This document shows, piece after piece, positions 1 to 33,500 of a DNA stretch of 33,500 nt. A program made the translations under genes and the position numbers. Below the pieces are notes generated by a model. It searched no databases and was not told the DNA's origin. It worked only from the letters and a program-made list of their open reading frames with translations. The stretch lies in IMG/VR virus record IMGVR_UViG_3300032282_000916, positions 1-33,500 of that record; one strand, written 5' to 3'. Source of the DNA: a virus. The first letter of the stretch is position 1, and every line of letters starts with the position of its first letter.

Positions 1-1807
1 CTGCATATGTCAATTCTTCCCAGGCTTCTTTTGCAGTATCAAACCCCGATTCATCAAGAGAACCATCATATAGTTTAACATAATACTGGCCACCACCAGG
101 GCTGGCATCGCCATCAATGCCAATTTCGCCAATTGGTTTACCTGCCTTCTTTAGAACCTTTACTGTCTTATCACCTGTGTGACGCATAACATCACCTTCC
201 GCCACACCTTGTTCGCCTTTAATAGCCTGTAACAATGCACGAGCAACCACACGGTCTTTTTCTTTTTCTTCTTCTGGGAGTTGAGCATAATTCTGTGTCA
301 TTAGTTTTTGACGCTGTGCTATCTTGGCCTGTAATTTTTCAGGAGCCATAGTCTTAGAGTCATCAAACTGCTTTGGATTTTGCACAAATGCTTTAGCAGT
401 AACATTCCAACCTTTGTGGATAGCGTCACTGATTGCTTCGATATCGGTCTCGCCTTGATCAATTATTTGTTTAGCATAAGCGGCTGACTGCAAGTTTGCT
501 TGCCAGCCAAATGTATTACCTGGGGTACTACGACCATAATGATAAGCATTATCTAATGCTTCATCGCTGATGGTAGCCAGTTGTTGTATAGGACCTTTGT
601 TGTCTTCAAATCCTTTGTTGCCATATTTTCCCATTGCACCCACCATTCCTGAGTTGGAACTAAAGAAAGTGTTAGCAAACATGAGTAGCATCACACCAAT
701 GACTGTAATTAGTTCTGACGCTACACCTAATTGTGTACCACTTCCTGGACCCGCCGCCCACGTAGTCACAGCAGCCGAGCCAAGTAGACCCAAAGTATAT
801 AATGACTGAACTAACTTACCTTGCCAGTTGCCTGCAATGCCTTCAGCCATTTGTTGTGACTGACCTTGAGCGGCAGCCTTATCAAGTCCTAGAGCCTGTA
901 CTACCTTCATAGCATTTTCCTTGCTAGGAGTAAGATCGCCACCAGTTGCTTGTTTAACTGCGCTGGCAATTTTTTCTGCATCTGGGCCTAATAATTTCAT
1001 TAGTTTTGGTACCAACATACCTTTAATCTTGTCCATCATGCCTTCGTCAAGTATTTCGTTTTGTTTTGTGCCTTGGTTACTAACACCAGCCAATTGAAGA
1101 ATACGACCAAACGACTCATGTAAACTGTCGTCATCCATACTACCCCAAATATCATCAATTTCGTCCTTGTTGAGATTTGGATATATGTCAGCTATCTGAT
1201 CAGGTGTGTATCCTTTACGGCATAATTTCATCACTGCGTTAGCTTGTTTGTCTGACATATAGGGACTTGGAGAGCCGCCTTCTGCCATGCCTTGCTTATC
1301 ATCTTCACCACCTAAGGTAATATCACCATTCTTAAATGCTGCGGCAGCTTGTGGATTTGCAGCGGTTGCGACAACTTTTCCAGATGCATCTTTTATTGCA
1401 GTTGCGCCTGGTAAAGGGGTAGACGTATACCCATCTTCATTTACGATTTCTTTATCTAACTGTTCCATCCAATCTTTGAGAGTATGTTTTTTCGTTGGCT
1501 TAGCTAGCTTTTTAGGCAAGCTGCTACCGGTTGCTTTTTGTAAGGCATCTGAACTATATTTTTTATTAGTAGATGAATCACCTGTGGATGATCTAGTAGT
1601 CACTTCTTTACGAGGACGACCTCTGCCGCGTTTCTCAGATGGTTCTGCTTTTTTAGCTTTATCATCATCTTCATCGTCGGAATCAGTATCTTCAACATCC
1701 TGTGCTGCGCCGCCATAACGCTCTCCGGCATGTACAGTTATATTGGGTTTAGTTTTAGCTGCTTCTTGTAAACCCAGCATCGTATTTAAAAGTTCTCTCA
1801 TATCCAT
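1..1807 (-). CDS. Large internal-virion-like protein with two membrane segments, C-terminus outside window
   Basis: Open reading frame from ATG 1807 with no stop before the window edge, so at least 602 residues. I do not recognise a named family. Visible parts: an N terminus with a gp21-type site (L13-Q-E|A16); an acidic run near 38-49; an AT-hook-like basic patch at 59-68 (core RGRPRK); two hydrophobic segments at about 333-352 and 359-384; and a Gly-rich segment at 555-575. MAEG or VAEG recurs at 174-177, 320-323 and 535-538, with LHES at 229 and LDEG at 253, all resembling T4 prohead-protease sites. The start codon overlaps the upstream stop as TAATG, so translation is probably coupled. 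I infer a protein packaged in the head, possibly cut into pieces and ejected. This rests on motifs only. Confidence 0.75.
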   Translation of the reverse strand, partial: MDMRELLNTMLGLQEAAKTKPNITVHAGERYGGAAQDVEDTDSDDEDDDKAKKAEPSEKRGRGRPRKEVTTRSSTGDSSTNKKYSSDALQKATGSSLPKKLAKPTKKHTLKDWMEQLDKEIVNEDGYTSTPLPGATAIKDASGKVVATAANPQAAAAFKNGDITLGGEDDKQGMAEGGSPSPYMSDKQANAVMKLCRKGYTPDQIADIYPNLNKDEIDDIWGSMDDDSLHESFGRILQLAGVSNQGTKQNEILDEGMMDKIKGMLVPKLMKLLGPDAEKIASAVKQATGGDLTPSKENAMKVVQALGLDKAAAQGQSQQMAEGIAGNWQGKLVQSLYTLGLLGSAAVTTWAAGPGSGTQLGVASELITVIGVMLLMFANTFFSSNSGMVGAMGKYGNKGFEDNKGPIQQLATISDEALDNAYHYGRSTPGNTFGWQANLQSAAYAKQIIDQGETDIEAISDAIHKGWNVTAKAFVQNPKQFDDSKTMAPEKLQAKIAQRQKLMTQNYAQLPEEEKEKDRVVARALLQAIKGEQGVAEGDVMRHTGDKTVKVLKKAGKPIGEIGIDGDASPGGGQYYVKLYDGSLDESGFDTAKEAWEELTYA

Positions 1808-2028
1808 TATTTTAGTCCTTGTCTTCTATCTAACTTATCTTCGATTCTTACTAACTGCTTTTGAAGGTCAGCAAGTTTATCATCTACTGATTGTAATTTC
1901 GCCTGTGAAATAGCTACCCGAGTATCAACTTGTTGTACCTTATCATCCATTTGTATATATCCCACACCACCGACACTCATGGAACTTATGACAATCCAAC
2001 TAAGTTGGCTAGTGTTGAAATCTATCAT
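1807..2028 (-). CDS. Small membrane-anchored coiled-coil protein
   Basis: 73 residues. One hydrophobic segment at about residues 9-27 is followed by a charged heptad-like helix (about 28-70) rich in Lys, Asp, Gln and Leu. It is probably a single-span membrane protein with a coiled coil. It lies between two internal-virion-like genes, 1 nt downstream of the previous stop and overlapping the next start as TAATG. It is therefore co-translated with them, and a role in the head or in DNA entry is possible. Family resemblance is to short membrane/coiled-coil proteins of environmental T4-like phages; no function can be assigned. Confidence 0.7.
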   Translation of the reverse strand: MIDFNTSQLSWIVISSMSVGGVGYIQMDDKVQQVDTRVAISQAKLQSVDDKLADLQKQLVRIEDKLDRRQGLK

Positions 2029-2029
2029 T

Positions 2030-2626
2030 TTATTTACGAGCCCCTGTCTGAGGTAGTTGAGGACGAGTCATCTTTGACATCGGACTCTTAGTATTAATGC
2101 CCTCTTTACTGGTGTTTTTCTCAGTTGGTGTTTTCTTTGCATCATATTGCATTTCAATACTTGGCTTCTTAGGAAGTACGCGATCTAGATATTGATTCGC
2201 ATATTCTTTACTTGCTTCTTTGCCGGCATCTGGCATTTCTTCTTGATTAAGAATCGGACTGTCTTTTGCTTGATTTACATACATATCGCTCTCTGCCGTA
2301 ATACTATCATCATAGTCTGATGTCATTACTCTGACCATATCGATGTTTTTACCTAATAACTGAGCAATCTGTTGAATTTGAGGTTCTGTAGCTGGATACT
2401 TAAATTCAGCTTTTATTATACATACACTTTCGTTAGATAAGTCTGGAAACCCGTATGGACTTTTCTGTACTGGAGTGGTCTTTGGTTCTTCGATCTTGAC
2501 TGGATCAAATTTGTTAAGATTGTACTTAAACATCTCAATAAAGTTTTTATCAAGGTCTCCCGCTATCTTTATAGTATAACGGTATGTATGTACACTTTCA
2601 GTTAAATATTGGCGTAGGCTTTTCAT
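2030..2626 (-). CDS. Probable internal head protein with capsid-targeting-like N terminus
   Basis: 198 residues. The first 11 residues, MKSLRQYLTES, have the form of the capsid-targeting sequence of T4 internal proteins (IPIII begins MKTYQEFIAEA), including a gp21-type cut site L8-T-E|S11. Residues 14-110 look like a compact alpha/beta domain with alternating hydrophobic strands. The C-terminal 80 residues are Lys/Pro/Thr/Gln-rich and probably disordered. A late promoter lies at 2646-2653 and a Shine-Dalgarno AGGA sits before ATG 2626. The function of the mature domain is unknown. Virion location is inferred from the N-terminal motif and the neighbours. Confidence 0.75.
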   Translation of the reverse strand: MKSLRQYLTESVHTYRYTIKIAGDLDKNFIEMFKYNLNKFDPVKIEEPKTTPVQKSPYGFPDLSNESVCIIKAEFKYPATEPQIQQIAQLLGKNIDMVRVMTSDYDDSITAESDMYVNQAKDSPILNQEEMPDAGKEASKEYANQYLDRVLPKKPSIEMQYDAKKTPTEKNTSKEGINTKSPMSKMTRPQLPQTGARK

Positions 2627-2645
2627 TGATCATATCCTGTTCTAT

Positions 2646-2653
2646 TATTTATC
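2646..2653 (-). promoter_or_regulatory. T4-type late promoter GATAAATA
   Basis: The minus strand reads GATAAATAATA, one base from the T4 late consensus TATAAATA, about 20 nt upstream of ATG 2626 with AGGA between them. Confidence 0.6.
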
Positions 2654-2660
2654 ATTCTGC

Positions 2661-3134
2661 TTATTTTTTGTTTCCTGAAATGAGTTTAAGTATCTCATTT
2701 CTATCTAATAATGACCCTTCACCTAACGGGGTACTCTCAATTTCTTCGGCTTTACTAGCACTTTTTTGGTCTAGACTAGCTTTTTTCAGTTGAAGGTCTA
2801 TCATTTTTAACTTTTTATTGATTTTGGCTGTTTTTGCAGTAATAGCATGACCTAACATTGTCCCGGCTACATTAAAAATTTCACTGGCATATCTACTATC
2901 TACTTGCATCCCCAAATCCATTAAGTCTTTATAACTATCTTGTGCTAGAGTAGCTAATGTATCCATCTCAGTATCAGAGGCTTCTAATCCTCTGACCTCG
3001 GGTAAAGAATTCTCTATCTTTTCTATACTAGTAAGAGTATCTTGGGAAACAATGTAGTTTTCTTCAACTACCGGTGTCTCTTCTTTAGGGGCATCGTTTG
3101 GCAGATCAAATAGCTCAGATAATTGTTTGGTCAT
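2661..3134 (-). CDS. 16: Terminase small subunit (T4 gp16-like)
   Basis: 157 residues, close to the 164 of T4 gp16. The small subunit binds concatemeric DNA and regulates the gp17 motor during packaging. The layout matches gp16: a short acidic N terminus with an ELFDLP motif, a central pair of long helices (about 58-120) containing the SYKDLMDLG and FNVAGTMLGHAI segments, then a Lys-rich helix and a disordered tail. In gp16 the corresponding region reads roughly NADSPRHMEVFATLMGQM followed by a Lys-rich helix. The gene follows gp4 and precedes the internal-protein genes; gp17 is not in the window. A late promoter (3154-3161) and AAGG precede ATG 3134. Assignment is from helix pattern and context. 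Confidence 0.65.
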   Translation of the reverse strand: MTKQLSELFDLPNDAPKEETPVVEENYIVSQDTLTSIEKIENSLPEVRGLEASDTEMDTLATLAQDSYKDLMDLGMQVDSRYASEIFNVAGTMLGHAITAKTAKINKKLKMIDLQLKKASLDQKSASKAEEIESTPLGEGSLLDRNEILKLISGNKK

Positions 3135-3153
3135 ATATAAACCTTAATATGGA

Positions 3154-3161
3154 TATTTATT
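3154..3161 (-). promoter_or_regulatory. Late promoter AATAAATA before gp16
   Basis: AATAAATATCC on the minus strand, followed by AAGG and ATG 3134. Spacing fits a late transcript with a leader of roughly 14 nt. Confidence 0.55.
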
Positions 3162-3179
3162 GCCATTATCTGATATGGG

Positions 3180-3620
3180 TTATTTTCTAGTACCGTTTCG
3201 AAACAGATCATCTTCTGTTATTACTCTAAACAATAGACCGTTTCTCTTACAATATGCATTCGCTGCTTGCCATTTTGCATGGTTGACTGCTACCACTAGT
3301 TTGTTCTGTGCGCTCATTTTACTTTCAATGAGGCTTTGTTTTTTAGGTTTGATTTCTACAATCTCTGCTCTTTGCTGACCGTGTTTATTTTCATATACTA
3401 CTAAAAAGTCCGGGATATAGTTGGTTCGTTTTCCCGTCAATGGATGCATATATGGTATGATAATAGCTTCACTGGCCCATTGAAGTACGTTCTTATTCTT
3501 ATCGCAGAATTGCATAAATGTGAATTCCCAACCACTACGATATTTAGGTTTGTGATTACCTACATATTTTTGTGGGTTAGTTGGAATGAAAATACCTTGG
3601 GCATACTTGGGTTTAGCCAT
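3180..3620 (-). CDS. 4: Head completion nuclease (T4 gp4-like)
   Basis: 146 residues, near the 150 of T4 gp4, a head-completion protein needed before tail joining. It has the family hallmarks: KYRSGWEF (about 27-33, acidic E32), a WASE segment near 48-51, IIIPY followed by a basic loop, then the nuclease core P70-D71 and E89-I-K91. This is a PD-(D/E)xK-type active site as in TnsA-like nucleases. The C-terminal segment contains the conserved HAKWQAA helix. The start overlaps the upstream stop as TAATG, so translation is coupled. Family assignment is strong; nuclease activity is inferred from intact catalytic residues. Confidence 0.85.
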   Translation of the reverse strand: MAKPKYAQGIFIPTNPQKYVGNHKPKYRSGWEFTFMQFCDKNKNVLQWASEAIIIPYMHPLTGKRTNYIPDFLVVYENKHGQQRAEIVEIKPKKQSLIESKMSAQNKLVVAVNHAKWQAANAYCKRNGLLFRVITEDDLFRNGTRK

Positions 3621-3979
3621 TATATCACAATGTTACGTTGAACCGGCTCATTGGATTTTGGCACAGTGCCTACACCATATAATGTAGTCTTGCTCTTTAT
3701 TCCATTTAAGAAATAAGCCATCAATGCGTTAACTTCTAATTTACTTTTACCTTTAATATAGGAGAGTAAAGTTAATACTGGTTCACCAGTTAAGAATGAT
3801 ATACGGAAAAGAAAGGCTGAGAAATTCCTAGCAATATCGTTGCTTCCGGTTACACCCTTAAAATAAGAATTTATGATTTCATATTCATTTGCGCTAATCA
3901 CAACATCGAACTGATAGAATGAATCAAATATTTGAACTGTTTTGTCTAATGACGATAATGCTGTATCAATTATAGGCAT
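3620..3979 (-). CDS. Conserved T4-like virion-region protein, function unknown
   Basis: 119 residues. It resembles a small conserved protein in cyanophage-type T4-like genomes (features: FDSFYQFDVVISA, a YFKGV segment, ARNFSAFLF, and a C-terminal TTLYGVG segment). No catalytic motif, signal peptide or membrane span. It sits between the second tube-like protein and gp4, in the same late unit, with a strong Shine-Dalgarno (AAGGGGG) before ATG 3979. A sequence like a weak late promoter (TCTAAATA, 3996-4003) coincides with the end of the upstream gene and may be only coding sequence. A structural or assembly role is inferred from position. Confidence 0.75.
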   Translation of the reverse strand: MPIIDTALSSLDKTVQIFDSFYQFDVVISANEYEIINSYFKGVTGSNDIARNFSAFLFRISFLTGEPVLTLLSYIKGKSKLEVNALMAYFLNGIKSKTTLYGVGTVPKSNEPVQRNIVI

Positions 3980-3994
3980 GTTGCCCCCTTTTTA

Positions 3995-5200
3995 CTATTT
4001 AGACGAGGTATTGGATGGCGGAACAGGAGGGCTAGACATGATCTTATTTCTAAATAGATCATTAACATTATTTACTATGTTATTTGGAGTTAACGATGAT
4101 GCAATTGGGAAACTAGAAATAATATTTCTAGAATTTGTACCGGTAACCTCATTTGATATCACACTCATTACTTCTGATTTAGCAACATTTAAAATGTTTT
4201 GAGGATTCTTAAATGTAGTTGCCGCTGCCCCGGCTTTCTGTATAGCTCCAATAATATTGCCATTTTGCAAGTCAGTAAGGGCACCACCTGCTGCGCTTAT
4301 TAAACCACCTTGACCTAATATTGATGCTTGTGATCCGGGTCTTGCGATAGGACTTAATGTTCTGTCATAGTTACCAACATCACCAAATTCAGTAACAAAT
4401 TTACTAGGATTCTTTCCGTCTAATGCACCGTCATAATACTTTACTGTCTCATAACGTAATGTCATTCGATTTTCCATAACTCCAGTAGTTTCTGAATAGT
4501 TATATGTATCGTGACTGAATGATTCAATGATAGGATTGATTAGCTTGTATAATACAAAGTTATGTTGGTTGAAGCCAAAGATGTTTATAGACTTAAAGAA
4601 TGCACTCTTACTAGCACCAATTGATCCGGCTAACCCTGACTGAGGAGCATTTGGGCTTTCCCCGATATATCCCCAATCATCACTACCGGTAATATCATCA
4701 TCATATATACTTCTGTGGTTTAGATCATATCGATTACCAAAATATTCACCATCTAAACTACCGCTAGTATCAGAATTACTATCAATCTGTGTAGCATCTT
4801 TATAGTAATAGGTATAGTATGCATACCATAATTTACGTATTAGATTGTTATTATCATCGTGGAATGCAACTTGTACTGGATCATATTTGATTTTTGTTTG
4901 TACAATCCGTTTACGATTGTATTGATTCATATCATGTAGGTCAAACGAATACTTTGGTAACTCAATTGTCTTAACTGCTAATCCAAAGTAATTTTTTGTA
5001 CCATTTGGGAATTTAACTTGATCGCCCAACAACGCATAGTTTATATCAAAATAAACATGGAATAGGAATTTAAATTTAGGAGCGAATGCGTAAGCATTGC
5101 TCCTAAATGTTTTACTAGCATGAGTATAGTCGCGTAGATACTCGCTACCGAAAAAACCTTTGGCAGCGTCAGTAAGGAAGTTCTGAAAAAATCCAGACAT
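3995..5200 (-). CDS. Second tail-tube-fold-like structural protein
   Basis: 401 residues. The first ~160 residues look like the tube/baseplate fold of the gp19/gp54 superfamily: FKFLFHVYFDI strand, an ELPKYSFDLHDMNQYN segment, then KIKYDPVQVAFHDD and a Tyr-rich helix (WYAYYTYYYKD). A middle segment (about 205-260) holds NQHNFVLYKLINPIIESF and the strand TLRYETVKYYDG, typical of the distal half of that fold. The C-terminal ~130 residues are Ala/Gly/Asn-rich. It follows the tube gene with a TAATG overlap. It could be a tube-terminating or baseplate-junction protein. T4 itself has no equivalent between genes 19 and 4. The fold call is by pattern only. Confidence 0.7.
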   Translation of the reverse strand: MSGFFQNFLTDAAKGFFGSEYLRDYTHASKTFRSNAYAFAPKFKFLFHVYFDINYALLGDQVKFPNGTKNYFGLAVKTIELPKYSFDLHDMNQYNRKRIVQTKIKYDPVQVAFHDDNNNLIRKLWYAYYTYYYKDATQIDSNSDTSGSLDGEYFGNRYDLNHRSIYDDDITGSDDWGYIGESPNAPQSGLAGSIGASKSAFFKSINIFGFNQHNFVLYKLINPIIESFSHDTYNYSETTGVMENRMTLRYETVKYYDGALDGKNPSKFVTEFGDVGNYDRTLSPIARPGSQASILGQGGLISAAGGALTDLQNGNIIGAIQKAGAAATTFKNPQNILNVAKSEVMSVISNEVTGTNSRNIISSFPIASSLTPNNIVNNVNDLFRNKIMSSPPVPPSNTSSK

Positions 5201-5841
5201 TAACCACTTCTACCCGGGCCAATACCAGTAGCTGCTGTACCACCAAATGCTCTGCCTACGTTTGTACCGATACCAGAACTCAATGGTGACTGTATTGCAT
5301 TGTCATAACGTACTGTTAGACCTATTGTCACTGCTTCGTTTGTACCATAGTTCATGTTGTTGTAGTTTACAGTTTGAATAAAGCAACCATACAATTCCCA
5401 TGTCTCAAGTACAGTTGGGGTTAGAGTACCGTTACCACCATCAAGCACTTCATAGTTAAGTTGGAATTTGTAGTCTTGCCCTGCTGCTGCACTTGCTTGC
5501 TCTACGAAATCCATTTGCTTTTGAATTTGCTGACCAACTAATTTACTTACGTTACCTGCTGCATCATCACGTAAGTTTACAGTTGTAGTAGTCCATTCAT
5601 GTTTACCGGCTAGATACATTTTACTGTTGTAAATGTCGATTGGAATTTCAGTGAATGAAACACTTGGTCTTGCGATATCCATAACTTGTTTAGTCAATTC
5701 TTGTGTAGAACCGCCTACCCCAAAATTCAAGAATAACGCTCTAAAGCGATATTGTAATTTTGGCATCAATAGACCTTGTGAGCTGGGTGTATTATCCGCT
5801 CCTACGGTCATATTGAATAATGATTGTGAGGCTGTTGCCAT
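5200..5841 (-). CDS. 19: Tail tube protein (T4 gp19)
   Basis: 213 residues, against 163 in T4. gp19 stacks as hexameric rings to form the DNA conduit inside the sheath. Hallmarks: LQYRFRALFLNFG near the N terminus, RPSVSFTEIPIDIYNSK, a KHEWTTTTVNLRDD strand pair, the long QKQMDFVEQ helix, then a WELYGCFIQTVNY strand and a VTIGLTVRYDNA strand. The C-terminal ~30 residues are Gly-rich. It lies directly downstream of gp18 as in T4. Late promoter GATAAATA at 5863-5870; Shine-Dalgarno AGGAG 9 nt before ATG 5841. Confidence 0.9.
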   Translation of the reverse strand: MATASQSLFNMTVGADNTPSSQGLLMPKLQYRFRALFLNFGVGGSTQELTKQVMDIARPSVSFTEIPIDIYNSKMYLAGKHEWTTTTVNLRDDAAGNVSKLVGQQIQKQMDFVEQASAAAGQDYKFQLNYEVLDGGNGTLTPTVLETWELYGCFIQTVNYNNMNYGTNEAVTIGLTVRYDNAIQSPLSSGIGTNVGRAFGGTAATGIGPGRSG

Positions 5842-5862
5842 AATCTGTTTCTCCTATATTAG

Positions 5863-5870
5863 TATTTATC
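5863..5870 (-). promoter_or_regulatory. Late promoter GATAAATA before gp19
   Basis: Minus strand GATAAATACTAATATAGGAG leads into the gp19 start. Its TAAATAC also forms the right arm of a small inverted repeat with GTATTTA. It allows gp19 to be expressed apart from the sheath. Confidence 0.65.
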
Positions 5871-5879
5871 TTTAAATAC

Positions 5880-5897
5880 GTCCCCAATTAAGGGGAC
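5880..5897 (-). terminator. GC hairpin between gp18 and gp19
   Basis: A perfect 6-bp stem (GTCCCC/GGGGAC) with a 6-nt loop lies just after the sheath stop codon. There is no clean U-tract after it on the minus strand, so it may be a weak terminator or an RNA-processing or stability hairpin that sets the sheath:tube ratio. Confidence 0.45.
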
Positions 5898-5905
5898 TTA
5901 TTTAA

Positions 5906-8900
5906 TTATTTCAAATTAGCTATTGCACCTGTATTCATAATGCGAACCGGTATGTAAATAAACTCCGTAGCCTTAACTGGCTCAATCGCAATATCTACCC
6001 ATAGCTCACTACGATCAATACGAGCAGGAGTATTATTAGTCTCATCGCATAGTACCAAATAGTCATATAGACCACGTTTGGTAACTAAATCGATAAACAA
6101 CGTCTGCACTACACCAGTTAACTGGGCACGTGTAAGTGCATCGTTTGGCTCAAATACGAACGGTCTAGTAATAATCTGTAAACGATTACGTATATATGCT
6201 ACTAATCTTGCTACGTTGGTTCTATCCATTGCTGATGAAGTATCTTTTGAACTCTTATTACCATAGTTCAATAATCCAACACCAGTAAAGTATGCTAACG
6301 GATTAATTTGGTTAGTATACAATACATCGCGTATTGCTGTACGATTCTTAATCACTTGGAATTCACCTGTATTACCTTGTAGATAACCAATATTTGTTGC
6401 ATTATCTATAATTCCGCGACGTGTACCTGCTGCCGCAAACCAAGGATATCCAACTGTGTCGTTACGTAAGAAAGTACGTAACATCATGTGACTTGCAGGT
6501 ACAACAACATCAGAACCTGTTAGGTCAGTTGTAACTCCGCTTGGGTAGAAAATACCCATATATTCGTCACGTGTTACTAAGCCATCTTCACCTGTTGCAG
6601 TTGAAGAACTTGCGTTAGTAGCCCAATTAGTGATGTCAGTTGCTTGATCAGATAAACGCATTGGTGCATCACCAATGATATAAGCTGTATTGTTTCTATC
6701 ATTGTTTAATGTAATTAACTCAGCTTGTAGTTCAGGGAAATTTGGGCAAGAGATCAAGTTAAAGAATGTATCCTCTTCACGAATTTCCATATTAGTTGCA
6801 ACTGAAGCTTTGATTGCTTGAACAATAATATTACGTTGAGCTTTACGACCCATATATGCTACACCAGTAGAATCGACACCGCTAGCACTTACCCATGCAT
6901 AAGCAAACTCAGGTAAAGATGCATTTGGGAAATTAATTCCATTAAAGTAATTAGCTTTAAACTGTTTTACATTGTAGCCTGAACGTCTTGTATTAAACAA
7001 TAACATACCTTGTGGATATGCGTCTGGATTTGGTGCATCCAAATCTACGTTATCGCTAGTTAACAATGTATTAATTGATGTTACTGGATCATTGATTGGA
7101 TCAACGTTGCCTGAAGTTGCCCAACGAGCATCTGCAAATACCATACCGTTAGAACTTACTTGATCAGTGGTATTGATTAGAACCCACTGATTAACTGCAT
7201 CAACTGATTGCCAACGACTAATTACTGGGAAATTTTCTAGATCACTAGAATCAATCCACAAATCACCATAAGCTAGTACAGTACCATCACTTTGCATAGT
7301 TGGAGCTGATGCGCTTATGATTGGACCTGCTGGATCGGTTGAAGATACACCAGTTGCTGCTGGATGACCATTTAAGTCAAACGCAACGTTCTTATATCCT
7401 TTCCAAACTCCATTCTTATTAACCATAATATCTACTTGATCAATAACACTATGGAACCAGTATGAATCATTTGATGGATTATCAGCTGGAGCACCTTCAT
7501 TAGCAACATAATCTAGTGCTACCCAATTGCTTAACTGAGTAGTATATCTAGGAGCAGCTACACCTTCATATGCAAAGGTTACGATTGGGCCAACACCGCC
7601 ACCGTAATCGTTAATACTTTCAACTGTAATATGTATAGAATTATCAGGAGCTTGACCGCCCAATATACTACCAGAAATAGTTAATAAATCACCTACTACA
7701 AAGTCAACACCACCGCTGTTTAGTGATATAGCATATTTGTCGCCATATGAGGTAACATGAAATGTAGCACTTGTCCCTGATCCGCCTGTTGCCGCGGCTG
7801 CATTGTTATTATATGATGAAAACTCACCATACCAAACTCCGGTCGTGACACCAATATCAAACCCAGCTTCAGCAATTACACCATTGCTTACACCGTCAAT
7901 ATAGTCATCTAATACTATCTCGCCACCGTAAATATGTGTAAGCTGAATTGCACCGTTAGATGCAACAGCCGCAGTAGTATTTGGTATACCGGCAGCTTGC
8001 CAAGCAGTAACAAATTCACTTGCACCAACTGTACCGCCTGATGGCATTCCAACTGCATATTGAGAAGATAATGTAGTTGATCCAGGACGACTTACTTTAA
8101 CATATAATACTGCACTTAAAGCAAACGATGGAGAAGTATTAATACCAGTTACAACAGTTGCTCCAGTATTGATACGTGATTTTAGATATATTGGGCTACT
8201 ATTAACTGTTCCGCCCCAACCATATTGTGCATATGTTGTTCCTGCTGGGATCGATGTTGCACCAGAAATATCTAATCCGTTTGAATACGGAAGACCTAAT
8301 GTATATGTAGCATATTGATCTGTGGTATATAAGTTACATGATTGAGTTACGAAAGTTGCTCTACCAGCACTATATTTAGATACAACTAAATCTACACCTG
8401 CTCCAGTAGAACTAGTCTTTACCCAAATTGAGCCAGTTGGACGAGGAATAGATTGACTATTACTCCAAAGTGGCATCTGTGCAGATACCCCATACGCCAT
8501 TGACGCTTGATAGAAGTGTATACCGGCTTCAATACCCAAATCATCTAGAACTGTATCACTACTAGTGAATTGTAGATATCCATTAACATCATCTTGTACT
8601 GAGGAAATAATTAATCTACCAAACGTATCTTGGCGTGCTACTACGTCAGGTGCTGTACCGTTAATATTATTTACGAGATCCTCAACTGTAGTTGATACAG
8701 GTACGGGAATAGTAAACTCATATTGACCACTAACGTTAATAGTAAACGTATGACCATATGTCATTATAGGATTAGCAATACTGGTTACAGTTGCAACTGA
8801 TGCAAGCCAAGCTTTACTACCCAAAGCTACCCACATATTATCTGCGGTTTTTGTAAACATCTCACTATATGTAGTAGGGGCAACTGTTGTTGGGATGGCA

Positions 8901-9463
8901 GTTACTGCATAATCCCCAATATTACCGATACTGTCTATTGGAGCATTCTCTGTAGTAGACATTGCATCTGTGATAACTAATGGAGTAATCGTTTGGAACT
9001 TGTTTGTTGCTGCATTCCAATGAAAAAGACCCCAATTACTGATTGATGTATCTAACCAATATGAACCGTCAGCAGGGGCGCCCGACGGACGTTGTGTTTG
9101 ACCTACTAGACTGGCTAAATCAACATCGGCTCGTAGTATATAGCAACTATTGGTTGCACCCAATAATGAATAAGCAGCGAGCAATCCGTATTCGTTTAGT
9201 TCGTAACCTTGAATTGGTGTACCATTAGTTGTCTTATAAAAGAACGGATTACCGTATAAGTTAACTAGGTCACGTTGACTTGTTATTTGATATAGTTTAT
9301 TAGCATTTGCTGAAACAGTAGCTGCGGCAACAGCATCGCCGGCGGCGTTTGCTTTATTTTGTGCTGTAGCTAATAGTATAAGAGGTACTGAATTTGAGGC
9401 AGTAGGCGAATATTGACTTTGGTCAATGATGTTGATCTCTACTCCTGGGGATACTAGTGCCAT
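5906..9463 (-). CDS. 18: Tail sheath protein (T4 gp18), greatly enlarged
   Basis: 1185 residues, about 1.8 times T4 gp18 (659). gp18 forms the contractile sheath. The N terminus (ALVSPGVEINIIDQS, then ITSQRDLVNLYGNPFF and a YILRADVDL strand, residues 1-116) and the C-terminal ~350 residues (including TFLRNDTVGYPWFAAAG, RRGIIDNA, VAYIRNRLQ, FEPND) are typical sheath core. Between about 125 and 830 lies a large insertion rich in beta strands, Thr, Ser and Gly. It carries recurring short modules with an aromatic-Trp strand (SYWLDTS 134, SIWVKTS 345, SYWFHS 667, DLWIDSS 734). The insertion would face outward on the sheath surface. The late promoter lies at 9515-9522, and AAAGGA precedes ATG 9463. 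Confidence 0.9.
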   Translation of the reverse strand: MALVSPGVEINIIDQSQYSPTASNSVPLILLATAQNKANAAGDAVAAATVSANANKLYQITSQRDLVNLYGNPFFYKTTNGTPIQGYELNEYGLLAAYSLLGATNSCYILRADVDLASLVGQTQRPSGAPADGSYWLDTSISNWGLFHWNAATNKFQTITPLVITDAMSTTENAPIDSIGNIGDYAVTAIPTTVAPTTYSEMFTKTADNMWVALGSKAWLASVATVTSIANPIMTYGHTFTINVSGQYEFTIPVPVSTTVEDLVNNINGTAPDVVARQDTFGRLIISSVQDDVNGYLQFTSSDTVLDDLGIEAGIHFYQASMAYGVSAQMPLWSNSQSIPRPTGSIWVKTSSTGAGVDLVVSKYSAGRATFVTQSCNLYTTDQYATYTLGLPYSNGLDISGATSIPAGTTYAQYGWGGTVNSSPIYLKSRINTGATVVTGINTSPSFALSAVLYVKVSRPGSTTLSSQYAVGMPSGGTVGASEFVTAWQAAGIPNTTAAVASNGAIQLTHIYGGEIVLDDYIDGVSNGVIAEAGFDIGVTTGVWYGEFSSYNNNAAAATGGSGTSATFHVTSYGDKYAISLNSGGVDFVVGDLLTISGSILGGQAPDNSIHITVESINDYGGGVGPIVTFAYEGVAAPRYTTQLSNWVALDYVANEGAPADNPSNDSYWFHSVIDQVDIMVNKNGVWKGYKNVAFDLNGHPAATGVSSTDPAGPIISASAPTMQSDGTVLAYGDLWIDSSDLENFPVISRWQSVDAVNQWVLINTTDQVSSNGMVFADARWATSGNVDPINDPVTSINTLLTSDNVDLDAPNPDAYPQGMLLFNTRRSGYNVKQFKANYFNGINFPNASLPEFAYAWVSASGVDSTGVAYMGRKAQRNIIVQAIKASVATNMEIREEDTFFNLISCPNFPELQAELITLNNDRNNTAYIIGDAPMRLSDQATDITNWATNASSSTATGEDGLVTRDEYMGIFYPSGVTTDLTGSDVVVPASHMMLRTFLRNDTVGYPWFAAAGTRRGIIDNATNIGYLQGNTGEFQVIKNRTAIRDVLYTNQINPLAYFTGVGLLNYGNKSSKDTSSAMDRTNVARLVAYIRNRLQIITRPFVFEPNDALTRAQLTGVVQTLFIDLVTKRGLYDYLVLCDETNNTPARIDRSELWVDIAIEPVKATEFIYIPVRIMNTGAIANLK

Positions 9464-9507
9464 AATGAATTTCCTTTAGTTATGATTATGAGGGTTAACT
9501 CCCTAAC

Positions 9508-9531
9508 ATAGTATTATTTATGCGATACTAT
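9508..9531 (-). promoter_or_regulatory. Late promoter CATAAATA inside an inverted repeat, before gp18
   Basis: CATAAATA (minus strand, 9522-9515) lies between perfect 7-nt arms ATAGTAT/ATACTAT (9525-9531 and 9508-9514). The expected start of transcription falls near 9509, in the downstream arm. The leader also contains a GGGAGTTAACCC dyad (about 9491-9503) before the Shine-Dalgarno. Confidence 0.6.
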
Positions 9532-9567
9532 TAAAAAAACACGGATAAGCGTGCCTTTAAAGGTATT

Positions 9568-9575
9568 GATAAATA
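9568..9575 (+). promoter_or_regulatory. Late-promoter-like GATAAATA touching the start of the zinc protein
   Basis: GATAAATA ends 1 nt before ATG 9577 (a second ATG is at 9580). A T4-type start site about 6 nt downstream would fall at or just after these ATGs, so either the mRNA is effectively leaderless or this motif is not the working promoter. Confidence 0.3.
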
Positions 9576-9576
9576 T

Positions 9577-9927
9577 ATGATGCAACGGCCTATCTGTAAA
9601 GTCTGTAATCAGAATCACAGTGCAGTAAATTACATCCGTAAAGGAAAAACATACTACCGTAGTATGTGTGATGGTTGCGGCAGAAGCCAAAATAAGCTTA
9701 AACCAAGGAAACCGCTATGGCAAAAGGGCGGCTATAAGAAAAAAGCCACATGTGATTTGTGTGGCTTTAAAGGTGTATTTGTCAGTCAGATAGCAGTTTT
9801 CCATATTGACGGGAATCTGGAAAACTATATACTATCTAATCTTAGGTCTATCTGTCTAAACTGCGTAGAGGTTGTAAAGCGTAAACCTGTCAAATGGGAG
9901 CGCGGTGATCTTGAGGTTGATTATTAA
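9577..9927 (+). CDS. Zinc-ribbon/HNH-like protein
   Basis: 116 residues. Four CxxC pairs at C7/C10, C31/C34, C59/C62 and C93/C96 predict two zinc sites. The second half has H76-I-D-G-N80 ... N88-L-R-S-I-C93-L-N-C96, the layout of a degenerate HNH/His-Me endonuclease finger. Similar four-CxxC proteins occur widely in cyanophage-type T4-like genomes and are usually unnamed. It is the only plus-strand gene between the sheath and gene 13, and its last 38 nt overlap the end of the convergent dNMP kinase gene. DNA binding or nicking is likely; catalysis is uncertain. The start could be ATG 9577 or 9580; no clear Shine-Dalgarno. Confidence 0.75.
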   Translation: MMQRPICKVCNQNHSAVNYIRKGKTYYRSMCDGCGRSQNKLKPRKPLWQKGGYKKKATCDLCGFKGVFVSQIAVFHIDGNLENYILSNLRSICLNCVEVVKRKPVKWERGDLEVDY

Positions 9928-10540
9928 CTATATCTTGTAGCTTCGTATGCAGATCATCAATAGTAGAATCGTTAGTTATATAATGATCGTACTCTAATCC
10001 TACACTGCTATATTCGCTAGCGTGAATACCCAACTCTTCTAACTTAATACGTAAATGATGGTGTTGTGGATTATTAGTTAATTCAATCGCATCATCATAC
10101 CAATTTGGGTTTGGACCACGAAGTACTCGTACAGTAATCCCACCGATGTTTCGAATTGCAGTCAGTTCATTTGGGAAACGACAATCGGTGATTACAATAT
10201 CTTCGGAGGTTCGTAATAGTTTATTTTCCAAACTAGCAACCCAAATATCGTCATGGAAATTCCTACGACAGACTTCAGTGCCCCAATATTGTAGAATCCA
10301 TCTTGGGGTAAGATTGGGTATATTTAAACGTGCTGCCCACCACGGATCAATTCTCTCTCGCCATTCTCTACTGGTTTTAGTAGAACCTTCAAGTAATTCT
10401 CGATCCCAATTAAATATTACCGCTATTGCATCTTTTAGATTTGCGGCAAAACTTACTTTCTTAAACCCGTAGAACGTAGTTAGATAATTTGCCATTGTAT
10501 CTTTACCAGATGCAATTAGCCCGGTTATTCCTATAATCAT
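9890..10540 (-). CDS. 1: Deoxynucleoside monophosphate kinase (T4 gp1-like)
   Basis: 216 residues. It phosphorylates dNMPs to dNDPs for phage DNA synthesis. The P-loop is at residues 7-15 (GLIASGKDT). Further family features are a DPWWAARL segment, LQYWGTEVCR (nucleotide-monophosphate site), a Walker-B-like IVITDCRFPNE and a TVRVLRG strand. Length is close to T4 gp1 (241). It is transcribed from its own sigma70-like promoter (10568-10596), with GAGG as Shine-Dalgarno. Its 3' end overlaps the convergent zinc-protein gene by 38 nt with no terminator visible between them. Confidence 0.88.
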   Translation of the reverse strand: MIIGITGLIASGKDTMANYLTTFYGFKKVSFAANLKDAIAVIFNWDRELLEGSTKTSREWRERIDPWWAARLNIPNLTPRWILQYWGTEVCRRNFHDDIWVASLENKLLRTSEDIVITDCRFPNELTAIRNIGGITVRVLRGPNPNWYDDAIELTNNPQHHHLRIKLEELGIHASEYSSVGLEYDHYITNDSTIDDLHTKLQDIVNNQPQDHRAPI

Positions 10541-10567
10541 TGTTATCCCTCAGTTGTTAACTATAAG

Positions 10568-10596
10568 ATAATAACATATAGTATCAACGATTTCAA
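10568..10596 (-). promoter_or_regulatory. Sigma70-like early promoter for dNMP kinase
   Basis: TTGAAA and TATTAT on the minus strand, separated by exactly 17 nt. The -10 sits in the loop of a 6-bp inverted repeat (ACTATA/TATAGT). The leader of about 20 nt carries GAGG before ATG 10540. Confidence 0.6.
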
Positions 10597-10615
10597 GCAG
10601 TTTGGCTAGAGACAG

Positions 10616-11377
10616 TTACCCTTGGACCCAAGTTAATGGTTGTGAATAATCAACATAACGTTTGAGGTCTTCTAACAAGGAATCCTGCATTGCTTTTGCT
10701 TCAGCTTTCATTGCAGTTCCATTTAATGTAGTGCCACCGCTTGGACCAGCAATAGAAGAAAACTTTTCACGCGCTTCGCCTGTAATTAGCTTGAGTTGGC
10801 TTAGTGTCCAATCACCTATCCAAACACCGGAACCGGAATCTTGTAATAATACATGTTCTGGCTTCTGACTATCTGCCCAAATAAGTATTTGTTCTCCGGA
10901 CCCTTTGATGTTACGTACTAAATGTAAGGATTTTGTTACAGGATTGAATGTGAATATAACATATCCACCAAACATACGTGCAGCTAGTTTTACATAACCG
11001 GCATACATATCATATGTTGCTAGGCCACCCGCAAGATTATAATTTAATAAGTAGGTGTTTAATATAGCACTACTAAATGGATCAAAACTACTAGCAGCAG
11101 GCCCAGTTTCAAGTCCTACTGTGCGTCTAAATACCTGTCTGACATTGATATATTCGGTAGGAAGAGTATATGTATCTACCCCGGCTTCTAGCGTTAATAG
11201 GGCATAGGATTCTTCAGTAGCATTTTGTGCCCGCTGACGATAGACCTTTAAGGCATATTGATATGATGCCTCAAAATGTTCAGGACCTACTTCTAAATCG
11301 ATTATACCATCACCTAACCTATAACGTAGACCTTGAAATAGGGTTTCTTTTAATTCATCTAATGTAGTTCCAGCCAT
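10616..11377 (-). CDS. 13: Neck protein (T4 gp13-like)
   Basis: 253 residues (T4 gp13 is 309). gp13 joins gp14 to seal the packaged head and form the tail attachment site. The N-terminal LDELKETLFQGLRYRLG then IIDLEVGPEHFEASYQYAL corresponds to T4 gp13 NPKELKDVILRRLG then INVELTPDQIYDCIQRAL. The C terminus has the family signature: a helix with LITGEAREKFSSI, a GPSGGTTLNG loop (T4: LPGGVTVDG), a charged helix KAEAKAMQDSLLEDL, and a short hydrophobic end. Transcription is from a late promoter inside an inverted repeat just upstream. Confidence 0.82.
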   Translation of the reverse strand: MAGTTLDELKETLFQGLRYRLGDGIIDLEVGPEHFEASYQYALKVYRQRAQNATEESYALLTLEAGVDTYTLPTEYINVRQVFRRTVGLETGPAASSFDPFSSAILNTYLLNYNLAGGLATYDMYAGYVKLAARMFGGYVIFTFNPVTKSLHLVRNIKGSGEQILIWADSQKPEHVLLQDSGSGVWIGDWTLSQLKLITGEAREKFSSIAGPSGGTTLNGTAMKAEAKAMQDSLLEDLKRYVDYSQPLTWVQG

Positions 11378-11385
11378 TGTATTCT

Positions 11386-11406
11386 CCAGATATTATATTT
11401 ATCTGG
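11386..11406 (-). promoter_or_regulatory. Late promoter within a hairpin that covers the gp13 Shine-Dalgarno
   Basis: Perfect 7-nt arms CCAGATA/TATCTGG (11400-11406 and 11386-11392). GATAAATA (11396-11403) occupies the upstream arm and loop. The GG of the Shine-Dalgarno GGAG is the end of the downstream arm. The predicted late start near 11390 would drop the upstream arm and leave a leader of about 13 nt with a free GGAG; read-through RNA would pair it. Confidence 0.6.
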
Positions 11407-11426
11407 AAAATACAGACTTAACTATA

Positions 11427-12038
11427 TCAACACAAATTGATATTAATTACTGCTCTAAAATCATTATTGGTTGGACTACTACTAGCATGATATCGTTGAC
11501 CATTAAACACTATTGCTCGACCCTGTTTAGGTTCAATCTTAATAAAATTAGATGACCCTTCATTCTCTTTACCTACTATTTTATCAAACATATATGTTTC
11601 TCCGTCTGAATTAACCGGATAATACAGTATAGTGGTATGCTTAAATTTTGGAAAATCAACATGAGGAATATGATGTTTTCCCGAAGATACACTTCCCCTA
11701 GTAATTAACCCACTTCGGACACGTTGAATAGTTAACGTCGATAAAAATGGATTTTCGGCTGCATCACATATCATTCCAATCATTGGATAAAAGATATCAT
11801 AAAATGAACTTCGCTGGTGTGTATGTGCAGAATATAATATATGGAATAATCCATAACATGATTCCCACGTATCATTTATTTTATCCCCGGTGTTGGCCCC
11901 ATATTCAGCTACTTCATTCTGCCAATACCAAGAGAAATCATCACATTTAATAATCTCAGCCATGTGATTTTGATAGGATTTAGGTATAGCATCATCAATT
12001 ACTATTACATCGTCAAACATAGTATGTTGGATAGTCAT
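11427..12038 (-). CDS. 2-oxoglutarate/Fe(II)-dependent oxygenase
   Basis: 203 residues from ATG 12038. The iron-binding triad is visible as H126-V-D128 and H184, with the 2-oxoglutarate-binding R195, in a cupin-like series of strands (TTILYYPV, GRAIVFNG, RAVININL). This is the prolyl-hydroxylase-like group common in marine T4-like phages. The substrate is unknown; a protein side chain or nucleobase is possible. A longer in-frame start at 12053 would be TTG inside the MazG gene; ATG 12038, 1 nt after the MazG stop, is the better start. It lies downstream of MazG and the 386-residue unknown, probably in one early unit. No signal peptide, so cytoplasmic. Confidence 0.82.
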   Translation of the reverse strand: MTIQHTMFDDVIVIDDAIPKSYQNHMAEIIKCDDFSWYWQNEVAEYGANTGDKINDTWESCYGLFHILYSAHTHQRSSFYDIFYPMIGMICDAAENPFLSTLTIQRVRSGLITRGSVSSGKHHIPHVDFPKFKHTTILYYPVNSDGETYMFDKIVGKENEGSSNFIKIEPKQGRAIVFNGQRYHASSSPTNNDFRAVININLC

Positions 12039-12039
12039 A

Positions 12040-12474
12040 TTAAATGTCACCAACGTTGCGAACTTCGCTTTGGGTTACATCAAATTTACCACCAGGATAA
12101 CGTGCTTCCAATTTACGTACATTTTCTTCAATAACCTCATTTGGGTCTAGGTTTAAAGCACGACAAGCATTGATCCAATACCACATGACATCACCTAATT
12201 CACGTTTCATGTGGAATAGATTTTCTTCGTTGAGCGGTTTACCTTGGAAGAACATCTTTTTAGGGATTTCGCAGAATTCGCCGGTCTCAGCGGCCAAACC
12301 CAATGCCGCAGTTAGTAGTAAGGGGACATTGATATCTGGACCATAGTTATCGTCACCGATATAATTGGCATCCAACTGATCACAACGATCCATAAACGTA
12401 GTTAGATCATTGCTGGGCTTACTGGTTACTGCTTCTACAAACGCTTGATACTTGTTTAAATCAACGTTACTCAT
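12040..12474 (-). CDS. mazG: MazG-like nucleotide pyrophosphohydrolase
   Basis: 144 residues. The MazG metal-binding motif is intact: E63-x-x-E66 on one helix and E92-x-x-D95 on the next (KRELGDVMWYW), with an extra EIPKK at 69-73. These enzymes hydrolyse NTPs or dNTPs to monophosphates. In cyanophages the preferred substrates are thought to be dGTP and dCTP, which would help recycle host nucleotides. It is coupled to its neighbours: 1 nt after the upstream stop and 1 nt before the oxygenase start. Confidence 0.88.
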   Translation of the reverse strand: MSNVDLNKYQAFVEAVTSKPSNDLTTFMDRCDQLDANYIGDDNYGPDINVPLLLTAALGLAAETGEFCEIPKKMFFQGKPLNEENLFHMKRELGDVMWYWINACRALNLDPNEVIEENVRKLEARYPGGKFDVTQSEVRNVGDI

Positions 12475-12475
12475 A

Positions 12476-13636
12476 TTAAAATGCCTTTAAAATAATTATA
12501 TCCGGGTTAAATCTACCTTTGGGTGTAGTACTGACTGCTTTAATATCCTTAAAGAATTTACGTGCAGCCGGTTTACTACCCATTATCTCTTTTAATTGTT
12601 CATTGGGTTTACGTAGAGTTTTGCTCTCACTAGTATTAACATCAAATCCCTGCAATGTATTACCCTTAACAACCAATGTTTTACTATAATCATCGGCTAG
12701 ATAATGATACAATTTACGCTTTGCAGTATCATATACCCACGCTTCAGTTGATCCGTGCAGTTTAGTAGGAGAAATACTAGTTAAATCGATTTTATTTGGA
12801 ACATCTTTAAATGTCCGCAAATACTTAAGCTTAGATACAATCTTTTCAACAGGGACAGCTTTACGTTTACGAGGAGCCTTACTTGCCTTTTTAGAACTAA
12901 TATAGTTATTGCAGGAAGCTAATACCAATTCGATAAATTTTATGATATTTTTAATTTGAATTTTATCGAAATTCTGATATCCTTCAACCAATTGAGGTGT
13001 ATCACCTTCTAAAACCAATTCGAATTCTTCTAATTTCTGTTTCCATACGTCGGTGATGATACTCAGATGTTGTGGGACAACATTCTTTTTAGACAATTCT
13101 TCCATTGGATTAAAGGTGTGTTTAGATTTAGCACCCTGACTTAGATAGTCATCAAACATCCCTTCAAGTTCGCCGGCGGCCTCTACTGCTTTTTGACGGA
13201 GAATTTCTTGAATATTGGGTCGATTGGATTCTTTAACATCACTAGTTTTGGTATCCTTAACTACAGTTGAGATAAGACGTCCAATTTCATCTTCTAATTT
13301 AACGTTTTCGGTGTCGGTTAATTTTAGACCCTTCGTTACTAGCCGCCCCAACCAACCATACGTAGGGATGATCTCACTATCTGCTACTTTAGCAATGGTT
13401 GCGGCCTCGATTGACCGATCTTTATGGATCAGATATTCGGCAAGAACATCTCTAGCTTCTTTTCGACCGTAGAAGATATTATACCAAGAAAGACAGCGTG
13501 AGATTGTGCTAAGTCTTTTTTCTGGGTCAGGTTGAACCAAAAACTCAGTTTCTTGACCGATATGTTTTGAGTCTAACTCATTGGGCCGAAGAGTTTTTAC
13601 GTGATGGGTTTGTGTTGATTTTTCTTTACGAGCCAT
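12476..13636 (-). CDS. Conserved T4-like phage protein, unknown function
   Basis: 386 residues; no domain recognised with confidence. It looks like a conserved early protein of environmental T4-like phages, with a SRCLSWYNIFYGRKEAR segment near residues 46-62, a very basic linker at about 246-270 (SSKKASKAPRKRKAV) and a C-terminal domain starting near 295 (SISPTKLHGSTEAWVYDT). The basic linker suggests nucleic-acid binding. It is the first gene of an early unit with MazG and the oxygenase, driven by a strong sigma70-like promoter at 13670-13698. No membrane span or catalytic motif. Confidence 0.75.
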   Translation of the reverse strand: MARKEKSTQTHHVKTLRPNELDSKHIGQETEFLVQPDPEKRLSTISRCLSWYNIFYGRKEARDVLAEYLIHKDRSIEAATIAKVADSEIIPTYGWLGRLVTKGLKLTDTENVKLEDEIGRLISTVVKDTKTSDVKESNRPNIQEILRQKAVEAAGELEGMFDDYLSQGAKSKHTFNPMEELSKKNVVPQHLSIITDVWKQKLEEFELVLEGDTPQLVEGYQNFDKIQIKNIIKFIELVLASCNNYISSKKASKAPRKRKAVPVEKIVSKLKYLRTFKDVPNKIDLTSISPTKLHGSTEAWVYDTAKRKLYHYLADDYSKTLVVKGNTLQGFDVNTSESKTLRKPNEQLKEIMGSKPAARKFFKDIKAVSTTPKGRFNPDIIILKAF

Positions 13637-13669
13637 TTTAATATCCTAATTATGAATTAGCAGACTACT

Positions 13670-13698
13670 ATTATAACACCGTTTGGATATTTTTGCAA
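13670..13698 (-). promoter_or_regulatory. Sigma70-like early promoter (TTGCAA-17-TATAAT)
   Basis: The minus strand has TTGCAA, a 17-nt spacer and a perfect TATAAT. The leader carries a CTAATT/AATTAG hairpin (6 bp, 3-nt loop) and AGGAT before ATG 13636. AATATCC in the spacer is the complement of GGATATT over the Shine-Dalgarno (13685-13691 and 13640-13646), a longer-range pairing possible only in read-through RNA. Confidence 0.7.
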
Positions 13699-13731
13699 GC
13701 CTTTTGGTTAATAATTTTGCCACTATGACGC

Positions 13732-13739
13732 GATAAATA
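13732..13739 (+). promoter_or_regulatory. Late promoter GATAAATA before gp14
   Basis: GATAAATACTA followed by a leader of about 15 nt with GCGGACGA before ATG 13760. It is divergent from the early promoter at 13670-13698. Confidence 0.65.
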
Positions 13740-13759
13740 CTAAATTAGCGGACGATATT

Positions 13760-15415
13760 ATGCCAAAACTCTCATTATACAGATCAACCAAAAGCAATGA
13801 TTATAGGTTTTTGGATAGAACCATATCCGAAATGTTTACAGTAGGAGCTACTGATCTATATATTCACAAATATACTGGAATAAAAGATTCTGGCCCTAGT
13901 AAGGATTTAACACAACCGCAACATGATTCATTAGATCCAACTAATATACAAGACTTATTATTCTTGGAAAATCGTGACCGTAAATATGATCAGGATATTT
14001 ATAGATTACGTGGCCATTATAATGTCCAAAATTTAGATTTTGATTTAAGTCAATTTGGATTATTCTTAAATAATGATGTAATCTTTATTAGTGTCCATTA
14101 TAATGATATGATAGAACTAATAGGTAGAAAACTAATGGTAGGAGATGTAATTGAATTACCACATCTTACGGATTATCATCCACTAAATGAAGCAATACCA
14201 ATTGGATTAAGAAGATATTATCAAATTACTGATGGTAATTTTGCTAGCGAGGGATTTAGTCCTACCTGGTATGCTCATTTATGGCGTATTAAATGCGAAC
14301 CTCTGGTTGATAGTCAAGAATTTTCTAATATATTAGAGCAACCAATTAATACTGATAACTACTTAGGTGATTGGAATAAAGATACTACATATCTTGAAGG
14401 ATATGTTGTAACGTATGGGGATAAGAATTATACACCAAAAGATGGTGCAAGTCCTATTCCTCCAGGAACACCATGTACTGATACTGATTATTGGGAGTTA
14501 GATACGGCTGATTCATTAAAAGATATATTAGGTAGATATAATAAGAATATAGAGATTAATAATGCTATCGTAAATGAAGCGGCAAGGATATTGCCTAAAT
14601 CAGGATATGATACAAGTAATCTATATGTAGTTCCTACAATGCCTAACAATGCCCCTGCTAATCCAATTAATGTTATAGTAAGCAAAGTGGCACCAATCCC
14701 AACACGTGGTGAATTAGTAATGATGGGTGCTCCTGGATATAAACCTAGTCCGGTTATTAGAATCAACCGAGCTGTTCTACAAAAATTAAATAATGGTAAT
14801 TCAGGCAAGACGCTATTAGAGTTTATGCAGACAGATTTAACTGTTGGGGTAAATGCACCAAATAAAACTAGTACAGGGTCCGGACGAGTTAATGGAGATA
14901 AGTTACTTGTCGCAGAATCTATGGGGTTAGTGACTGGTCCATACGGTACGGTAGATAATATGTATTCAACTGCGGATCAAGATCCAGTCGAGCCAAACTT
15001 TACTGGAACAATAATTCAAGATATAATGGATTATCGTGCTGATACCGATCCTAGATTTAGATTTATTGCAAGATATAGTCCTCGTTCGTTTGGCTATCTA
15101 CAGGGATATTTAACTGGTGACGGTACTGCACCAAATGGATTACCAACTGGTGCTGGTACATCGTTCCCAAGTACTCCAAAAGTTGGAGATTATTTCTTAC
15201 GTTTGGATTATTTGCCGCAACAATTGTTTAGATGGGATGGCGCACTTTGGCTAAAGATCAGTGAAAATGTACGTACCGGTGTAGGGTTTGATGAAGATAA
15301 TCAATCACAACTATCCTCGTTCATTAATAATAGCAATGTTACTCCTCTATCTAATGGAACAACAATGCCAGAGAGACAATCTCTATCAGAAATATTACGA
15401 ATTCAAACAGATTAA
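13760..15415 (+). CDS. 14: Neck protein (T4 gp14-like) with inserted carbohydrate-binding-like module
   Basis: 551 residues, twice T4 gp14 (256). The first ~195 residues match the gp14 pattern of environmental T4-like phages (FLDRTISEMFTVGATDLYIHK, LMVGDVIELPHL, RYYQITDGNFASEGFSPTW, WRIKCEPLVDSQEF). Residues about 203-247 look like a CBM5/12-type chitin/cellulose-binding fold: W205, Y211, G214, V216-V217-x-Y219-G220, Y224, Pro-rich loop, Y244-W245. The remainder includes a VGDYFLR ... LFRWDGALW module similar to those in the sheath insertion. gp14 works with gp13 at the head-tail joint, so an exposed sugar-binding module at the neck could resemble whisker/collar decorations. It is followed by gp15 after 9 nt. 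Confidence 0.78.
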   Translation: MPKLSLYRSTKSNDYRFLDRTISEMFTVGATDLYIHKYTGIKDSGPSKDLTQPQHDSLDPTNIQDLLFLENRDRKYDQDIYRLRGHYNVQNLDFDLSQFGLFLNNDVIFISVHYNDMIELIGRKLMVGDVIELPHLTDYHPLNEAIPIGLRRYYQITDGNFASEGFSPTWYAHLWRIKCEPLVDSQEFSNILEQPINTDNYLGDWNKDTTYLEGYVVTYGDKNYTPKDGASPIPPGTPCTDTDYWELDTADSLKDILGRYNKNIEINNAIVNEAARILPKSGYDTSNLYVVPTMPNNAPANPINVIVSKVAPIPTRGELVMMGAPGYKPSPVIRINRAVLQKLNNGNSGKTLLEFMQTDLTVGVNAPNKTSTGSGRVNGDKLLVAESMGLVTGPYGTVDNMYSTADQDPVEPNFTGTIIQDIMDYRADTDPRFRFIARYSPRSFGYLQGYLTGDGTAPNGLPTGAGTSFPSTPKVGDYFLRLDYLPQQLFRWDGALWLKISENVRTGVGFDEDNQSQLSSFINNSNVTPLSNGTTMPERQSLSEILRIQTD

Positions 15416-15424
15416 GGGAAACTA

Positions 15425-16789
15425 ATGGCTAGCTATTTTTATGATCAACAGATACGTCGATTTTTAATACAATTTGGACGTATTTTTAGTAATTGGAATG
15501 TTACTAAGGGTAAAGACCCTGCTGGAAACGATATCATAGTTCGTGTCCCTATCCAATATGGTGATGCAAGTCGTATGGCTTCCGCAGTTATAGCCGATAA
15601 CAGTCCAAACAAGTTACCAAGTGCCCCGCTCATCAGCTATTATATCTCTGGATTAGAATATGATCAAAAGAGAACTCAAGATCCAACATTTATGGACAAG
15701 ATATCAGTTAGACAACGTGAATTTAATAATGATACTAAACAATATGAATCTACACAGGGTCAGGCATTTACTGTAGAACGTTTAATGCCAGTACCATATA
15801 CATTACGAATTACTGTTGATTTTTGGACTACCAACTATAATCAAAAATTAGAACTTATCGAACAGTTAGGTACATTATTCAACCCAAGCTTAGAGATACA
15901 AAGCACTGATAACTTTATTGATTGGACTAGTTTAAGTGTCATATATCAAGATGGATTAACATTTAGTTCTAGGACTATTCCTCAAGGTACAGCAAATCCT
16001 GTAGATATTCTGACATGGAAATTCTATATGCCAATTTGGATTAGTGCTAGTGCGAAGGTTAAGAAATTGGGTGTTATACATAAAATCATTGCTAGTATAT
16101 TCAGAGGAAATGCTCTTACTGATATGCAGGATGATCATCTATTATTGGGTACTAGACAAAAGATTACCCCGTACGGATATAATTTATTGTTTATCGGTAA
16201 TACACTTCAGCTAGTCCCTAAATCAGCAGCACATACGGTAACTAATCAAAATTTAAGTTTACCCGATAATCCTAATACAGATGTATTATGGCATGGATTT
16301 ATGGAAGTATACGGAGTAATTCGTTCTGGTATTAGTCAAATTTGGCTAGAGAATCCATATATGGATACTGAGATTGTAGGAACAATCGCATATAATCCAA
16401 ATGATGATAGAATGTTAACGTTTAATATCGATACTGATACATTACCACAAAATACATTAGATCCGGTTGATAGTATTATTAATCCGCTACAGAAAAATCC
16501 AACAAGCGGATTAAGATCAGCCATGTCCGGGCAACGATATTTGATCGTAGAAGATATCGGTGCTCAATCTAGCTCAACGTTTGGTTGGGGTAATCTAGTA
16601 GCTAAAGCTAATGATATTATACAATTTAACGGTGTAGAGTGGATAGTAAGTTTTAATAGTAACCAAGAATCTGATATTCAATATGTAACTAATCTAACCA
16701 CCGGAGTACAATATCGCTATGATGGTATAGCCTGGATGAAAGCATATGAGGGTTGGTATGGTGAGGGTGATTTTAGTATAGTGATCTAA
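15425..16789 (+). CDS. 15: Tail completion/sheath stabiliser protein (T4 gp15-like)
   Basis: 454 residues (T4 gp15 is 272). gp15 caps the tail tube and sheath and binds the neck. The N terminus SYFYDQQIRRFLIQFGRIFSN parallels T4 gp15 GYFYNSSFRRYATLMGDLFSN. Further family features are VRVPIQYGD, a YTLRITVDFWTTNYNQKLELIEQL segment, a FNPSLEIQ strand and a TWKFYMPIWIS strand near 215. The C-terminal ~200 residues are an extension ending in NGVEWIV and RYDGIAWMKAYEGWYGEG, a beta-rich module absent from T4. Shine-Dalgarno-like AAGGGAAA precedes ATG 15425. Confidence 0.85.
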   Translation: MASYFYDQQIRRFLIQFGRIFSNWNVTKGKDPAGNDIIVRVPIQYGDASRMASAVIADNSPNKLPSAPLISYYISGLEYDQKRTQDPTFMDKISVRQREFNNDTKQYESTQGQAFTVERLMPVPYTLRITVDFWTTNYNQKLELIEQLGTLFNPSLEIQSTDNFIDWTSLSVIYQDGLTFSSRTIPQGTANPVDILTWKFYMPIWISASAKVKKLGVIHKIIASIFRGNALTDMQDDHLLLGTRQKITPYGYNLLFIGNTLQLVPKSAAHTVTNQNLSLPDNPNTDVLWHGFMEVYGVIRSGISQIWLENPYMDTEIVGTIAYNPNDDRMLTFNIDTDTLPQNTLDPVDSIINPLQKNPTSGLRSAMSGQRYLIVEDIGAQSSSTFGWGNLVAKANDIIQFNGVEWIVSFNSNQESDIQYVTNLTTGVQYRYDGIAWMKAYEGWYGEGDFSIVI

Positions 16790-16790
16790 T

Positions 16791-16826
16791 CTGAGATAAA
16801 TTACTGTATGTCAGTAAATATCTCAG
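16791..16826 (+). promoter_or_regulatory. Hairpin with the Nudix start codon in its loop
   Basis: CTGAGATA-aa-TTACTG (16791-16806) pairs with CAGTAA-a-TATCTCAG (16812-16826), 14 pairs with one small internal loop. The 5-nt apical loop TATGT contains ATG 16808-16810. GATAAATT in the upstream arm is one base from the local late-promoter form; a start about 6 nt downstream would fall next to the ATG. It lies 1 nt after the gp15 stop. Confidence 0.6.
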
Positions 16827-17227
16827 CAGGGGTTTTCTTTTATTCATCTAGTACCAAACGATTCTTATTTCTATTACGAAGTGATGATAAGAATTTAGGC
16901 AATTGGGGTTTACCGGGGGGTAAGGTTGAACAGGGTGAAACTTTAATAGAAGGAATAACCCGAGAATGTACAGAAGAAATAGGCTATTTCCCTATATCAG
17001 CAAAGCTAGTACCAATACAGAAATTTGTAAATAACTCTTTTACATATCATACGTTTTTCTGTGTTGTTCCGCAAGAATTTATACCTATATTAAATCATGA
17101 ACACTTTGGCTATTGTTGGGTTGATGTAGAACATTATCCCAAACCATTACATCCGGGATTGTTTAGTACAATCCGATTTGATATAGTACAGGACAAGCTA
17201 AAAAAGCTAATAAAAAAAGCAGCCTAA
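16808..17227 (+). CDS. Nudix hydrolase
   Basis: 139 residues. The Nudix box is complete: G38-x5-E44-x7-R52-E53-C54-x-E56-E57-x-G59-Y60, in the usual strand-loop-helix with GLPGGK before it. Nudix enzymes hydrolyse nucleoside diphosphates linked to other groups. The substrate cannot be told here; T4 NudE acts on ADP-ribose and ApnA compounds, and other phage Nudix proteins act on NADH or GDP-mannose. No Shine-Dalgarno is well placed: the ATG lies in a hairpin loop, and the stop TAA lies in the loop of the terminator hairpin. It is the last gene of the plus-strand gp14-gp15 unit. Confidence 0.88.
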   Translation: MSVNISAGVFFYSSSTKRFLFLLRSDDKNLGNWGLPGGKVEQGETLIEGITRECTEEIGYFPISAKLVPIQKFVNNSFTYHTFFCVVPQEFIPILNHEHFGYCWVDVEHYPKPLHPGLFSTIRFDIVQDKLKKLIKKAA

Positions 17228-17237
17228 GCTGCTTTTT
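17214..17237. terminator. Bidirectional Rho-independent terminator
   Basis: Perfect 10-nt arms AAAAAGCAGC/GCTGCTTTTT with a CTAA loop that contains the Nudix stop codon. A- and T-runs on both sides suit termination of the plus-strand gp14-gp15-Nudix unit and the convergent minus-strand unit ending at 17261. Confidence 0.85.
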
Positions 17238-17260
17238 CTATATTACACTAATATATTCTA

Positions 17261-18406
17261 TTAGCAGTAACTATCTACCGATACTGAAGTTAATAGAGAT
17301 GCTTGTAGATCAACTGTATCTGTTTTGCCATTAAATGTAGCAATATACTTCTTACCTGCATTTTCATCAGTACCGTTATCTGTAAAATCAACCGTAAAGT
17401 GATTAGACAATGTTGCAGCTTTAACAGCAGGATCAGATGCTGGGGTAAGAACAATACTCATTTGATTTCTAGTCAAATCTGCTTTTGCGGCATCAGTTAG
17501 AAGACAAATACCAACTGCATATGCTGCACCAGTCGTACCTAATCCTACACCATTAGTCGAAGCTGTAAATACTTTACCGGCCGCTGCATCTGGACCTGCG
17601 CCCAATGCTGCCCAATCAGTATTGCCAACAGTTTTAATAATGTATGATCCACCGGCTGCAATGAACTCATCTTGTACGTCTTCCCTTCTTGCAACTAGGA
17701 ACTTTCTCTTACCACGTTGACGAACAATAAATGCATTGTCAGGTGTAGCACTAGTCCAAGCACCGTTCGTTACTGTTTCTGTAGCACCATCATCCAATGT
17801 AATACTTGGATATTGTTGGGCTGTGATATCAGCAGTTTCAGCAGTTAAATCTAATACTGCACCGCCCGGAGTAGCACTAACCTGGAAATGAGTACCATCA
17901 TTAACAGTTTTAACATAATATACTACACCACCGGTTAAACCTGCATAATCAACTGAAAATACGACAGGACCATTAGCAACTAGTGCGGTAGCAGCTACTG
18001 CACCTTTTGTAGTGAATCTATCTGTTACGCCGGCGACGGAAGCATCAATCGTAACTGTTACTGGTGTATTAACTGTATTAACTGTACCTAACGCAGCAAC
18101 GGTAGGGTCGGTTAGAGCAGAACCTGCATATATCAATGAACCTGCCGCAACTGTATTGAGATAATCAGTATCACCGTCGCCCCAAATTACACTGATTCCG
18201 GCTGTACTATTAACTACACCATATTGCTTTTGTTCTACGCTTGCACCTGCATAAACGACGTTACTTGCATCAAATGCTGGAATATCACCACCAACGATAC
18301 CTGGCTTAGTATTATCATAATTGTTATCAGTAGTACCATCATTTGGAAAACCCAAATCTACATCTATACCACCGTTAATTTTATAAACTTTTAGAGGACG
18401 TCCCAT
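17261..18406 (-). CDS. Modular structural/decoration-like protein
   Basis: 381 residues. It begins MGRPLKVYKINGGIDVDLGF and has a conserved core near residues 222-240 (NAFIVRQRGKRKFLVA), as in short virion-surface or head-decoration-like proteins of environmental T4-like phages. Two beta-rich modules appear spliced into it: about 150-195 (GVVYYVKTVNDGTHFQVSAT) and about 248-300 (GGSYIIKTVGNTDWAALG then a Gly/Thr-rich strand). The remainder is Ala/Thr/Val/Asp-rich. No enzyme motif. It has its own late promoter with an 80-nt structured leader and Shine-Dalgarno AAGGAG, suggesting high late expression. Exact virion position unknown. Confidence 0.7.
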   Translation of the reverse strand: MGRPLKVYKINGGIDVDLGFPNDGTTDNNYDNTKPGIVGGDIPAFDASNVVYAGASVEQKQYGVVNSTAGISVIWGDGDTDYLNTVAAGSLIYAGSALTDPTVAALGTVNTVNTPVTVTIDASVAGVTDRFTTKGAVAATALVANGPVVFSVDYAGLTGGVVYYVKTVNDGTHFQVSATPGGAVLDLTAETADITAQQYPSITLDDGATETVTNGAWTSATPDNAFIVRQRGKRKFLVARREDVQDEFIAAGGSYIIKTVGNTDWAALGAGPDAAAGKVFTASTNGVGLGTTGAAYAVGICLLTDAAKADLTRNQMSIVLTPASDPAVKAATLSNHFTVDFTDNGTDENAGKKYIATFNGKTDTVDLQASLLTSVSVDSYC

Positions 18407-18444
18407 GTTGTTTTCTCCTTATAAGTGACCGTTCTATGGCCTAC

Positions 18445-18480
18445 GCGGTTGGGTAACCGCATAAACTCTCAATTAAGAGT
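18445..18480 (-). promoter_or_regulatory. Structured 5' leader with two hairpins
   Basis: Between the late promoter and the Shine-Dalgarno are GCGGTT/AACCGC with a 4-nt loop (18445-18460) and the dyad ACTCT...AGAGT (18465-18480). They may stabilise the mRNA; pairing with the Shine-Dalgarno is not evident. Confidence 0.45.
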
Positions 18481-18489
18481 GAACATATC

Positions 18490-18497
18490 TATTTATC
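18490..18497 (-). promoter_or_regulatory. Late promoter GATAAATA before the decoration-like gene
   Basis: GATAAATAGATATG on the minus strand, abutting the stop codon of the tail-fibre gene (TAA 18500-18498). It gives a leader of about 78 nt. Confidence 0.6.
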
Positions 18498-21400
18498 TTA
18501 CGGAGAAGGACCTAGCAGGTCTGGATGTGTTATGGCGGCAGTCATATCTATCTTATAATAACTAGTACCTAACTTTAAATATAATCCATCGGTGCCAGCC
18601 ATTAATACAACAGAATTACCTCCATTACTGATAGTTACATCGCCGCCGTATATATTTCTAAATCTCTGTTGGCCAAATACATTATCACTTTCTGCACCCA
18701 AACTAGTAGTTAAATCAGTTGATGGCATTAAAGCTATTGCGCCGGATGCACTATCTTCCTTAGCTATTACTACTATATCTGATACCGCATTATCTAATAG
18801 ATTGGGTGCTAATAAGGCTGCACCGTGTAGATTAGTTGAGCCACCAAATGCATAGAAGCCGCCACCGGATTGGGTAGATTCCGTTTGCATGGAGAAACCG
18901 TAATTATCAGTAGATATATACAGAGAATTCATATGGCCAACTAAACGTACAGCATCAATGTCACCGGTACTGAAAGCAGGACTGCTATCAATTCCCAGAG
19001 TAGATGTTTTAACTGTTAACCCAAGTAAATTACCAAGACCGCTGATATTAGATTGTGTTACTCCGGTAACTGTTCCCGCATATGAAGCATAATTTGCATT
19101 TGCAACTTCACCGGATATATTTGCACTGGGGAGACTAGTTAAATTAGTTCCATCACCGTACAAATAAGAAGCATTAACATTCCCTACGCTAATATTTGAA
19201 GTAACAGATAAGTTACCAAGTGTACCAACACTAGTGATATTAGATTGTGCGGCCTCTGTAATATTTCCGGCATATGCTGCATAGTTTGCATTTGCAGCAG
19301 TACCTGTGACATTTGCTCCTTGAATGTTACTTAGGTTATTACCAGATCCAATAAAATAACTAGCAGTAGCAGCATTACCTAAGTTAGCATTACCCGAAGT
19401 TAGATTTCCGGCAGTAGTTGTGATATTACCAGTTACTGTTAGATTAGCTAGTGTACCTACGCTAGTGATATTAATTTGAGAGCTTGCACTAGCTGTTAAT
19501 GTTGCGTTTAAGTTAGTTACTGCTAGAGTATTTGTACCGCGATCAAATGTAAAGTTTGCACTTCCGCCAAATGTACTAGAGTTATTAAATTGAACAAATG
19601 TATTATCACCGCCCGGGGCTCCAACAGAAATCCAACTTAATCCACTAGAACCATTTGTAGATAAAACTTGATTAGTTGTACCGCCCGAAATTCTAACATT
19701 AGCAACACTACCTAAAGTTGTTATACCGGTTACGGTTAACGCTGTTAGAGTTCCTAAACTAGTAATATTACTTTGTGCGCTAGCTACAACGTTAGTTACA
19801 TAGTTTGCAAGATTTGATCCGGTTGAGTTAGTTGCTAATGTTGCTAGAGGAACTTCGCTAACATTTGCACCATTAATAGCTGATAGTAATGCCCCACTAC
19901 CAATAAAGTAATTTGCAAGTGCCGCATTACCTAAGTTAGCATTACCTGAAATCATGTTTCCTACTACTGTTAAGTCGATTAAACTTCCAACACTAGTAAT
20001 ATTTGGCTGTGAGGCTTGAACTACTGTACTATTGATGTTAGGAACCGATAATGTTGTATTACCTAAAAAGAATTTAAATGAGTTATCAGCAGAAAATACT
20101 CCATTAAGATTCCATTGTACCTGACTATTTGCACCGCCTGGAGGTGTTGCACCACCTGTTGACCATGCTAGAGTTCCGGTACCATTCGTCTTTAAGAATT
20201 GACCATTTGTTCCACCTAAAATTCTAACATTTCCGATTGGTCCTAAATTAGAAACATTACTTACATTGATATTTGGAACAGTTAATATATTTGATGTTTT
20301 ATCAAATGTTAGTACAGTTGATCCAGAGAAAGAACTACTATCATTAAATTGTAATTGAGTATTAGCACCGCCCGGTCTAGAACTTGGCAATACGATTGGA
20401 GTCCAAGCTAATACCCCGGCTCCATCTGTAGTTAATACATACCCAGCTGAGCCACCTTGAATAGCAACATTAGCGACATCGCCTAAATCTGACATACCTG
20501 ATACCGTTAACCCGGTTAGTGTTCCCAATGAAGTAACATTAGGTTGTGCTGCGGTTGTTAACGATCCGGTTAAGGTAGTTGCTGAGATATCACCTGCGGA
20601 TGTTGTTATACTACCTGCACTTAGTGTACCGGTTACAGATACACCACTAGCGGTGCTTGTTAATGTCTGTGCACCAAGATGTATTGATGTACCGCTTAGA
20701 TATAAATCTTTCCACCGTTGAGCAGAACTACCTAAGTCATATGCTAAAGTTGTTTCTGGTAATAGATTAGAAGTTACATTACCTGTTAAATTTAAATTAT
20801 TTACTTGAGCAGTGCCGGCCGTATATATATTGCCACCATAGATGTTTCCTATTATATTAGCAACATTACCTGAATTAATATTGCCGGCTGTTACGTTTCC
20901 GGTAACAATTGCAGTAGTACTTGCTGTTATACTAGTAAATGCGCCGGAGTTAGGTGTACCTGATCCAACTCTACCGTTATGATTACCGTACGTATTACCA
21001 TTAATATTACTAACATTAAGATTACCGGTTAATGTCATTAAGCTAGTTATTTTATTAAATGTTAGATTTGCGCTACCGCCAAAGCTTGTACCACCATCAT
21101 TAAATTGAAGTTGATGCGATGCACCACCTGGAGTACCTGAAACGATATCACCTACTAAGAATGCAGCCCAAGCTAAATTACCCGTACCGTCAGTCTGTAA
21201 TACATAACCATTTGTTCCGCCACCTAACTTAACATTACCTATATTTCCTAGGTGAATATTAGGAGTTTCAGTATAATCTATATTACCAGGATCTGCTGCA
21301 TTTCCACCGGCATTAATCCATTGATAACCGGTCGATTCGATTATCGGAGTAGATACTAATAATTGCCCTTCAACGACATTAGACAAGTTAAGAGTGGTAT

Positions 21401-21623
21401 TATTTGCACCCTCAATCTTGCCAAAATCTAGTCTAGATACTTCTGTAAGTATTTCAGTTTGAGTAGTAGTTTCTGCATTAGCAGGAGGAAATAATGTAGC
21501 ATCATTTCCTATATAAACTTTTTGTTCGTCTGAGGCAAACCCAATCTCTCCTACATCTAATTGAGGTAGGTCAGCGTTTGAACCTGTTCTATGCTGTATC
21601 TTCGATATTTGAACTATGGCCAT
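18498..21623 (-). CDS. Repetitive tail fibre protein
   Basis: 1041 residues. The N terminus (VQISKIQHRTGSNADLPQLD then VGEIGFASDEQKVYIG, residues 4-39) is the common adaptor-like start of phage fibre proteins, similar to the Mtd N-terminal domain. Residues 131-872 are a shaft of recurring cassettes: a LAW-ending repeat at 133, 388, 468 and 645; a PGG repeat at 165, 417, 495 and 670; and a QxNxTSxG repeat at 360, 539, 617, 716, 793 and 857. The C-terminal ~165 residues are non-repetitive, with aromatic and Gly-rich segments, and probably form the receptor-binding tip. No intramolecular chaperone motif is recognised. Expression may be switched by the hairpin at 21624-21655. Confidence 0.85.
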   Translation of the reverse strand: MAIVQISKIQHRTGSNADLPQLDVGEIGFASDEQKVYIGNDATLFPPANAETTTQTEILTEVSRLDFGKIEGANNTTLNLSNVVEGQLLVSTPIIESTGYQWINAGGNAADPGNIDYTETPNIHLGNIGNVKLGGGTNGYVLQTDGTGNLAWAAFLVGDIVSGTPGGASHQLQFNDGGTSFGGSANLTFNKITSLMTLTGNLNVSNINGNTYGNHNGRVGSGTPNSGAFTSITASTTAIVTGNVTAGNINSGNVANIIGNIYGGNIYTAGTAQVNNLNLTGNVTSNLLPETTLAYDLGSSAQRWKDLYLSGTSIHLGAQTLTSTASGVSVTGTLSAGSITTSAGDISATTLTGSLTTAAQPNVTSLGTLTGLTVSGMSDLGDVANVAIQGGSAGYVLTTDGAGVLAWTPIVLPSSRPGGANTQLQFNDSSSFSGSTVLTFDKTSNILTVPNINVSNVSNLGPIGNVRILGGTNGQFLKTNGTGTLAWSTGGATPPGGANSQVQWNLNGVFSADNSFKFFLGNTTLSVPNINSTVVQASQPNITSVGSLIDLTVVGNMISGNANLGNAALANYFIGSGALLSAINGANVSEVPLATLATNSTGSNLANYVTNVVASAQSNITSLGTLTALTVTGITTLGSVANVRISGGTTNQVLSTNGSSGLSWISVGAPGGDNTFVQFNNSSTFGGSANFTFDRGTNTLAVTNLNATLTASASSQINITSVGTLANLTVTGNITTTAGNLTSGNANLGNAATASYFIGSGNNLSNIQGANVTGTAANANYAAYAGNITEAAQSNITSVGTLGNLSVTSNISVGNVNASYLYGDGTNLTSLPSANISGEVANANYASYAGTVTGVTQSNISGLGNLLGLTVKTSTLGIDSSPAFSTGDIDAVRLVGHMNSLYISTDNYGFSMQTESTQSGGGFYAFGGSTNLHGAALLAPNLLDNAVSDIVVIAKEDSASGAIALMPSTDLTTSLGAESDNVFGQQRFRNIYGGDVTISNGGNSVVLMAGTDGLYLKLGTSYYKIDMTAAITHPDLLGPSP
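19008..21233 (-). repeat. Degenerate coding repeats of the fibre shaft
   Basis: This covers residues 131-872. Three repeat types alternate: four copies of about 20 residues ending LAW or LSW (GGTNGQ.LKTNGTGTLAW type), four of about 26 residues starting PGG with a QFN strand, and six of about 15 residues (QSNITSLGTLTALTV type). Two further segments share YFIGSG (572 and 756), with a diverged copy YLYGDG at 820. The order suggests duplication of a composite cassette followed by loss of pieces. Confidence 0.75.
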
Positions 21624-21655
21624 AATGTAATCTCTATGTGATTACATTATTTATC
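21624..21655 (-). promoter_or_regulatory. Late promoter overlapping a hairpin over the fibre start site
   Basis: Perfect 9-nt arms AATGTAATC/GATTACATT (21640-21648 and 21624-21632), loop 7 nt, ending directly at ATG 21623; AGAG at the loop edge is the only Shine-Dalgarno candidate. GATAAATA (21648-21655) predicts a late start near 21642, inside the upstream arm, so late RNA cannot form the hairpin but read-through RNA can. Confidence 0.65.
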
Positions 21656-21659
21656 ATGC

Positions 21660-22346
21660 CTATAAGAACTTACTATAGTATTTTTCGACTCGCTCAAACC
21701 ACTTATTAACGTATATGTCGAACTCATTTCCCTCAATAATGAATTCCTGATAAACGTTATCGGCACTGCACATAAAAATTACACCCTTACGGATTTTAGT
21801 CCCGTGTAATTGGTTATGAGCTTCTGCATATGCAGCTAATTGTACAAAGTAATCTTCAATCCATTCACGTTTTTTAAGCTTATTAGTTTGCTTATGGTCC
21901 ATGATAGCTTCGCTATTATCATGTATCCCAGTTAAATCTGTAGTTCCGGCATATATCTTAGGATAATATACAGGGACTTCCGTACCCCAAAACTCAGTAC
22001 ATTTGGATAATCCGTATTTTATAATACTATTGGCCATCAGATGACTTTGAATACTATAGGGGTTTGAACCGGATGCGCCCATCTCACCTGTCTTAATATA
22101 TGTCTCAAGCCACTTATGCATACGAGTACCTCTACCCGCAGCTTCAGTTGTTATTTCTTGAGCCTTTTGGGCACCCATACGTTTACGCCAGTTGTTTAAT
22201 GCTTGTTTAGATTCTTCTGATTTGGTCGCATCTAGGATAGTCGTAACACTGGGCAACTTTTCCCCATCGGGGGTGGCATACTTACGTACACCATTAATTG
22301 TTTCTCGGCTTATTGCTACATATTGGAATTTGTTTGGTATATACAT
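21660..22346 (-). CDS. PD-(D/E)xK exonuclease, MGME1/RecB-like
   Basis: 228 residues. Features of the MGME1/Cas4/RecB nuclease group: LPSVTTIL near 31-38, G71-R-G-T-R-M-H77, D137 in AGTTDLTG, the D150-H-K152 motif, and Q169-L-A-A-Y173 after it. All catalytic residues are present. Such single-strand exonucleases are common in T4-like cyanophages and may process recombination ends or degrade host DNA. The start ATG 22346 is the only plausible one, but it has no Shine-Dalgarno; it lies at the end of an inverted-repeat arm and coincides with the start expected from the sigma70-like promoter at 22353-22381. Confidence 0.85.
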   Translation of the reverse strand: MYIPNKFQYVAISRETINGVRKYATPDGEKLPSVTTILDATKSEESKQALNNWRKRMGAQKAQEITTEAAGRGTRMHKWLETYIKTGEMGASGSNPYSIQSHLMANSIIKYGLSKCTEFWGTEVPVYYPKIYAGTTDLTGIHDNSEAIMDHKQTNKLKKREWIEDYFVQLAAYAEAHNQLHGTKIRKGVIFMCSADNVYQEFIIEGNEFDIYVNKWFERVEKYYSKFL

Positions 22347-22381
22347 TCATGTATTTTAATGTATTATGAATGATAATGCAA
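22344..22381 (-). promoter_or_regulatory. Sigma70-like promoter inside an inverted repeat that contains the start codon
   Basis: TTGCAT (22381-22376), 17 nt, TAAAAT (22358-22353) on the minus strand. A perfect 7-nt inverted repeat CATTCAT/ATGAATG (22366-22372 and 22344-22350) brackets the -10; its downstream arm ends with the start codon. The expected transcription start coincides with ATG 22346. Confidence 0.5.
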
Positions 22382-22390
22382 GTGGTATGG

Positions 22391-22714
22391 TTATTTAAGT
22401 GCTTTTTTAGCCATATTACTTATTGTTTCACGGTTCTTATCTTCATCTGATCCTACATCCATCTCACCCGATTGACCTTTGAAAATCACAGTATGACCGC
22501 TGATATCAGCAATAATGTTTTTCAATGGTTCTTTTTTTACTAGGTCAAATAGATCAGAAGGATCCAATGATATACCGTGCTGTTGTAGTTTCTCAATGAA
22601 TTCGTCGGTAGACATTGTTTTACCGGATTTGATGACCTGATCCTTAAGTTGACTGCATACCGCAGTCAACTTAACACGTAACGGATCATCATCTACGAAT
22701 TCAAATAACTTCAT
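22391..22714 (-). CDS. Small protein of the presumed head-core cluster, unknown
   Basis: 107 residues. It starts MKLFEFVDDDPLRVKLTAV, similar in style to its upstream neighbour (MKLIEL). A helical N-terminal half with a DEFIEKLQQHGISLDPSDLFDLVKK segment is followed by a short beta segment and a charged C-terminal helix. Its ATG lies 1 nt after the upstream stop and lacks a Shine-Dalgarno, so translation is probably coupled. Acidic, no membrane span, no known domain. A role in prohead core or as an internal protein is a guess from the N terminus and neighbour. Confidence 0.65.
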   Translation of the reverse strand: MKLFEFVDDDPLRVKLTAVCSQLKDQVIKSGKTMSTDEFIEKLQQHGISLDPSDLFDLVKKEPLKNIIADISGHTVIFKGQSGEMDVGSDEDKNRETISNMAKKALK

Positions 22715-22715
22715 A

Positions 22716-23435
22716 TTAGCGTACTGCTCGACCTACGTTTGATACTGGTTCTTCTTCTGGCTCGATTGGTTCTTCTGAATCTAATCCAGTTGGTTCAGGA
22801 GTCATTTCTTCAGCACCAAGGTCTGCACCCATATCAGGGGCGGGCTCTTCCATACCGGTATCACCAGCTGCGTCCATACCATCAAATCCGCCTTGACCAG
22901 TCATAGAGCTTAATGCACCTTCAACACCCACTTTAGACTGGGTTAATGCAGCCTGAAGTGATGACAATGCTTCAGATACTGCACTATTAAATTGTTCACC
23001 TTCGCTGGTACCAAATTCGCTATCTACACCGCTTTTAACAGCAGGCAGTTCTTTAACTAACATATCGCTAACTTGTTCTACCATCTTTTGAATAGTGTCA
23101 ACCATTTCTTGTGCAGCTAATACTACTTGTGATTTTTGAACTTCCTCATTCTCTACAACAATACGTGCATTATGTGTAGGCAATGATTTTAGATCACTGT
23201 AATGACTAACAAGAGCCTGCTCCAAAAATATCAACTTTAAATATGCAGGATTCTGTTCAGAATCATAACGAGCATTACTCGTTTTTGTTTCGTTGATTAA
23301 TGTACGTACTCTGGACAGCATGTGTCTAGTATCGTATAGACCTAACTTATCGACGGATAAGTTAAAATTAAACTGCTCTCTGAGAGCTTGTTTAGCTGCT
23401 TCGCCTGGCTTTGAATTCAATTCGATTAGTTTCAT
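22716..23435 (-). CDS. Helical protein with acidic tail, possible head-core/scaffold component
   Basis: 239 residues from ATG 23435. An in-frame TTG at 23468 would extend it, but that codon lies in the late promoter GATAAATA, so the ATG with GGGA upstream is correct. Residues 1-130 are predicted helical (LREQFNFNLS, RHMLSRVRTLINETKTS, YLKLIFLEQALVSHY, then a Val/Gln-rich helix). The C-terminal 55 residues are strongly acidic and Pro/Gly-rich. Helices plus an acidic tail fit a prohead core or scaffold protein of the gp22/gp67/gp68 kind, but I see no specific signature. Confidence 0.75.
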   Translation of the reverse strand: MKLIELNSKPGEAAKQALREQFNFNLSVDKLGLYDTRHMLSRVRTLINETKTSNARYDSEQNPAYLKLIFLEQALVSHYSDLKSLPTHNARIVVENEEVQKSQVVLAAQEMVDTIQKMVEQVSDMLVKELPAVKSGVDSEFGTSEGEQFNSAVSEALSSLQAALTQSKVGVEGALSSMTGQGGFDGMDAAGDTGMEEPAPDMGADLGAEEMTPEPTGLDSEEPIEPEEEPVSNVGRAVR

Positions 23436-23449
23436 AATGTTTTCCCAAA

Positions 23450-23466
23450 TGATAATATTATTTATC
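23450..23466 (-). promoter_or_regulatory. Late promoter GATAAATA within a small inverted repeat
   Basis: GATAAATA (23459-23466) overlaps the arm TGATAA, which pairs with TTATCA (23450-23455). The expected start near 23453 falls in the downstream arm. This promoter also creates the false upstream in-frame start of the gene. Confidence 0.6.
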
Positions 23467-23486
23467 AAAGTAATTTGTTTTTATAT

Positions 23487-23972
23487 CTATTGTATGTTTA
23501 AGGTGGATAGCTTAAATTGACGATCCTGATAACGTCGTAGTCTTGCGACAATACCATCCAGTTCAGTTGTTAATACTTGCTGTTTAGCAAGGTCCTGCTG
23601 CAATTTATGAGCATATATTATCCTCATATCCATATTTTTAGTAGAACCGCATAGCTTTTTATGCAAAAGTATGTCAAAACTAACCCCACCTAAAGATTTA
23701 TCCAAAAAGTCTATTCTAATCGCATCAGAGAAATCCTGTCTTTTATCTGCGGTTATCCAAGCCACCGCATTTTTTAAGGTATTGAAACTCCTAATAGAAT
23801 CGTCAGTTTGTCTACAAACATGAAATAGCCCTTTCTTTTTAGTAATTATGTATTTCCCAAATAAGGTATATTCCCCATTTTCTGATTGAATAACTATTGT
23901 AGAGGAAATTCTTTTTAGTAATTTCGGGTCTACAATACGAACTAACGCTTCATATAATTCTGAATCATTCAT
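23487..23972 (-). CDS. Conserved T4-like virion-region protein, unknown
   Basis: 161 residues. It overlaps the upstream gene by 8 nt, so the two are probably coupled. It has a small beta domain (GEYTLFGKYIITKKKGLFHV) followed by helices (TLKNAVAWITADKR) and a Lys/Gln-rich coiled-coil-like C terminus (KLQQDLAKQQVLTTELDG, RLRRYQDRQF). Similar proteins appear to be conserved in cyanophage-type genomes next to the gene upstream. No enzymatic motif. A structural or assembly role is likely from context only. Confidence 0.7.
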   Translation of the reverse strand: MNDSELYEALVRIVDPKLLKRISSTIVIQSENGEYTLFGKYIITKKKGLFHVCRQTDDSIRSFNTLKNAVAWITADKRQDFSDAIRIDFLDKSLGGVSFDILLHKKLCGSTKNMDMRIIYAHKLQQDLAKQQVLTTELDGIVARLRRYQDRQFKLSTLNIQ

Positions 23973-24423
23973 GACTTAATACCTCAAAGTATATATTACG
24001 TAGCTCTGGACTAGTATCTAAAAAGTTAGGTAATTTATCCCATTCCCCTAACCCATTAATCATAGGTACATCATCACAATCAGAATATAATTCACCTAAT
24101 TCAGTTATTCCATCAGCAAATACACTGATATGATTAATACTAAAATCAAATACCCAACCATTACATTCTTCTTCATGTTGTTCAAATAGAAATCCAAAAT
24201 TATTACTTTTTGAAAATAATATCTTATTAGGCGTTGTGTTAGATATCTCCTCAGGCTGACTACGAAGTGATATAACTTGTAGTATAGTATCAAAATTGCA
24301 TTGTGAATTTCTCTTTTTTTGCCAATCTAGTTGTTGGGCTACATCAGAATTATTATTAGCCCTGCGATTTAATATTCCGGTTTTTGTTATATTGAAAAGA
24401 GTATGGCAGCGTATTCTATACAT
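23965..24423 (-). CDS. Conserved T4-like protein (MYRIRCHTLF family), unknown
   Basis: 152 residues. The N terminus MYRIRCHTLFNITKTG, the segment QCNFDTILQVISLRSQPEEI, FGFLFEQ, WVFDFSINHISVFADG and the C-terminal EWDKLPNFLDTSPELRNIYF form a pattern I associate with a well-conserved but unnamed family of environmental T4-like phages. There is no other Met until late in the protein, so ATG 24423 must be the start. It has no Shine-Dalgarno and lies 5 nt after a perfect TATAAATA, which predicts a leaderless or nearly leaderless late mRNA. Confidence 0.75.
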   Translation of the reverse strand: MYRIRCHTLFNITKTGILNRRANNNSDVAQQLDWQKKRNSQCNFDTILQVISLRSQPEEISNTTPNKILFSKSNNFGFLFEQHEEECNGWVFDFSINHISVFADGITELGELYSDCDDVPMINGLGEWDKLPNFLDTSPELRNIYFEVLSHE

Positions 24424-24438
24424 AACACTATTTATAGA
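24415..24438 (-). promoter_or_regulatory. Perfect T4 late promoter TATAAATA bracketed with the start codon
   Basis: TATAAATA (24429-24436, minus) is the exact T4 consensus. TCTATA/TATAGA (24433-24438 and 24415-24420) form a 6-bp inverted repeat; the 12-nt loop holds the rest of the promoter and ATG 24423. The predicted transcription start coincides with the ATG. Confidence 0.6.
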
Positions 24439-24440
24439 GG

Positions 24441-24473
24441 TTAAAAAGCCCAGAATAAATCCGGGCTTTTTAA
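24441..24473 (-). terminator. Rho-independent terminator after the 117-aa structural gene
   Basis: Perfect 11-nt arms TTAAAAAGCCC/GGGCTTTTTAA with an 11-nt loop (its outer CC/GG may extend it). It ends the minus-strand unit at 24490 and insulates the TATAAATA promoter just downstream. Confidence 0.8.
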
Positions 24474-24489
24474 ATTCAAACTAAATGAA

Positions 24490-24843
24490 TTAGTTTGTGA
24501 ATGTTGCGCCGTTTGATGTAGTTCCACCAGTAGCTGTATCTAGTGTGCCGGTTGTCCAAGCACCAACTGGATAAACACCAATTGCAATAGTATCAGTACC
24601 GGTATCAGTTACTTCATATAGATGAATCGTAGCTAATTGTTGAATAGCATTGATACATGTTGCTAAAACAGTACCGTCTGTTGCTAGGCTAGCCAATGCA
24701 ATAGTGAAAAACTCTAGCTTTGGGCCTTGTGGTTGTACTGTTAATGCAGATGATACTGCATTTACTGCACCTACAGTGTAGGCTGCTGCATCTAAGTTCA
24801 TTACTGGTTTAAAGTCACCGTGTACTCTAGTTGTGTATGCCAT
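24490..24843 (-). CDS. Small beta-rich structural protein, probably abundant
   Basis: 117 residues, Ala/Thr/Gly-rich with alternating beta strands (EFFTIALAS, TIHLYEVTD, TIAIGVYPVG) and no Cys pairs beyond one residue, typical of a phage virion protein such as a decoration or minor capsid protein. It stands alone between its own late promoter (24888-24895), a good Shine-Dalgarno AAGGA, and a strong terminator (24441-24473). That arrangement suggests high independent late expression. No specific family recognised. Confidence 0.75.
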   Translation of the reverse strand: MAYTTRVHGDFKPVMNLDAAAYTVGAVNAVSSALTVQPQGPKLEFFTIALASLATDGTVLATCINAIQQLATIHLYEVTDTGTDTIAIGVYPVGAWTTGTLDTATGGTTSNGATFTN

Positions 24844-24865
24844 GTTCGTATTCCTTGTAAAAGTT

Positions 24866-24895
24866 GAAGCCTACTGCTTCATATTAATATTTAGT
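24866..24895 (-). promoter_or_regulatory. Late promoter ACTAAATA and leader hairpin
   Basis: ACTAAATATTAATATG (24888-24895 for the octamer) is followed by a GAAGC/GCTTC hairpin (24866-24880) in the leader, then AAGGA and ATG 24843. Confidence 0.5.
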
Positions 24896-24924
24896 CCTGG
24901 TATAAAAAAATACTGGTCTAGCCA

Positions 24925-26076
24925 CTATCTTCCGGCTAGATTCTGCCGGCTAAATCCCATACGATTGACTAATTTGATTCCCTGACTAACGAATCCTTCT
25001 TGGGTTTGAGTTCCGTCTTGTAGATATCCTTTGATTGGGCTACTCTCAGCCGCAATATCAAGTTGTTTTACAACCGTCATTTTGAGGTTATATAACTCAA
25101 TCCATAGTAGAAATATAGATTTTACCCCTGCTTGATTTTGTTTCAAATACTCAGTAAGTTTACCCTTCATACTATCAGTCATAGGACGTGCTTTAAAGTA
25201 ATCATAGAAATCTTGTAACATATTAGATAGATTTCCCGACACAATCTTTTTATTAATGAATACTGTAAACAACATATTAAATTGGCTACGTGACTGAGGG
25301 GCATTATTCATTAATTGATCTATTGCAGGACCATACAGTTTTACGGCTTTTTGTGCTTTAGCAAACACAGTTTTGGGTATTTTTAGTTTAGGTACGATAG
25401 GCATTGCTGCAGGAACAATAGCAACATCACTTATATTTTTTAAATTACCTAAAGTACCATTTAATGATTGTGCTTGCTGCACATTATTAGCTTGAGGTGC
25501 TAGATATTGATGTACTGCTATACCACCCTTTTTCCCGGTAATTAGTTTACCCATATCACTATCAGCTTCTACTGTATATGTAATACCTTTTGGATTGGCA
25601 CGGAAAGTATATAGCCCGTTTTTCTCTTGTAAAGGCTGACTGAATAACAAATCGCCCCAATAAAATCCAGTTCCTGAATAAGATTTTTGTAATCCCGGCC
25701 ATATAGAAGCAATGATTTGATGTAATTGACTACGATCTATTCCTCTAGCCGCATCATATTGTTCGAAGGCTTTTGGACTAGTTACGTGACCACTACCATC
25801 TGCTTTATTAAACATATGTTTATCACAGACGATAAATTTCTTATCTATTCCACACCCAAATATAAGTGCGGGATAACCGTCCCATTTAATAGTAATTGAT
25901 TTGGGATTATTAATTGTTTCGATAATTGCAGTTATAGCACGAGATGCACCTGCACTACCGCCCGAAAATACCAAATCTTCAGGATGCTCTACGTGTGCTT
26001 TAGTTAATTCAACCTCTTCATTAATCGATGCAATGGTATTGGTTAATTTGCGTAAATATTCAGAATCATTATGCAT
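24925..26076 (-). CDS. KWDG nucleotidyltransferase-like protein
   Basis: 383 residues. Residues 31-75 contain HPEDLVFSGGSAGASRAI and then strand-loop ITIK64-W-D-G67-YPALIFG, which looks like motif I (KxDG, nucleophilic Lys) of the covalent nucleotidyltransferases (DNA/RNA ligases, capping enzymes). A strand FYWGDLLF (138-145) could be motif III with Asp in place of Glu; a YTVEADSDMGKL segment (167-178) and GGIAVHQYL (184-192) may correspond to motifs IV and V. Residues 195-383 are mostly helical and unrecognised. I recall unnamed phage proteins of this kind. Its ATG lies 1 nt after the stop of the internal-protein candidate upstream. Whether it is an active ligase is unknown. Confidence 0.7.
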   Translation of the reverse strand: MHNDSEYLRKLTNTIASINEEVELTKAHVEHPEDLVFSGGSAGASRAITAIIETINNPKSITIKWDGYPALIFGCGIDKKFIVCDKHMFNKADGSGHVTSPKAFEQYDAARGIDRSQLHQIIASIWPGLQKSYSGTGFYWGDLLFSQPLQEKNGLYTFRANPKGITYTVEADSDMGKLITGKKGGIAVHQYLAPQANNVQQAQSLNGTLGNLKNISDVAIVPAAMPIVPKLKIPKTVFAKAQKAVKLYGPAIDQLMNNAPQSRSQFNMLFTVFINKKIVSGNLSNMLQDFYDYFKARPMTDSMKGKLTEYLKQNQAGVKSIFLLWIELYNLKMTVVKQLDIAAESSPIKGYLQDGTQTQEGFVSQGIKLVNRMGFSRQNLAGR

Positions 26077-26077
26077 T

Positions 26078-26839
26078 TTACGTTCCGGCTCTAGCAGAAA
26101 ATGCCGAATCTATTTTAGCTTGTTGATCTACTTTAGTTTGGGTGGCCTGTTGAACGGGAAGTAAGCCGGCTTTAGGAGCTGCTGGTGTTTTACCGGTCGT
26201 GATAGCCTGACGTAATTCAGCATACTTAGCTGGATCCAATTTATATAATATCCCTAGGGCAGCTAATGCAATTGCTCTTAGATCATCTGCATTATCTTCT
26301 TGATTAAGTGTTTTTATTGTTTTTAGTATTTGCTCAGTCGAAGAGGTAAGTTCCGGAGCAGGTGTTACACCCGCTGCAGGTGCAATACCAGTATTAGCAG
26401 GATTTTGTTTATTTTGTTTATTCTGTTTATTTTTGTTATTCTGTTGATATGGGGTAATACCTTGTTGTAACCCAACTGCATGTAGGAAATTAGCTAATTT
26501 ATCGATAGATGCAGTACTGTATTTTTGTGCGGTTGCATCTGCTGCGATCTTTGTTAGGGCAGCTTCTTGCGCCGGCGTAAATGCACCTAATCTATTTTTC
26601 TGTGCATATGTTTTTACATATTGTGTCAAATCGACAGGAATTCCAGCTTGATTCGATGATGTAATTAATCCTTTAACCTCATCACGTATCGTGGCTAAAA
26701 AATTCTGACTAGTGGCAGCACGATCCCTAGTAGCCGCATCTTGTTTAGTTGCGGCGTAAGCAGCATCTTTACCTAACCCAGTTAATGCATATAGTGCTTT
26801 GGCTCCAAAGCCGGCTTCGCTAATTTCTCTAATTTTCAT
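26078..26839 (-). CDS. Probable internal head protein with capsid-targeting-like N terminus
   Basis: 253 residues. It begins MKIREISEAG, a short basic/hydrophobic leader ending in a gp21-type site I6-S-E|A9, like T4 internal proteins. The next part, FGAKALYALTGLGKDAAYAA, is an Ala/Gly-rich helix. Residues 45-125 are helical (TFTPAQEAALTKI-type segment, DKLANFLHAVGLQ). A low-complexity NKQ linker (134-148) is encoded by a 9-nt tandem repeat. The C-terminal domain (165-215) is helical. It overlaps the upstream gene by 11 nt and is followed 1 nt later by the KWDG protein, so the two may work or be packaged together. Confidence 0.72.
   Translation of the reverse strand: MKIREISEAGFGAKALYALTGLGKDAAYAATKQDAATRDRAATSQNFLATIRDEVKGLITSSNQAGIPVDLTQYVKTYAQKNRLGAFTPAQEAALTKIAADATAQKYSTASIDKLANFLHAVGLQQGITPYQQNNKNKQNKQNKQNPANTGIAPAAGVTPAPELTSSTEQILKTIKTLNQEDNADDLRAIALAALGILYKLDPAKYAELRQAITTGKTPAAPKAGLLPVQQATQTKVDQQAKIDSAFSARAGT
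26403..26447. repeat. Five tandem 9-nt units in a coding linker
   Basis: Units on the plus strand: TTTTGTTTA twice, then TTCTGTTTA, TTTTTGTTA and TTCTGTTGA. They encode the Asn-Lys-Gln linker of the internal-protein candidate. The in-frame unit length allows copy-number change without frameshift. Confidence 0.75.
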
Positions 26840-27074
26840 TATTCTTCCTTAAACTATTGGAAAAACGACTTTGGTCCTTAGATTTAATAGCATTTAATAG
26901 CTTTCTTTCTAAAACCTGAGCTTTCTCAGAATCATATGTCTTGTTAATCATTTCCAATAGATTAATAGCACTGGTAATGATATTGTGGGCGCGACTTTCT
27001 ATGACATGTTTAATATCACGATTGGCACCTATGTCCTGTAATTCTTCTAAGAGGCTACGAGTCTTTTTCTGCAT
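26829..27074 (-). CDS. Small conserved helical protein, unknown
   Basis: 81 residues from ATG 27074 (83 from ATG 27080). An in-frame GTG at 27101 falls in the late promoter GATAAATA, so it is not the start; CGGA is 7 nt before ATG 27074. The protein begins MQKKTRSLLEELQDIG and has helices through HVIESRAHNIITSAINLLEM and a Lys/Arg-rich C terminus. Similar small proteins sit near helicase genes in cyanophage-type T4-like genomes. The function is not known; it overlaps the internal-protein candidate downstream by 11 nt. Confidence 0.7.
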   Translation of the reverse strand: MQKKTRSLLEELQDIGANRDIKHVIESRAHNIITSAINLLEMINKTYDSEKAQVLERKLLNAIKSKDQSRFSNSLRKNNEN

Positions 27075-27091
27075 AATCATATCCGTTGTAT

Positions 27092-27099
27092 TATTTATC
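27092..27099 (-). promoter_or_regulatory. Late promoter GATAAATA at the end of the helicase gene
   Basis: GATAAATAATAC on the minus strand covers the helicase stop codon (27098-27100). It would give late expression of the 81-aa protein, the internal-protein candidate and the KWDG protein, separate from early helicase expression. Confidence 0.6.
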
Positions 27100-28525
27100 A
27101 CTTTTTCAGATTGTTAAGCAGTGATTTTAGCTTACTACCCTGAACATCTGCTACTACTTTTTTGTCACTATCTTCAATATATATCCCGTCACCCACAGGA
27201 GTAACATTTGAACTAGGTTTTAATCTATTCATAATGTCATTAGAACTAGGTTGAGGATTATAGCTATTTGCCCCATCCCCGCCCTCATCGGTAATCCGCA
27301 TAGTTTCAATATTATATTCTAAATCTATTTTCTTACCAACGCCAGTTGAACTACGAGATTTCATGCACTGAATTTGATACTTTCCGCGCTCTCTCATACT
27401 ACGGCTAGTAAATATACCAAATACGTTATCTGCTGTGTTGATTTTACTAATACCACCTGATATATGACTATGATCAAATTCGATCTCTTCTACCGCAGAA
27501 CGATTTAACTGTGAAGCAGTAACAAATAACACGTTTAATTCTTTTGCTAAGTTACGTAATTCTTCACTAACATACTTATCCTTAACAAATAAATCATTAG
27601 GACTGACTTTTACTGATACTGGCATTACTAAATCTAAGTAATCAACCATAACAAAATCTACTTTGATACCGGTTTGAATTTGTACTTCCTTCAAGTATGC
27701 TCTAATATCATTGACATTTGATTGTGCTGGTAAACCCTTTACCCGATATTTACCGGCTTTTTTACCCGCCATCATAACCTTAAGAGTAGCTTGTTCGATA
27801 TCTTTACGAATTTCTTTTGTACCCATACTTGTTAACATCGCATCTGTACGTAGTGAAGTTAATTCTTCTGATAGTTCTAATGTGATATAGACACCGCTTA
27901 ACCCAACTTGTAACCAATTTAGGGCCAGATTCATCATCACAAGTGATTTACCTGAACCTGATCCTCCCGCAAAGATATTTAATTCTCCCCGGCTCATCCC
28001 GCCATACAGAATCGCATCCATCTGAGGCCATCCAGTTGATACTTGTCCGCCTGAATTAAAATACTTATTGATTCGGGTTGCCGGATCATAGAAGTAATCT
28101 GTACCCATATCTTTTTGTAAGCTGATTTGTACCGCATCTTTGATGAGCTTTTCAACTGGAGAAAAATCACCCTTTTCTAATAGGTCTGCTGATTTTAAAA
28201 TAGCACGTTCAAGTTCTTGACGTTTAGTAAATGCCTCAAACTCATCAAAAAACCATTCATAGTGCCCTTCAGTTATTTCAGGAACCGTCTCAATATCTAT
28301 CCCAGTTACAGCCTTAATCTGTGTAGAATCAGGCAAGATTTTATATTTGTCAGTATGTTCTTTAAACAATTCCGCTACCGGACGTAATACTCTATCAAAG
28401 TTCTCACTGTTCATGATATTCATTACGCGGGTATACAATTCTGCATTTGTAATCATCATACGCAGAAATAGCTTTTGTACGTCTACTGTGTAATCTAACT
28501 GCTTTTTAGAATCCTGTTTTACCAA
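27098..28525 (-). CDS. 41: Replicative DNA helicase (T4 gp41, DnaB-like)
   Basis: 475 residues, matching T4 gp41 (475). It is a hexameric 5'-3' helicase that travels on the lagging strand with gp61 primase. The N-terminal helical domain (1-130) is followed by the RecA-like core: STGWPQMDAIL, Walker A G187-GSGSGKS194, an ITLELSEELTSLR segment, Walker B FVMVDYLDL (291-299), and the ASQLNRSA motif with a GGISKINTADN loop. The start is TTG 28525 with a strong Shine-Dalgarno (AAGGA, 6 nt spacing) inside the end of the primase gene; no ATG occurs before residue 23. It overlaps the primase gene by 20 nt. Confidence 0.93.
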   Translation of the reverse strand: MVKQDSKKQLDYTVDVQKLFLRMMITNAELYTRVMNIMNSENFDRVLRPVAELFKEHTDKYKILPDSTQIKAVTGIDIETVPEITEGHYEWFFDEFEAFTKRQELERAILKSADLLEKGDFSPVEKLIKDAVQISLQKDMGTDYFYDPATRINKYFNSGGQVSTGWPQMDAILYGGMSRGELNIFAGGSGSGKSLVMMNLALNWLQVGLSGVYITLELSEELTSLRTDAMLTSMGTKEIRKDIEQATLKVMMAGKKAGKYRVKGLPAQSNVNDIRAYLKEVQIQTGIKVDFVMVDYLDLVMPVSVKVSPNDLFVKDKYVSEELRNLAKELNVLFVTASQLNRSAVEEIEFDHSHISGGISKINTADNVFGIFTSRSMRERGKYQIQCMKSRSSTGVGKKIDLEYNIETMRITDEGGDGANSYNPQPSSNDIMNRLKPSSNVTPVGDGIYIEDSDKKVVADVQGSKLKSLLNNLKK

Positions 28526-29480
28526 TTTTCTTCCTTTGCATTTCTAATTTAATTTTGCTCATAGTAGCAGATTGCAATATACTTAGTAGGGTAGGGAATT
28601 GTCCGTACTTAATCACCGCATCATTGACATCCTTAACACCAATATCCCATTCTGGAATACTAACACTATATCCAAATTCTAATGCGCGATCTATTATATC
28701 TAGCCCTGTCTTATCTCTGTCAGGTACTATAATTATTCTTCTGTTTAATTGGGCTAGCAATTGTGCTTGTTCAGTGCTTATTGTATTATGCATTAATGCA
28801 CATCCGTTAATACTTAAGGCATCGAATATTCCCTCAGTAACTATGCATACCTGCCAATTTGGTTTCTGAAAATCATATCCAAATACATAGCCCGGCTCTT
28901 GTATATTAATAAACTTTGGTATTCGATTATCTAGAAATCTACTTGTATATCCTACCAACTTACCTCTATACATATATGGGATAATAATTCTGTTTGCCAT
29001 TCTACCTGGTTCGTTTGGTGTTACTGCGAATGGTAAAATGTTTGGATCAACTTTTCTCTTTAAGAGATAATCTATGTAGACCGTATGTGCTATATTTTGT
29101 TTATCTAATGGTTCACTATCAGGTAACTCATGAGTTTTAAACTTTATTGTTTCACGCTTATATTTGGGCTGAGTGAAATCTAACAAATCTTTTTGCTGTA
29201 GACTTTCTAGGCTCCATCGTTGGATTTGCATACTATCTATACCCAACCAACCCATAAACTTTTTAGTTTTATCTCCGATACTTCGCCCTAAGGTAAAACT
29301 ACAGCTATATCCGCAATTGAAGCAATGCATAACCCAATTATTACCGTCTAGTTTTAACCCGCCGCGAGAACGCTTATCTGATCGATGTCCTCGTTTATCA
29401 CAACATACGGCATTGAAACTATACCATCCACTATGAGATAGTTTTTTTCTTCCCGGTATTAAAGACATAATATCAAACAT
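28506..29480 (-). CDS. 61: DNA primase (T4 gp61-like, DnaG type)
   Basis: 324 residues (T4 gp61 is 342). It makes RNA primers with gp41. Zinc ligands C27, H32, C53 and C56 form the N-terminal zinc-binding domain (C26 is adjacent). A linker and catalytic core follow: IIIPYMYRGKLVGYTSR (166-181), then the TOPRIM fold with T215-E216-G217-IFDA and D254-R-D256-KTG. Two starts are possible: ATG 29480, which coincides with the transcription start of a sigma70-like promoter, and ATG 29468 (MSLIPGRKK). Neither has a clear Shine-Dalgarno. The second removes only four residues and lies in the arm of a 9-bp inverted repeat. Confidence 0.9.
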   Translation of the reverse strand: MFDIMSLIPGRKKLSHSGWYSFNAVCCDKRGHRSDKRSRGGLKLDGNNWVMHCFNCGYSCSFTLGRSIGDKTKKFMGWLGIDSMQIQRWSLESLQQKDLLDFTQPKYKRETIKFKTHELPDSEPLDKQNIAHTVYIDYLLKRKVDPNILPFAVTPNEPGRMANRIIIPYMYRGKLVGYTSRFLDNRIPKFINIQEPGYVFGYDFQKPNWQVCIVTEGIFDALSINGCALMHNTISTEQAQLLAQLNRRIIIVPDRDKTGLDIIDRALEFGYSVSIPEWDIGVKDVNDAVIKYGQFPTLLSILQSATMSKIKLEMQRKKIGKTGF

Positions 29481-29515
29481 ACTACTATTTTAGCAGGATA
29501 TTATGAAGAAATCAA
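29466..29515 (-). promoter_or_regulatory. Sigma70-like promoter in a 9-bp inverted repeat over the primase start
   Basis: TTGATT (29515-29510), 17 nt, TAAAAT (29492-29487) on the minus strand. Perfect 9-nt arms CATAATATC/GATATTATG (29497-29505 and 29466-29474) bracket the -10; the downstream arm contains the second ATG (29468). The expected start of transcription is the A of ATG 29480. Confidence 0.6.
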
Positions 29516-29529
29516 TAGATATTGGAGAA

Positions 29530-30273
29530 TTATCTGATCATTAGGGTAGAAATATTTCCACCGGTACTATTAGCAAACTCTACTTTAATATAAGGATGAT
29601 ATCCTTCAATAAAGTATCCAACTGTACTGGATGTATTTGCATATGTTTCACTAGTTATATCATACCAATCAGTGTTTGGGAGAGTGGATCCCCGAACAGT
29701 CACATTACCGGTATAACTATCCAATCCTACTTGTACCGTAGCATAAGGAAGATCAGGGCCGGATACTACACTACTATTATAAGTCACACTATGGGTGATG
29801 TTTGGAGTAGGATGTGATGGGATTTGGATAGAAGTTGCTGGAATAAACGAAGGGAATACACTATTAACTACTTGAATAACACCGCGAGCCCCTGCATCTG
29901 AATTAACAAAAACAGGTAATTCACCTTCATTTATTTCTAATGAATATGAACACAATTCTGGATTTACCATTGATAGTTCTGCTGAGGTGACCTCTAATTG
30001 GGCCAAACCCTTAAGAGCCAACAATATTGTTAATTCCTTACGGAAAAATACTTCAGATCCGTTGTAGCTGATCAATCTAAAACTAATAGTTTTGCCCGTT
30101 AAATCGACTGGTTTTTGCTCTTGATTTAGAAATTGAAACTGAATCTTGTTACTTACACCTTTGTTTAACTTCAAATTATTAGCATACATGATATTATATC
30201 TCCTAGCCGAAGTACCGGAATACAACACCACTGTTTGTCTTGGTATGTAAGAATAAACTGTTGTTGAATACAC
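29530..30273 (-). CDS. BppU-like/immunoglobulin-like structural protein
   Basis: 247 residues. Residues about 33-130 (NLKLNKGVSNKIQFQFLNQE then PVDLTGKTISFRLI, and a LEVTSAELSMV segment) follow the pattern of the N-terminal Ig-like domain of baseplate upper proteins (BppU) and similar tail proteins. The rest (about 140-247) is beta-rich, with a VQVGLDSYTGNVTVRGS strand pair and a C-terminal strand KVEFANS. It is probably a baseplate or fibre-associated protein. The start is GTG 30273, with AAGGAG 7 nt upstream; no ATG occurs before residue 29. It stands alone, between a divergent late promoter and the primase promoter. Confidence 0.7.
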   Translation of the reverse strand: MYSTTVYSYIPRQTVVLYSGTSARRYNIMYANNLKLNKGVSNKIQFQFLNQEQKPVDLTGKTISFRLISYNGSEVFFRKELTILLALKGLAQLEVTSAELSMVNPELCSYSLEINEGELPVFVNSDAGARGVIQVVNSVFPSFIPATSIQIPSHPTPNITHSVTYNSSVVSGPDLPYATVQVGLDSYTGNVTVRGSTLPNTDWYDITSETYANTSSTVGYFIEGYHPYIKVEFANSTGGNISTLMIR

Positions 30274-30291
30274 TGGATGACTCCTTTCTTA

Positions 30292-30299
30292 TATTTATT
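30292..30299 (-). promoter_or_regulatory. Late promoter AATAAATA before the BppU-like gene
   Basis: AATAAATATAAGAAAGGAG on the minus strand runs straight into the Shine-Dalgarno and GTG 30273. It is divergent from the promoter at 30328-30335. Confidence 0.6.
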
Positions 30300-30327
30300 A
30301 CAAATAATATAATACAATCTACTTATG

Positions 30328-30335
30328 AATAAATA
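30328..30335 (+). promoter_or_regulatory. Late-promoter-like AATAAATA, near-leaderless
   Basis: AATAAATATACC lies 9 nt before ATG 30345. A T4-type start about 6 nt downstream gives a leader of only about 4 nt without Shine-Dalgarno. Confidence 0.45.
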
Positions 30336-30344
30336 TACCTATAT

Positions 30345-30725
30345 ATGCTGCATAAAGATTTCTTTGATCGACTTACTGAAAATCATCCATTCATAACGGT
30401 GTGTTCCTACGCCAACCAAGATTATGTCGGTATCGTACAGAACCGAGATGATATAGTAACTACTATCTATGACTACGGTTCTATAGTCAATCCTATATTA
30501 CGCGAAAGATTTTTAGAATTAGGTGATATTTGGTGGTGGGAAAGTAATCGTCTAGTCCCAATAAACATGTTTCTAAAGACCGAATGGGGTGATTTTAAGC
30601 CATATATTAGAACATTTAACAATAAAAGTCTAATAATACTGCATGGGCCTATCTGTAGTATGCTAGAACTCAATAAACGTAAGAGTAAGCGTAAATCTAT
30701 TACCCTAGTCAAGCGTATCAGTTAA
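30345..30725 (+). CDS. Conserved T4-like protein (LHKDFF...WWWESN family), unknown
   Basis: 126 residues. The start LHKDFFDRLTENHPFITV, the central LELGDIWWWESNR then PINMFL, and the basic C terminus (KRKSKRKSITLVKRIS) form a pattern shared by an unnamed family of T4-like phages. Compact alpha/beta, basic at the end, no catalytic motif; possibly nucleic-acid-binding. It is a lone plus-strand gene between minus-strand blocks, and its 3' end overlaps the convergent mini-DnaE gene by 21 nt. Confidence 0.75.
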   Translation: MLHKDFFDRLTENHPFITVCSYANQDYVGIVQNRDDIVTTIYDYGSIVNPILRERFLELGDIWWWESNRLVPINMFLKTEWGDFKPYIRTFNNKSLIILHGPICSMLELNKRKSKRKSITLVKRIS

Positions 30726-31280
30726 CAAATTCATATTAACCGATACTAAAACCGCATAGGAAATACTATGTGATTTTTTAAAGACATATCCCTCATTATC
30801 CTTTTCCCATACTGTTTTAGCTACTTCTGACCAAACTTTCCCTACAAGATGCTTTTTCCCTGGACGTATAATAGCCAACATCATTGCTAATCTTGGGATT
30901 GAATCTACCGGTTCAGGCATTCTATGTATTGTATCGTAATGATTGCCTAAATGTAGCAACTTTTCTACGAATGGCCGATCATTTAACTTAGTCCAGTTTG
31001 GTTCTCGCATCAGATATTTTAAGTGTTCCTCATCTTTTACCTGATTATACAGATGTACATTCAATAAGTCTAGCTTAAAATACCCACGATCTTCTGCTTC
31101 AGTATAGTCGATATTAGCCATATCATTTATAGCATCATAGGGAATATCAGTAACATATACCCCGGTTGCGTGTTTACGAATAGGACTTACATTCCGCATC
31201 GCCGCAGGTATATGTTGGATATGTTGAAGAATTTTATCTCTATCCCCAAAGTCAATATCTACATCTGAGTTAAACTTCAT
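30705..31280 (-). CDS. Miniature DnaE-like (Pol III alpha) protein
   Basis: 191 residues, yet it carries in the correct order the signatures of the C-family polymerase catalytic region. D6-V-D8-I-D10-F11 resembles the PDFDVDF site that holds two catalytic Asp in E. coli DnaE; KHATGV (36-41) resembles HAGGV; F68-K69-L70-D71-L72-L73 resembles KFDFLGL with the third catalytic Asp; R139-P-G-K142 resembles RPGP; and F167-K-K-S-H-S172 ... Y175-A resembles FNKSHSAAYA. The intervals are about half those of DnaE, and the PHP, beta-binding and OB domains are absent. It is the last gene of the accessory operon; ATG 31280 overlaps the RmlC stop as TAATG. Activity is unknown. Confidence 0.75.
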   Translation of the reverse strand: MKFNSDVDIDFGDRDKILQHIQHIPAAMRNVSPIRKHATGVYVTDIPYDAINDMANIDYTEAEDRGYFKLDLLNVHLYNQVKDEEHLKYLMREPNWTKLNDRPFVEKLLHLGNHYDTIHRMPEPVDSIPRLAMMLAIIRPGKKHLVGKVWSEVAKTVWEKDNEGYVFKKSHSISYAVLVSVNMNLLTDTLD

Positions 31281-31741
31281 TAGGCATCTTTATCAGATAG
31301 AATAGGATAGGACTTATATGGCCAATCTATAGAATAGCCATCCCATCTAAAATTTTCTTCTAGAGGTTTATTGTATGGCATATCAACTACATATTGTACT
31401 AATGATGTTTCAGATAACACCAAATATCCATGGGCATATTGAGGTGGAATAAACAATGCATTGGTATTGTCTAGTATTACACCAAACCATTTGTTAGATT
31501 CTACATCCAATGCAACATCAAATATCTCGCCAACAAGAGGTATTACTAGTTTGGATTGATCTTGTCTGTGCATACCTCTTAGGACATTATGAGTTGATGA
31601 TGCTAGATTGATTTGCCTAAATGTTCCTCGCATTTTATCAGAGTTACTTTTCCAAAGTTCACAGAAATCTCCTCGCGAATCTTTAAATTTAGTATGAGTG
31701 ATAACTTCTACCCCTGGTAACGGTTCACCGTATGTTTTCAT
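31280..31741 (-). CDS. rmlC: RmlC-like dTDP-4-dehydrorhamnose 3,5-epimerase/cupin
   Basis: 153 residues, somewhat shorter than typical RmlC (about 180). The jelly-roll signatures are present: DSRGDFCELW (21-30), L54-R-G-M-H58 with the catalytic-type His, K64, PLVGEIFDVALDV (68-80), FIPPQYAHGYLVLSE (97-111) and a VQYVVDMPY segment (115-123) with the Tyr region. RmlC acts in dTDP-L-rhamnose synthesis; no other rhamnose gene is in the window, so the phage enzyme may modify a host pool or a different keto-sugar. It overlaps the exonuclease by 4 nt (ATGA) and the mini-DnaE start by 1 nt (TAATG). Confidence 0.85.
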   Translation of the reverse strand: MKTYGEPLPGVEVITHTKFKDSRGDFCELWKSNSDKMRGTFRQINLASSTHNVLRGMHRQDQSKLVIPLVGEIFDVALDVESNKWFGVILDNTNALFIPPQYAHGYLVLSETSLVQYVVDMPYNKPLEENFRWDGYSIDWPYKSYPILSDKDA

Positions 31742-32283
31742 GTAATTAACCCCGCTTTTATAAATTTTCTATATGCATCCTGTACTACGATTGCCTGTCT
31801 TTCTGCATCTTCTACTGCTTTGTGTGTGGTAACATGACCACCATCTTTTAGCTTTACCCCGGCAACTTCATAGAGGGTACGTGTATCACGTACTGTATAG
31901 AAGGGCCATGGTATACGCATATCAAGTTGTCTCCACGCTGTCTCCATTACTACGCAGTCAAAGGATGCGCCATTTGACCATACTGCACGCCTATTCCAAC
32001 AGAACTTATACAAACGGTCCATGCATTCTTTGAATGGTATTCTATCTCTATCACCCAATGCTTCTTCTTGTGCAGCTTCACTTTGTGTACTCCACCACCG
32101 TAGCGTATCATCATTGATAACTCTGTTGTATTTTTCTGTCTGTTCTTCAATTGTAGGACGTAATTCAAGTTTCTCTACAATTCCCATACCTTTTGGATCA
32201 AATCTAACTGCACCAATAGTCAATATAACACAATACGGGCTTGTGTCTAGTGACTCAATATCTATCATAATATCGTTACTCAA
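31738..32283 (-). CDS. DEDD-family 3'-5' exonuclease (DnaQ/DexA/Rv2179c-like)
   Basis: 181 residues from TTG 32283. Active-site residues: D8 and E10 (IMIDIESLD), D109 (SNGASFD), H154 and D159 (HKAVEDAERQA), a DEDDh arrangement. RWWSTQ near 62-67 and the ILTIGAVRFDP strand are typical of the Rv2179c-like/T4 DexA group. It degrades DNA or RNA from the 3' end. Start choice: TTG has AAGGA 6 nt upstream, nearly the same initiation site as the helicase gene; GTG 32298 and ATG 32268 are alternatives. It lies in one operon with the mini-DnaE, separated only by rmlC. Confidence 0.87.
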   Translation of the reverse strand: MSNDIMIDIESLDTSPYCVILTIGAVRFDPKGMGIVEKLELRPTIEEQTEKYNRVINDDTLRWWSTQSEAAQEEALGDRDRIPFKECMDRLYKFCWNRRAVWSNGASFDCVVMETAWRQLDMRIPWPFYTVRDTRTLYEVAGVKLKDGGHVTTHKAVEDAERQAIVVQDAYRKFIKAGLIT

Positions 32284-32285
32284 TT

Positions 32286-32471
32286 TTATTCCTTCCACAT
32301 TTCATACATTAGTTGAAGTCTAGTATCATCTATATCTATTATAACATTACCTCTGGTAAGATAGAAGTCCCAACCAGCACCGCGGTACCCAAAATTTCTA
32401 CGAAGCCATCTTACAATATCTGCAGGATCTTCTTTTTTCTCTTTACATTGATAGATATATTGTTTTCTCAT
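32286..32471 (-). CDS. Small hypothetical protein
   Basis: 61 residues: MRKQYIYQCKEKKEDPADIV, then WLRRNFGYRGAGWDFYL, a short strand RGNVIIDI and a helix to the end. No family recognised. The start overlaps the upstream stop as ATGA, and the stop lies just before the exonuclease start, with the gene's last codons supplying that gene's Shine-Dalgarno. The tight coupling supports it as a real gene. Confidence 0.65.
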   Translation of the reverse strand: MRKQYIYQCKEKKEDPADIVRWLRRNFGYRGAGWDFYLTRGNVIIDIDDTRLQLMYEMWKE

Positions 32472-32821
32472 ATTAGATCACCTATGGTTGTAATATGACT
32501 TTTACGTAAAAGATTCCAAACAATAGCTTTTTCGGCTCTATCTATAAAATCTAATGCATATTTTTTTTTATTAAAATCTATAAAATTGATGCTAGGAATT
32601 TGTGAACACATTTGTTCTGCTTTATCTTGAAAATATACTTCAGCATCAATAGTCCACTTATATGCGGTATTGCCAAAAGACACCGAATAATCTCCGGTGT
32701 TAAATGCTAAATTAAACAATTTTACTATAATTAGTTGAGTAGTTACCGCTCGTCTGCCTGGCCAAGTAACCCTAAAGGCTCCATTCCAGGTTTTCGTGAT
32801 TAAAAATATTTCTGATATCAT
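32468..32821 (-). CDS. Hypothetical protein of the accessory operon
   Basis: 117 residues from ATG 32821, which overlaps the nucleotidase stop as ATGA. A longer frame would begin with TTG 32851 inside the nucleotidase gene and is unlikely. Visible features: aromatic/hydrophobic first third (EIFLITKTWNGAFRVTWPG), SVSFGNTAYKWTIDAEVYF, then a charged helix (KYALDFIDRAEKAIVWNLLRK). No Cys motif, signal or known domain. Its place among nucleotide and nucleic-acid genes suggests a DNA-metabolism role, but this is inference. Confidence 0.65.
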   Translation of the reverse strand: MISEIFLITKTWNGAFRVTWPGRRAVTTQLIIVKLFNLAFNTGDYSVSFGNTAYKWTIDAEVYFQDKAEQMCSQIPSINFIDFNKKKYALDFIDRAEKAIVWNLLRKSHITTIGDLI

Positions 32822-33315
32822 CGAATAATACCCAACGTCTGCTCTAGCCAAAGTTTACAATCAGGCCAGTTCTTATACTGATGTGACCGGCCGCCGGCCG
32901 CAGTCCAATCTTCATAATTACTTAATCTGTCATCAATTAATATATCATCCGGACTCTTACAATGGGTATGTTTATCTGCTGTGTAGGGACCAAAAAATAC
33001 CGGGATATCCGGAAAATGTTTATTAGCCCAATGTACTTTATCCTGAAAAGCCCAATACATATTATTCTTTTTTGGCACTGCTGATAGAAACGCGACAAAT
33101 ACATCAGGTTTATTTTTAGCATAACGAGTAATCCAATCTACCAACTCAGGACCTCCCTCTTTAATAAGCAAGTCTCTATATAGTCGAGAGTGTTGTCTAA
33201 GTTTGCCCCATTCCGCTGACCCATAATTGTCCATAAGTGAGTTGCGTGTTAATACAGCATTTGCGTATGAAGTAAAATCTGCTACTACCTCATCCATATC
33301 AATAAAAATATTCAT
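32818..33315 (-). CDS. 5'(3')-deoxyribonucleotidase-like HAD phosphatase
   Basis: 165 residues. HAD motif I D6-M-D8-EVVADF; a cap region with a WGKLRQHSRLYRDL segment; motif II S at about 99 in AFLSAVPKK; a Lys in the KHTHCKSPDDILIDDR segment (134-149) that also holds motif III D146-D148; then NYEDWTAAGG. These enzymes dephosphorylate dNMPs, helping to balance nucleotide pools; relatives occur in many phages. It overlaps the upstream small gene (TAATG) and the downstream gene (ATGA). Confidence 0.85.
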   Translation of the reverse strand: MNIFIDMDEVVADFTSYANAVLTRNSLMDNYGSAEWGKLRQHSRLYRDLLIKEGGPELVDWITRYAKNKPDVFVAFLSAVPKKNNMYWAFQDKVHWANKHFPDIPVFFGPYTADKHTHCKSPDDILIDDRLSNYEDWTAAGGRSHQYKNWPDCKLWLEQTLGIIR

Positions 33316-33485
33316 TATCTTCCATACCCTTGATCAATTTGTTCCAATGTTCTTTTTGCCATTTGCCCTGCTTTATGTTCGGGATTCATACGTGCTATAT
33401 CATCTAAACAAGTCCACATCAATTCATGTTCTTCTTTGAGTTGATATACACGATTGCGTAGATTACTAGCATCTGCGATACTCAT
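33315..33485 (-). CDS. Small helical protein, possibly continuing beyond the window
   Basis: 56 residues from ATG 33485, starting MSIADASNLRNRVYQLKEEH, with a mostly helical, charged sequence and the end IDQGYGR. The stop overlaps the nucleotidase start as TAATG, typical of this operon. The frame remains open to the window edge, so the true start may lie upstream. The ATG lies in the loop of a possible 8-pair hairpin (33469-33476 with 33490-33497, one wobble). Not recognised. Confidence 0.6.
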   Translation of the reverse strand: MSIADASNLRNRVYQLKEEHELMWTCLDDIARMNPEHKAGQMAKRTLEQIDQGYGR

Positions 33486-33500
33486 TATAGCAGATACTAA

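Follow-up and report, generated by a model that had tools for sequence, protein, structure and literature searches.

The window analyzed here is a 33,500-nucleotide fragment (IMG/VR record IMGVR_UViG_3300032282_000916) from an uncultured relative of the group 2.2 jumbo phages. It encodes, on the minus strand and opposite a stop-ridden plus-strand frame, a protein of 191 residues that raises the question of what so small a product might do with the signature motifs of the catalytic region of the bacterial replicase DnaE. A preliminary description had listed five such motifs in DnaE order, along with counterparts of the three catalytic aspartates, and had read the protein as a stripped-down C-family core acting either as a minimal polymerase or nucleotidyltransferase or as a decoy for host Pol III partners. 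All five motifs lie at the residues it gave (Table 1), and their order exceeds chance. Combining sequence with structure models, we assign a probability of about 0.8 to the reading that this protein is the C-terminal half (C half) of a split, minimal C-family (Pol III alpha-like) catalytic core, whose N-terminal half (N half) would be the product of a separate gene.

Many giant phages of the T4-like type have this arrangement, which was predicted in 2021 by Iyer et al. (Viruses 13:63, PMC7824862), who described a “split, minimal Pol III alpha” for jumbo phages of group 2.2, with C-terminal metal/template-binding and N-terminal NTP-binding halves encoded by distant genes, a family B polymerase alongside, and no further Pol III domains. 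As far as the text of that paper permits a comparison, its proteins and ours are the same, with no difference in kind, and the window gene is a further example; the corresponding PHROG families are phrog_11778 (C half) and phrog_11127 (N half). In the portions available of two genome papers, the truncated “Pol III alpha” CBB_328 of phage CBB (PMC5259590) and the reported Pol III alpha gp316 of Atu_ph07 (PMC6102473) are equivalent to this pair's N half; these portions mention the N half only, and one of the papers called it truncated. In the literature searched, we found neither an experimental or biochemical study of the split pair nor a transcriptome mentioning the C-half gene. To the 2021 prediction we add the exact cut point, a residue-level match to DnaE, models of both structures, synteny, an estimate of selection, and scale.

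Table 1. Positions of the C-half gene, its motifs, and neighboring genes in the window (DnaE residues in E. coli numbering)
Feature	Position	Strand	Remarks
Putative C half of split minimal Pol III alpha-like polymerase, phrog_11778	30705..31280	minus	191-aa ORF
DVDIDF, residues 6-11	31248..31265	minus	DnaE D401, D403, D405; alignment
KHATGV, residues 36-41	31158..31175	minus	DnaE KHAGGV (H511, G514); hhalign
FKLDLL, residues 68-73	31062..31079	minus	DnaE KFDFL(G) (K553, D555); hhalign
RPGK, residues 139-142	30855..30866	minus	DnaE RPGP (R639, P640); hhalign
FKKSHSISYA, residues 167-176	30753..30782	minus	DnaE FNKSHSAAYA (H760); HMMER alignment
Convergent neighbor, 126 aa, phrog_11637 (E 1.4e-27)	30345..30725	plus	3' end overlaps the C-half gene by 21 bp
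DNA primase (Toprim; gp61-like)	28506..29480	minus	phrog_47 E 5.5e-37; PF13155
DnaB-like replicative helicase (gp41-like)	27098..28525	minus	phrog_19 E 1.7e-68; PF03796
Rv2179c-like 3'-5' exonuclease, upstream of C half	31738..32298	minus	PF16473 E 1e-33
dTDP-4-dehydrorhamnose 3,5-epimerase, directly upstream of C half	31280-31741	minus	One-base overlap with the C-half start

Relationship of the C half to DnaE

Searched as a single sequence against Pfam, NCBIfam, and the PDB, the 191-residue protein gave no match, a result consistent with the GenBank labels of its family, which are mostly hypothetical and otherwise membrane protein or DNA polymerase. It matches phrog_11778 (“DNA polymerase”) with an E value of 2e-55, and its homology to DnaE becomes visible only when profiles or structures are compared. 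Relatives of nearly full length are found in 63 phage records at 33 to 49% identity (the C halves of cultured phages likewise being 33 to 49% identical to that of the window), and IMG/VR adds at least several hundred contigs. Copies in bacterial collections amount to 11 contigs among 84,980 species genomes, all of them in metagenome-assembled genomes, and these are probably phage contigs.

In hhalign, 62 phage C halves aligned with five DnaE proteins with a probability of 96.5% and a significant P value of 7.7e-10. In E. coli numbering, D6, D8, and D71 are equivalent to the catalytic D401, D403, and D555, H37 to H511, K69 to K553, R139/P140 to R639/P640, and H171 to H760, so that the proposed counterparts of the three aspartates are upheld. 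HMMER matches follow one another in order on E. coli DnaE, from an N-terminal strand (residues 402 to 419) through a middle segment (608 to 641) to a C-terminal motif (739 to 767), each being weak singly. A further parallel comes from Mycobacterium smegmatis DnaE1, which has its catalytic residues at 424, 426, and 590 and its template groove lined by D431/R432, just past the strand (PMC12641269); the C half has D13/R14 at an equal spacing, with R14 present in 199 of the 208 sequences.

The AlphaFold2 model of the C half, built with 62 sequences, has a pLDDT of 94.7, and its best eight Foldseek matches are all DnaE (probability 0.91 to 1.00), with all others at or below 0.08. The structures compared were Taq DnaE (3E0D), Mycobacterium tuberculosis DnaE (5LEW/7PU7), and PolC. 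VIA-align superposed 185 to 188 of the 191 residues on DnaE (Z 6.2 to 9.3, rmsd 3.6 to 3.9) and 183 to 186 on PolC; the model spans residues 459 to 837 of Taq DnaE (the best Z of 9.3, over 187 residues), or 397 to 780 of the E. coli protein. As the preliminary description had anticipated, the prediction shows a Pol III palm fold joined by a portion of the fingers, and the model superposes on DnaE throughout its length. D6/D8 and D71 fall on or at the edge of model strands 7 to 11 and 70 to 74, and both the model and the alignment indicate that the C half comprises both catalytic palm strands together with shortened fingers. The thumb is missing, with 26 residues from D10 to H37 as against 105 from D405 to H511 in DnaE. 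The fingers are likewise short, with 32 residues from R139 to H171 as against 121, and the stretch bearing DnaE R709 and K714, which are invariant in a small DnaE alignment, is gone.

Thirteen residues (D6, D8, D10, H37, G40, P47, K69, D71, W96, R139, P140, K142, and H171) never vary among 208 unique full-length C halves, a count that is partly biased by the inclusion of the DIDID motif in one of the scan patterns, and Y175 is kept in 205 of 207. The first of the scans used six stretches across the protein, of which only MKFNSDVD touches the DIDID motif, and the second used the FKKSH motif only. The three catalytic aspartates, identical in 208 of 208 relatives, are invariant also in an alignment of 16 sequences, among them those of ten named phages identified with tblastn, which are free of this bias. 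Of the outcomes that would have told against the preliminary description, neither an unlike fold nor poor conservation of the aspartates was seen. Ten of the equivalent positions (D401, D403, D405, H511, G514, K553, D555, R639, P640, and H760) are invariant in the small DnaE alignment as well. The dN/dS ratio is about 0.06 for the C half (median of close pairs, a rough value, as synonymous sites are close to saturation) and about 0.08 for the N half, so that both are under purifying selection.

The complementary N half

The C half begins only five residues ahead of the catalytic DxD; hence, the GRGS nucleotide-binding motif, which the C half lacks, and the initial half of the palm that bears it must be supplied from elsewhere. 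A separate gene of the phrog_11127 family encodes a protein of 168 to 182 aa that carries GRGS and matches PF07733 (E 7.5e-9); an example of its C-terminal end is GVGRGSSVASYVLYLIGVHRINSLHYDLSIDEFLK. In hhalign, the N half aligns with DnaE residues 318 to 393 (P 1.1e-8), and residues 68 to 168 of its AlphaFold2 model (pLDDT 92.8) superpose on DnaE over the E. coli range 278 to 393, the highest Z being 12.4. No DnaE counterpart was matched for residues 1 to 67 of the N half; these (e.g., L112:3001-3201) are confidently predicted and occupy the place of the PHP domain in cellular DnaE. Among the columns that are invariant in an alignment of 97 N halves, R362, G363, S364, and S368 are invariant in DnaE too. 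The two halves are complementary, in that the N half stops at DnaE residue 393 and the C half starts at 396/397, with a loss of two or three residues; DnaE R390 and R396, on either side of the cut, are not conserved in the halves.

Like bacterial DnaE and PolC, the split pair has the palm fold, the Asp triad, and the KHAGGV, RPGP, and FNKSHS motifs in that order. However, DnaE is a single chain of more than 1,100 residues, whereas the pair amounts to about 290 DnaE-like residues on two chains, with shortened fingers and without the PHP, thumb, HhH, OB, and C-terminal domains. Searches for PHP (PF02811) and HHH_6 (PF14579) found neither in 17 genomes of the group; the same searches were positive in control bacteria.

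A fused gene was not found among 252 C-half and 206 N-half ORFs, and none of 457 loci contains an ORF pair or single ORF with both halves. The only single-chain candidate, a 559-residue DnaE-like polymerase that lacks the PHP domain and is encoded in one contig (L469:1890-3569; G015:C1 about 54889-56568, plus strand), was rejected as a separate and more DnaE-like protein. Like the split pair, it is without a PHP domain, starting right at the palm, and it has the GRGS equivalent and DIDLDF, though on one chain; unlike the pair, it has longer fingers and a C-terminal extension and lies nearer to ordinary DnaE (phrog_405, E 1e-67). A relative of 574 aa is present in the uncultured phage LR756508. 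As contig G015 has a B-family polymerase in addition to this enzyme and the split pair, three polymerases are present in one phage. N-half matches were also seen at the C-terminal end of the phrog_7513 and phrog_13169 profiles (461 and 463 aa); these and phrog_21652 are phage profiles that end near, or partly cover, the Pol III palm, and they may represent further split DnaE enzymes.

Genomic context of the two halves

All 11 named phages examined whole hold exactly one C half and one N half plus a B-family polymerase, the replicase that the preliminary description had ascribed to T4-like phages; the B-family enzyme is also present in 15 of 22 long contigs of relatives. Across 33 long records, the C half was found in 29 and the N half in 30. 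By tblastn, the N half is present in 58 of the 60 phage records among the C-half matches listed, and the two exceptions are sister phages, one of which has an N half by profile. A PF07733 match accompanies the C half in 7 of 10 long contigs, and the remaining three contigs end too early. As the sample consists of related phages, co-occurrence by itself is no proof of interaction.

Most contigs that share the layout of the window's clade place the N half 35 to 54 kb downstream, on the strand of the C half, and others place it over 100 kb away or 12 to 16 kb upstream. Its absence from the window is to be expected, since only about 30.7 kb of the 33.5-kb record lies downstream of the C half; going by synteny in the relatives, the N half of this phage would lie past the left end of the window. 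The B-family match, too, extends over two ORFs (of about 560 to 580 and 320 to 420 aa) in Atu_ph07 (NC_042013, 212336-213688), Slicko01 (OQ508956, 3529-5033), and contigs G016, G020, and G023, and polymerase genes thus seem to have been repeatedly split in this group.

The order in relatives is the C half, then phrog_11637, and then the primase and gp41-like helicase downstream. The phrog_11637 gene adjoins the C half in 233 of 238 loci with room and is convergent in all 239 where it was found; it is a deeply conserved neighbor, and the 3' ends of the two genes often overlap, by 4 to 60 bp. The N half adjoins a clamp-loader gene in six phages and, in the window's relatives, stands beside a gene read from sequence and annotation as GroES-like. 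The Rv2179c-like exonuclease is conceivably a proofreading subunit, but it accompanies the C half in no more than about half of the loci with room (103 of 211). The epimerase accompanies the C half in just 6 of 251 loci and was therefore probably inserted recently among the replication genes.

Possible activity of the pair

Given that all 11 named phages have the GRGS half as a co-occurring separate gene, the unit is in all likelihood an enzyme made of two proteins. The N half would supply the GRGS nucleotide-binding loop and the C half D6/D8/D71 and the shortened fingers, and the two chains most likely fold together noncovalently, so that their roughly 290 DnaE-like residues would form one active site. 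Thus, the stripped-down C-family core of the preliminary description holds with respect to homology and fold but is incomplete, half of its palm being encoded elsewhere. With the palm and part of the fingers rebuilt, the retained active-site residues invariant, and the genes set among those for replication, we regard a split polymerase as the best explanation. The loss of the thumb, the clamp-binding parts, and the fingers segment with R709/K714 leads us to expect low processivity. The likely job would be short, non-processive synthesis, for example to extend primers or fill gaps, alongside the B-family enzyme that serves as the main replicase, an assignment whose chances we judge to be roughly balanced.

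The main rival to this split polymerase is that the halves form an active nucleotidyltransferase rather than a templated polymerase, with ends, a protein, or a small molecule as the acceptor. The thumb and part of the fingers, including R709-K714, would then have been lost because no template is read, the metal-binding and GRGS residues would be invariant as observed, and a B-family replicase is present regardless. Nevertheless, invariance extends to the equivalents of K553, R639/P640, and H760, residues that surround the nascent base pair in DnaE, and the C half is placed beside the primase and helicase and the N half beside the clamp loader; we therefore consider this alternative unlikely, though not negligible. 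The missing thumb, fingers stretch, and R390/R396 do mean that the pair may not hold the primer-template or dNTP in the manner of DnaE, and with the PHP, HhH, thumb, and part of the fingers all gone, templated synthesis is probable, not certain.

Explanations that dispense with the N half fare considerably worse. That the C half is by itself a mini-polymerase or nucleotidyltransferase, as had been suggested, would accord with its three catalytic aspartates and its confident fold prediction as a single chain; it is very improbable in view of the missing GRGS half of the palm, which co-occurs as a gene cut just where the C half starts. Host replication is a frequent phage target, and the small size of the C half and its likeness to a host replisome subunit might suggest a noncatalytic decoy or regulator binding host Pol III partners, the other role initially proposed. 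The case for it is weak and its likelihood just as slight, since the partner-binding parts of DnaE are absent and the catalytic residues are invariant in 208 sequences, the opposite of what a decoy would lead one to expect. About half of the homologous DnaE region is gone, as might befit a bacterial dnaE that was captured and is now in decay; we reject decay, which the preliminary description had likewise disfavored, on the dN/dS of about 0.06, and the invariant active site, the hundreds of intact copies, and the conserved position leave it hardly any probability.

Going by sequence and model, we tentatively propose, at somewhat less than even chances, that the two halves constitute the smallest C-family polymerase known, acting either as a nucleotidyltransferase that needs no template or, in primer extension or gap filling, as the partner of the B-family enzyme. 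In the latter role, the pair would be a phage counterpart of the DnaE/PolC hand-off. The exact complementary boundaries, together with mutants, make a bench test of the 2021 prediction direct. If the halves are active together, they would show how little of a bacterial replicase suffices for catalysis and would provide a small, easily made model enzyme; it would also follow that polymerases of two unrelated families work in parallel throughout a large group of phages.
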